Below are positions 1-41,236 of a DNA stretch of 41,236 bases, one piece after another. A program made the translations under genes and the position numbers. Position 1 is the first letter of the stretch. Each line of letters begins with the position of its first letter. Below the pieces are notes generated by a model. It was given only the letters and a program-made list of their open reading frames with translations, was not told the origin of the DNA and made no database searches. This DNA is from Singulisphaera sp. GP187 (lineage in GTDB: Bacteria > Planctomycetota > Planctomycetia > Gemmatales > Gemmataceae), in NCBI GenBank assembly GCA_945905925.1, contig CAMDQN010000058.1:1-41236 (forward strand). The letters run 5' to 3'.

Positions 1-1
1 G

Positions 2-121
2 CTGTTGGCAAAGGCTCAACGCCAGGAAGGTTCCTTCGGAACCATGAAGCTCTCACCCATCGCCAAAAAGCTACGCGAACTCATCGGGGAGAAAGACGCG
101 AACTCAGCCGAGGGCGGCTGA
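2..121 (+). CDS. C-terminal end of an unknown protein (partial)
   Basis: A reading frame enters from the left edge and runs 39 codons to a TGA at 119-121. The tail is basic then acidic (K-L-S-P-I-A-K-K-L-R-E-L-I-G-E-K) and its codons are GC-rich at the third position like the neighbouring genes. No domain can be recognised in so short a piece. It converges on the minus-strand gene at 265-1077, with a perfect palindrome between the two stops. That it is coding is an inference from codon use and the position of the palindrome. Confidence 0.5.
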   Translation: MLAKAQRQEGSFGTMKLSPIAKKLRELIGEKDANSAEGG

Positions 122-201
122 GTTACAAGTCCACAGCGCAAGCCCCTCAACGTCGGGGGCGGGGGTCGCGTTGGCGGTCGGTCAGTGAAAAGTGTGCGGA
201 G

Positions 202-250
202 GGGCAGACAAACCAAAGGAACGAGTCTCGTTCCTTTGGTTTGTCTGCCC
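202..250. terminator. Perfect 24-bp palindrome between convergent genes
   Basis: Arms 202-225 and 227-250 are exact reverse complements separated by one base. The site lies between the stop of the left-edge gene (121) and the stop of the minus-strand YdjY-like gene (265). Position and symmetry suggest a bidirectional terminator. There is no clear U-tract. Confidence 0.6.
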
Positions 251-264
251 ACGGCCCTCTCGGA

Positions 265-1077
265 TCACTTCTTCTCCGTCACCACTTCGAGGATCACCCA
301 CACCTTTGAGCCGAGCGGCGGGATCTTGTCCGTCTTGGCTTCGTAGGTGAGTTGGGCCTCGTCCTTGCTAATCTGCACGGGCATTTCGAGTGTCGAGTAC
401 GGGAAGTTGGAAATGCTGAAGATGTCGCCCACGTTGGCGCCGTAGTACGGCTTCGCGTTGGGGTCGTCCGGGTTCTTGATGAACTTGCTCCCCGCGAACA
501 CCCAGCCGTGCTGGATCGGCGCCTTGCGCTTCGAGTCCCAGATCCAGTCTTGCGCCAGGTGCGTGTGGAGCTTGTCCTTGTGCTTGTAGTGAACGCTCAC
601 GTTCACCTTACTGCCGGTCGCGGCGGTGTACTTCGCGTTCTGCATCTGCGCGTCAAGGAACCCGGTCGGGGTGCCGACCTTACCGCCGGCCGCGATGATC
701 GCAAGGTGAACCAGTTCCGCGTCCAGATCCACGCGCACGATCGCCTCGTGTTCCTTCGTCCCCTTCTTGCAGAGGAACTGTTCAAGTGGCCCTTCCCGGA
801 GGCACACTTCGCAAATCATCCCGACGCGTACCACCTTCGGCTTGTCGCCCCCGGTGGCGACCTCGGCGACGATGGTCTTTTTGTCCGGCGTGAGCGGAAC
901 GAGTTTGTTCTTCTTGTCGAGCAGTGGGAACTCCGGCAGCTCTTCCGGTTTGGGCGGTTCCGGGGCCGCTTTTGCGGCGACCGGTTGAAGGGCCACCGGC
1001 GGGCATGGTTGCGCGGTCGGCAGGCTCGCGCCCGCGAACAGGGCGAGTATGGCGGCGAAACCGAAAATCGTTTTCAT
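265..1077 (-). CDS. Secreted YdjY-like domain protein
   Basis: Predicted 270-residue exported protein. Residues 1-23 form a signal peptide (basic start, hydrophobic core, A-G-A-S-L-P-T-A). A Pro/Ala/Glu-rich linker follows to about residue 55. The core contains C89-x-x-C92 and C103, then K-G-T-K-E-H-E-A-I-V (105-114) and a hydrophobic L-V-H-L-A-I-I-A-A-G-G-K-V-G segment. This resembles the YdjY domain seen in planctomycete proteins, whose function is not known to me. The ATG at 1075-1077 is preceded by a GAGGTG ribosome site. It is transcribed alone toward the palindrome at 202-250. The family name is from recalled motif similarity; export is clear from the sequence. Confidence 0.6.
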   Translation of the reverse strand: MKTIFGFAAILALFAGASLPTAQPCPPVALQPVAAKAAPEPPKPEELPEFPLLDKKNKLVPLTPDKKTIVAEVATGGDKPKVVRVGMICEVCLREGPLEQFLCKKGTKEHEAIVRVDLDAELVHLAIIAAGGKVGTPTGFLDAQMQNAKYTAATGSKVNVSVHYKHKDKLHTHLAQDWIWDSKRKAPIQHGWVFAGSKFIKNPDDPNAKPYYGANVGDIFSISNFPYSTLEMPVQISKDEAQLTYEAKTDKIPPLGSKVWVILEVVTEKK

Positions 1078-1289
1078 GTAGACACCTCACGGGGTTTCCA
1101 CCCATCAGACTACCAGCCGCGCGCGCGTTAACACAACGACAAAAGCCGGCGTGAAGTATTAGCCACTCGCCCTGTTCGCGGGGACCGCGCCACTGAGTAA
1201 TGGGACGACCGCAAGCCGAACTGACACGGTCTACCACGAAGCCGCAAGCGGCTAATACCACAGACGACGAGAAGAACGACTCAACGACA

Positions 1290-1316
1290 AAAGCCCTGGA
1301 CATCGTCCAGGGCTTT
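1290..1316 (-). terminator. Rho-independent-type terminator of the YTV gene
   Basis: Arms 1290-1300 and 1306-1316 form an 11-bp perfect stem (AAAGCCCTGGA) with a 5-nt loop. Read on the minus strand the stem ends in TTTTGTCGTTG, a short U-rich run. It begins 23 nt beyond the stop of the minus-strand gene at 1339. Confidence 0.75.
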
Positions 1317-1338
1317 CGGGCTTTGCGCCACAATCACA

Positions 1339-3171
1339 TTACTTGCGCGGAGCCGCACAGGCGTCGGCACAGTGGGCCGGCGGGCACGGGTCGCACGCGA
1401 GACGGTTCGAGCACAGACCGCTGAAGAAGTCGCGGATCGGCTTCGGGTGGCACGGGTCGTTGCACACGTTCCGCATCCCGCCGCCGATGCCGCTGTTGCA
1501 GATCGGCGAGCGGTTGTTCGTACCGCATCCGTTACCGGTGGCACACGGTTTCCCGCAACCGTTGCCGTTACCGCACGGGGCACACGGGACGTAGCGGGCC
1601 TTCTTCACGATCACGTCCGTCGCAACCTGCACCGGCACGCGCTTCGTGATCGTCGTCGGCACCATCTCGGTGCAGGTGTGCGGAACCCGCACGCTCACCG
1701 TGTACGGAACCTGCTTCGTGACGGTGTGCGGCACGCACTTGGTCACCACTTCCTGCTTCATCGTCGTGACCTTCGTGGGCACCATCTTGACCACTTCGTG
1801 CGGCACGTTGCGGACGACCTTCTCCGCGATGCGACGGTTCTCGACCACCTGCACCTGGCGGGTGACGTTGTAGGTCACGTCGCGGGTGACTCGCAGCCCT
1901 TCCACGAACACGCGGCCCGGGCCGTCGGTGTCGTAGGTCGGGGCGTTCGGGTTGGCGAGGGCACCGGGGCCACCGCCGACCACGCCCGCACCCTTCGCGG
2001 CTTGGGCCGCGGCGTCACCGCCGAGGCTCGATCCATCGACGTACGCACCTTGTGCGTTACGACGAACCGCGACCGGCGTGCGGACGATCTCGGTCACCGA
2101 CACGTTGCGAACAACTTGCGTCGGCACCTTCTCCACCACCGTCTTCTGCACGTTGCGGGTCACGGTGACCGGCACTTTCTCGCAAACGACGGTCTGGACC
2201 TTGCGGGTCACCTGAACCGGAATCTTCTCGGTCACGGTGCGCTTGACCATCGTGGTCACCTGAACCTGCTCAGTGACGGTGCGGTTGCGGGTCACCTGAC
2301 GGGTTTCGCTGCGGGCCGGTTCGCGAACCAGCTTCCGGCGGGTGCCGGTCTGCTTCTGCACATGCGAGCAGGTGCAGGGGTCGAACTCGCAGGTGTACGT
2401 CGGGACGCACTCCCACACGAGTTTACCGGGCACGCACACGGTCTCGCACACCGTTTCCGGGACGCACTTCGTCACGCACTTCGTGGTGACGCGCGGTTCG
2501 CACACCGTGCGGCACACATCTTTCATCACCGTCTCGCACACGTCATGGCAGACCGCGCGCTGGACGTTCTTGTAGCACGTCTCGGTGACCGGGACGCACA
2601 CGGTCTTGCACACGTCCCTGATGACGGTCTCGCAGACCGGCTTGCAGACGGTGCGCGCGCAGTCCGTATACTGCGTCTCGCACACCGGCTTGCAGACGAA
2701 AAAACACTCCTTGCGGCAGTGCGGTTCGCAGATCGTCTTGCACACCGTCACCGGGCAGTCGCGGTAGACGGTCTCGCAGACCTGCTTGCACACGGTGGTG
2801 CGGCACTCCTTCATCACTGTCTCGCACACCGGCTTGCAGACGGTCTCCTGAACCTGCTTGTAAACGGTTTCGTTCACTGTCTTGTAGCAGGTGCGATTCT
2901 CGCAGGAATAGGTGGTTTTGATGACGGGCTTCATCACCGTCTCAGTGGTCGTCTGGTAGCACGTGTGGTAGCGTTTCTCGACGACGCTGTCGTACACGAC
3001 TTGTCGCCCCGCGCTGCCCTGCCCGGCCGCGAAGTTGGTCTGCGCGTCGCACGGCGAACAACCGCCGCCGCTGGCATACTTGGTGGTCCCGAAGTGGCCG
3101 GCGAGGGCCACCGAACCGACGCCCAACATCGCGATGGCCGCGAGCCACGGGGCGCCCTTACGAATCAACAT
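1339..3171 (-). CDS. Cysteine-rich YTV-type repeat protein (putative cell-wall protein)
   Basis: A 610-residue secreted protein built from short degenerate repeats. The start is ATG at 3169-3171, preceded by AGGAGG at good spacing; the longer upstream frame lacks a site. Residues 1-24 are a signal peptide or membrane anchor. The first half repeats units of the form V-C-K-P-V-C-E-T-V / V-C-K-T-V-C, with a Cys every few residues. The second half repeats V-T-R-x-V-Q-x-V-V-x-E-K-V-P and V-P-x-T-V-T-K-x-V-P-Y-T-V units without Cys, interrupted by a Gly/Ala-rich linker. The C-terminus is again Cys-rich with N-G-N-G-C-G repeats. This matches the planctomycete YTV proteins that have been proposed as disulfide-linked wall components (established for the group). 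The exact role is inferred. Confidence 0.75.
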   Translation of the reverse strand: MLIRKGAPWLAAIAMLGVGSVALAGHFGTTKYASGGGCSPCDAQTNFAAGQGSAGRQVVYDSVVEKRYHTCYQTTTETVMKPVIKTTYSCENRTCYKTVNETVYKQVQETVCKPVCETVMKECRTTVCKQVCETVYRDCPVTVCKTICEPHCRKECFFVCKPVCETQYTDCARTVCKPVCETVIRDVCKTVCVPVTETCYKNVQRAVCHDVCETVMKDVCRTVCEPRVTTKCVTKCVPETVCETVCVPGKLVWECVPTYTCEFDPCTCSHVQKQTGTRRKLVREPARSETRQVTRNRTVTEQVQVTTMVKRTVTEKIPVQVTRKVQTVVCEKVPVTVTRNVQKTVVEKVPTQVVRNVSVTEIVRTPVAVRRNAQGAYVDGSSLGGDAAAQAAKGAGVVGGGPGALANPNAPTYDTDGPGRVFVEGLRVTRDVTYNVTRQVQVVENRRIAEKVVRNVPHEVVKMVPTKVTTMKQEVVTKCVPHTVTKQVPYTVSVRVPHTCTEMVPTTITKRVPVQVATDVIVKKARYVPCAPCGNGNGCGKPCATGNGCGTNNRSPICNSGIGGGMRNVCNDPCHPKPIRDFFSGLCSNRLACDPCPPAHCADACAAPRK

Positions 3172-4177
3172 GTGATACGCCTCCTGCGGTGCGATGGTTC
3201 CCCGCGTCGAACTCCGCGACGCAGTTTGCCGTGACGCACCCCGTTCGGCGGCGCCGCGGACCAATCGACCGAAATTGCTTTCCCCGTTCGCAACGACGAG
3301 CACGTTCCGAACGGCTGAATCCCTCCAGTAGCTCGTCTGTGTGGAGTATCGGAAGGCGCGTTCCTGCCGAATGACGCGGTCGGACACACGCGAAGCAATT
3401 CGACGCAACCCGACGACGGGTGGAAACGCGTGTACCGGCGATGGCGAGGGGACCGGTTGTGCGGGGGAGCGTGGTTGGTGTTGAGTGTTTGGTGTTTGGT
3501 GTTTCGTCCTCGACTCGCGTGATTTGTGCTCGTGAGTCACGCAACCCAAACACCAAAAAACACGAAACACCAAACACGCGAAGCCAAAAAGATACGGGCC
3601 GGGTGGCTCGAAGAGCCGTCGACCGTGGGAACGTGTCGGATCGAACAGTAGGGGTGGCGTGTCCGGTTCGGGGCGTTCCGAGCCGTCGGGATTTTAGGTG
3701 TCTCGGATGCGAAGCCGCCACGCTGGTGCCCGGTTACTCATTCGCCACCGGTGAGCAGTTGGAGGCAAGATGTCGATCGCACCCCGCGTGCCAACCGGGA
3801 GCGGAACGCGCGAGATTCCCATTGTGCGCAATCGGGATCGTCAACGAATTTCAGGCAGGCGGGGGTTTCCGCGAGTGATCGCCCGTGCGGACCGCGCAGT
3901 CGCCTGCCACAACTGGGGAAGTTACGAGCACAGAACGCCGTCCCAGTCCAGGGAAAAGTTACCGAATGGGACACTTTCGCGCCGTGGAACCAAGTGTACG
4001 GTTTGCTCGGATTGTGAGGATAATTCCGATTGACAGTGCGCCGCGAAACTGCGAGTTGTGGAGTGTACGAGCTTATTCGGCGGTCGCACTCGGACTCGCT
4101 CAAAACCGCCGCCCGTTCGGACCCGCCTCTCCGGGTCGAACGCGACGATTCCGTGACGCCTGGAGGAAGCGACGGTC
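3172..4177. other. About 1 kb without a convincing gene
   Basis: No frame here combines a ribosome site, normal codon use and a recognisable protein. The left part must hold the leader and promoter of the minus-strand YTV gene; I could not identify convincing promoter boxes. The middle holds the GTGTTTGG-type inverted repeat at 3485-3577. The right part is the leader of the small gene at 4178. A frame on the minus strand (3738-4103) is open but has irregular codon use. Confidence 0.5.
3485..3577. repeat. GTGTTTGG-family inverted repeat, copy 1
   Basis: Arms 3492-3507 (GTGTTTGGTGTTTCGT) and 3562-3577 are exact reverse complements. The left side also carries an extra GTGTTTG unit at 3485-3491. 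The 54-nt centre is not shared with the other copies. Related copies lie at 11909-11985 and 39488-39581. Unlike those, this one is not next to a recognised stop codon. Confidence 0.7.
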
Positions 4178-4486
4178 ATGATGCACTTCTCTTGCGACGT
4201 CTGTGGCAAGGACATGACCCAGGATGGGGCTGAGCGATACATATTGAAGATGGAAGCGTTCGCGGCCACGGACCCGACCGAACTGTCCGATGAGGACCTG
4301 GAAACCGATCACGTCGAAGAAATGGCCCGGATGCTGAACGACCTAGAAGATGGTGACGAACCGCCACCACCACTCCCGACGTGCAAGAAGCTCCGCTTCG
4401 ATTTATGCCATACCTGCTTCCGCAAGTTCGTCCATGACCCCCTCGGCCGCGAGAGCGCCGCCAAATTCGACTTCAGTCCGAATTAG
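4178..4486 (+). CDS. Small zinc-ribbon-like hypothetical protein
   Basis: Predicted 102-residue cytoplasmic protein. It has a C-D-V-C-G-K-D-M knuckle at residues 6-13 and a second pair L-C-H-T-C-F-R-K-F near residue 80, separated by an acidic stretch and a run of four prolines. Two Cys pairs at this distance suggest a single zinc ribbon. Two ATGs (4178, 4181) follow a GGAGGA ribosome site at about 4162; the first was taken. I do not recognise a named family. It is followed immediately by a nested hairpin. Confidence 0.65.
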   Translation: MMHFSCDVCGKDMTQDGAERYILKMEAFAATDPTELSDEDLETDHVEEMARMLNDLEDGDEPPPPLPTCKKLRFDLCHTCFRKFVHDPLGRESAAKFDFSPN

Positions 4487-4613
4487 TGCGAGTCTGAGTA
4501 CGAGGAAAGGCAGAGAGCACAAAAAAGTAAAGCCGTGAAAGGCAGAAAACTGGACCCGACAGCGGTTCTGGTCTACTGCCTCTCACGGCTTCCTGCCTTT
4601 CCTCGCACTCACG
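4487..4613. repeat. Nested inverted repeat after the zinc-ribbon gene
   Basis: It starts right after the TAG at 4484-4486. The outer arms are around 4500-4512 (ACGAGGAAAGGCAG type) and 4593-4605. The inner arms are 4530-4546 (AAGCCGTGAAAGGCAGA) and 4572-4591, with one or two mismatches. It probably acts as a terminator. No copy of this sequence type was found elsewhere in the window. Confidence 0.6.
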
Positions 4614-4734
4614 TTTGTCTGAAGCGCCCGCACTTTTCTGAGATCTTTTCTCACACTCGCACTCGCACTTGCACTTCCCTGCGGTAGCATATTCCCCGGT
4701 CCCATCCGCACCCTCACACGCACACGGGCCCCCC

Positions 4735-6189
4735 ATGGCACAGCCACTCACCATCGTCATCTTCGGCGCCACCGGTGATCTCACTTGGCGAAAACTGATC
4801 CCCGCGCTGTTCAACCTCTCCCTGAAGGGCAAGTTACCGCCGGAGGCGCGAATCGTCGGGGTCGGGCGCAAAGACTACACCGACGCGACGTACCGGGCGG
4901 AACTGGCGAGTCCGAAGAAAGTGCCGAAGATCATGGGGGCACAGTTCGACGCGCCCAAATGGGCAGAGTTCGCCCCGCGCATCCACTACGTCTCCACCGA
5001 CGCGACCCAGGCCGGCGGCGGGAAGCCCCTGGCCGACTGGTTCGCGGCCAACGAGGGCGGCGAGAATGGTCGCCGCCTCTACTACTTCTCCGTGTCGCCC
5101 GACTACTACGCACCCATCAGCGCGGCCATGGCCGAGGCCAAACTCAACAAGAGCGCCGCCGGCTACCGCCGGCTCATCGTCGAGAAGCCGTTCGGCAAGG
5201 ACCGGGACAGCGCAAAGAAGATGAACGATGAACTCCACGTTCACTGGGAAGAGAATCAGTTGTACCGCATCGACCATTACCTCGGTAAGGACACCGTTCA
5301 AAACATCCTGGTATTCAGGTTCGCGAACACCCTGTTCGAGCCGCTGTGGAACAAGCAGTACATCGACCATGTGCAGATCACGGTGGCCGAGGCGGTGACC
5401 GTCAAGGACCGACTCGACTACTACGACAAGAGCGGCGTGATGCGGGACATGATCCAGAACCACATCCTCCAGGTACTCACACTGGTGGCGATGGAGGATC
5501 CGAACAAGTACACGGCCGACAACTTGCGCAACGAGAAGATGAAGGTGCTCTCGACCATCCGCATCCACTCGGAGGCCGACGCCCCGAAGGTAATGGCGCT
5601 GGGCCAGTACGAGGGCTACCCGAGCGAACTGGTCGCGGCCGGTTTGAGTCCCGACTCCAAGACACCGACCTACGCCGCGGTCAAGCTCGAACTGGACAAC
5701 ACCCGGTGGCACGGGGTGCCGTTCTTCTTGCGAAGCGGCAAGGGGCTGAAGGACCGATACAGCGAAGTGATGATCCAGTTCAAGTGCCCGTCGCGGCTCA
5801 TGTTCCCGCTCCCGCCCGGCCAGATGCTCCAGTGCAACCGGCTGAAGATGGTGATCCAACCGAACGAGGCGATCGAGCTGAACTTCCAGACGAAGGTTCC
5901 CGACGTGGACGGGGTGTCACTCCGTCCGCACAACCTCAAATTCGACTACAAGGAAGCGTACAAGAACCAGACGCTACCGGAGGCCTATGAGCGGTTGCTG
6001 CTTGACGCGGTTATGGGGGACGCGTCGCTGTTCATGCGCGCCGACGAAATCGAGCGGGCGTGGGAGATCATGGACCCGCTGATCGCGGCGGCGGCGCACG
6101 CACCGCAGCAGCCGGAGAAGTACGCGGTCGGCTCCGACGGCCCAGCGAGCGCCAGCAAGCTCCTCGACTGCTGGCAACCCATTGGGTGA
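4735..6189 (+). CDS. zwf: Glucose-6-phosphate 1-dehydrogenase
   Basis: A 484-residue enzyme that oxidises glucose 6-phosphate with NADP+ to 6-phosphogluconolactone, the entry to the oxidative pentose phosphate pathway. The N-terminal Rossmann motif G-A-T-G-D-L is at residues 11-16. E-K-P-F-G-K-D is at 150-156. The substrate-binding signature R-I-D-H-Y-L-G-K-D is at 178-186, with H181 matching the conserved substrate-phosphate-binding His. Length fits the family (about 485-510). The start is the ATG at 4735, because the sequence upstream of it in frame (from 4669) is low-complexity and unlike the family. No strong ribosome site is visible. It is monocistronic, followed two bases after its TGA by an inverted repeat. 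Confidence 0.96.
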
Positions 6190-6190
6190 C

Positions 6191-6260
6191 AAGTCGAAAG
6201 TCGTCAAGTCGAAGGCAGCAAGCGAACAGTTCGACTTGAGACTTGCGACTTTAAGACTTG
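6191..6260. repeat. AAGTC-family inverted repeat, copy 1
   Basis: Left part 6191-6214 and right part about 6230-6260 are built from AAGTCGAA / CTTGAGACTT words and pair imperfectly. It lies between the convergent ends of zwf and rmd. The rmd stop codon (TAA on the minus strand, 6251-6253) is inside the right arm, so the last residues of Rmd come from the repeat. A perfect 30-bp version is at 14269-14351. Confidence 0.65.
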
Positions 6261-7216
6261 AGACTCGCCACCGACCGCCAGTAATCGAGGACGTCCGCGA
6301 GCGAACGGTCAAGCGGAACGCGCGGCTCCCAGCCGGTCGCGGCACGGAGCTTGCGTGCGTCGGCGCGCGTGATCGCGGTGTCGGCCTTACGACCCACTTC
6401 AAAGTTCTGATACACCTTGATCGGCACTTTCGACATCGACACGAGCCGGTCGAGCAGATCTTGAACCAGGTACGAATCGCCGCGGGCCGCGTTGTACGCC
6501 TCGCCGCTCAGCCCCTTCTCCAACAACATCGGAAACGCGGCCACGATGTCACGCACGTCGGTAATGTCACGCCGGGCGGAGAGGTCGCCGGTGTGAACCT
6601 CCGGCGGTTGCTTGCCGGCTTCCGCGGACGCGATCTGGCGCGCGAAATTCGGCACCGCGAAATCGGCGCTCTGCCGCGGCCCGATCTGGTTGAACAGCCG
6701 CACGCGAACGATGTCGAGGCCGGGACTACGGCTGTACTGGTAACTCACGAGGTCGGCCGCGGCCTTGCTCGCGGCGTAAGGGCTAGCCGGTTTCAGCGTC
6801 GTGAACTCGTCGCATGGTTCGCCGGGGCGGTCCGGTTCGCCGTACACGAGTCCCGTTGAGACGAACAGGATCCGCGGGCGCAACCCCGAACCGATGACCG
6901 CATCGTACAACCCGCGGGTGGCCGCGAGATTTTCGCGCCACGCCTGATCAGGGTCGCGGAACGAACCGCCGGTGTTCGCATACCCCGCGAGGTGAACCAC
7001 CCAGTCCGGTCGGACCGCGCGAATCACCGCTTCAGTCGCGGTCCGGTCGCACAGGTCGCAAGCGGACAGTTGCACGTGCGGTCCCAAGTGCGCCAGCGCC
7101 GCCGGCCACACCCCGCGCCGGCTCACCCCGAACAGCGCGTGCCCGCCCGCCGGCATCAGGTGTTCCACCAGATGCCCGCCGACGAACCCAGTGATGCCGG
7201 TGATGAGGATACTCAT
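6251..7216 (-). CDS. rmd: GDP-4-dehydro-6-deoxy-D-mannose reductase (SDR epimerase family)
   Basis: A 321-residue extended SDR. The NAD(P)-binding motif G-I-T-G-F-V-G is at residues 7-13, the catalytic Y147-x-x-x-K151 lies in S-P-Y-A-A-S-K, and S120/T121 is the expected active-site Ser/Thr. The substrate loop contains F-N-Q-I-G-P-R-Q. Lying directly downstream of gmd on the same strand, it most probably reduces GDP-4-keto-6-deoxymannose to GDP-D-rhamnose for surface polysaccharide. GDP-fucose synthase or another NDP-sugar epimerase is less likely because the sequence fits Rmd better. The start ATG at 7214-7216 has no strong ribosome site and sits just after a 28-bp hairpin. Its last codons lie in a repeat. 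Confidence 0.8.
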   Translation of the reverse strand: MSILITGITGFVGGHLVEHLMPAGGHALFGVSRRGVWPAALAHLGPHVQLSACDLCDRTATEAVIRAVRPDWVVHLAGYANTGGSFRDPDQAWRENLAATRGLYDAVIGSGLRPRILFVSTGLVYGEPDRPGEPCDEFTTLKPASPYAASKAAADLVSYQYSRSPGLDIVRVRLFNQIGPRQSADFAVPNFARQIASAEAGKQPPEVHTGDLSARRDITDVRDIVAAFPMLLEKGLSGEAYNAARGDSYLVQDLLDRLVSMSKVPIKVYQNFEVGRKADTAITRADARKLRAATGWEPRVPLDRSLADVLDYWRSVASLKS

Positions 7217-7223
7217 GGGATTT

Positions 7224-7311
7224 GGCGAACCCCGCCCGCAAGGGCGGGGGTGCAGGGACCGTCAGCACGTGACCTTGACCCCCACCCCCGCCCTTGCGGG
7301 CGGGGTTCGCC
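7224..7311. repeat. Perfect 28-bp inverted repeat between gmd and rmd
   Basis: Arms 7224-7251 and 7284-7311 are exact reverse complements (GGCGAACCCCGCCCGC type), with a 32-nt loop. It fills almost all of the 96-nt gap between the gmd stop (7313) and the rmd start (7216) on the minus strand. As an intra-operon hairpin it could act as a partial terminator or as a processing or stability element. Confidence 0.8.
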
Positions 7312-7312
7312 C

Positions 7313-8404
<1,092 letters not shown>

Positions 8405-8510
8405 TTACGCACAAGAGGAAGGATCGAGATGCGAGAATCGAGGATCGTCCGAAAGAACCCCAACCTTCGCATTTCTATCCCTCTGAGAAATGTCCGGTCC
8501 TTGTTCCTCG

Positions 8511-9734
8511 CTACTTCTTGGGCTGCGTGAGCAAGAACAGATAGGTCGAGAGATTGCGGTACAGCGTGGTGTACGACTCCTCGTTCCCGTCGGGCGCCGC
8601 GGCGAACCGCAACTTGTAGCGGGTCATGTGCTTCACCAGGTCCGCCGTGGTGGTGCCCTCGACCTCCCACTTGGGATCGATTAACCCGTTCCCGACGCCA
8701 GCCTTCATCGCCTTGACCGCGTTCGACAGTTGGTTGAGGAACCGGCGGGTGTCGGTCGAGTCCGCGAACGACAGGTTCTTGATGATTGGGGCGATCGCGA
8801 CGTCCACCTTCTGGAGCGTGGCTTCGAGTTGCGCCCGCTTCGCGGGGTCCGGTGACTTGCCGGACCGGAGTGGCACCGCGACCGCGTTGAAGTCGCGGGC
8901 CAGCGCCACGCGAAGGTCTTTCAGCGCCGCGTCGTCGAACGCAACCGGGAAATTCAGGTTACCCGCCCTCGCCAGATTCAGGGCGTCGCCGGCATCGGTC
9001 CCTCCGAAGCGCATTTCGTCGAGCAACGCGACCGGGACGAACGCCGAGACGCGGTTACCGCCCTTCGGTTCGGCCTTCACGATCTCTCGGAGCAGGTCGT
9101 TGAGTGCCTCTCCAGACACAACCTTCGCCTGGTCGGCCGGTGCGAGTGCCTTGGCGAACCCTTCCGTAAGCGTGGGGCCAGAGTCGATCACCGCGCCCAG
9201 CGCACCCGGCTTCGCGACCGACAAACTTCCACTCGACCCGTAAACCCCTGGAGCCGACATCGCCCGTTGAGCGCGCAGTAGGTCGTTCTGTGCCTCGTAG
9301 ACGAGGTTCGGACGCACACTCGCGCCACCGTAGGTGCCGGTCGAGTTGTTCGAGTAATAGCCGGATTGGCTGGCGTTGGAGCCGTAGGCCAGGTACAGCG
9401 GCGCGTAGAACCAAGTCGGGTTGTAGGTGCCGTAGGAGGACCGAGCGCTGATGAACGTCGTGGTGCCGGACGGGGTCGAGACGCTCACAGACATACGAGA
9501 GCGCGAACCGTATTGCGGCACGAACGGCGAGTTCAAGGAGGTGGAGTTGGTGTAGCTCCAGCGCGGCGGCGCGTAGAACGGGTTGAAGGAGCTGAACGGC
9601 TGGAACCCCGGCGGAAGTCCGGGGTAGTTGTTGCCTGGGTAGCCCGTCGACGGCCGGAACTGGGCCGACGCGGTTGTGGGGCTGAAGGCCAGAGCCGCGA
9701 TGCCGAGACCGAGAAAGGCCACAAGCCGTGTCAT
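8511..9734 (-). CDS. Secreted hypothetical protein with Ser/Tyr/Pro-rich N-terminal half
   Basis: Predicted 407-residue exported protein. Residues 1-25 are a signal peptide ending A-S-A-Q. Residues 25 to about 170 are low in charge and rich in Ser, Tyr, Pro, Gly and Asn (for example P-G-N-N-Y-P-G-L-P-P-G-F-Q-P-F). The C-terminal half is charged and probably helical (from about residue 190 to the end). The start was set at the ATG at 9732-9734, because the longer frame adds a non-signal-like Arg-rich stretch. I do not recognise the family; it may be specific to planctomycetes. It is co-directional with the quinone reductase, 138 nt downstream of it. Confidence 0.65.
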   Translation of the reverse strand: MTRLVAFLGLGIAALAFSPTTASAQFRPSTGYPGNNYPGLPPGFQPFSSFNPFYAPPRWSYTNSTSLNSPFVPQYGSRSRMSVSVSTPSGTTTFISARSSYGTYNPTWFYAPLYLAYGSNASQSGYYSNNSTGTYGGASVRPNLVYEAQNDLLRAQRAMSAPGVYGSSGSLSVAKPGALGAVIDSGPTLTEGFAKALAPADQAKVVSGEALNDLLREIVKAEPKGGNRVSAFVPVALLDEMRFGGTDAGDALNLARAGNLNFPVAFDDAALKDLRVALARDFNAVAVPLRSGKSPDPAKRAQLEATLQKVDVAIAPIIKNLSFADSTDTRRFLNQLSNAVKAMKAGVGNGLIDPKWEVEGTTTADLVKHMTRYKLRFAAAPDGNEESYTTLYRNLSTYLFLLTQPKK

Positions 9735-9872
9735 GATTGCACCACGGAACCGAAGGAAGATGTTCGTGCTGTTCCTTCGCACACTAACGGTTATTCGCCC
9801 GACCCCGACGCACCTTACACCGCACCGAGCGCGTGTCGGCAACGATCGCCTACTCCGACGATCTCGGGGCCG

Positions 9873-10871
9873 TTACGTTGGCACGATGACAATTTTCCCC
9901 GCGAGCGTCCCGGCCTTGCGGAGCGTGTTATCTTCCTGCAACTCGTGTGCCCTTCCCGTCTCCGCGAGCGGAAACCGGGCGCCGATGAGTGATTTCAATG
10001 TGCCTTGTCGCGCCCAACGAACCATGTCGTCGGCACACGCCTGCTGCTCGGCGGCGGTCATATTGAACATCGCAAAGCCCAGTAACGTCAGGCCTTTCAC
10101 GTAGAACGGGCCGTTCGGGAACACCGGGCGCGCGGCGCGCCCGGCCATCACTACGATTCTTCCTCGCGAAGCCATCAGTTCAATGGTTTTGTCGAAGTCG
10201 CCCGGTGGCATTGTCTCGTACCACACGTTAATGCCGGTACCGCTTGTGAATTCCTTCACGCGTGCGGACACGTCTTCCGTCTTGTAATTGACTACCCAGT
10301 CGGCACCGAGTTCACTTGCCAGTTTTGCTTTCTCATCAGTTCCGACGGTGCAAATCACCTTCGCACCAACTGCTTTCGCCATCTGAACGACCATCGACCC
10401 GACGCCACCGGTACCGCCGTTGACGAACACCGTCTCGCCCGGTGTCAGTTTCGCACGCTGGAATAATCCCAAGTGTGCGGTAATGCCCACAAGCGCGCAC
10501 GCCGCGACCTGGTCGTCCGAAATGCCCTCGGGTGTGGGGTACGCCCACTTCTCTTCGACGCACACAAACTCCGCGCATGTCCCCTGCCGGCCGAGCAATC
10601 CCTGGTTGCTCCCCCACACGCGATCCCCGACCTTGTAACGTGTGCCCCCCGGCCCAACCGCCTCGACCACGCCGGCGAAGTCGGTGCCGGTGATCGCGGG
10701 CTTCTGTAACGGCATGGGAGCTGCACCGCTCCGAATGTACGTGTCGATCGGGTTGATGGACGCGGCAGTTACCCGCACCAGTAGCTCGCCATCATTGGGC
10801 GTTGGTGTGGGAAGGTCACCGACGCGGATCACGTCGGGCGCACCGGTCGTGTCGAAGAACGCGGCTTTCAT
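9873..10871 (-). CDS. NADPH:quinone reductase / MDR-family zinc-type alcohol dehydrogenase-like
   Basis: A 332-residue medium-chain reductase. The N-terminal GroES-like domain has A-A-S-I-N-P-I-D-T-Y and G-T-D-F-A-G-V-V; the Rossmann domain has N-G-G-T-G-G-V-G-S-M-V. The zinc-binding Cys/His residues of true alcohol dehydrogenases are absent, which points to the quinone oxidoreductase (zeta-crystallin) branch. The likely reaction is NADPH-dependent reduction of quinones or activated alkenes; the substrate is unknown. It is divergent from phhA across a 123-nt gap. Confidence 0.82.
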   Translation of the reverse strand: MKAAFFDTTGAPDVIRVGDLPTPTPNDGELLVRVTAASINPIDTYIRSGAAPMPLQKPAITGTDFAGVVEAVGPGGTRYKVGDRVWGSNQGLLGRQGTCAEFVCVEEKWAYPTPEGISDDQVAACALVGITAHLGLFQRAKLTPGETVFVNGGTGGVGSMVVQMAKAVGAKVICTVGTDEKAKLASELGADWVVNYKTEDVSARVKEFTSGTGINVWYETMPPGDFDKTIELMASRGRIVVMAGRAARPVFPNGPFYVKGLTLLGFAMFNMTAAEQQACADDMVRWARQGTLKSLIGARFPLAETGRAHELQEDNTLRKAGTLAGKIVIVPT

Positions 10872-10970
10872 TGTTCGGCCCTCTCATCGTGTGAAAAGGT
10901 CGCCCCACCGGGGCAACGGCTAAACGCTCACCCTGGGAACTACCCGATAGAATATGCTGTACTCCTCGAC

Positions 10971-10985
10971 CTCTCCATTGGAGAG
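10971..10985 (+). promoter_or_regulatory. Small hairpin that includes the phhA ribosome site
   Basis: CTCTCC (10971-10976) and GGAGAG (10980-10985) form a 6-bp stem with a 3-nt loop. The right arm is the Shine-Dalgarno sequence of phhA, nine nt before its ATG (10995). In mRNA the stem could limit translation. The 10872-10994 gap also holds the promoters of both divergent genes, but I could not define -35/-10 boxes with confidence. Confidence 0.35.
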
Positions 10986-10994
10986 CGAATCGCA

Positions 10995-11894
10995 ATGAAC
11001 GAAACACCAACCACACTCGTCGAATACGGAACGGTCGTCGACGCGAACGCGATGGTCGATCCGACCGACGTAAACAAACTGGAACTCGAACCGGGACACC
11101 CCGGAGAACACGATGTCGTCTACGTCGCACGCCGCAAGGAACTCTTCGCGCTCACGCGCAAGCACCGGCTGGAAAAGCTCGGCCCGCCGTTCGTGACATA
11201 CACCCCCGAAGAAACGCGTATCTGGCGCGAGGTTTCGCCGAACTTGCACGAACTCCACGACAAGTACGCATGCGCGATCTACCTCCGAGCGAAGCGCGAT
11301 CTCGCGATTACCGAAACGGAGATCCCGCAACTCAAGACGCTCAGCGAGCGAATCGAGCGCGAGACCAACATACATCTCGTCCCGGCGGAGGGGGCACTTC
11401 CGTACCGGACGTTTTACGAGTACATCGCGGAACGCGGCTTTCCCGTGACGCAGTTCATTCGGCACGGTTCGCACCCCGAGTTCACGCCCGAACCAGACAT
11501 GATTCACGACTGTTTGGGCCACGTCCCGCCGCTGATGAACCTCGACTACGCGGAGTTGCTCACGCTGATCGGCAAAGCCGCCGCGACCACGCCGCACGGC
11601 GACCAGATTCTCGCGCTGAAGCGGTTCAGTTGGTTCAGCATCGAGTTCGGGTTGATCGAGGAACACGGTGAAACGAAAGTGTTCGGTGCCGGTATCCTCT
11701 CAAGTACGGGCGAGATTCCGCACTCGCTGTTTTCGCCGAGCGCGACCCGGCGGCCGTTCGTGACCGACGTGGTGATTGCGACCGATTACGACCCGTCGCA
11801 AATGCAGAAGGACTTCTTCATCGCCCCCTCAATGCCCTTCCTGCGAAGGGAGTTGGAATCACTGGTTCGGCGGTTTAATATTCCCGTGCTGTAG
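10995..11894 (+). CDS. phhA: Phenylalanine 4-monooxygenase
   Basis: A 299-residue pterin-dependent aromatic amino acid hydroxylase that converts phenylalanine to tyrosine. The iron facial triad is visible: H171 and H176 in P-E-P-D-M-I-H-D-C-L-G-H-V-P and E217 in F-S-W-F-S-I-E-F-G-L. Length suits the bacterial form, with a somewhat long N-terminus. It is the first gene of the tyrosine catabolism cluster, 94 nt before hppD. The ATG at 10995 follows GGAGAG. A tyrosine or tryptophan hydroxylase is less likely in this context. Confidence 0.93.
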   Translation: MNETPTTLVEYGTVVDANAMVDPTDVNKLELEPGHPGEHDVVYVARRKELFALTRKHRLEKLGPPFVTYTPEETRIWREVSPNLHELHDKYACAIYLRAKRDLAITETEIPQLKTLSERIERETNIHLVPAEGALPYRTFYEYIAERGFPVTQFIRHGSHPEFTPEPDMIHDCLGHVPPLMNLDYAELLTLIGKAAATTPHGDQILALKRFSWFSIEFGLIEEHGETKVFGAGILSSTGEIPHSLFSPSATRRPFVTDVVIATDYDPSQMQKDFFIAPSMPFLRRELESLVRRFNIPVL

Positions 11895-11908
11895 ATCGCG
11901 TTTCGTTT

Positions 11909-11985
11909 TTGGTGTTTCGTGGTTGGCCCCACCACCGGCGCGTTGCGCAACCGAGACACCAAAGACCAAACACCAAACACCAAAC
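11909..11985. repeat. GTGTTTGG-family inverted repeat, copy 2, touching the hppD start
   Basis: Imperfect arms 11909-11925 (TTGGTGTTTCGTGGTTG) and 11948-11963, followed by three tandem copies of ACCAAAC (11965-11971, 11972-11978, 11979-11985). The hppD ATG follows at 11989. The element fills nearly all of the phhA-hppD gap. It is related to the copies at 3485-3577 and 39488-39581. Confidence 0.65.
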
Positions 11986-11988
11986 ACC

Positions 11989-13089
11989 ATGACAGACATC
12001 CCTCTGCGTAAGATCGACCACGTGCGGTTCTTCGTGGGGAACGCGCGGCAGAGCGCGTTTTTTTACCGCAACGCGTTCGGGTTCGACGTGATCGCCTACG
12101 CCGGTCTCGAAACGAAAGTGCGCCACGAGGCAGGCTACGTGCTCAAACAGGGCGAAATCACCTTCGTCCTGACGTCGCCGCTGTCCGACCAACACCCCGA
12201 GAGCAAGCGACTCGTCGCGCACGGCGACGGCGTGATGGACATCGCGCTCGATGTCACCGACGTGCGCGCGTGCTACGATGAAGCACTCAAGCGCGGCGCG
12301 ACCGGGGCGCGCCCACCGGAGGCACTCGAAGACGAGAACGGCGTGTTCGAGACCGCGAGCATCCGGGCTTACGGCGACACCACACACACGTTCGTCAACC
12401 GCGACCGCTATCGCGGGGTGTTCGCACCGGGCTTCAAGCCGATCGACCCGGAGCGCTATCAGGAAAGCACCGAGCGCCCGGTCGGACTCGCGGCGATTGA
12501 TCACATTGTCGCGAACGTCGAAGAAGGGAAGATGAACGAGTGGGTCGAGTTCTACCGCAAGGTGCTCGGCTTCACGCAACTCGTCTCGTTCGACGACAAG
12601 GACATCAGCACGGAGTATTCGGCGCTCATGTCGAAGGTGGTGCAGAACGGCACCGGGCGCGTGAAGTTCCCGATCAACGAACCGGCCCAGGCGAAGCGCC
12701 GCAGCCAGATCGACGAGTACCTGCAATATTACGGCGGTCCCGGCGTGCAGCACATCGCGCTCATCACCGGCGACATCATCAAGACCGTGCGCAAAATGCG
12801 CGACAACGACGTGTCGTTCCTCCGTGTACCGCAAACGTATTACGACACACTCACCGAGCGTGTTGGCACAATCAAGGAAGACCTGAAGGAACTCGCGGAC
12901 CTCGGCATCCTCGTGGACAAGGACGATGAAGGTTACATGTTGCAAATCTTCACGAAGCCGGTCGCGGACCGGCCGACGTTGTTCTTCGAGGTGATCCAAC
13001 GCCGCGGGTCGAAGAGCTTCGGGAAGGGCAACTTCAAGGCGCTCTTCGAGGCGATCGAGCGCGAGCAAGAGTTGCGCGGGAGTTTGTAA
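11989..13089 (+). CDS. hppD: 4-hydroxyphenylpyruvate dioxygenase
   Basis: A 366-residue non-haem iron dioxygenase that converts 4-hydroxyphenylpyruvate to homogentisate. It has two VOC (glyoxalase-like) domains: residues 7-140, starting K-I-D-H-V-R-F-F-V, and 167-340. The iron ligands are H172 (A-I-D-H-I-V), H255 (G-V-Q-H-I-A-L) and E334 (L-F-F-E-V-I-Q-R-R-G). Length is normal. The ATG at 11989 begins the conserved domain; the longer upstream frame overlaps phhA and was rejected. No Shine-Dalgarno is present because an ACCAAAC repeat lies directly before the ATG. The TAA is followed after 4 nt by a 31-bp hairpin. Confidence 0.95.
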   Translation: MTDIPLRKIDHVRFFVGNARQSAFFYRNAFGFDVIAYAGLETKVRHEAGYVLKQGEITFVLTSPLSDQHPESKRLVAHGDGVMDIALDVTDVRACYDEALKRGATGARPPEALEDENGVFETASIRAYGDTTHTFVNRDRYRGVFAPGFKPIDPERYQESTERPVGLAAIDHIVANVEEGKMNEWVEFYRKVLGFTQLVSFDDKDISTEYSALMSKVVQNGTGRVKFPINEPAQAKRRSQIDEYLQYYGGPGVQHIALITGDIIKTVRKMRDNDVSFLRVPQTYYDTLTERVGTIKEDLKELADLGILVDKDDEGYMLQIFTKPVADRPTLFFEVIQRRGSKSFGKGNFKALFEAIEREQELRGSL

Positions 13090-13093
13090 CGGC

Positions 13094-13172
13094 GCTGTTT
13101 AGCCGCGACCCGGAGTCCGCGTCGGGGAGCGCGGCCCTCTGCGACGCGGACTCCGGGTCGCGGCTAAACAGC
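13094..13172. repeat. GTTTAGCCGCGA-family perfect 31-bp inverted repeat, copy 1
   Basis: Arms 13094-13124 and 13142-13172 are exact reverse complements (outer end GCTGTTTAGCCGCGACCCGG) with a 17-nt loop. It starts 4 nt after the hppD stop and ends 19 nt before the next gene. The outer 12 bases GTTTAGCCGCGA recur in the element at 18227-18301. Confidence 0.85.
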
Positions 13173-13191
13173 TCATGGGGTCGATACTCTC

Positions 13192-13905
13192 ATGCCAGCA
13201 CCTTTCCCGGTCGCATCACTCCGCGACTTCTACGCGTTCGAGCAGCACGTGAAGACGTGCCGCGGGCACCGCGGACTGGAGATGGTGCCGCAGTGGTATC
13301 AGGTACCGGTGTTCTACTTCTCGAACCCGGTCGCGATCATCGGTGACGGCGACCCAGTGTGGGCACCGAAGGGCAGCGCCGCTCTCGATTACGAACTGGA
13401 ACTCGCGTGCGTCGTGGGCAAGCCGGCGCGCGACCTTCCGCCTGATGACTCCGCGATGGAGTGCCTCGCGGGGTTCACCATTATGAACGACTGGTCCGCA
13501 CGCGACATCCAGAAGGCGGAAATGGCGGTGGGTCTCGGACCGTCGAAGAGCAAGGACTTCGCGACGTCGCTCGGGCCGCGAATCGTGCCGGTCGCCGAAC
13601 TGCACGACGTATACCGCGACGGCCGGTTTCACGTCGAAATGACCGCGACCGTGAACGGTAAAGTGTATTCACGCGGCAATGGCGCTACAATGTACTGGAC
13701 GTGGCCGCAGTTGCTCGCACATGCGAGCCGAGACACCGAACTGAAGCCCGGCGACGTACTCGGCAGCGGCACCGTCGGCACCGGTTGCATTCTCGAAATC
13801 ACTCCCGAAGCCGTCGGCGGGTGGCTGAAAGCGGGCGATGTGGTTGAACTCACCATCGAGCGCCTCGGCGCACTGCGAAACCCAGTCGTGGAGCGTCCCT
13901 CGTGA
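13192..13905 (+). CDS. Fumarylacetoacetate hydrolase family protein (likely fumarylacetoacetase)
   Basis: A 237-residue enzyme of the FAA hydrolase fold. Metal-site residues E68 and E70 lie in D-Y-E-L-E-L-A-C and D100 in N-D-W-S-A-R-D; the K-S-K-D-F-A-T-S-L-G-P loop is at 119-129. It is much shorter than the classical two-domain fumarylacetoacetase (about 420 residues), having only the catalytic domain. Context (hppD, hmgA) suggests hydrolysis of fumarylacetoacetate, or of maleylacetoacetate directly since no isomerase gene is seen here. Acylpyruvate hydrolase is the alternative from sequence alone. It ends in GTGA, overlapping the start of the next frame, so the two are translationally coupled. 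Confidence 0.82.
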   Translation: MPAPFPVASLRDFYAFEQHVKTCRGHRGLEMVPQWYQVPVFYFSNPVAIIGDGDPVWAPKGSAALDYELELACVVGKPARDLPPDDSAMECLAGFTIMNDWSARDIQKAEMAVGLGPSKSKDFATSLGPRIVPVAELHDVYRDGRFHVEMTATVNGKVYSRGNGATMYWTWPQLLAHASRDTELKPGDVLGSGTVGTGCILEITPEAVGGWLKAGDVVELTIERLGALRNPVVERPS

Positions 13906-14282
13906 CGTACACCGAACAACTCGCGACGCTTCTCGCGACCGACCCGGCGCTCGGCGTTGAGGTCGCGCCGCTTCGCAATCTCGAAGCGATTTTGAAGTGG
14001 GCGCCAGGTGCCGGCATCGCGTTCTCGGGGATCGACCTCGTTCAGCAGGACGAGTACAGTTACGATTTCTATTTGCCGCTACCGGATTCGCGGTGGCTCG
14101 TATTCGGGGTGTACTGATTCGGTGAACTGGCGGCGGTCGCCGTCTGGGATCACCGGCCGAGTGCTGACGAGCTTCTCGCCCGTCGCGTGGAACTCGGTTG
14201 GGAGCCGACGTGTTCGCTGCTCACGGAGGGGCCGAAGGTGCTGGGACACGCGGCCCAGCTACGTCACAAGTCTCAGGTCTGA
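13902..14282 (+). pseudogene. Hypothetical protein gene interrupted by an in-frame TGA
   Basis: The frame starts at GTG 13902, overlapping the fah stop, and runs 71 codons to a TGA at 14115-14117. The same frame continues with normal codon use (F-G-E-L-A-A-V-A-V-W-D-H-R-P-S) for about 54 more codons to a TGA at 14280-14282. The sequence before and after the first TGA reads like one protein of about 126 residues. The second stop lies inside the left arm of the hairpin at 14269-14351, so the original C-terminus may also have been replaced. I do not recognise the protein. A nonsense mutation is the simplest reading; a functional 71-residue product or recoding cannot be excluded. Confidence 0.6.
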
Positions 14283-14351
14283 AAGTCTCAAGTCGAAGCC
14301 AGAGACAAAGGCGGCCGAGATCTTCGACTTGAGACTTTCAGACCTGAGACT
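14269..14351. repeat. AAGTC-family perfect 30-bp inverted repeat, copy 2
   Basis: Arms 14269-14298 and 14322-14351 are exact reverse complements (AGTCTCAGGTCTGAAAGTCT type) with a 23-nt loop. The hmgA ribosome site GGAG (14352-14355) begins at the end of the right arm. It shares CTCAAGTCGAAG / CTTCGACTTGAGACTT words with 6191-6260. Confidence 0.85.
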
Positions 14352-14360
14352 GGAGCGATC

Positions 14361-15530
14361 ATGCCACACTACCTCTCCCGCGGCAGCATTCCCCGGAAGC
14401 GCCACACCAGCCACCACACCACACCCGGCTTCAAGCAAGAAGGTATCTTCTACGAAGAGGTGATAACCACGCAGGGGTTCTCGCGCGCGTACTCAATCGC
14501 GTACCACCTGCGCCCGCCGACCCGAGTGAAGCACGTCGAAGCCGCCGGTTCGCTATTCGTCGAAGCCGCGGAGCAAGCGGTTCTACGGCACCACCACCTC
14601 AAGACCGGGCTGATGCCCGCGACCGGCGACCCCGTCACCGGGCGAGTCCCGATGTTCACGAACGCGGACGTGACCCTGTGGCGGTGCCGCCCGACGCAGC
14701 CGCAAGAGGAGTTGTACCGCAACGCGCTCGCGGACGAAGTCGTCTTCATTCACAAGGGAAGTGGCCGGTTGCTCACCCAGTTCGGCGTCCTGCCGTTCAA
14801 GCCGTTCGACTACGTGGTGATCCCGCGATGCACCACGTACAAACTCGACTTCGACGCCGGCACACAGCCTGACTTGCTCGTCGTCGAAGCCGCGGGGCAA
14901 ATCAACATCCCGCCGAAGTACCTCAACCACGACGGCCAACTCAGGCTCGGCGCGCCTTACTCCGAACGCGACCTTCATGGCCCCACCGACCTGCTCATCC
15001 TCGACGAAGAGACAGACACGCCGGTCGTCATCAAGGATGGGTCGCGGCTGTCGCGATACGTACTCGCGAGCCACCCGTTCGATGTGATAGGCTGGGACGG
15101 CCAGGTGTATCCTTTCACGTTCAACGCCGACGATTTCGAGCCGATCACCGGCACCATCCACCAGCCGCCGCCAATCCACCTCACGTTCGAGACGTCGGGC
15201 TTCGTGCTGTGTACCTTCGCGCCGCGAATGCTCGACACGCACCCAGACGCGATCAAGGTTCCTTACGCGCACAGTAATGTTGAAAGCGACGAAGTGCTGT
15301 ACTACGTGCGTGGGAAGTTCGGCTCTCGCCGCGGCGTGGAAGAGTCGTCGTTCACGCTGCACCCGCACGGGATCCCGCACGGCCCGCACCCCGGCACCAT
15401 CGTCGCGAGCCGCGACGTGAAATGGACCGACGAACTCGCGGTAATGGTGGACACATTCCGTCCGCTATTCGTGACGAAGCAGGCGACGGAACTCGACGAC
15501 CCGAAATACCCGTTCTCGTGGCTGGATTGA
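14361..15530 (+). CDS. hmgA: Homogentisate 1,2-dioxygenase
   Basis: A 389-residue cupin-type iron dioxygenase that opens homogentisate to maleylacetoacetate. The N-terminus M-P-H-Y-L-S-R-G-S-I-P-R-K-R-H is typical of the bacterial family. The iron-site segments are Y-A-H-S-N-V-E-S-D-E and L-H-P-H-G-I-P-H-G-P-H-P-G near residues 300-345. It is slightly shorter than proteobacterial enzymes (about 430). Its ATG at 14361 follows GGAG, which abuts a 30-bp hairpin, so translation could depend on hairpin processing. It works with hppD upstream and the FAA hydrolase. Confidence 0.92.
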   Translation: MPHYLSRGSIPRKRHTSHHTTPGFKQEGIFYEEVITTQGFSRAYSIAYHLRPPTRVKHVEAAGSLFVEAAEQAVLRHHHLKTGLMPATGDPVTGRVPMFTNADVTLWRCRPTQPQEELYRNALADEVVFIHKGSGRLLTQFGVLPFKPFDYVVIPRCTTYKLDFDAGTQPDLLVVEAAGQINIPPKYLNHDGQLRLGAPYSERDLHGPTDLLILDEETDTPVVIKDGSRLSRYVLASHPFDVIGWDGQVYPFTFNADDFEPITGTIHQPPPIHLTFETSGFVLCTFAPRMLDTHPDAIKVPYAHSNVESDEVLYYVRGKFGSRRGVEESSFTLHPHGIPHGPHPGTIVASRDVKWTDELAVMVDTFRPLFVTKQATELDDPKYPFSWLD

Positions 15531-15538
15531 ATCACACA

Positions 15539-15636
15539 GGATTAACCACAGTGGCACAGAAACACAGAGAAGACCAAGACAGAGCTGCTGTTGAAGAACT
15601 GTGTTCCTGCTTTCTCTGTGTCTCTGTGGTTAGTCC
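15539..15636. repeat. TAACCACAGAGACACAGAG-type inverted repeat
   Basis: The left arm 15539-15572 (GGATTAACCACAGTGGCACA...) pairs imperfectly with 15609-15636 (...CTCTGTGTCTCTGTGGTTAG). It starts 9 nt after the hmgA stop. As far as I recall, sequences of the type TTAACCACAGAGACACAGAG are scattered in many planctomycete and other environmental genomes. Confidence 0.7.
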
Positions 15637-15654
15637 TTCTTCTCTGGAACCTTC

Positions 15655-16260
15655 ATGCAGATTGACCCGTCAACCGCGGCCGTACCAGACGTGTATCAGT
15701 ATCTCGTGGGGTTGGTCACACCGCGACCCATAGCGTGGGTTACGACCATCTCACCGGCCGGAGTGGTGAACCTCGCGCCGTTCAGTTTCTTCAACGCGTT
15801 CGGCGCGAACCCGCCCATCGTGGTGTTCTCGCCGACGCTCCGGCGCGACGGCACGAAAAAAGACACGCTCCTCAATCTCGAAAAGCTCGGGGAGTTCGTG
15901 ATTCACGCCGCAACCGCGCCGCTCGCGGAACATGTGAACCTTTCGTCGAAAGAGATTCCGCACGACGAAAGCGAGGTGTCGCTGACGGGCCTCAGCATGG
16001 TTCAGAGCGTGAAGGTGAAGCCGCCGCGCATCGCGGAAGCATCCGCCGCGATGGAGTGTGTGGTGCGGCAGATCGTCCAATGCGGCACCGGGCCGATCGC
16101 GGCGAACCTCGTCATCGGTGAGGTGGTGATGATGCACATTGCGGACGAGGTGCTTGACGGCAAGGGCGGCATCGACCCACGAAAGTTGAAGACCGTCGCG
16201 CGCCTCGGCGGGGCGTTCTGGTGTCACACATCGGACTTGTTTGAACTGAAGCGACCATAA
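15655..16260 (+). CDS. Flavin reductase-like FMN-binding protein
   Basis: A 201-residue split-barrel flavoprotein of the flavin reductase-like (DIM6/NTAB) family. The N-terminal R-P-I-A-W-V-T-T-I-S-P-A-G-V-V-N-L-A-P-F segment and S-F-F-N-A-F-G-A-N-P-P are characteristic FMN-contact regions. It may reduce flavin or act as an FMN enzyme; the substrate is not known. It follows hmgA after 124 nt that are mostly repeat, so it may belong to the tyrosine cluster, but the hairpin argues for separate or reduced transcription. The ATG at 15655 starts the conserved domain. Confidence 0.82.
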   Translation: MQIDPSTAAVPDVYQYLVGLVTPRPIAWVTTISPAGVVNLAPFSFFNAFGANPPIVVFSPTLRRDGTKKDTLLNLEKLGEFVIHAATAPLAEHVNLSSKEIPHDESEVSLTGLSMVQSVKVKPPRIAEASAAMECVVRQIVQCGTGPIAANLVIGEVVMMHIADEVLDGKGGIDPRKLKTVARLGGAFWCHTSDLFELKRP

Positions 16261-16274
16261 TGGAATCGCCGCTT

Positions 16275-16435
16275 GCGGTATCCTTCGCCGGCTTGCGGCG
16301 GTCGATCACCAGACGAGTCTCCGTGTCGCGGTAGAAGCTCGGCGAGCACTTCCAGTTGTTCTGGTTCTGAACGCGCCCGTCGCAAACGCGCGGCGCGGTC
16401 TTGGAGTGAAATCGTAACACGCGAACACCTCGCAA
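16275..16435 (-). pseudogene. Possible remnant of a coding sequence on the minus strand
   Basis: Between the flavin reductase and the GNAT gene, the minus strand has a frame whose middle (about 16275-16425) shows the strong GC-third-position bias of real genes and reads W-K-C-S-P-S-F-Y-R-D-T-E-T-R-L-V-I-D-R-R. It lacks a good start and runs into the antisense of the flavin reductase gene. It could be a decayed gene end. I do not recognise the family. Confidence 0.25.
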
Positions 16436-16496
16436 CGCGGACGACCGAAATCGCGAACAGGTTCACGCCGCTCGCGAGTGTGGTACACTCTCACGC

Positions 16497-16979
16497 ATGA
16501 TCCGACCCGCGACACCCGGCGACACGCCCGCGTTGCTCAGCCTCACGGCCGGCACCGGCTACTTCAAGCCGCTCGAAGTGGAAACGCTCGAAGGCGTGCT
16601 CAACGACTTCCACGCGACCAACCGCGACGAATTCGGGCACCGCTGCTTCGTGTGGGAGGAAGCCGGCCGCGTTCTCGGGTACGTGTATCACGCGCCGGAA
16701 GAGATGACCGACCGCACATGGTATCTGTGGTGGATCGCGGTCGCGGCCGACCAGCAGGGCCACGGGCTGGGCGGGAAACTGCTCGCGTTCGCGGAGGCCG
16801 ACATCCGGACGCTCGGCGCGCGATTGTTCGTCGTCGAAACATCCACAACCGAGCACTACGAACCGACCCGCCGCTTCTACCTGAAGCACGGCTACACCGC
16901 TGCGGCGAGCATCCCGGACTTTTACGCCGACGGCGATGGAATGGCAGTTTTTACGAAGAAAGTGGGCGGTGGGCCGTGA
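16497..16979 (+). CDS. GNAT-family N-acetyltransferase
   Basis: A 160-residue acetyltransferase of the GNAT fold. The N-terminus M-I-R-P-A-T-P-G-D is typical. The acetyl-CoA pyrophosphate loop Q-Q-G-H-G-L-G-G-K-L-L is at residues 86-96 after the W-I-A-V-A strand, and the C-terminal R-R-F-Y-L-K-H-G-Y-T motif is present. The acceptor is unknown. The stop codon and final V-G-G-G-P lie at the edge of an inverted repeat (GTGGGC / GCCCAC words). Confidence 0.85.
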   Translation: MIRPATPGDTPALLSLTAGTGYFKPLEVETLEGVLNDFHATNRDEFGHRCFVWEEAGRVLGYVYHAPEEMTDRTWYLWWIAVAADQQGHGLGGKLLAFAEADIRTLGARLFVVETSTTEHYEPTRRFYLKHGYTAAASIPDFYADGDGMAVFTKKVGGGP

Positions 16980-17049
16980 GCAGTGGGCAGAGGGCCGAGT
17001 AGACAGGCGCACGTGATTGGTATTTTCTGCTAACGGCCACTGCCCACTC
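16978..17049. repeat. AGTGGGCAG-type inverted repeat after the GNAT gene
   Basis: Left arm 16978-16997 (GAGCAGTGGGCAGAGGGCCG) pairs with 17034-17049 (CGGCCACTGCCCACTC), with a small bulge. It overlaps the GNAT stop (16977-16979). Probable terminator. Confidence 0.6.
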
Positions 17050-17627
17050 CATTCCCCCTTGTCCTCACCCGTAGAGTGGAACGCGGGACGGTAGAACCGG
17101 ACTAACCGGACCTACCCGTCCTCCTGCCACGGAAGGCATGTCTCGGCGAAGAGTTCTCACCCAAGTTACACGTCCAGCCCGAACGATCACTGTAACTGAC
17201 AGTGCGAACGCCCGGAGGCCGATGGTCGGCCTTGGACCGTTCGCCCGCTCCAGCGGTCCTAACCCCGCCGGAACCCACCGCCTTTACCAACCACCCAAAT
17301 TCGCGAGTTTTGCGAAGACGGACGGTCGGTGTAGCCGATGGAGTTAGCGTCGCAACTGTTTCTCGCGCGACCCGGACTAAACCCCCGGACCCCCGGACCC
17401 GCTCGGCTTACCCCGACGGTTCGGGAAACGCGAAAGGCACCGTTGCGTTAGCAATCCGGACTCAGCGCCCGCCGGACGTTCATACACCCGCCGCCACGAC
17501 GCCCCCGACGTGTGCGGCACGCCCCTCGCCCCAAGGGTTCGCGCCACGGAACCCAACCGCCGCCCGCCAGGATGGCCCAAGGTGGCGGGGCGCGGGGTCG
17601 AAGCGAGTTCAAACGGAGTGTCTCGCC
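17050..17627. other. Long leader without a recognised gene
   Basis: About 580 nt precede the HTH-receiver gene. An in-frame open extension exists upstream of that gene, but its composition (Pro/Thr/Arg-rich, unlike any domain) and the clear ribosome site at the internal ATG argue against translation. No RNA gene, repeat family or promoter boxes were recognised. Confidence 0.45.
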
Positions 17628-18203
17628 ATGAAAAAAGTGTTCACAACCGGACAGGTCGCAAAGATCTGCAAGGTAGCCCCCCGCACCGTGTCCAAATGGT
17701 TCGATTCCGGTCGCCTCAAGGGGTATCGCATCCCCGGCAGCCAGGACCGACGCATCCCCCGCGAGCAGCTCATCCGGTTCCTCAAGGAACACGGCATGCC
17801 GCTCGGCGAACTCGAAGAAGAGGAGTGGCACAAGGTGCTGCTCATCGGAACCGAGAAGTTGTTCAACGACCGGATCAAAGAGTTCCTGCCCGAGAACGAC
17901 GACTACAAGTTCGAACTCGCGGACAGCGGGTTCCAGGCCGGGATTCTGGCCTCCAGTTTCCACCCGGACACAATCGTGATCGACCTCGGCCTGGGCCGGG
18001 CCGAGTCGATTCAGATTGTGTCGAACCTGCGTAAGGATGAGGCGTTCGGCACGACGCTGATCGTCGGGCTGGCGAGCGAAGACGAAGCCGCCCCGGAGCA
18101 ACTCGCGCAGTACGGCTTCAACGACGTGTTCAAGAAGCCGTTCGACGTGGCGTTGCTCGGCGAGAAAATCAAGAGCATCGCCGACGCCAAGCGCGAGGAT
18201 TAA
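17628..18203 (+). CDS. Helix-turn-helix protein fused to a degenerate receiver domain
   Basis: A 191-residue cytoplasmic regulator. Residues 3-55 form an excisionase/MerR-like DNA-binding domain (T-T-G-Q-V-A-K-I-C-K-V-A-P-R-T-V-S-K-W-F; then R-I-P-G-S-Q-D-R-R-I-P). After an acidic linker, residues 68-188 have the alternating pattern of a response-regulator receiver. D119 sits where the phosphoacceptor is expected (V-I-D-L-G-L-G) and K170-P171 matches the conserved Lys-Pro. The acidic pair that normally binds Mg is replaced by G-T-E (74-76). It may therefore signal without classical phosphorylation. The ATG at 17628 follows GGAG. No histidine kinase lies nearby. Confidence 0.8.
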   Translation: MKKVFTTGQVAKICKVAPRTVSKWFDSGRLKGYRIPGSQDRRIPREQLIRFLKEHGMPLGELEEEEWHKVLLIGTEKLFNDRIKEFLPENDDYKFELADSGFQAGILASSFHPDTIVIDLGLGRAESIQIVSNLRKDEAFGTTLIVGLASEDEAAPEQLAQYGFNDVFKKPFDVALLGEKIKSIADAKRED

Positions 18204-18226
18204 AGCACCGCGCGAGTGCAAGGCAC

Positions 18227-18301
18227 GTTTAGCCGCGAGCCGAAGGCGAGCGCGCCACCTACACGAATAGGGGCGCGTTCGCCTTCGGCTCGCGGCTAAA
18301 C
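18227..18301. repeat. GTTTAGCCGCGA-family 30-bp inverted repeat, copy 2
   Basis: Arms 18227-18256 and 18272-18301 are reverse complements except for one position that can form G-U. It starts 23 nt after the stop of the HTH-receiver gene. The outer GTTTAGCCGCGA is shared with 13094-13172; the inner stem (GCCGAAGGCGAGCGCG) differs. Confidence 0.85.
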
Positions 18302-18335
18302 TGTTGGCTACACTATTGGCACAAGGAGTACGCCA

Positions 18336-20033
18336 ATGAACCGTCGCGCTTTCCTGTCGCTCTCGGCCTTCACGCCGTTCGCACACCTCTTGCCCGCGTA
18401 CGGGAAAGCGCCGGCGGTGGATCGCGAACTGAAAGCCGATCTGGTCGTCATCGGGGCGGGCGTGGGCGGGGTCGCGTGCGCGCTCGCGGCGGCGCGCAAC
18501 GGGCTGAAGGTGATTCTCACCGAAGAGCACGACTGGATCGGCGGGCAACTCACGTCGCAAGCAGTCCCGCCCGACGAACACCCGTGGATCGAGGAACGCG
18601 GGAGCACGAAAACCTATCGCGCCTTTCGCAACAAAGTTCGCGACTACTACAAGCGGAACTTCACGTTCACCGAGGACGCGGCGAAGAACCCGCTGCTGAA
18701 CCCCGGCAACGGCAGCGTGTCGAAGCTGTGCCACGAACCGCGGGTCGCGCTCGCGGTGCTTCTGGAGATGCTCGCGCCGCACATCACTGCGGGCCGCGTC
18801 AAACTGATTCAACCGTTCGTTCCGACGCGGGTGGGGGTGGACCGCGAGACGATCGTGTGGGTCGTTGGCAACCCGCGCGGCCGACGACAACTCTTACTCA
18901 GCGCGCCGTACTACGTTGACGCGACCGAGACGGGCGACCTGCTGGCGCTGGGGAAAGTGGAACACGTCACTGGCGCGGAGTCGAACCGCGACACGAAGGA
19001 ACCGCACGCGCCGGACCTTGCGCGACCGAACAACCACCAGGCGTTCACCGTCTGCTTTGCGATGGACCACGAGCCGGACAAGGACAACACCATCGAGGAG
19101 CCGACGTGGTACAAACAGTGGCGCGACTACGTCCCGAAGATGACTCCGGCGTGGCCGGGAAACCTACTGTCGTGGGAGATGTCCGACCCAATCGCATTGA
19201 AGCCGCGCGCGGTGGCGTTCGACCCGACCGGTCCGGTCGCAAAGGGACTGAACTTGTGGACGTATCGGAGGATCGTCGCGAAGGACAACTTCGACGGTGT
19301 GAGAGACGTGTGTCTCGTCAACTGGCCACAGAACGATTACTGGCTCGGCAACCTCTACGGCAACGGACGTGACGCGATGGCCCACCAGGCCGATGCTCGC
19401 GTTCTCAGTGAGTGCCTCTTCTACTGGATGCAAACGGAGGCTCCGCACCCCGGCGGAAAGAAGCAGGGCTGGAAGGGTCTGCGGTTGCGTGGCGACGTCT
19501 GCGGCACCGAGGACGGCGACGGCCTCGCAATGGCGCCGTACATCCGCGAGAGCCGGCGCATCAAGGCGATGTTCACCGTGACCGAGAACCACGTCGGCGT
19601 GGACGCACGAGCGAAGAAGCTCGGCCAGAAGCCGGGCGAGTTCACCGCGGAGAAGTTCGCGGACAGCGTCGGCACCGGCAGTTACCGCATCGACTTACAC
19701 CCGTCTTCGGGCGGCGACAACTACATCGACGTGAGTTCGCTGCCGTTCCAGATTCCGCTCGGCGCGCTTATCCCCGAGCGCGTGGAAAACCTGCTCCCCG
19801 CGTGCAAGAACATCGGCACCACGCACATCACGAACGGCTGTTACCGGTTGCACCCAGTCGAGTGGAGCATCGGTGAAGCGGTCGGCGAACTGATCGCGTT
19901 CTGCACAGCGAAGAAGAAAGTGCCGCGTCAGGTCCGCAAGGACGCGAAGTTGCTCGCAGACTTTCAGGCGCAACTCACGAAGGCCGGCAGCGATCTGGAC
20001 TGGCCGGAGAACATCGCGAAGACCGTGCGGTAG
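18336..20033 (+). CDS. Exported FAD-dependent oxidoreductase
   Basis: A 565-residue protein. The N-terminus M-N-R-R-A-F-L-S-L-S-A-F is a twin-arginine-like or Sec signal. The dinucleotide motif V-V-I-G-A-G-V-G-G-V-A-C-A-L-A-A-A is at residues 37-53, followed by E-E-H-D-W-I-G-G-Q-L-T-S-Q-A. The C-terminal S-I-G-E-A-V-G-E-L-I segment also fits the FAD-dependent oxidoreductase family (FAD_oxidored type) that is expanded in planctomycetes. The substrate is unknown. It converges with the small minus-strand gene at 20134, with a tandem repeat between them. The start ATG at 18336 follows AAGGAG. Confidence 0.82.
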   Translation: MNRRAFLSLSAFTPFAHLLPAYGKAPAVDRELKADLVVIGAGVGGVACALAAARNGLKVILTEEHDWIGGQLTSQAVPPDEHPWIEERGSTKTYRAFRNKVRDYYKRNFTFTEDAAKNPLLNPGNGSVSKLCHEPRVALAVLLEMLAPHITAGRVKLIQPFVPTRVGVDRETIVWVVGNPRGRRQLLLSAPYYVDATETGDLLALGKVEHVTGAESNRDTKEPHAPDLARPNNHQAFTVCFAMDHEPDKDNTIEEPTWYKQWRDYVPKMTPAWPGNLLSWEMSDPIALKPRAVAFDPTGPVAKGLNLWTYRRIVAKDNFDGVRDVCLVNWPQNDYWLGNLYGNGRDAMAHQADARVLSECLFYWMQTEAPHPGGKKQGWKGLRLRGDVCGTEDGDGLAMAPYIRESRRIKAMFTVTENHVGVDARAKKLGQKPGEFTAEKFADSVGTGSYRIDLHPSSGGDNYIDVSSLPFQIPLGALIPERVENLLPACKNIGTTHITNGCYRLHPVEWSIGEAVGELIAFCTAKKKVPRQVRKDAKLLADFQAQLTKAGSDLDWPENIAKTVR

Positions 20034-20040
20034 CGGAAGT

Positions 20041-20128
20041 GAAGGGGAGACAAGACCGACATTGTGGCCGTATCTTCTCTCCCCTTCTCCCCTTCTCCCC
20101 TTCTCCCCTTCTCCCCTTCTCCCCTTCT
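20041..20128. repeat. Hairpin arm with six tandem copies of CCCCTTCT
   Basis: Six exact copies of the 8-mer CCCCTTCT occupy 20081-20128. The upstream GAAGGGGAGA at 20041-20050 is complementary to TCTCCCCTTC at 20078-20087, and equally to later copies. The array therefore looks like the expanded right arm of a hairpin placed just after the stop of the FAD oxidoreductase (20033), between convergent genes. Confidence 0.75.
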
Positions 20129-20133
20129 CTCCG

Positions 20134-20607
20134 CTACTTCGCCAGCGGCACCTTCGCGGCGGTCAGGATCGCGTTCAGCGGCTTGTGCGCGGCACCGGAG
20201 GTCGCGAACGACTGCCGCTTCTCCTCCTTGTCGGTGTACACGTACACCCAGTGGCACTCGAAGCAGATGACGAGGTCGTGGGACTTGCCGTCGTGCGTAA
20301 CACGAACGCCATGCCGCGGGATGAAGCACCGGGCGCCGACATCGCCTTCGGCCACACCCTTGTTGATCGCGGCCACCAGTTTCTTCACCTCGTCGCCTTT
20401 CACGGTCGTCTTACCGAGCACCTTCGCGCCGTGCCAGCCGTCCTTCTCACTGGTGTTGCCGTCGAGCGAATACACTTCGAGTTCGCCGGCTTTCTCCAAC
20501 GCCTTCAGCACCGCGTCCGGCAGTTTGTTCCCTTTCCTGTCTTCGCCAGTCGCGCTCACACCGAATGCGACCATACCCACCGCAACACACCACCGGATCG
20601 TTCTCAT
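20134..20607 (-). CDS. Secreted hypothetical protein
   Basis: Predicted 157-residue protein with a signal peptide (residues 1 to about 22, V-G-M-V-A-F-G-V-S-A-T-G). The mature part is mixed and charged, ending with V-I-C-F-E-C-H-W-V-Y-V-Y and A-H-K-P-L-N-A-I-L-T-A-A. A C-F-E-C pair and R-C-F-I-P-R-H are the only notable residues. I do not recognise a named domain. The start was set at the ATG (20605-20607) after GAGGAAC; a GTG one codon upstream is an alternative. It converges with the FAD oxidoreductase. Confidence 0.65.
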   Translation of the reverse strand: MRTIRWCVAVGMVAFGVSATGEDRKGNKLPDAVLKALEKAGELEVYSLDGNTSEKDGWHGAKVLGKTTVKGDEVKKLVAAINKGVAEGDVGARCFIPRHGVRVTHDGKSHDLVICFECHWVYVYTDKEEKRQSFATSGAAHKPLNAILTAAKVPLAK

Positions 20608-20736
20608 CACACAGTTCCTCGAGTTGTTGGCGCGGACATTCTATCCGCGGTCGCAGGTGCCGTTGACGCGGAAAACCGGCTCGGGGTAAGTTTGCCGGGC
20701 GCTCCACGTTCTCGGCTCACGGACCGGGTTGCCCCC

Positions 20737-21720
20737 ATGCTAAATCGCCCTCTGCACGCGACCCTCCACACCAGCGAGCCGGTGCGCGACGCCTTGCCGG
20801 GCGTCGCGTGGGAAGAGACGCCCTGCCCGCTGTGCGGCACCGACGCAGGCACGCCCGTTCTCGAGGCCGCCGACCCTCTCCCAGCGGTCGGGACCGGGTT
20901 GGTGTTCGCGGTGGTCCGCTGCGCGCGCTGCTCGCTCACCTACACCAACCCCAGACCAAGCGAGCGCACGATCGGGCGATTCTACCCGACGGACTACGGG
21001 CCACACCGACGACCCGCGCCGCCGCGACGGGCGCGACGGGCGCGTCCGTTCTGGGCGCGAGTGTCCGGTCGCCCGTGCCCGGAGCGCCGCGGTGTGCTGC
21101 CATGGCCTGGCCCCGGCCGGTTGCTCGACTTCGGCTGCGGCGCGGGAAGCTTTCTGAAGACGATGGCCGATCAGGGCTGGGACGTGACCGGACTCGACAC
21201 GTCCATCGGCGCGGTCGAACAGGTGCGCGAACAGCACGGGTTGACGGCGTTCGTCGGCACGCTGCCTCACGCCGAGTTACGCCCAGGCTCGTTCGACGTG
21301 GTGACCATGTGGCACGCACTCGAACACGTTCACCGGCCCTTAGACTTGCTACGCGAAGCGTTCAGGCTCCTCGTGCCGGGCGGCAAACTGATCGTCGCGA
21401 CACCGAACATCGCGAGCCTTCCCTACCGCGTATTCGGTCAGTCGTGGTTCGGATTGGATCTGCCGCGCCACCTCATACACTTCACGCCGGCAACCATCAA
21501 GGCGACGATCGAAGCCGCCGGGTTCCGCCCGGACCCGGTGCGCCAGATGCGGCATAGCGACTGGCTCTGTTCCAGCGCGCGAAGGGCCGAGCGTGACGGT
21601 CGCGGCGGATCGCTCTCGCGAGTACTGAAGTGGAAACCGGTAGCTCGGCTGGCCGCGTGGATGTGCTACGCCGTCCGCGCGTCGGACTGCATCGTGTGCG
21701 TCGCCGAACGGCCCGCGTAA
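20737..21720 (+). CDS. Class I SAM-dependent methyltransferase with N-terminal zinc-binding motif
   Basis: A 327-residue protein. The N-terminus has C30-P-L-C33-G and C62-A-R-C65, a rubredoxin-like zinc site, then T-N-P-R-P-S. The SAM-binding motif L-L-D-F-G-C-G-A-G-S-F-L is at residues 129-140, with M-W-H-A-L-E-H-V-H as motif II/III and V-P-G-G-K-L-I-V-A-T-P-N after it. This layout is typical of sugar or lipid C-/O-methyltransferases of the Methyltransf_23 type. The acceptor is unknown. The ATG at 20737 was chosen because the frame upstream contains the 8-bp tandem repeat and antisense of another gene. Confidence 0.82.
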   Translation: MLNRPLHATLHTSEPVRDALPGVAWEETPCPLCGTDAGTPVLEAADPLPAVGTGLVFAVVRCARCSLTYTNPRPSERTIGRFYPTDYGPHRRPAPPRRARRARPFWARVSGRPCPERRGVLPWPGPGRLLDFGCGAGSFLKTMADQGWDVTGLDTSIGAVEQVREQHGLTAFVGTLPHAELRPGSFDVVTMWHALEHVHRPLDLLREAFRLLVPGGKLIVATPNIASLPYRVFGQSWFGLDLPRHLIHFTPATIKATIEAAGFRPDPVRQMRHSDWLCSSARRAERDGRGGSLSRVLKWKPVARLAAWMCYAVRASDCIVCVAERPA

Positions 21721-21806
21721 CCACCCGGCCCGAACGCGGAATGTCCGTCGCGGCGCACGGCGGATATGCTGTCACTTCTGAATCCACCCCGATGGAGAAT
21801 GGACGA

Positions 21807-22271
21807 ATGCGCCTCTTCACGTTCCTCGCTTCCGCGACCCTCGTTGTCGGCCTCGGTAGTCTCCCCGGTGCCGCGCCGGCGCCGGCGCGCGGCGCGGACA
21901 AGGCTCCCGCACCCGTGCCCGTCCCGACCAGTATGCACGACTTCATGGAAGGCGTGTTTCAGGGACCGTACCGGCGACTGAAGGTGGTGATGGCAGCCGA
22001 GCCGAAAGACAACGCGGGCTGGAAGGCGATCCGCGGCGAAGCGCTGATTCTCGCCGAGGGCGGGAACCTGCTCCTGTTCCGCAAGCCAGAGAAGGACGCT
22101 GACGAGTGGACCAAGTACAGCGTCGCGTCCCGCGACGCCGGGGCCGATCTGTTCAAGGCGGCCAAGGCGAAAGACTTCCCGGCCGCGAAGAAGTCTTACG
22201 AGGCGATGTTGGGTCAGTGCAACGCGTGCCACAAGAAGTTCGACAACGGCAAGAACCAGTTGGTCCCGTAA
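21807..22271 (+). CDS. Secreted c-type cytochrome (class II-like)
   Basis: A 154-residue exported haem protein. A signal peptide (residues 1-22) is followed by an Ala/Pro linker. The mature part is helical, and the haem-binding motif C138-N-A-C141-H142 lies close to the C-terminus, as in cytochrome c' and related four-helix cytochromes. Electron-transfer partners are unknown. The start was set at the ATG at 21807 (SD GGAG in the preceding GATGGAGAATGG) because it opens the signal peptide; the ATG at 21792 is five codons earlier. Confidence 0.72.
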   Translation: MRLFTFLASATLVVGLGSLPGAAPAPARGADKAPAPVPVPTSMHDFMEGVFQGPYRRLKVVMAAEPKDNAGWKAIRGEALILAEGGNLLLFRKPEKDADEWTKYSVASRDAGADLFKAAKAKDFPAAKKSYEAMLGQCNACHKKFDNGKNQLVP

Positions 22272-22326
22272 TCGCCCGTTCGCAGGGTGGGCGCGAGCGC
22301 GCAGCGGGTTACGCGCTGGTACGCAA

Positions 22327-22374
22327 GGGCCGTCGTGCCGCGCCACCGGGCGCGGAGGAATCGCGAAACGGCCC
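22327..22374. terminator. Hairpin between convergent cytochrome c and sulfatase genes
   Basis: GGGCCGT (22327-22333) pairs with ACGGCCC (22368-22374); an inner GCGCC-ACCG-GGCGC hairpin lies at 22340-22353. It is located 3 nt from the sulfatase stop and 55 nt after the cytochrome stop, so it could end both transcripts. Confidence 0.4.
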
Positions 22375-22376
22375 GG

Positions 22377-23819
22377 TCACTCCTTCTTCGGCTTGCCGAA
22401 CTGCTTCCAGTACAGTTCCTTGAACGGGTTCTCCTTCGCCGGGACCGCGTCCTCGTTCACCAGGTACGGCGGCAGAGACGCCCACCACGCGTCGTACTCG
22501 GCGTCGAGTTTCTTCACCACGTCTGGATGCTTCTCCCCGACATCAGTTTTCTCGCCGTAGTCGGCTGATACATCGAACAGTTCCCACTTCTGTTTCGCCT
22601 TGCCCGCCGAAACGAGGTGCCAGCGCGGCGAGCGAACGCTGCACCCGGCGTACTTGTGGTCGTCCACCTTCGCGCCCTTCGGCCAACGACCAACGTGGGT
22701 GAACAGCGTGCGGTCGGCCCACTCCGCCTTCGGGTTCTGGAGCAGCGGCACAAGGCTGCGACCTTCGATTTGCGCCTTCACTTCCGCGGAGAGTTTCGCG
22801 CCGGTGATGTCGGCGAGCGTCGGCAGGAAGTCAATGTGCGCGGCGAGCCGGTCGCAGTCGGCCGGCTTCAGCGTTCCCGACCAGCGCCAAAACGAAGACG
22901 CACGCGTCCCGCCGAGCCACGGCGTCACCTTCTGGCCGCGCATCCCGGCGTTGAAGATCGGCACGCCCGCGGTCCCGCCGTTGTCGTTCATGAAGATCAC
23001 GAGCGTGTCCTTCTCCAAGCCCCACTCTTTCAACTTGTCGAGGAGTTTGCCGACGTTGTCGTCGATGTTCGCGATCATCCCGAAGAACTTCGCGACGTTC
23101 GCTTGCTTCACCTTGTCCTTGTAGCGCGCTTCATCTTCGGGTCGAACGTCAAGCGGAGCGTGCGGCGCGTTCGGGGTGATGGAGCAGTAGAACGGCTTAT
23201 CATTGCCCTTCACAGACTCAATCCACTTCGTCGCTTGGCCGAAGAACACGTCGGTGCAGTACCCCTTGGTCTTCTCGAACTTACCGTTGTGGAGGATAGT
23301 CGGGTCGAAGTACGAGTTGCCCGGCGCGTCGCCGCAACTGCCGGGGTAACTCTGCCCGATGCCGCCGCACCCGTGGATGAACATTTCGTCAAAGCCGCGG
23401 TTGCTTGGCCACCGGTCCGGTTCGTCGCCGAGATGCCACTTCCCGAAGATGCCGGTCGTATACCCGGCGGTCTTCAGCACCTGCGCGAGCGTGGTCGCCT
23501 TCGGGGTGAGGCGTTCGCGTTCGAGGATGGTGTGTGTGATCCCGTTCTTGAACTCGTGCCGCCCGGTCATCAGCGCGGACCGTGTGGGCGAGCACGTTGG
23601 GCTAACGTGGAAGTCGGTGAACCGGACTCCTTCGGCATGAAGGCGATCGAGGTTCGGCGTTTTGAGGACTGGGTTGCCGTGCGCGGAGATGTCGCCGTAC
23701 CCCTGATCGTCAGTGAGCACGAACACGATGTTCGGTTTCTTGCCCGCGATGGGATCGGCTGCGGTCGCGCCGAGAGCGAAGCCGAGTAGGGCCGCGAGTA
23801 CGAAGAGGAAGCGGGTCAC
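22377..23819 (-). CDS. Secreted type I sulfatase
   Basis: A 480-residue exported sulfatase that would hydrolyse sulfate esters, probably of polysaccharides. A signal peptide (1-21) is followed by the metal-binding V-L-T-D-D-Q-G (35-40). The formylglycine signature C76-S-P78-T-R80 lies in S-P-T-C-S-P-T-R-S-A-L-M-T-G-R. G-K-W-H-L-G and a later N-D-N-G-G complete the active site. The initiator was set at GTG 23817-23819, which has GAGGTG at six nt; a GTG three codons earlier is possible. Planctomycete genomes hold many such genes. It lies 42 nt downstream of the esterase on the same strand, suggesting joint expression in polysaccharide use. Substrate specificity cannot be read. Confidence 0.9.
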   Translation of the reverse strand: MTRFLFVLAALLGFALGATAADPIAGKKPNIVFVLTDDQGYGDISAHGNPVLKTPNLDRLHAEGVRFTDFHVSPTCSPTRSALMTGRHEFKNGITHTILERERLTPKATTLAQVLKTAGYTTGIFGKWHLGDEPDRWPSNRGFDEMFIHGCGGIGQSYPGSCGDAPGNSYFDPTILHNGKFEKTKGYCTDVFFGQATKWIESVKGNDKPFYCSITPNAPHAPLDVRPEDEARYKDKVKQANVAKFFGMIANIDDNVGKLLDKLKEWGLEKDTLVIFMNDNGGTAGVPIFNAGMRGQKVTPWLGGTRASSFWRWSGTLKPADCDRLAAHIDFLPTLADITGAKLSAEVKAQIEGRSLVPLLQNPKAEWADRTLFTHVGRWPKGAKVDDHKYAGCSVRSPRWHLVSAGKAKQKWELFDVSADYGEKTDVGEKHPDVVKKLDAEYDAWWASLPPYLVNEDAVPAKENPFKELYWKQFGKPKKE

Positions 23820-23861
23820 GGTAAACACCTCGGGACGGGGACTCGGAACAGCACCATTCGC

Positions 23862-24917
23862 TTACTTCTGATCCTTCAACATTTCGAGCATCGAATCGCC
23901 CATCGCCTTGCCGATGCGGTGGAACCAGATCGCGCTCCCGAGGTAGTGGTACTGGAAGTCGCCGCCGACCTTGTCCCACTTCTCCTTGTTCTCGCGCCAC
24001 GTCGGGTACAACTCTTCCGCGGCCTTATCGACCAACACGTCGGTGCGGAACGACTTTACGTTGCCCTTGAACTCCGGCATGTCGTTCATCGCGAGCTGCG
24101 CCTTTTGGATCGTGAGCATTGCCCCGGTCGCGGGCTTCGACCCGTTCTGGCCCATCACCGCGATCACGAACGGCAGGTTCGGCACCTTCAGGTCTTTGCG
24201 CACGTCCTTGATGAAATGCTTCATGTTCGACTCGTACTCGTTCTCGGCGCCGTTGTACTGGTCGTTCCACCCCTGGAACCACACGAACCCGGCCAGTTCC
24301 ACCGGCTTCCCCTTCAGCGCCGGGAACAACACTCCCGAGTTGTCCATCACGTCCTTCACTTCCGCCATCATCTTCTTGTACGACGAGCCGTAATCTTTCT
24401 TGATGTCGTCCATTGTGGGGAGGGGGTCGTTCTTCTTGTTCTTCTCGTTGTTCTGCTTTGTGCGGTCCTGGGCCTGTTTGAGTTCCTTTTCGAGCACGTC
24501 CGCGGCGGGGAACCCGGCCGAAGGCGAGCGGAACAGTTTGTACAGCGAGTGCCCGCCCCACGCGGCTTTGACGAGGATTACAGGCTCGTCGAAGTGGTTG
24601 CCCATCGCGGTGCCGAACTCCAGTTCGGCGCCCGTGCGGCCCGGCGAGCCGTAGCCGACCGTAAGCCCGCCCTTGCGCTCGAGGAACTTGATGAACACGT
24701 CGTCGCGCACGGCCCACTTGTCGTCCTTGCGGAGATGAGCGAATAGGTCTTTCGTCTTCGCGTCGGTAGCTTGATGATCGAGTAGTGAGTTCGGCGCCTT
24801 CCCTTCCATATTGGATTGTCCGGCGAGAATGAACACACGCACCGGCTTGTCGGCGCCGCGGGCTGGACCGGTCGCGAGGAGACACGCGACCACGGGCACC
24901 GCCAGGAAACGAATCAT
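23862..24917 (-). CDS. Secreted SGNH/SASA-family carbohydrate esterase
   Basis: A 351-residue exported protein of the sialate O-acetylesterase-like (SASA, CE6-like) family. The signal peptide is residues 1-22. The nucleophile motif I-L-A-G-Q-S35-N-M-E-G is at 30-39, F-V-W-F-Q-G-W-N-D is near residue 220, and the C-terminal F-Q-Y-H-Y-L-G-S carries the catalytic His. It probably removes acetyl groups from polysaccharides. A lysine-rich insert (N-N-E-K-N-K-K-N-D) lies around residue 155. The start ATG 24915-24917 is preferred over the GTG one codon upstream because of SD spacing (AGAGGG). It is upstream of, and likely cotranscribed with, the sulfatase. Confidence 0.85.
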   Translation of the reverse strand: MIRFLAVPVVACLLATGPARGADKPVRVFILAGQSNMEGKAPNSLLDHQATDAKTKDLFAHLRKDDKWAVRDDVFIKFLERKGGLTVGYGSPGRTGAELEFGTAMGNHFDEPVILVKAAWGGHSLYKLFRSPSAGFPAADVLEKELKQAQDRTKQNNEKNKKNDPLPTMDDIKKDYGSSYKKMMAEVKDVMDNSGVLFPALKGKPVELAGFVWFQGWNDQYNGAENEYESNMKHFIKDVRKDLKVPNLPFVIAVMGQNGSKPATGAMLTIQKAQLAMNDMPEFKGNVKSFRTDVLVDKAAEELYPTWRENKEKWDKVGGDFQYHYLGSAIWFHRIGKAMGDSMLEMLKDQK

Positions 24918-24983
24918 CACGACCCTCTGTGTTTCTGTGGAAAGGCGGATTGGTGGGCACTCGACAGTTCTACCCGAAGACGC

Positions 24984-25042
24984 GGGCCGTTACGAGAATC
25001 ATCCCGGTCGGAAAATAACCGGGATGATTCTCCTAACGGCCC
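24984..25042 (-). terminator. 25-bp hairpin after the FG-GAP protein gene
   Basis: Arms 24984-25008 and 25018-25042 are complementary except for one position (ACCGGGATGATTCTC type), with a 9-nt loop. It begins 16 nt beyond the stop of the minus-strand gene at 25058, before the esterase gene on the same strand. Likely terminator. Confidence 0.75.
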
Positions 25043-25057
25043 CCGGAGTTGCCGCTC

Positions 25058-26533
25058 TCAGCCAACGAAGATGCCGCCGGTGAAGGTGGAGGTGTAGGCG
25101 AAGAAGCCGTCGAGCGGTGACAGGGTGAGACCGGACAGGATTCGCACCTGCGGTCCGGCACCGGGTCCGGCTCCCAACACGAGGTCGTCACGACCGTCGC
25201 CATCGCGGTCCACGACCGCGACCCGCGCCTCGCCGTTGAACCCATCGAACGTCAGGAAACTTGCCCTCGGGGTACTGTTCCCGGCGCTGAAGACCTTGAC
25301 ATGACTGGTTCCAGCTCCGGTGACGATCTCGCCGCCCGCGATCCCGTCGATGTTGCCCGCTGAGACGTAGACACCACCCGCGAACCCGGCGTCGTAGGCC
25401 AGGAAGCTCGCGGTCATCAAACCGTCGCGGGTGAAAACTTCCACGTGTGGCGCGGCTCCCGGCCCCGCGCCGGTAACGAGTTCGTCGCCCGGTTGCCCGT
25501 CCACATCGGCCGCCGCGACCCGCACGCCGCCCCGGAAACTCGCGTCGTAGGCCAGGAAACTCGCCAGGAAGGTGTCCGGCCCAACGCCTCCGTTCTCAAC
25601 CCGGAAGACCGACACGTGTGGGTCAGCGCCCGCTCCCGCGCCCACGACAACGTGACCAGGGATTTGTCGAGAGAACCCCGGGCCGGGCACGTTGAACCGT
25701 GCCGCAGCCACATAGACTCCGCCCTGGAAGCCCGCGTCAAACGCAAAGAAACTGGCCAGTTCGCGGAGGTCGTATCCGTCGTACACTTTGACGTGCGGTC
25801 CCGCCCCCGGTCCCGCGCCCACGACGATGTCCTCCCTCCCGTCGCCGGTCACGTCCCCCGTCGCCACTCGCACACCGCCCAGGAACGCCCCGAACGGCTG
25901 AAAGCTGTATCGCAACTGGCCGGTCGCGGCGTCGTAGACGCGCACGTCTCCCGGTGCTCCCGCGTCCGACCCGGTCGCATAAAGACGGCTCCCGAAACTG
26001 TCCGCGATCTGCTCGCTATCTCGGATCGACCGTGTGCTGATGATAGTCGTGTCAGTAGCCGCGTTGTTCGTGAGGTCCGGGTCCGTGTCGCTGGTGCCGG
26101 GCGAGGCGACTGCGGCGTGTGAGGCGACTGCGGTGTGGGTGAATGCCCCCGAGATGCGGATATTCGTGGATACCCGGACGGTAAACGTGACGCTCCCACC
26201 AGCCGGCAGAGTGGCGAGTGCCGCGATGCTACTGAACCCGCCAGTGGGCGCGACGAACGCACCGCCCGTCGCGCTCGCCGTCCAGTTAATAGTCGTGAGC
26301 GGAGATGTCGGGAAATGATCGACGATGGAGACGGCATTCGCGGTCTCCGGGCCGTTGTTGGTCACCGTGATGATGGGTGTGAAGGTGGTGCCGTCGGGAA
26401 CCTCGACGAAACCGTCGGCGTTCGTGACAACGAGGTCGGCAACGGCGGGGCACCACCGCGATTCGAGTTGATCCAGGGTCAGCCGCACCCGGCGATTCGT
26501 CTCAGACACGTTCGTTACACTCGATTCGCGCAT
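25058..26533 (-). CDS. Surface or secreted protein with DUF11 domain and FG-GAP/VCBS-like repeats
   Basis: A 491-residue protein. Residues 14-30 contain R-V-R-L-T-L-D-Q-L-E-S-R-W-C-P-A, the kind of N-terminal motif found on many large planctomycete exported proteins in place of a standard signal peptide. Residues 32 to about 165 form a DUF11/CARDB-like beta-sandwich (V-T-N-N-G-P-E-T-A-N-A-V). From about 190 there are five repeats of about 50 residues with D-V-T-G-D-G-R-E-D-I-V-V-G-A-G-P-G-A-G-P-H-V-K-V-Y-D, some bearing Ca-binding-like D-x-D-G-D-G loops, plus a sixth cut short at G-G-I-F-V-G. It probably acts outside the cell as an adhesion or matrix protein. The start ATG at 26531-26533 has only a weak ribosome site. 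Confidence 0.75.
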   Translation of the reverse strand: MRESSVTNVSETNRRVRLTLDQLESRWCPAVADLVVTNADGFVEVPDGTTFTPIITVTNNGPETANAVSIVDHFPTSPLTTINWTASATGGAFVAPTGGFSSIAALATLPAGGSVTFTVRVSTNIRISGAFTHTAVASHAAVASPGTSDTDPDLTNNAATDTTIISTRSIRDSEQIADSFGSRLYATGSDAGAPGDVRVYDAATGQLRYSFQPFGAFLGGVRVATGDVTGDGREDIVVGAGPGAGPHVKVYDGYDLRELASFFAFDAGFQGGVYVAAARFNVPGPGFSRQIPGHVVVGAGAGADPHVSVFRVENGGVGPDTFLASFLAYDASFRGGVRVAAADVDGQPGDELVTGAGPGAAPHVEVFTRDGLMTASFLAYDAGFAGGVYVSAGNIDGIAGGEIVTGAGTSHVKVFSAGNSTPRASFLTFDGFNGEARVAVVDRDGDGRDDLVLGAGPGAGPQVRILSGLTLSPLDGFFAYTSTFTGGIFVG

Positions 26534-26688
26534 GGGGTTGCTCTCGGGAAGTGAAAGACAACCAACAAACACGTCCCACTGTAACACAGTTCTGCAGGGA
26601 CGGAAGCGAGCCACGCAGCACGTCGCTCGGTCGCGTGCCCGCCGGTGATCGCCCGCGATCGGTGGCGCCGCAACCGATTTCCCGACCG

Positions 26689-28047
26689 CTAGACGGGCTT
26701 CTTCAGCATCTCCAAGAGCTTCTGCGCGCACGCCTCCGCAAACGCCGCGTCGTTGATGTGCAGATCGATTTCGACGAGTTCAACGTATGGCGGGATCCAG
26801 TTCCGCAAACTCTGGAACAGCGCCGCATCCGCCTCCGGCCACCAGAACGGTTTGCCCTCGACGTCGATCGCGGACACGCCCTTGAGCGGCACCATTACGC
26901 ACGTCGGGCTGTTCGCAGCGCTGGTCTTTTCCGCGATCCCTTTTCCTAACCGGTCCATTTCTTCGGGCGTGGTGCGCATGAGCGTGACGGTGGGATTGTG
27001 TCGGTAGAACAGCCGGTGCTTGTGCCAATCGGGCACGGTTTCTGGTGGGCCGAAGTTCACCATGTCGAGCGCGCCGAGCGAAACCACCTGCGGTACGCCC
27101 GCGACGGCTGCGGCGGTGAGCCGATCCGGTCCGGCGGAGAGAATGCCGCCCACGAGTTCGTCCGCGAGTTCGGTCGTGGTGATGTCCAGCACGCCGGCGA
27201 TGAGGCCATCGCGAATCAAGCCCTCCATCGTGCGCCCGCCGGTGCCGGTCGCGTGGAACACGAGCACCTCGTAGCCCGCCGCTTCGAGAATCTTGCGCGC
27301 CGCTTCGACGCATGGGGTCGTCACGCCGAACATGGTCGCGGCGATCACCGGTTTGTCGTCGGGGGAACTTCTCCCCCCGGCCCCCCTCCCTGACCCCGCA
27401 ACACCTACCCCACCCCCCCTCCCTGAAGGGAAGGGGGAGAAAGAACCTTCCGCTTCGCTTGCGCCTGAACGAGCGCCCAACTCTTTCTCCCCCCTCCCTT
27501 CAGGGAGGGGGGTTGGGGGGGTAGGTTTCTTAACCATTCCCGCCATCGCGCCAGCCGCGTTGTCGAGGACCGCGCGACTGATGCGGTTCAATCCCGCGAT
27601 GTCCACGACCGAGTACATCATCATCACGTCACGAGTCCCGACGTAATGCTGAACTTGCCCGCTCGCGAGCGTGCTGACCATCAGCTTCGGCACGCCCACC
27701 GGGAGCGCGCGCATCGCGGCGGTGCCAATCGTCGTGCCCGCGGACCCGCCCATCCCGAACACCCCGGACAACCTCCCCTGCTTGTGCAGTTCCGCCGCGA
27801 GTTTCGCGATTCCGGTCGCCGCGAGTTCCACCGCTTTCCCACGGTCCGCGGCGGTTTTCACCTGCTCCGCGGTCGCGCCAGCCGCGGCGAACACCTGATC
27901 GCGCGAAATGTCTGGCACAAACGCGGGCGGTCCCAAAACGCCAGTATCCGCCACGAGAACGGAAACACCGGCCGCTCGGAGCCGGTCGCGAACGTAGGCA
28001 AACTCTGTCCCTTTGGTGTCCAGAGTGCCAACCAGCAGAACAGACAT
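26689..28047 (-). CDS. Tm-1-like ATP-binding domain protein (UPF0261) with in-frame palindromic insertion
   Basis: A 452-residue cytoplasmic protein. The N-terminal Rossmann-like segment is L-L-V-G-T-L-D-T-K-G-T-E-F, then G-M-G-G-S-A-G-T-T-I-G-T-A-A-M-R and P-K-L-M-V-S-T-L-A-S-G. The C-terminal half has V-F-H-A-T-G-T-G-G-R-T-M-E-G-L-I. This is the UPF0261/Tm-1-like family, usually about 400 residues. Between the halves (about residues 175-228) there is a foreign Pro/Gly/Ser-rich segment (K-K-P-T-P-P-T-P-L-P-E-G-R-G-E-K-E) encoded by a palindromic repeat. The start ATG 28045-28047 follows GGAGAG. In other genomes such proteins neighbour, or are fused to, PEP-hydrolase-like TIM barrels; here one is two genes away. 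The activity is unknown. Confidence 0.85.
   Translation of the reverse strand: MSVLLVGTLDTKGTEFAYVRDRLRAAGVSVLVADTGVLGPPAFVPDISRDQVFAAAGATAEQVKTAADRGKAVELAATGIAKLAAELHKQGRLSGVFGMGGSAGTTIGTAAMRALPVGVPKLMVSTLASGQVQHYVGTRDVMMMYSVVDIAGLNRISRAVLDNAAGAMAGMVKKPTPPTPLPEGRGEKELGARSGASEAEGSFSPFPSGRGGGVGVAGSGRGAGGRSSPDDKPVIAATMFGVTTPCVEAARKILEAAGYEVLVFHATGTGGRTMEGLIRDGLIAGVLDITTTELADELVGGILSAGPDRLTAAAVAGVPQVVSLGALDMVNFGPPETVPDWHKHRLFYRHNPTVTLMRTTPEEMDRLGKGIAEKTSAANSPTCVMVPLKGVSAIDVEGKPFWWPEADAALFQSLRNWIPPYVELVEIDLHINDAAFAEACAQKLLEMLKKPV
27404..27525. repeat. Palindromic repeat inserted in frame in the UPF0261 gene
   Basis: Left arm 27404-27447 and right arm 27479-27525 form a stem of about 44 bp with a few mismatches (CCCCCCTCCCTGAAGGGA type) and a 31-nt loop (27448-27478). 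A further C-rich tail reaches to about 27361. The frame stays open through it on the minus strand. A design-related element (CCCTCTCCCCTTGGGGAGAG) is at 30812-30959. Confidence 0.85.
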
Positions 28048-28066
28048 GGAACACTCTCCGATGATT

Positions 28067-28091
28067 TCGTGTCGGGAAGATTCGGACACGA
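28067..28091. promoter_or_regulatory. Dyad in the divergent promoter region of the UPF0261 and membrane protein genes
   Basis: TCGTGTC (28067-28073) and GACACGA (28085-28091) form a 7-bp perfect inverted repeat with an 11-nt centre that itself holds GAA-GA-TTC. It lies in the 88-nt gap between divergent starts, 20 nt from the minus-strand start. It is a candidate operator for shared control. Confidence 0.4.
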
Positions 28092-28135
28092 TCGCGTGAT
28101 ATGTTACTGGATAATGAACATTGAGAGGGCGGCTC

Positions 28136-28582
28136 ATGCATCCTGTGTTGCGACGCGTCCTGTTGCACGCCATGTTGACTGCGGGCGTTCTCGCGCTTCT
28201 CGGAGTGCTATTCGCCGAACTCGCCAGCGTCTGGCTAAACGGGAACGCGACACGCGGGGGCGCGGACGTCAACCAACAGGTGAGCGTGACACTCCGCACC
28301 AGCGTCCCGCTCACGATGGCGTTCTGGGGGTTCGTGTTCGTGCTCGTCTGCGAGTTGGTCATCTGGCGCGTACGCGGGAGCCAACCCGTCGCGAAGCCTG
28401 CGGAACCACAACCGGACGACGCAGAGAAACTACTCAACGAGTTGCTCGCACAAGCCGAGGCGAAGATGGCGGCCGAAGCCGGACTGGGGAGAGGGGAGAC
28501 GGGGGATGGGATAGAACAGAAACACGAAGTGACAGGAGAGAAGAAACCAAAAGCGCTGAAGCCGAGCGAACCACCGACGTGA
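28136..28582 (+). CDS. Small inner-membrane hypothetical protein with two membrane segments
   Basis: A 148-residue protein. Residues 10-32 (L-L-H-A-M-L-T-A-G-V-L-A-L-L-G-V-L-F) and about 60-80 (V-P-L-T-M-A-F-W-G-F-V-F-V-L-V-C-E-L-V-I) are membrane helices. The C-terminal half is cytoplasmic, with an acidic/helical stretch (D-D-A-E-K-L-L-N-E-L-L-A-Q-A-E-A-K-M) and a Lys/Glu/Pro-rich tail. The start ATG at 28136 follows GAGAGGG. I do not recognise a family. It is divergent from UPF0261 and 57 nt upstream of the TIM-barrel gene, so it may be its operon partner. Confidence 0.65.
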   Translation: MHPVLRRVLLHAMLTAGVLALLGVLFAELASVWLNGNATRGGADVNQQVSVTLRTSVPLTMAFWGFVFVLVCELVIWRVRGSQPVAKPAEPQPDDAEKLLNELLAQAEAKMAAEAGLGRGETGDGIEQKHEVTGEKKPKALKPSEPPT

Positions 28583-28639
28583 GCAGTCGGTATCCTGTCC
28601 TCTCACCCATGCCCCCTTGTCCCCTACCCCCTCCTCGTC

Positions 28640-29467
28640 ATGCAATCCCGTTCCGAGATTCTCGCACGACTCCGCAGCCTCGTAGCGGGCGGTGTCCCCA
28701 TCGTCGGCGGCGGGGCCGGCACCGGCCTCTCGGCCAAGTGTGCCGAGATGGGCGGCATCGACCTCATCATCATCTACAACTCGGGCCGGTTCCGCATGGC
28801 GGGCCGCGGGTCGCTCGCGGGGCTTCTACCCTACGGCGACGCGAACCAGATTGTAATGGACATGGCGCGCGAAGTTCTCCCCGTCGTGGAGCGCACGCCG
28901 GTCCTCGCGGGCGTGTGCGGCACCGACCCGTTCCGCGTTATGAAGCGGTTCCTTCTTGATGTGCGCGACGCCGGCTTCAGTGGCGTGCAGAACTTCCCCA
29001 CGGTCGGGCTGTTCGACGGCAACCTGCGCGTCGGCCTTGAAGAAACCGGCATGGGCTACGCGCTCGAAGTGGACATGATCAAGGTAGCACGGGACCTCGA
29101 CTTGCTGACGTGTCCTTACGTGTTCACGCCGGAGGAGGCGACCGCGATGGCGAAGGCCGGTGCGGACATCCTCATTCCGCACATGGGTCTGACCACGAAG
29201 GGCGCGATTGGCGCGAAGACCGCGTTGTCACTCGAAGTCGCGACGAAACGCGTTCAGGAACTGGCCGACGCCTCAAAAGCGGTGAACCCCGACATCCTGG
29301 TGCTCTGCCACGGCGGCCCGATCTCCGAACCTTCCGACGTGAGGTACGTCCTCGACCACACGACGGGCATCGTCGGTTTCTTCGGCGCGTCGAGCATCGA
29401 GCGGTTGCCGACGGAAGTGGCGATCTCCAGTTGCGTGAAGCAGTTCAAGTCACTGAAGCTCGGGTAA
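28640..29467 (+). CDS. Phosphoenolpyruvate hydrolase-like TIM-barrel protein
   Basis: A 275-residue cytoplasmic protein of the PEP-hydrolase/TIM-barrel signal-transduction family. Characteristic parts are [12 protein letters not shown] (residues 22-33), [20 protein letters not shown] (44-63), G-V-C-G-T-D-P-F and the C-terminal [12 protein letters not shown]. The link with Tm-1-like proteins is established for the family, though the reaction is not. The ATG at 28640 has no Shine-Dalgarno; the region just before it is C-rich and pairs loosely with G-rich sequence at 28485-28515 at the end of the preceding gene. Confidence 0.85.
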
Positions 29468-29514
29468 GCCAGCGAGGCTAACTGCCCCGTAGTCTACGGA
29501 GGGAATCGCGCAAC

Positions 29515-29826
29515 TTACATGCGCACCGCCACGTCCCCCGCGCCCGGTCGGAACGCCAGCCCGCAAACCTTCGCGTCGACGCCGTGCTGGCAGCCGGTCG
29601 TGATCGTCGCGGGCTAGTTCGGATCCTTCGTGTCGTCCGCGACGAAGCCGGCCGCCGTGTCGTCGGGCGAGATCGTGAGTTGACCGCTACTCGCGCCGTC
29701 CAGCGTCTTGTCCTTCTCGCGACCCGGCGGGGGTGGGTCAAAGCTGTACACCTACGGCTCCACCACCAGTAGGAATGGCACTTCCTTGTTGGAATCGCGA
29801 TTCCCAGCGGGTTCATCCGGGATCAC
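29515..29826 (-). pseudogene. Decayed gene remnant with two in-frame TAG codons
   Basis: On the minus strand one frame reads P-D-E-P-A-G-N-R-D-S-N-K-E-V-P-F-L-L-V-V, then TAG, then V-Y-S-F-D-P-P-P-P-G-R-E-K-D-K-T-L-D-G, later D-P-N, a second TAG, then P-A-T-I-T-T-G-C-Q-H-G-V-D-A-K-V-C to a TAA at 29515-29517. Codon use is like real genes throughout. An immediate upstream TAA removes any start. Both TAGs could come from CAG (Gln). It fills most of the 470-nt gap before bacterioferritin. The family is not recognised. Confidence 0.6.
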
Positions 29827-29874
29827 TCGTTACTGCATGAGTTCTGCGGGCGGGCCGCCTGCACCACGACAAAA

Positions 29875-29903
29875 CAGACAACACCAACCGGAACGTGTAT
29901 AAG
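29875..29903 (+). promoter_or_regulatory. Putative sigma-70-type promoter of bacterioferritin
   Basis: CAGACA (29875-29880) and TATAAG (29898-29903) are 17 nt apart and match the -35/-10 consensus at four and five of six positions. The bfr ATG is 37 nt downstream of the -10 box. No Fur-like box is obvious. Confidence 0.45.
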
Positions 29904-29939
29904 ACAACTCCGTACCCCAACACTCGCGAGGACCCGAAG

Positions 29940-30425
29940 ATGAAGGGCAACCAAACGGTTATCGACGCACTCAACGCCGCGCTCACCATCGAGTTGACCG
30001 CGATCAACCAGTATTTCATTCAGGCGAAGATGTGCAAGAACTGGGGCTTCATGAAACTGGCCCACAAGCACTACGAGGAGTCCATCGGCGAGATGAAGCA
30101 CGCCGACAAGCTCATCGACCGCATTCTGTTTTTGGAAGGCACGCCGGACATCGCGCGATACGGTGTGATCCGCGTCGGCATCAACGTGGAGGAGCAGTTC
30201 GAGTACGACCTGAAGCTCGAAACCAGCGGCGTCACGGCTTACAACGAACTGGTCAACCTGTGCATCAATCTGAAGGACAACGGAACGCACGCACTCGCGC
30301 TCGAAATCCTGACGGACTCCGAAGAACACGTGGACTGGCTGGAAACGCAGTTGGGGCTGATCAAGGCGGTGGGCGTGCAGAACTACTTGGTGGAGCAGAT
30401 GGCGGGTGATGAAGACGGCGAGTAA
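29940..30425 (+). CDS. bfr: Bacterioferritin
   Basis: A 161-residue haem-containing ferritin that oxidises and stores iron in a 24-mer shell. The sequence aligns without gaps at the key sites: M-K-G-N start, E18, E51, H54, E94 and H130 of the diiron centre and M52 for haem are all present. Position 127, normally Glu, is Ser in T-D-S-E-E-H, with Glu at 128 and 129. The start ATG 29940 follows GAGGA. Its 3' end overlaps the 3' end of the convergent Bfd-like gene by 43 bp. The preceding promoter looks good. Confidence 0.95.
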   Translation: MKGNQTVIDALNAALTIELTAINQYFIQAKMCKNWGFMKLAHKHYEESIGEMKHADKLIDRILFLEGTPDIARYGVIRVGINVEEQFEYDLKLETSGVTAYNELVNLCINLKDNGTHALALEILTDSEEHVDWLETQLGLIKAVGVQNYLVEQMAGDEDGE

Positions 30426-30655
30426 ACGGCGAGGTAGACGTTCAGTTCGCGGTGGCAGCAGTTGCAGCCACTGCCAGCTTCGGTGACCCGGCGGACCTCC
30501 TTCACAGTCCTCAGACCGAGGGTCGCGATTGCAGTGATGAGCGTCTGTTCGGTCACGCCGAGGCAACGGCACACGACCCGGTCCGGGCAACTCCCGACGG
30601 CTGGACACGAGCGGCACGAACCGACGCATTCCTCCACCGCTTGGTTCAATTCCAT
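30383..30655 (-). CDS. Bfd-like [2Fe-2S] bacterioferritin-associated ferredoxin
   Basis: A 90-residue protein. The Bfd-type cluster ligands C29-R-C31 and C64-N-C-C67 surround V-T-E-Q-T-L-I-T-A-I. Bfd transfers electrons to bacterioferritin to release stored iron. It is longer than typical Bfd (about 64). An N-terminal extension with four more cysteines (C10, C14, C17, C23) may bind another metal, and the C-terminal 15 residues are encoded antisense to the bfr end. The start ATG 30653-30655 has a weak ribosome site. The pairing with bfr supports the function. Confidence 0.8.
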   Translation of the reverse strand: MELNQAVEECVGSCRSCPAVGSCPDRVVCRCLGVTEQTLITAIATLGLRTVKEVRRVTEAGSGCNCCHRELNVYLAVYSPSSSPAICSTK

Positions 30656-30673
30656 CGCAATCGCCCATGCTGT

Positions 30674-30721
30674 TGAGATGTCGTCTCACAGAATGATACG
30701 GTCCCGCCCTACCTGATGCAA
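30674..30721 (-). promoter_or_regulatory. Putative promoter and dyad of the Bfd-like gene
   Basis: On the minus strand TTGCAT (30716-30721) and TATCAT (30693-30698) are 17 nt apart. Just after the -10 box lies the inverted repeat TGAGA-N5-TCTCA (30674-30688), near the expected transcription start. This could be an operator. The -35 match is only partial. Confidence 0.35.
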
Positions 30722-30811
30722 CACCGCTGCGCGGAAAATGTGACGAACCGCTTTCGCGAATCGCGGCGGTGGAACTCTCAGGCTCTTCCGAACTCTTGGA
30801 CTTCGGGCTTG

Positions 30812-30959
30812 CCCTCTCCCCTTGGGGAGAGGGTGGCCGCGCTTCGCGGCCGGGTGAGGAGGAACCGACGCCACGCCGAAGAGCTTCGCGGACACGCCGA
30901 GCGAAACGCCCCCTGACCCGGCTCGAGGACTCGCCACCCTCTCCCACAAGGGGAGAGGG
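30812..30959. repeat. Long palindromic element, CCCTCTCCCCTTGGGGAGAG type
   Basis: Left arm 30812-30837 and right arm 30933-30959 pair over about 26 bp with one insertion, and inner CCGGGT / ACCCGG segments continue the pairing. The centre is about 95 nt. It lies between the divergent Bfd-like gene and the acyl-CoA ligase. It resembles in design the element inserted in the UPF0261 gene. Confidence 0.75.
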
Positions 30960-31135
30960 AAAGACGGTCACACTTCACCACGATTCGGTATGACTCATCC
31001 CTGCCCTTGATTCTTCAGATGCCGACTCGAACAATAAACCGGTTTGTCGTCCCAAGCAACTGTCCACACTTAGCCCGAAAAATCGCCGCCCATCTCTTGC
31101 CGGATTCTGTTCGAGAGCGACAAACCTTCCCGGCA

Positions 31136-31152
31136 TTGCCGACACTCGGCAA
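31136..31152 (+). promoter_or_regulatory. Perfect dyad directly before the acyl-CoA ligase ribosome site
   Basis: TTGCCGA-CAC-TCGGCAA is a 7-bp perfect inverted repeat. The Shine-Dalgarno GGGAGG starts at the next base (31153). It could be an operator for a fatty-acid-responsive repressor or an mRNA hairpin that affects translation of the first gene of the beta-oxidation operon. Confidence 0.4.
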
Positions 31153-31165
31153 GGGAGGATCTGTG

Positions 31166-32878
31166 GTGACCCACGGTCGTGATCTCGTCGCCGAACTGCC
31201 CTGGATTACTCACTACCCGAGCAATGTTCCGCCGCACCTGAAGTACCCAGCCGAACCGGTCTACTGGCTGCTCGAAGAAGCCGCTCGGAGGCTTCCAGAT
31301 AGAGTTGCGTGCCGACATCGCCGCGCGACGCTGACCTACGCGGAGTTGCTCGACCGCAGCCGGCGGATGGCATCCGCAATGCGTACGCGCGGTCTCAAGA
31401 CGGGCGACCGCGTCGCGCTTCTCATGCCGAACATGACGGACTATCTCGTCAGTTTGTTTGGTACGTGGATGGCCGGTGGTGTCGTGCTGCCGCTGAACCC
31501 GCTCATGGTCGCGGAGGAAGTCGTTGCACTTCTCAAAGTAACCGGTTGCAGGTTCGTGGTTGCGCTCGATGTCCTCTTGCCACTTCTGGGCCGGCAAGGG
31601 GAAATCAGACCCGACGTGGTGTTCGTCACCACGTTGAAGCGTGGTCTGCCGCTCTGGGATCGATTCCTTTACAAACTCGTCCGCTGGCACCGGCTCGGGT
31701 TGTTCTCGCGGTTCGTCCCAGAAGCCGCGGTGGACCTGCAAGACGCGATCGAATCGGCATCGGTCGATTTCGAGCCTCACCGGGCGCGACCGGAAGACAT
31801 CGCGAACATCCTGCCAACCGGCGGAACCACGGGGAAGCCGAAAGCCGTCGTGTTGACTCACGGGAACCTGCTCGCCAACGCCTGGCAAGTGCGGCACTGG
31901 AGCGGTGGCCGGTTCGGTGAGGACACAATCCTCTCCTGTCTCCCGTTCTTTCACAGTTACGGATTGATGACCTGCGCGCTCAACGGCGTGGCTACCTGTG
32001 CGACGCTCGTGCTTCACCACCGGTTCCAGGCGGAGAAGGTTCTCAGGTTAATCGAGCACACCCGGCCAACGCTCGCGCCCGCGGTCCCCGCGATGCTGGC
32101 GGCCTTCAACGCGGTCCTCGCGAAGCGACACTACGACGTGACATCGATTCGCGCCGTTATCTCCGGCGGTGGACCGCTTCCGACCTCGGTGGCTGCCGAG
32201 TTCACCAAGCGCAGCGGCGCCGTAGTCGTCGAAGGGTACGGGCTGTCCGAAGCAAGCCCAGTGACGCACGCGGGTCCACTCGACGGCAAGGCACGTCCGG
32301 GAACCATCGGCCTGCCGCTGCCGGATACCGACGCGAAGATCGTCGATCCAGAAACCGGCCTGGTGGTTCTCCCGCCAGGGCAAGTGGGCGAGCTAATCAT
32401 TCGCGGTCCGCAGGTGATGGCCGGTTACTGGAACGACCCGGAAGCGACTGCCGCCGTGCTTCGCGACGGGTGGCTCTTCACCGGCGACTTGGCGATCTGC
32501 GACGCCGACGGTTTCTTCAAGATCGTGGACCGCAAGAAAGACTTAATCATCACGTCCGGCGTAAACGTGTACCCGACCGATGTGGAACACGTGTTATGCA
32601 CATTCGATGACATTGAGGATGTCGCGGTGATCGGCGTGCCGGACCCCGTGCGCGGCGAGTTGGTCAAGGCGATCGTCGTGCTGAAAGCCGGTCGCACGTT
32701 CAGCCGCAAGGCGTTCGATAGCTTCGCCCGTGAACACCTCGAAGTCCACAAACGCCCGCGTGTCGTGACCGTGGTTCAGGGTCCGCTGCCGCGAAACGGA
32801 CTCGGGAAACTGCTCCGTCGCGTTCTGCGCGATACGAGCGGCAGCGAGCAAGCCAACCGCACCGACGAAGCCGCGTAG
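31166..32878 (+). CDS. fadD: Long-chain-fatty-acid CoA ligase (AMP-forming)
   Basis: A 570-residue enzyme that activates fatty acids with ATP and CoA. The P-loop-like motif L-P-T-G-G-T-T-G-K-P-K-A-V is at about residues 214-226, E-G-Y-G-L-S-E-A-S-P at about 355, and G-W-L-F-T-G-D-L at about 434, followed by D-R-K-K-D-L-I-I-T-S-G-V-N-V-Y-P. The start was set at the second GTG of a GTG-GTG pair (31166), 7 nt after GGGAGG, giving the normal length. A longer frame from 31007 is possible but lacks a ribosome site. It is the first gene of a four-gene operon (gaps of 38, 38 and 33 nt). Chain-length preference cannot be read. Confidence 0.88.
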   Translation: MTHGRDLVAELPWITHYPSNVPPHLKYPAEPVYWLLEEAARRLPDRVACRHRRATLTYAELLDRSRRMASAMRTRGLKTGDRVALLMPNMTDYLVSLFGTWMAGGVVLPLNPLMVAEEVVALLKVTGCRFVVALDVLLPLLGRQGEIRPDVVFVTTLKRGLPLWDRFLYKLVRWHRLGLFSRFVPEAAVDLQDAIESASVDFEPHRARPEDIANILPTGGTTGKPKAVVLTHGNLLANAWQVRHWSGGRFGEDTILSCLPFFHSYGLMTCALNGVATCATLVLHHRFQAEKVLRLIEHTRPTLAPAVPAMLAAFNAVLAKRHYDVTSIRAVISGGGPLPTSVAAEFTKRSGAVVVEGYGLSEASPVTHAGPLDGKARPGTIGLPLPDTDAKIVDPETGLVVLPPGQVGELIIRGPQVMAGYWNDPEATAAVLRDGWLFTGDLAICDADGFFKIVDRKKDLIITSGVNVYPTDVEHVLCTFDDIEDVAVIGVPDPVRGELVKAIVVLKAGRTFSRKAFDSFAREHLEVHKRPRVVTVVQGPLPRNGLGKLLRRVLRDTSGSEQANRTDEAA

Positions 32879-32916
32879 CGCGGATCTCAGTTCCAATCGC
32901 CCGGGAGGTTCTTCGC

Positions 32917-34218
32917 GTGGCCTCAACGCCATTACCGCCGCTCGCGGTGCTTGCCGGAGTGCGGACGCCGTTCGCAAAAGCGTTCGGTGCCCTCGTGAGT
33001 GTGCCCGCGGATCAACTCGGGCGCGTCGCGGTCGAAGGCGCACTGAACCAAGCCGGGGTGCGCCCCGACGATGTCGGTGAGGTCGTGTTCGGGAACGTCT
33101 CCGGGCCACCCGAGGCGTCGAACGTCGGCCGGGTGATCGCGCTGCGTAGTGGCATCCCGCAAGACCGCATCGGCCACACGGTCAACCGCAACTGTGCATC
33201 CGGGATGGAAGCGGTCTTCTCCGCGTGGCACGCGCTCACCGAAGGGCGCTCGACACTCGCCATCGCCGGTGGCACCGAGTCGATGTCGAACGTGCCGCTA
33301 TTGTGGAACCGCAAGGCACGTGAATTCTTCCTCGCATGGAATCGCGCCGGTTTCTTCGGCAAACTCGGACTCGCGGTTCGTAAGACGCGCCCGGCGCTGT
33401 TCAAACCAGTGGCTGCGCTCGAACTTGGCCTGACCGACCCAACGTGCGGGTTGAATATGGGCCAGACCGCGGAGGTTCTCGCGAAGGAATTCGGCATCTC
33501 GCGCGCGGAACAGGATCAGTTCGCGTTGACGAGTCATCAACGAGCGGTCGCGGCGTGGAAACGCGGGTTCTTCGACGGTGAAGTGGTGACCATCCCGGAC
33601 GAGGTAACCGGCAACGCGGCCGTGGCAATGGACACCGGACCGCGAGCAAATCAGTCACTCGACGCGCTGGCCAAACTGAAGCCGATCTTCGACCGCGCGA
33701 ACGGAACGGTGACCGCGGGGAACAGTTGTCCGATCACTGACGGGGCCGCGGCGCTTGTGCTGACGCCGGCGGATCACCTGGCCGGGCGCCGGCCGCTCGG
33801 CTTCGTGCGCGATTACGCGATCGCGGGGTGCGACCCGCGGCGCATGGGTTTGGGGCCGGTGTACGCGATCAACAAGTTGCTCCAGAAAACCGGGCGGCAG
33901 CTATCGGACTTCGAGTTGATCGAGATAAACGAGGCATTCGCCGTGCAGGTGCTCGCGTGCGGAAAGGCGCTCGCGTCCAACGACTTCGCGAAACGCGAAC
34001 TCGCGCAGGATTCAGCCGTTGGGGTGCTGGACTTCGATCGGCTCAACGTGAACGGGGGGGCGATCGCGCTCGGTCACCCCGTTGGCACCTCCGGCACGCG
34101 ACTCATCCTCACGTTATTGCGAGCACTGCGTGTCCGCGGGTTGAAACACGGACTTGCCGCGCTGTGCGTAGGCGGCGGTCAGGGTGCCGCCGTGTGGGTG
34201 GAAACGGAGATCACGTAG
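32917..34218 (+). CDS. Acetyl-CoA acyltransferase (thiolase)
   Basis: A 433-residue thiolase that cleaves 3-ketoacyl-CoA to acetyl-CoA and a shortened acyl-CoA. The nucleophile C93 lies in N-R-N-C-A-S-G-M-E-A. Further motifs are N-G-G-A-I-A-L-G-H-P-V-G-T-S-G and C-V-G-G-G-Q-G with the second active-site Cys. It is slightly long for a thiolase, like the FadI type. GTG start at 32917 with GGGAGG eight nt upstream. Its place between the ligase and the FadB-like gene supports a degradative role rather than acetoacetyl-CoA synthesis. Confidence 0.92.
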   Translation: MASTPLPPLAVLAGVRTPFAKAFGALVSVPADQLGRVAVEGALNQAGVRPDDVGEVVFGNVSGPPEASNVGRVIALRSGIPQDRIGHTVNRNCASGMEAVFSAWHALTEGRSTLAIAGGTESMSNVPLLWNRKAREFFLAWNRAGFFGKLGLAVRKTRPALFKPVAALELGLTDPTCGLNMGQTAEVLAKEFGISRAEQDQFALTSHQRAVAAWKRGFFDGEVVTIPDEVTGNAAVAMDTGPRANQSLDALAKLKPIFDRANGTVTAGNSCPITDGAAALVLTPADHLAGRRPLGFVRDYAIAGCDPRRMGLGPVYAINKLLQKTGRQLSDFELIEINEAFAVQVLACGKALASNDFAKRELAQDSAVGVLDFDRLNVNGGAIALGHPVGTSGTRLILTLLRALRVRGLKHGLAALCVGGGQGAAVWVETEIT

Positions 34219-34256
34219 TCCGCAGTCTGGAACGCTCGACAAAACCGGAGGATGAC

Positions 34257-36419
34257 ATGCCCGACGACTTCCGACACATGAAGATCGACCGCGACTCCCG
34301 CGGCGTGGTGACGGTTACTCTCGACGTGGCCGGTTCACCAGTCAACGTCTTCAACGAACAAGTCTTCGCGGAACTACGCGACGTGGTCGAGGAACTCGAA
34401 CACAAACCGCCGCGCGTGGTGGTATTCCGAAGTGGGAAGGCGTCGGGCTTTCTCGCCGGTGCCGAAGTGCATCAGATTCGCAGGCTCGAATCCGCTGACC
34501 ACGTGCGTGCGGTCCTCACGGCGGGGCAGGAGCTGTTCGTTCGCATCGAGCGCCTGCCGTGCCCAACGATCGCGGTGATCCACGGTGTCTGTCTCGGCGG
34601 GGGGCTGGAATTCGCGCTCGCGTGTCGGTATCGGATCGCGCGCGCGGATTCCGGCACCAAACTCGGGCTTCCCGAAGTGCAACTCGGAATCATTCCCGGT
34701 TGGGGCGGCACGCAACGCCTCCCGCGACTTGTCGGCGTTCGCCGCGCTCTGTCGATGATCCTCGAAGGCAGCACACTCGCCGCGGAGAAAGCCGCGAAGG
34801 TTGGGTTAGTTGATGTCAGCGTGCCGCCGAACACGTTTGAAGCAGGTGTGAATCAGTTCATTGAAGACCGCCTCGCTGGTCGGTCGGTGCGGCGGTCCGC
34901 TCGCGGGCTGGCCGGCGCGATTCTTGACGGAACGTGGCCGGGGCGGAAGGTCGTGTTCTCGCTCGCGCGAAGGAAAGCCGCGACTCGCGGTCTGCATTAC
35001 CCCGCAGTCGGCGCTGCGATCCGTGCGGTCGGAGCCGGGCTTGGTGGTCCGCGAGACACCGGGTTTGCCACGGAGCGAGAGGAATTCGTCGGCGTCATCT
35101 TCACGCCCGCAGCGCGGAACTTGATCGACATCTTCCTTCACCGGGAGAAGGCTCGCAAGCGCGCGACGTGGGTTCACGACGACGTCCGCCCGCGGTCTGT
35201 CAAGCGCGTCGCGGTCCTCGGTGCGGGCACGATGGGCGCCGGGATCGCGCAGTTGCTCGTGGTCAACGGTATCCAGGTTGCGCTGAAGGACGTGAACGCT
35301 GAACTCGTCGCAGCGGGAACGGCGAAGGTCGCGGCACTCACGCGAGAAGCAGTCGCGAAGGGCGTGCTTTCCCGCGAAGAAGGCGAAGCGGCCATCCAAC
35401 GAGTGACTCCAACTTTCGCGGACGAAGCGATCGCCGGCGCCGACCTCGCGATCGAAGCCGTTGTGGAACGACTCGACGTCAAGCGGACGGTCTTCCGCGA
35501 ACTCGCGGAGCGGCTCGGCCCGTCGGCGGTACTCGCAACGAACACGTCGGCACTCTCGGTTTCGCGGATTGCCGAAGCGACGCCGCAACCCGAACGCGTT
35601 GCGGGTCTGCACTTCTTCAACCCGGTTCACCGGATGCCGCTGGTCGAAGTCGTTCGCGGCACATCCACCTGCGACGAGGCGATTGCCACGCTCGTGGAAC
35701 TCGTGCGGAAGCTCGGCAAGGTGCCCGTGGTTGTCGCGGACAGCCCCGGGTTCCTCGTGAACCGCATTCTGTTCCCGTATCTGGACGAAGCCGTTCGGCT
35801 GGTAATCACGGGTTCGCGGGCGCGAGACGTCGATGGCGAAGCCGAGCGATTCGGGATGCCGATGGGACCGCTCGAATTGCTCGACCAGATCGGTATCGAC
35901 ATCGCCGCGGACGTGGCGAAGACCTTCGCGGCGCTCAGCGCCGATGTTGGGCCGACGCCTGCGCGATTCGCCGAGATGGTGAAGGATGGCGCGATCGGAA
36001 AGAAGGCCGGCCGCGGGTTCTACGAGTATCGCGACGGAATTCGCACCGGCTCCACTCGCTGGGCTGTGAGCGCAAAGACGCGACCGACACTCCGCCACGC
36101 GCCCGGAGAGCGAAGCGAGGTGCAGTGCCGGTTGATTCACCCAATGATTAACGAGGCCGCTAAGTGCCTCGAAGCCGGCATCGTAGCGGAAGCCTGGGCG
36201 CTCGATCTGGCAATGGTGATGGGCACCGGGTTCGCGCCGTTCCGCGGCGGTCCGCTTCATTGTGCCGACGCGCTCGGTCCGGCCCGCGTGGTGCGAGAAC
36301 TGGAATCGCTCCGCGCGCAGCACGGTGCGCGGTTCGAGCCGTGCGCGATGTTGCGATCACTGGCCGCCGAGGGCCACGGCTTTTTCGCGGAACCGAGCCA
36401 CGCGACCGCGACCGTTTAG
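34257..36419 (+). CDS. Multifunctional fatty-acid oxidation enzyme (enoyl-CoA hydratase / 3-hydroxyacyl-CoA dehydrogenase)
   Basis: A 720-residue FadB/FadJ-type alpha subunit. Residues 10-190 are the crotonase domain (G-F-L-A-G-A-E, G-V-C-L-G-G-G-L-E-F-A-L-A, and L-P-E-V-Q-L-G-I-I-P-G-W-G-G-T with the acidic catalytic residues). From about 318 the NAD-binding motif V-A-V-L-G-A-G-T-M-G-A-G-I starts the hydroxyacyl-CoA dehydrogenase domain, with H-F-F-N-P-V-H-R-M-P-L-V-E-V-V and two C-terminal helical domains (G-R-G-F-Y-E-Y). Length fits the family. ATG 34257 has GGAGGA in front. It hydrates trans-2-enoyl-CoA and oxidises the 3-hydroxy product, passing it to the thiolase upstream. Confidence 0.93.
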   Translation: MPDDFRHMKIDRDSRGVVTVTLDVAGSPVNVFNEQVFAELRDVVEELEHKPPRVVVFRSGKASGFLAGAEVHQIRRLESADHVRAVLTAGQELFVRIERLPCPTIAVIHGVCLGGGLEFALACRYRIARADSGTKLGLPEVQLGIIPGWGGTQRLPRLVGVRRALSMILEGSTLAAEKAAKVGLVDVSVPPNTFEAGVNQFIEDRLAGRSVRRSARGLAGAILDGTWPGRKVVFSLARRKAATRGLHYPAVGAAIRAVGAGLGGPRDTGFATEREEFVGVIFTPAARNLIDIFLHREKARKRATWVHDDVRPRSVKRVAVLGAGTMGAGIAQLLVVNGIQVALKDVNAELVAAGTAKVAALTREAVAKGVLSREEGEAAIQRVTPTFADEAIAGADLAIEAVVERLDVKRTVFRELAERLGPSAVLATNTSALSVSRIAEATPQPERVAGLHFFNPVHRMPLVEVVRGTSTCDEAIATLVELVRKLGKVPVVVADSPGFLVNRILFPYLDEAVRLVITGSRARDVDGEAERFGMPMGPLELLDQIGIDIAADVAKTFAALSADVGPTPARFAEMVKDGAIGKKAGRGFYEYRDGIRTGSTRWAVSAKTRPTLRHAPGERSEVQCRLIHPMINEAAKCLEAGIVAEAWALDLAMVMGTGFAPFRGGPLHCADALGPARVVRELESLRAQHGARFEPCAMLRSLAAEGHGFFAEPSHATATV

Positions 36420-36452
36420 CGAACATTCCGTTCGTCATCGTTGAGGAATCAC

Positions 36453-38414
36453 ATGAACACGTACAACCACACGCCCACGGGCGTCGCAACGGAAGAGCCT
36501 GTTGTGCGGTCCGAGCCGAAGCCCGATCCGGCTAAGCCCGCAAGCTTCGCCGAAGTCGCCCTCCGCCTCGGCGGAAAAGGCGCGGAAGAAGTTCGCCGCA
36601 TGGGCGCGGTGGACGCGGCCGACGATCAGGTCGAATCGCTGTTCGCGGCGCACTACCGCACCGCCGCCAGCCCGGTTCACCTTGCCGTGTGGAACGCGGA
36701 GGTTTCTTCGGAACTTTGGCATTTCCAGGCGCCTGCGACCTCGCCGGCGATCGAAAAGGTGATGAGCGATTCGCTTGCGGTCGTGCGCAATCACCGCGCG
36801 GCGGGAACGCTCTTCGACGCGAACCGCAAGATCAGCGAAACCGTTCTCGGTGAACTCGCCACGGCGGGATATTGGGGTCTGCTCGTCGATCAGAAATACG
36901 GCGGGTCCGGCGCCGGCTTTTCGCGGTGCGCCGCGTTCCTCACGCAGATGGCGACCATCGATCCGACCATCGCTGGGCTGGCGTCGGTTCACGGTTGCAT
37001 CGGTGCTGTTGATCCGGTGCAGGCGTTTGGAAACGCGGAACAGAAATCGCGGTGGCTCCCCGAACTCGCGAGCGGCCGGCGGCTATCAGCGTTCGCGCTC
37101 ACCGAACCGGGCGCTGGGTCCGACCTCACGGCACTCCGCACGACCGCGGTTCGCGACGGCGGCGACTACCTCGTCACCGGCGAGAAACTGTTCATCACGA
37201 ATGTCGCGCCGGGCCGCACGATCGGGCTTGTGTGTTTGATCGAAGGCAAGCCGGCGGTACTCGTCGTCGATTTGCCATCCGCGGAGACACCCGCGTTTCG
37301 GCTGACGACCTACGGCCTCTATGCTCTGAAACACTGCCACAATCGCGGCATCGTGTTTGACAAGTTCCGCGTTCCCGCCGTGAACCTGCTCGACCCTGGC
37401 ACCGGCGACGGCCTCACCATCGCGTATCACGGCCTGAATCGCGGACGAGTCGCACTGTGCGCGAACGCCGCCGGCACAATGCGCCAGATGCTGGCCGACA
37501 TGATCCCGTGGGCGCGCTTCCGCGTGACCTACGGTCAGGCCATCGTCAGGCGCGAACTCGTGCAGCGCCGCCTCGGAGTCCTCGCCGGGTTAATCGTGGG
37601 CTGCGATGCTCTCACGCAATGGTGCGCGGGCTTGCTCGATGCCGGGTTCCGCGGCGAGATGGAGTGCATCGTCGCCAAAATCTTCGGCAGCGAATCGCAG
37701 AAGGAAGCAGCGATCGAACTGTACATGAAGACGCACGGTGGGCGCGCGTTCTTACACGGGCACTTATTCGGGGACAATGTCCACGAGTTCCTCGCCCCGT
37801 GCATCTACGAGGGCGAAGGTGAGATGCTCGGCATGGCCTTCTTCAAATCGCTCGTGAAGGAACATGGCGTGCGATACTTCGAGCCGATCGGAAAAATCCT
37901 GGCCGCGAACAACATCCGCAAGCCCAGTCTTGTGAACCCCGTTCACCTGTGGAAACTGAAAGGCCCGATGTGGCAGTACGCGAAGTGGTTCCTGGGTCAG
38001 CGCGTGCAGCGCCGCCAGGCTGCGTTGCCGCGAATGCCGCGAGAACTGCGTGAACACGCCGAGTACGCGGCTCACGGACTGCGCAACATGGCGAAAGAGA
38101 TTTCGGGCACGATGCGGAAGCACCAACTGAAGCTCGCGGACCGGCAATGCAGGATGTCGGAGTTGTCGTCCCGCGTCCAATCACTCGCAGTGATCCTCTG
38201 CGCGAGTCTGTACGCCGCGGGGCAGAAAGACGAACTCGTGCGTCAAGCGGCGGACGGGCTTTGTCGCCGCTTGACACGACAACTCACCGGAGCGCGCGCA
38301 ACCGACCGCGACCTGCGCCACCTCACGGACCTCGGCGCGGCCATCGCCGAAGGGCACCCGGACCTGACCGTGGGCGTCGAACCGAAACCGATCCTGATGC
38401 CCTACCAGAGGTAG
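36453..38414 (+). CDS. Large acyl-CoA dehydrogenase
   Basis: A 653-residue flavoprotein for the first oxidation of beta-oxidation. A unique N-terminal region (1 to about 90) precedes the acyl-CoA dehydrogenase core: G-L-L-V-D-Q-K-Y-G-G-S-G-A-G, F-A-L-T-E-P-G-A-G-S-D-L, F-I-T-N-V, and Y-E-G-E-G-E-M-L, which carries the probable catalytic Glu. A C-terminal helical extension of about 150 residues makes it resemble very-long-chain (VLCAD-like) enzymes rather than the 380-residue short-chain type. ATG 36453 follows GAGGA. Electron-transfer flavoprotein genes are not in the window. Confidence 0.88.
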   Translation: MNTYNHTPTGVATEEPVVRSEPKPDPAKPASFAEVALRLGGKGAEEVRRMGAVDAADDQVESLFAAHYRTAASPVHLAVWNAEVSSELWHFQAPATSPAIEKVMSDSLAVVRNHRAAGTLFDANRKISETVLGELATAGYWGLLVDQKYGGSGAGFSRCAAFLTQMATIDPTIAGLASVHGCIGAVDPVQAFGNAEQKSRWLPELASGRRLSAFALTEPGAGSDLTALRTTAVRDGGDYLVTGEKLFITNVAPGRTIGLVCLIEGKPAVLVVDLPSAETPAFRLTTYGLYALKHCHNRGIVFDKFRVPAVNLLDPGTGDGLTIAYHGLNRGRVALCANAAGTMRQMLADMIPWARFRVTYGQAIVRRELVQRRLGVLAGLIVGCDALTQWCAGLLDAGFRGEMECIVAKIFGSESQKEAAIELYMKTHGGRAFLHGHLFGDNVHEFLAPCIYEGEGEMLGMAFFKSLVKEHGVRYFEPIGKILAANNIRKPSLVNPVHLWKLKGPMWQYAKWFLGQRVQRRQAALPRMPRELREHAEYAAHGLRNMAKEISGTMRKHQLKLADRQCRMSELSSRVQSLAVILCASLYAAGQKDELVRQAADGLCRRLTRQLTGARATDRDLRHLTDLGAAIAEGHPDLTVGVEPKPILMPYQR

Positions 38415-38564
38415 TTCCGGGGCGTTCCAGACACCGCCGCTTTTAGTTGAGGCCGTTGCCCCGATCCGAAGCCCGACGCCCGACGCGGCAAGCAGCCGGA
38501 AAACTCTTGCGGTCGCCCCGCGAACGGGCTATACGCTCGCGTTTCGCCGTGCAAGGAGGCCGTC

Positions 38565-39488
38565 ATGCGTTACCCGCTCGCACTCGCTGTACTCGCTTTC
38601 GCGACGCTCGCGCTCGCGCAACCGCCAAAACTCGACACCGGCACAGCGGCCACGGTCAACGGCGAGTCGATCACGCTGACGGAAGTCGATGCCGTTCTGA
38701 AACACACGCTCCCGCTCACGCCATTGACCGCCGCGCAGAAGCGCCAGATGCGAATCGAAGTGCTTTCCGACATGGTCGATGACGTACTCCTGCGGCAATT
38801 TCTCCGCAAGAACGGCCCGAAGGTCGATCCGGTCGAGATCGACGCACAACTCAAGGCGTTCGGCGAGAAACTAAAGAAAGACGGAAAGACGCTTGCGGAC
38901 TTCTACAAGGAAACCGGGCAGACGGAATCACAGGTGAAGGAGTCGTGGACGACCGCGATGCAACTCACTGGCTACGTGAAATCGAACACGACCGAGGAGC
39001 AACTCAAGGCGTACTTCACGGCGAACAAGGATCACTTCGACTGCGTCGAGGTAAAGGTGCGGCACGTTGTCCTTCGCGTCGGCAAGACCGCCACTCCCGT
39101 GGAGCGCGCCGCGGCTAAAGAAAAACTCGAAGCGATTCGCACCGAGATCGCGGCCGGGAAGCTCGACTTCGCGGTAGCGGCGAAGAAGCACTCGCAGTGC
39201 CCGAGCGGGCCAACCGGAGGCGACATCGGCTCCATCGCGCGCAAGGGTGGGTTGGTGGATGAAGCGTTCGCGAAGGCCGCGTTCGCGCTGAAGCCGAACG
39301 AACTCAGCAGCGTGATCGAAACCGATTTCGGCTTTCACATTCTCCAGGTAACGGACCGAAAACCCGGCACGCCCAGCACCTACGACAAGTCCGCGACCGA
39401 CGTTCTCGATACCTATACAGACGACTTCCGCACCGAACTCATTGCCAAACTCCGCAAGCAGGGACAGATTCAGATCAGCGTTCCGTAG
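38565..39488 (+). CDS. Secreted parvulin-type peptidyl-prolyl isomerase
   Basis: A 307-residue exported foldase of the PrsA/SurA type. The signal peptide is residues 1-18 (L-A-F-A-T-L-A-L-A-Q). An N-terminal chaperone-like domain (A-A-T-V-N-G-E-S-I-T-L-T-E-V) is followed by the rotamase domain at about 160-265, with V-R-H-V-V-L-R-V, A-K-K-H-S-Q-C-P-S-G-P-T-G-G-D-I-G and F-G-F-H-I-L-Q-V-T-D-R. A very good ribosome site (AGGAGG) precedes ATG 38565. It assists folding of exported proteins. Its TAG is immediately joined by an inverted repeat. Confidence 0.9.
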   Translation: MRYPLALAVLAFATLALAQPPKLDTGTAATVNGESITLTEVDAVLKHTLPLTPLTAAQKRQMRIEVLSDMVDDVLLRQFLRKNGPKVDPVEIDAQLKAFGEKLKKDGKTLADFYKETGQTESQVKESWTTAMQLTGYVKSNTTEEQLKAYFTANKDHFDCVEVKVRHVVLRVGKTATPVERAAAKEKLEAIRTEIAAGKLDFAVAAKKHSQCPSGPTGGDIGSIARKGGLVDEAFAKAAFALKPNELSSVIETDFGFHILQVTDRKPGTPSTYDKSATDVLDTYTDDFRTELIAKLRKQGQIQISVP

Positions 39489-39581
39489 TGTTTTGTATTT
39501 GGTGTTTCGTGTTTGGTTCCGAGCAAAGCGCGCACCCTTACGTTTGAGGTGCGTCCCCGCGAAACACCAAACACAAAACAC
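39488..39581. repeat. GTGTTTGG-family inverted repeat, copy 3
   Basis: Arms 39488-39509 (GTGTTTTGTATTTGGTGTTT) and 39560-39581 are complementary with one mismatch; an inner GCGCACC / GGTGCGT pair extends the structure. The first base is the G of the TAG of the PPIase gene. Likely terminator; related to copies at 3485-3577 and 11909-11985. Confidence 0.8.
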
Positions 39582-39667
39582 CACTTTGTGATACTTTTCA
39601 CTTGCAGCGAATCCGGGCACTCACCTACAATACCTACTCATAAACAACACACGCGGGGGGAGTTACC

Positions 39668-40432
39668 GTGCCCGCCAAACTCTTCGACCTGACCGGGCGC
39701 GTGGCCCTTGTGACTGGCGGCAACAAGGGACTGGGCAAGGCGATGGCCCGCGGGTTCGCCGAAGCCGGAGCCGATGTCGTTATCGCCAGCCGCCACGAAA
39801 AAGAGTTGAAGACCGCACTCGACGAGATTCTGGCCGGGACCGGGGGCCAAGGGGCGTACTGTGTTACAGACGTTTCCGTTCGCGAGGATGTTAAAAAGCT
39901 CGCGCAGTTCGCGTTAGAGAAGATGGGAAGAGTTGACGTTCTGGTGAACAACGCCGGGATGAACGCACCGCAGGCGATCGATGCCATCACCGACGACACC
40001 TGGGACCGTGTCCTCGAAGTGAACCTGAGTTCGGTCATGGCGCTCACCCGCGAACTCGTGCCACAGATGAAACAGCGGCGGTGGGGTCGGGTGGTGCATA
40101 TTTCGTCGATCATGGGGCAGGTGTCTAAAGAGAAGCGGAACGTCTACTCCGCTACGAAGGCGGCGCTGATTGGCATGGCCCGCGCCAGCGCGCTCGATTT
40201 GGGACCGTTCGGCGTGACGGTGAACTGCATCGCGCCCGGACCATTCATGACCGACATGCCGATGTCGGTGCTGTCGGACCCGGAAAAGCAAGCGTTCGCG
40301 GACCGCACGGCGTTGGGTCGCTGGGCGCAACCGAGGGAGTTGGTCGGCCCGGTGCTGATGCTGTGCAGCGAGGCCGGGAGCTACGTCACCGGCCAGACGC
40401 TCTTCGTGGACGGCGGCTACTTGGCCCGCTGA
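39668..40432 (+). CDS. Short-chain dehydrogenase/reductase
   Basis: A 254-residue classical SDR. The cofactor motif T-G-G-N-K-G-L-G is at residues 16-23, N-N-A-G at 94-97, catalytic S146/S147 in H-I-S-S-I-M-G, and Y160-S-A-T-K164. The C-terminus G-Q-T-L-F-V-D-G-G-Y is typical of the 3-oxoacyl-ACP reductase / gluconate 5-dehydrogenase branch. A GTG start (39668) follows GGGGGAG. The substrate is not determined. The upstream repeat separates it from the PPIase. Confidence 0.88.
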   Translation: MPAKLFDLTGRVALVTGGNKGLGKAMARGFAEAGADVVIASRHEKELKTALDEILAGTGGQGAYCVTDVSVREDVKKLAQFALEKMGRVDVLVNNAGMNAPQAIDAITDDTWDRVLEVNLSSVMALTRELVPQMKQRRWGRVVHISSIMGQVSKEKRNVYSATKAALIGMARASALDLGPFGVTVNCIAPGPFMTDMPMSVLSDPEKQAFADRTALGRWAQPRELVGPVLMLCSEAGSYVTGQTLFVDGGYLAR

Positions 40433-40554
40433 GTGATAGGATAGTGTGACCACAACTTGCTTCGCCCTTTGACGAAATAGTATCCCTGTTGAGACGTTAC
40501 GCGGTTCGTTCTGGTCTCAACCCGGTACTCGCAACGTCGCGTAAGGTGAAGCGA

Positions 40555-41013
40555 ATGAACGCCTGCCCTCCTCTCTCGAATGCTGCCACGGTGATGAAGA
40601 GCGTCCACCACGATTGCATCGAGGAAGAAAACAAGTATCGCTGGCTGGAAAGCGAAAAGGCCGGGTACGATCTCGGTGAGGGGTGCGTAAACCATTGGGT
40701 GCAGGACCACTGGACCGGGTATCTGCGGGCGCGGTGGGTGGAGCATCTTCAGGGGAGATGTTTTTGGATCGAACTCGCCGGCCGCGACTTCGGCCTGCTC
40801 CTCAGCGAATTCCAAAACCAGACCGAACTGCTCAACCTCATCCTGAACCAACTCAAGACCGGCGGCGAGAACCTCGACGTCATCACCTGGGCCATCGCCA
40901 ACAACATTCCGATCGGTCCGGTCTACGAAATCCTCGAAGCCCTCGACGTGAACGGCAAGCGCCTGGCACACCGGTTCAACTGTCCACCCACGTCCGGCAC
41001 ACACACCGCCTGA
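40555..41013 (+). CDS. Hypothetical cytoplasmic protein
   Basis: A 152-residue protein without signal peptide or membrane segment. The middle is aromatic and charged (N-K-Y-R-W-L-E-S-E-K-A-G-Y-D-L-G, N-H-W-V-Q-D-H-W-T-G-Y) and the C-terminal part is helical (L-L-N-L-I-L-N-Q-L-K). It resembles no domain I can name. Codon use is like its neighbours. The ATG at 40555 follows AAGGTGA; another ATG 13 codons later is possible. Confidence 0.65.
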   Translation: MNACPPLSNAATVMKSVHHDCIEEENKYRWLESEKAGYDLGEGCVNHWVQDHWTGYLRARWVEHLQGRCFWIELAGRDFGLLLSEFQNQTELLNLILNQLKTGGENLDVITWAIANNIPIGPVYEILEALDVNGKRLAHRFNCPPTSGTHTA

Positions 41014-41236
41014 ATCGCACCGCGCAGGAAATCAGAGTAGCCGCACGATGGAGCGCTTTCAGAAAAACCGTAGCGGAGCCGCGACCGTCAGGGCTGACAG
41101 TTCATGACATCTTTGGAGTTGACATAGCAAGTGCAATGTGGGGAATGGTTTGTGACTCAGGCGACCGAATAGTTTCAGCCATCAACCCGCATCCCACCCA
41201 AACGAAAACCGCTGAGTTTTCCAAGGTTTCCCGTGT
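41014..41236. other. Lower-GC right edge; coding strand unresolved
   Basis: This stretch has visibly less GC than the rest. On the plus strand a frame that includes the ATG at 41136 is open to the edge (M-W-G-M-V-C-D-S-G-D-R). On the minus strand a frame enters from the edge and stops at 41102-41104 (ending A-M-S-T-P-K-M-S). Neither has a ribosome site or a recognisable family, so no gene is called. Confidence 0.3.

Follow-up and report, generated by a model that had tools for sequence, protein, structure and literature searches.

A palindromic repeat family inserted in frame in protein genes of a planctomycete genus

The gene for a UPF0261 (Tm-1-like) protein on a planctomycete contig carries a long palindrome in the middle of its reading frame. 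What is this palindrome, how did it come to lie in a conserved gene, and how does the protein bear it? We examined these questions in the window, the whole stretch of 41,236 nucleotides that was analysed, which is contig C58 of its own genome (G000, a 6.47 Mb draft of 251 contigs), and in the genomes of relatives.

The palindrome and its host protein

The features of the locus are listed in Table 1. The two arms of the palindrome are 37 nt each and 95% complementary, at a spacing of 37 nt. When the coding strand of 27361-27532 was folded, about 43 stem pairs (9 + 34) were formed with a free energy of -115.5 kcal/mol. Shuffled sequences averaged -84.25 kcal/mol (z -6.44), and none of 200 was as low. 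The reading frame was open throughout the insert, which was flanked by PF06792 and PF23189. An earlier note on this DNA had described a palindrome lying in frame between two conserved halves of the gene, and the arms, the fold, the open frame and the flanking Pfam domains confirmed both its place and its kind.

Table 1. Coordinates of the features at the UPF0261 locus (positions in the window unless given as residues).
Feature	Position	Strand	Basis or remark
UPF0261 (Tm-1-like) protein gene	26692..28047	-	452 codons, ATG at 28047
PF06792 N domain	aa 2-174 of UPF0261 protein		Pfam
PF23189 C domain	aa 232-447 of UPF0261 protein		Pfam
Entire inter-domain linker, 177 nt	27355..27531	-	Linker comparison across homologues
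Full F1 palindromic element (two inverted arms and loop)	27404..27530	-	Read as PTPPTPLPEGRGEKE...SPFPSGRGGGVG
Inverted arm 1, with a small hairpin of its own	27408..27444		Inverted-repeat search
Inverted arm 2	27482..27518		Inverted-repeat search
Partial, degenerate second F1 arm adjoining the full element	27366..27393		82% complementary to 27500-27527

The AlphaFold2 model of the UPF0261 protein had a mean pLDDT of 86.8, with 327 of the 452 residues at 90 or above, and the pLDDT of residues 183-225 was below 50. In a Foldseek search with this model, the top matches were the Tm-1 structures 3wrx, 3wry and 3wrw (TM-score of about 0.8 by query length), and 9mpy, a UPF0261 protein, was a weaker structural match (TM-score of about 0.55). 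Both domains are confidently modelled, and the insert is predicted to be disordered. As judged from the sequence, the insert is probably translated, adding a Pro/Gly/Ser-rich segment to the protein. The suggestion that the linker tolerates new peptide is backed by this model and by the in-frame alleles of relatives described below.

The linker was then compared in 30 loci, 29 of which, including that of the window, had both domains. In 17 of the 28 other loci with both domains, the linker was 30-45 nt long, compared with 177 nt in the window. Relative to homologues with such short linkers, the gain is about 44-49 aa, a little below the earlier estimate of some 55 added residues. Within the genus, palindromes also occupy the linker of L032 (G010), L039 (G012) and L033 (G016, a different palindrome), and half or remnant palindromes were found in L042 (G001), L041 (G007) and L037 (G009), the last with a broken frame and stops. 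Yet another palindrome lies in the linker of L035 (G058), from another genus. Long linkers in L034, L040 and L049 had no obvious palindrome. Thus the homologue comparison gave 17 of 28 loci without the segment, and longer linkers that often, not always, held a palindrome or its remnant, sometimes of another family. When the window protein was aligned with 40 of 80 homologues, which are named records from several phyla, no consensus emerged across the linker. Short in-frame tandem repeats were observed in the linker of L047, L051 and L059 (G051, G055 and G022; other genera of the family).

The F1 family and its copies within genes

In this study, we found that the insert belongs to F1, a family of palindromic repeats that is mostly confined to the genus. 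A full F1 copy is about 85-150 bp long and consists of two inverted arms, each with a small hairpin, around a variable loop, and terminal inverted repeats are present, as in a MITE. Copies took three forms: the inverted arm pair with its loop, a single short palindrome, and one arm alone (a solo arm). A search of G000 with the 127-bp element gave at least 101 matching stretches on both strands (E up to 10; 40 of the 112 candidates scored), which were merged by eye into about 40 places. With an arm profile (nhmmer, E up to 1), 21 clusters, or about 52 per Mb, were found in 400 kb, sampled as 20 stretches of 20 kb from long contigs chosen by position, and 22 with the window; the 21 clusters take in sister families of like architecture and other sequence, as well as two weak matches. 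Extrapolation from 21 per 400 kb to 6.47 Mb, with the sister families and the two weak matches counted, gives about 340 copies per genome. The host genome search, proposed earlier as a check, therefore found many further copies, within and between genes.

Arms of one copy matched each other better than arms of different copies (mean score of 32.8 vs 25.8; 0 of 10,000 permutations; n = 33), although the own partner was the single best arm match for only 6 of the 33, and subfamily structure alone could explain this difference. With E up to 1e-5 and at most eight candidates scored per genome, F1 was detected in at least 14 of the 19 genomes of the genus, G000 included, in at least 4 of 42 other family members, and in none of 38 genomes outside the family.

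Other palindromes were also considered. The palindrome at 30812-30959, to which the earlier note had likened the arms of the insert, shares their style but not their family: the palindrome at 30808-30963 was rejected as an F1 member because its sequence (CCCTCTCCC...GGGAGAGGG) differs despite the like style. A simple pattern for the CCCTCTCCC...GGGAGAGGG type had no match in 400 kb of G000 outside the window. At 13094-13172 of the window, a long palindrome of related style (TTTAGCCGCGACCCGGAG...) lies between coding flanks and has a stop in that frame. In L083 (G000:C29), TTAGCCGCAAGCCGAAGGCGAGC-type palindromes at 1727-1816 and 2449-2522 flank a Y1-transposase-like ORF (a weak match, 27.2 bits) in a RAYT/REPtron-like arrangement, and a close variant of the TTAGCCGCAAGCCGAAGGCGAGC type is found in the window at 18227-18301.

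Copies inside genes were identified by codon usage on both sides of each cluster, with a frame caller that was trained on G000 and was right for 946 of 965 pieces when scored on its own training set. By this measure, 23 of 62 clusters lay within one continuous coding frame. As this count requires an open frame, it cannot alone show that the inserts are in frame. Among the clusters chosen by position, 5 of 21 were inside genes (20 of the 21 re-examined by the frame caller). The hosts recognised by Pfam included proline utilisation A (PutA, where it lies between Pro_dh and Aldedh), an aldehyde dehydrogenase, a class-V aminotransferase (NifS-like), a Mur-ligase-family enzyme (FolC-like), P-type ATPases, a penicillin amidase, a flavin amine oxidoreductase-like protein (HpnE-like), a PSD1 protein and a U32 peptidase. 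As names of hosts, NifS, FolC, CopA, HpnE and ThuA are our own reading from sequence and Pfam. Among the frames across the copies (49 of the 62 clusters, E up to 1e-4), 93 of 174 were open outside genes and 61 of 120 inside. Since the open share is alike in and out of genes, the intragenic copies resemble an ordinary draw, with no special coding adaptation.

A scan for strong palindromes irrespective of family covered 441 kb of G000 and 400 kb each of G012 and G049. It detected 79 in G000, 39 in G012 and 42 in G049, and none in locally shuffled sequence. Those open in frame between coding flanks numbered 5 of 79, 1 of 39 and 0 of 42, respectively, and these low numbers indicate that palindromes in genes are a minority. 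In G000, 14 further palindromes stood between coding flanks of the same frame, each with a stop, and were read as intergenic. The G012 sample gave one in-gene palindrome although this genome holds inserts at several of the sites compared below.

Orthologous sites in related genomes

The element-free joined flanks of 16 sites, taken from the 23 intragenic clusters, were searched against 8 of the 18 congeneric genomes, and the left and right flanks were then located separately. The comparison comprised 16 sites (15 joined-flank sites and UPF0261) and 87 alleles, with 2-15 congeneric genomes per site. PSD1 was excluded from the allele count because paralogues, not orthologues, answered, and the FabA allele of G005 (L118, net -33 nt) stood outside it because the flank matches overlapped. 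The intragenic clusters of L010, L016 and L017, the second in L018 and two in L081 were left out. The loci of relatives were found by protein search, a method that may be biased towards open frames.

A length divisible by three without a stop was observed in 85 of the 87 alleles. Without the 16 alleles of G000, this was the case for 69 of 71, many of which are short, insert-free linkers, and for 22 of the 23 alleles outside G000 with a palindrome score of at least 9. Only two alleles were out of frame, L146 (CopA-like, G015) and L037 (UPF0261, G009, with a stop); both hold element remnants and are therefore read as decaying genes or assembly errors. F1 is dispersed within and between genes. 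Its copies at conserved sites in genes are in frame and free of stops, and this holds for the relatives as well.

We investigated which families occupy these sites. Family tags were present in 39 of the 71 alleles outside G000, compared with 0.8% of 20,000 random 60-nt windows; the tags were composed after the alleles had been seen, and those of F4 and FB are short. Tags of at least two families were found at 13 of the 16 sites. The NifS-like loop holds F3 in G000, F1 in G003, F5 in G015 and an F4 remnant in G010, with only 12 nt in G001, and the HpnE-like, FabA and PMT sites likewise held different families across species. In the ThuA linker, a solo arm was shared by G000, G003 (degenerate), G005 and G007, and by G012 with a nested insert.

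Nesting was also seen with F6, a short palindrome with the core CCTGTCAGCGGAGCTTCTCGCGG that sits at the hairpin tip between the halves of another palindrome, also in genes. Inspection by eye gave this tip position for most of some 30 contexts (L299-L328 from G009, G007, G001, G012 and G016, and L037, L150, L153 and L160), with L301, L307 and L323 not clearly fitting. Matches to F6 with up to three mismatches numbered 54 in G016, 18 in G009, 17 in G007, 11 in G012, 2 in G001, and 0 in both G000 and G010. By a shuffle test, which has little power when stems are short and GC-rich, 3 of 29 contexts had an outer stem around F6 with p < 0.01. The PMT-like membrane protein of L153 (G007:C1:476000-478100) has an in-frame linker of 381 nt with several palindromes, one of which has F6 nested in it.

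The dispersed copies, the nesting and the presence of different families at one site back the earlier proposal that these elements move, with no clean junction between empty and filled sites or target-site duplication resolved by eye, as the orthologous sites were too diverged at the junction.

Origin of the inserts and comparison with known systems

We propose, with a probability of about 0.83, that F1 is a non-autonomous, REP/RPE-like palindromic element, mostly confined to this genus, which persists in those genes whose loops can accommodate a translated insert. Copies would arise by transposition through a trans-acting enzyme. Roughly every second frame of a copy is open, so an insertion into a gene might be in frame and readable about one time in six. 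Selection would discard the unreadable insertions and keep those in tolerant surface loops or linkers. Such loops may then act as landing sites in which F1 and other palindrome families insert time and again, and the palindromes in them would decay through partial deletion.

Other explanations were weighed against this proposal. F1 might be a REP/REPIN (BIME) family mobilised by a RAYT, with which it shares a high copy number and an architecture in which a hairpin repeat occurs both as inverted pairs and singly; many F1 arms have GTAG close to their outer end, and two genomes free of F1 (G011 and G017) are also without Y1_Tnp. However, this GTAG is base-paired within the outer stem and is absent from most arms of F2 and F3, the F1-rich, single-contig G007 has no Y1_Tnp match, the F1-free genomes G008, G014 and G013 hold 7, 5 and 4 matches, respectively, and no F1 arm is near the three Y1_Tnp matches of G000. 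The search with the Y1_Tnp family found no transposase link to F1, and the counts per genome do not clearly track it. We consider a RAYT-mobilised family possible but unlikely. It is improbable that the element was recruited for a function, with selection on its peptide (as a spacer or binding segment) or on its hairpin (for mRNA stability or translation pausing). The solo arm at the common ThuA linker of G000, G003, G005, G007 and G012 suggests long retention, but one loop holds unrelated families or nothing depending on the species, frame openness is equal inside and outside genes, and the insert is disordered in the AlphaFold model.

The extreme RNA hairpin (-115.5 kcal/mol) and the insertions within enzyme domains (aldehyde dehydrogenase, NifS-like, P-type ATPase and penicillin amidase) would suit an insert that is tolerated because it is removed after transcription or skipped by the ribosome, in an intron-like manner or by translational bypassing. 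A skipped element needs neither a length in multiples of three nor the avoidance of stops, and both were found in 22 of 23 palindrome-bearing alleles of relatives, which makes this reading very improbable. An assembly artefact, or ordinary low-complexity expansion of the linker by slippage, is scarcely credible: the host genome is a 251-contig draft and short tandem repeats do occur in the linkers of L047, L051 and L059, but similar inserts are found in G001, G007, G012 and G016, which are assembled in one to three contigs, the inserts are long, near-perfect inverted repeats and not tandem units, and the 79 palindromes of G000 stand against 0 in locally shuffled controls.

Within the preferred reading of a mobile palindromic element kept in tolerant loops, we lean towards a further proposal. 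Certain surface loops of core enzymes in the genus may be reusable landing pads. The unrelated families F1 to F5 would enter one and the same loop across species, be read through there, nest and decay, so that protein length at the loop would evolve by palindrome turnover. F6 appears to be a parasite of the other families, entering their hairpin tips even in genes and in frame.

Coding palindromes have so far been seen mainly as a peculiarity of Rickettsia, together with scattered intragenic REPs. The genus studied here appears to be Gemmata-like, judging by Gemmataceae records among the nearest named homologues, and Gemmata is free-living. Within this one genus, the inserts lie in many host proteins, come from several independent families and recur at common sites in several species. 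In-frame palindrome insertion is a way for proteins to gain new segments, and the rate at which proteins gain wholly new internal segments by insertion, and which loops accept them, can now be tested. These repeats also affect annotation, as they place recurrent Pro/Gly/Ser peptides in unrelated proteins and can create false homology. In a literature search that was thin on subscription journals, we found no earlier report of palindromic inserts in Gemmata proteins, nor of one loop being used repeatedly by several unrelated families in different species.

According to the available part of PMC10969869, the Rickettsia palindromic elements (RPE; Ogata et al. 2000, 2002) are about 150 bp long, form several families in and between genes, and are inserted in frame in unrelated genes. 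F1 is likewise palindromic, about 100-150 bp long, present in many copies in and between genes, and inserted in frame in unrelated genes. Unlike these elements, whose terminal tag is given as CGTC in the accessible text of PMC3733652, F1 occurs in a planctomycete genus, is unrelated in sequence and by reading has no CGTC end (its ends are GAAGAACCTACC...GGTAGGTTCTTC), and here one loop can hold different families depending on the species. The resemblance to Rickettsia that had been proposed for this insert therefore applies to the way of working, but not to membership. Long inverted repeats are also retained in conserved coding genes of nematomorph mitochondria (PMC6649704, available portion); there both arms encode conserved residues, whereas the palindrome described here is extra sequence, absent from relatives.

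REPINs, as described in the part of PMC3116915 at hand, are dispersed units of an inverted repeat pair and a loop, with singlets and doublets, and are predominantly extragenic and RAYT-associated, whereas F1 has no clear RAYT link. REPs are also known targets for insertion sequences (PMC1525189, in the part available). GTAG/CGTC-tagged REPs have been reported inside ORFs of several species as single repeats, inverted dimers and clusters (Di Nocera et al. 2013, PMC3733652). In the available sections of that paper, in which the name Gemmata does not occur, intragenic inserts are of 43-82 aa, double insertions are included, Opitutus terrae of the PVC group is among the hosts, REP families are also recorded in planctomycetes, and the authors suggest that REPs are tolerated in linkers or loops. 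F1 resembles these intragenic REPs in being a hairpin repeat, often an inverted pair, inside ORFs. Unlike the GTAG-tagged REPs of that text, F1 by reading has no unpaired GTAG; where the motif is present, it pairs with CTAC of the other arm. In solo arms GTAG would be unpaired, yet it lies several bases off the small hairpin. Within the same sections, different REPs at approximately the same recB site of two Xanthomonas species are one example of site reuse by different families, compared with many proteins here. In-frame palindromes in Rickettsia and intragenic REPs were known already; what is new here is the scale, together with the repeated occupation of loops by families that are unrelated.
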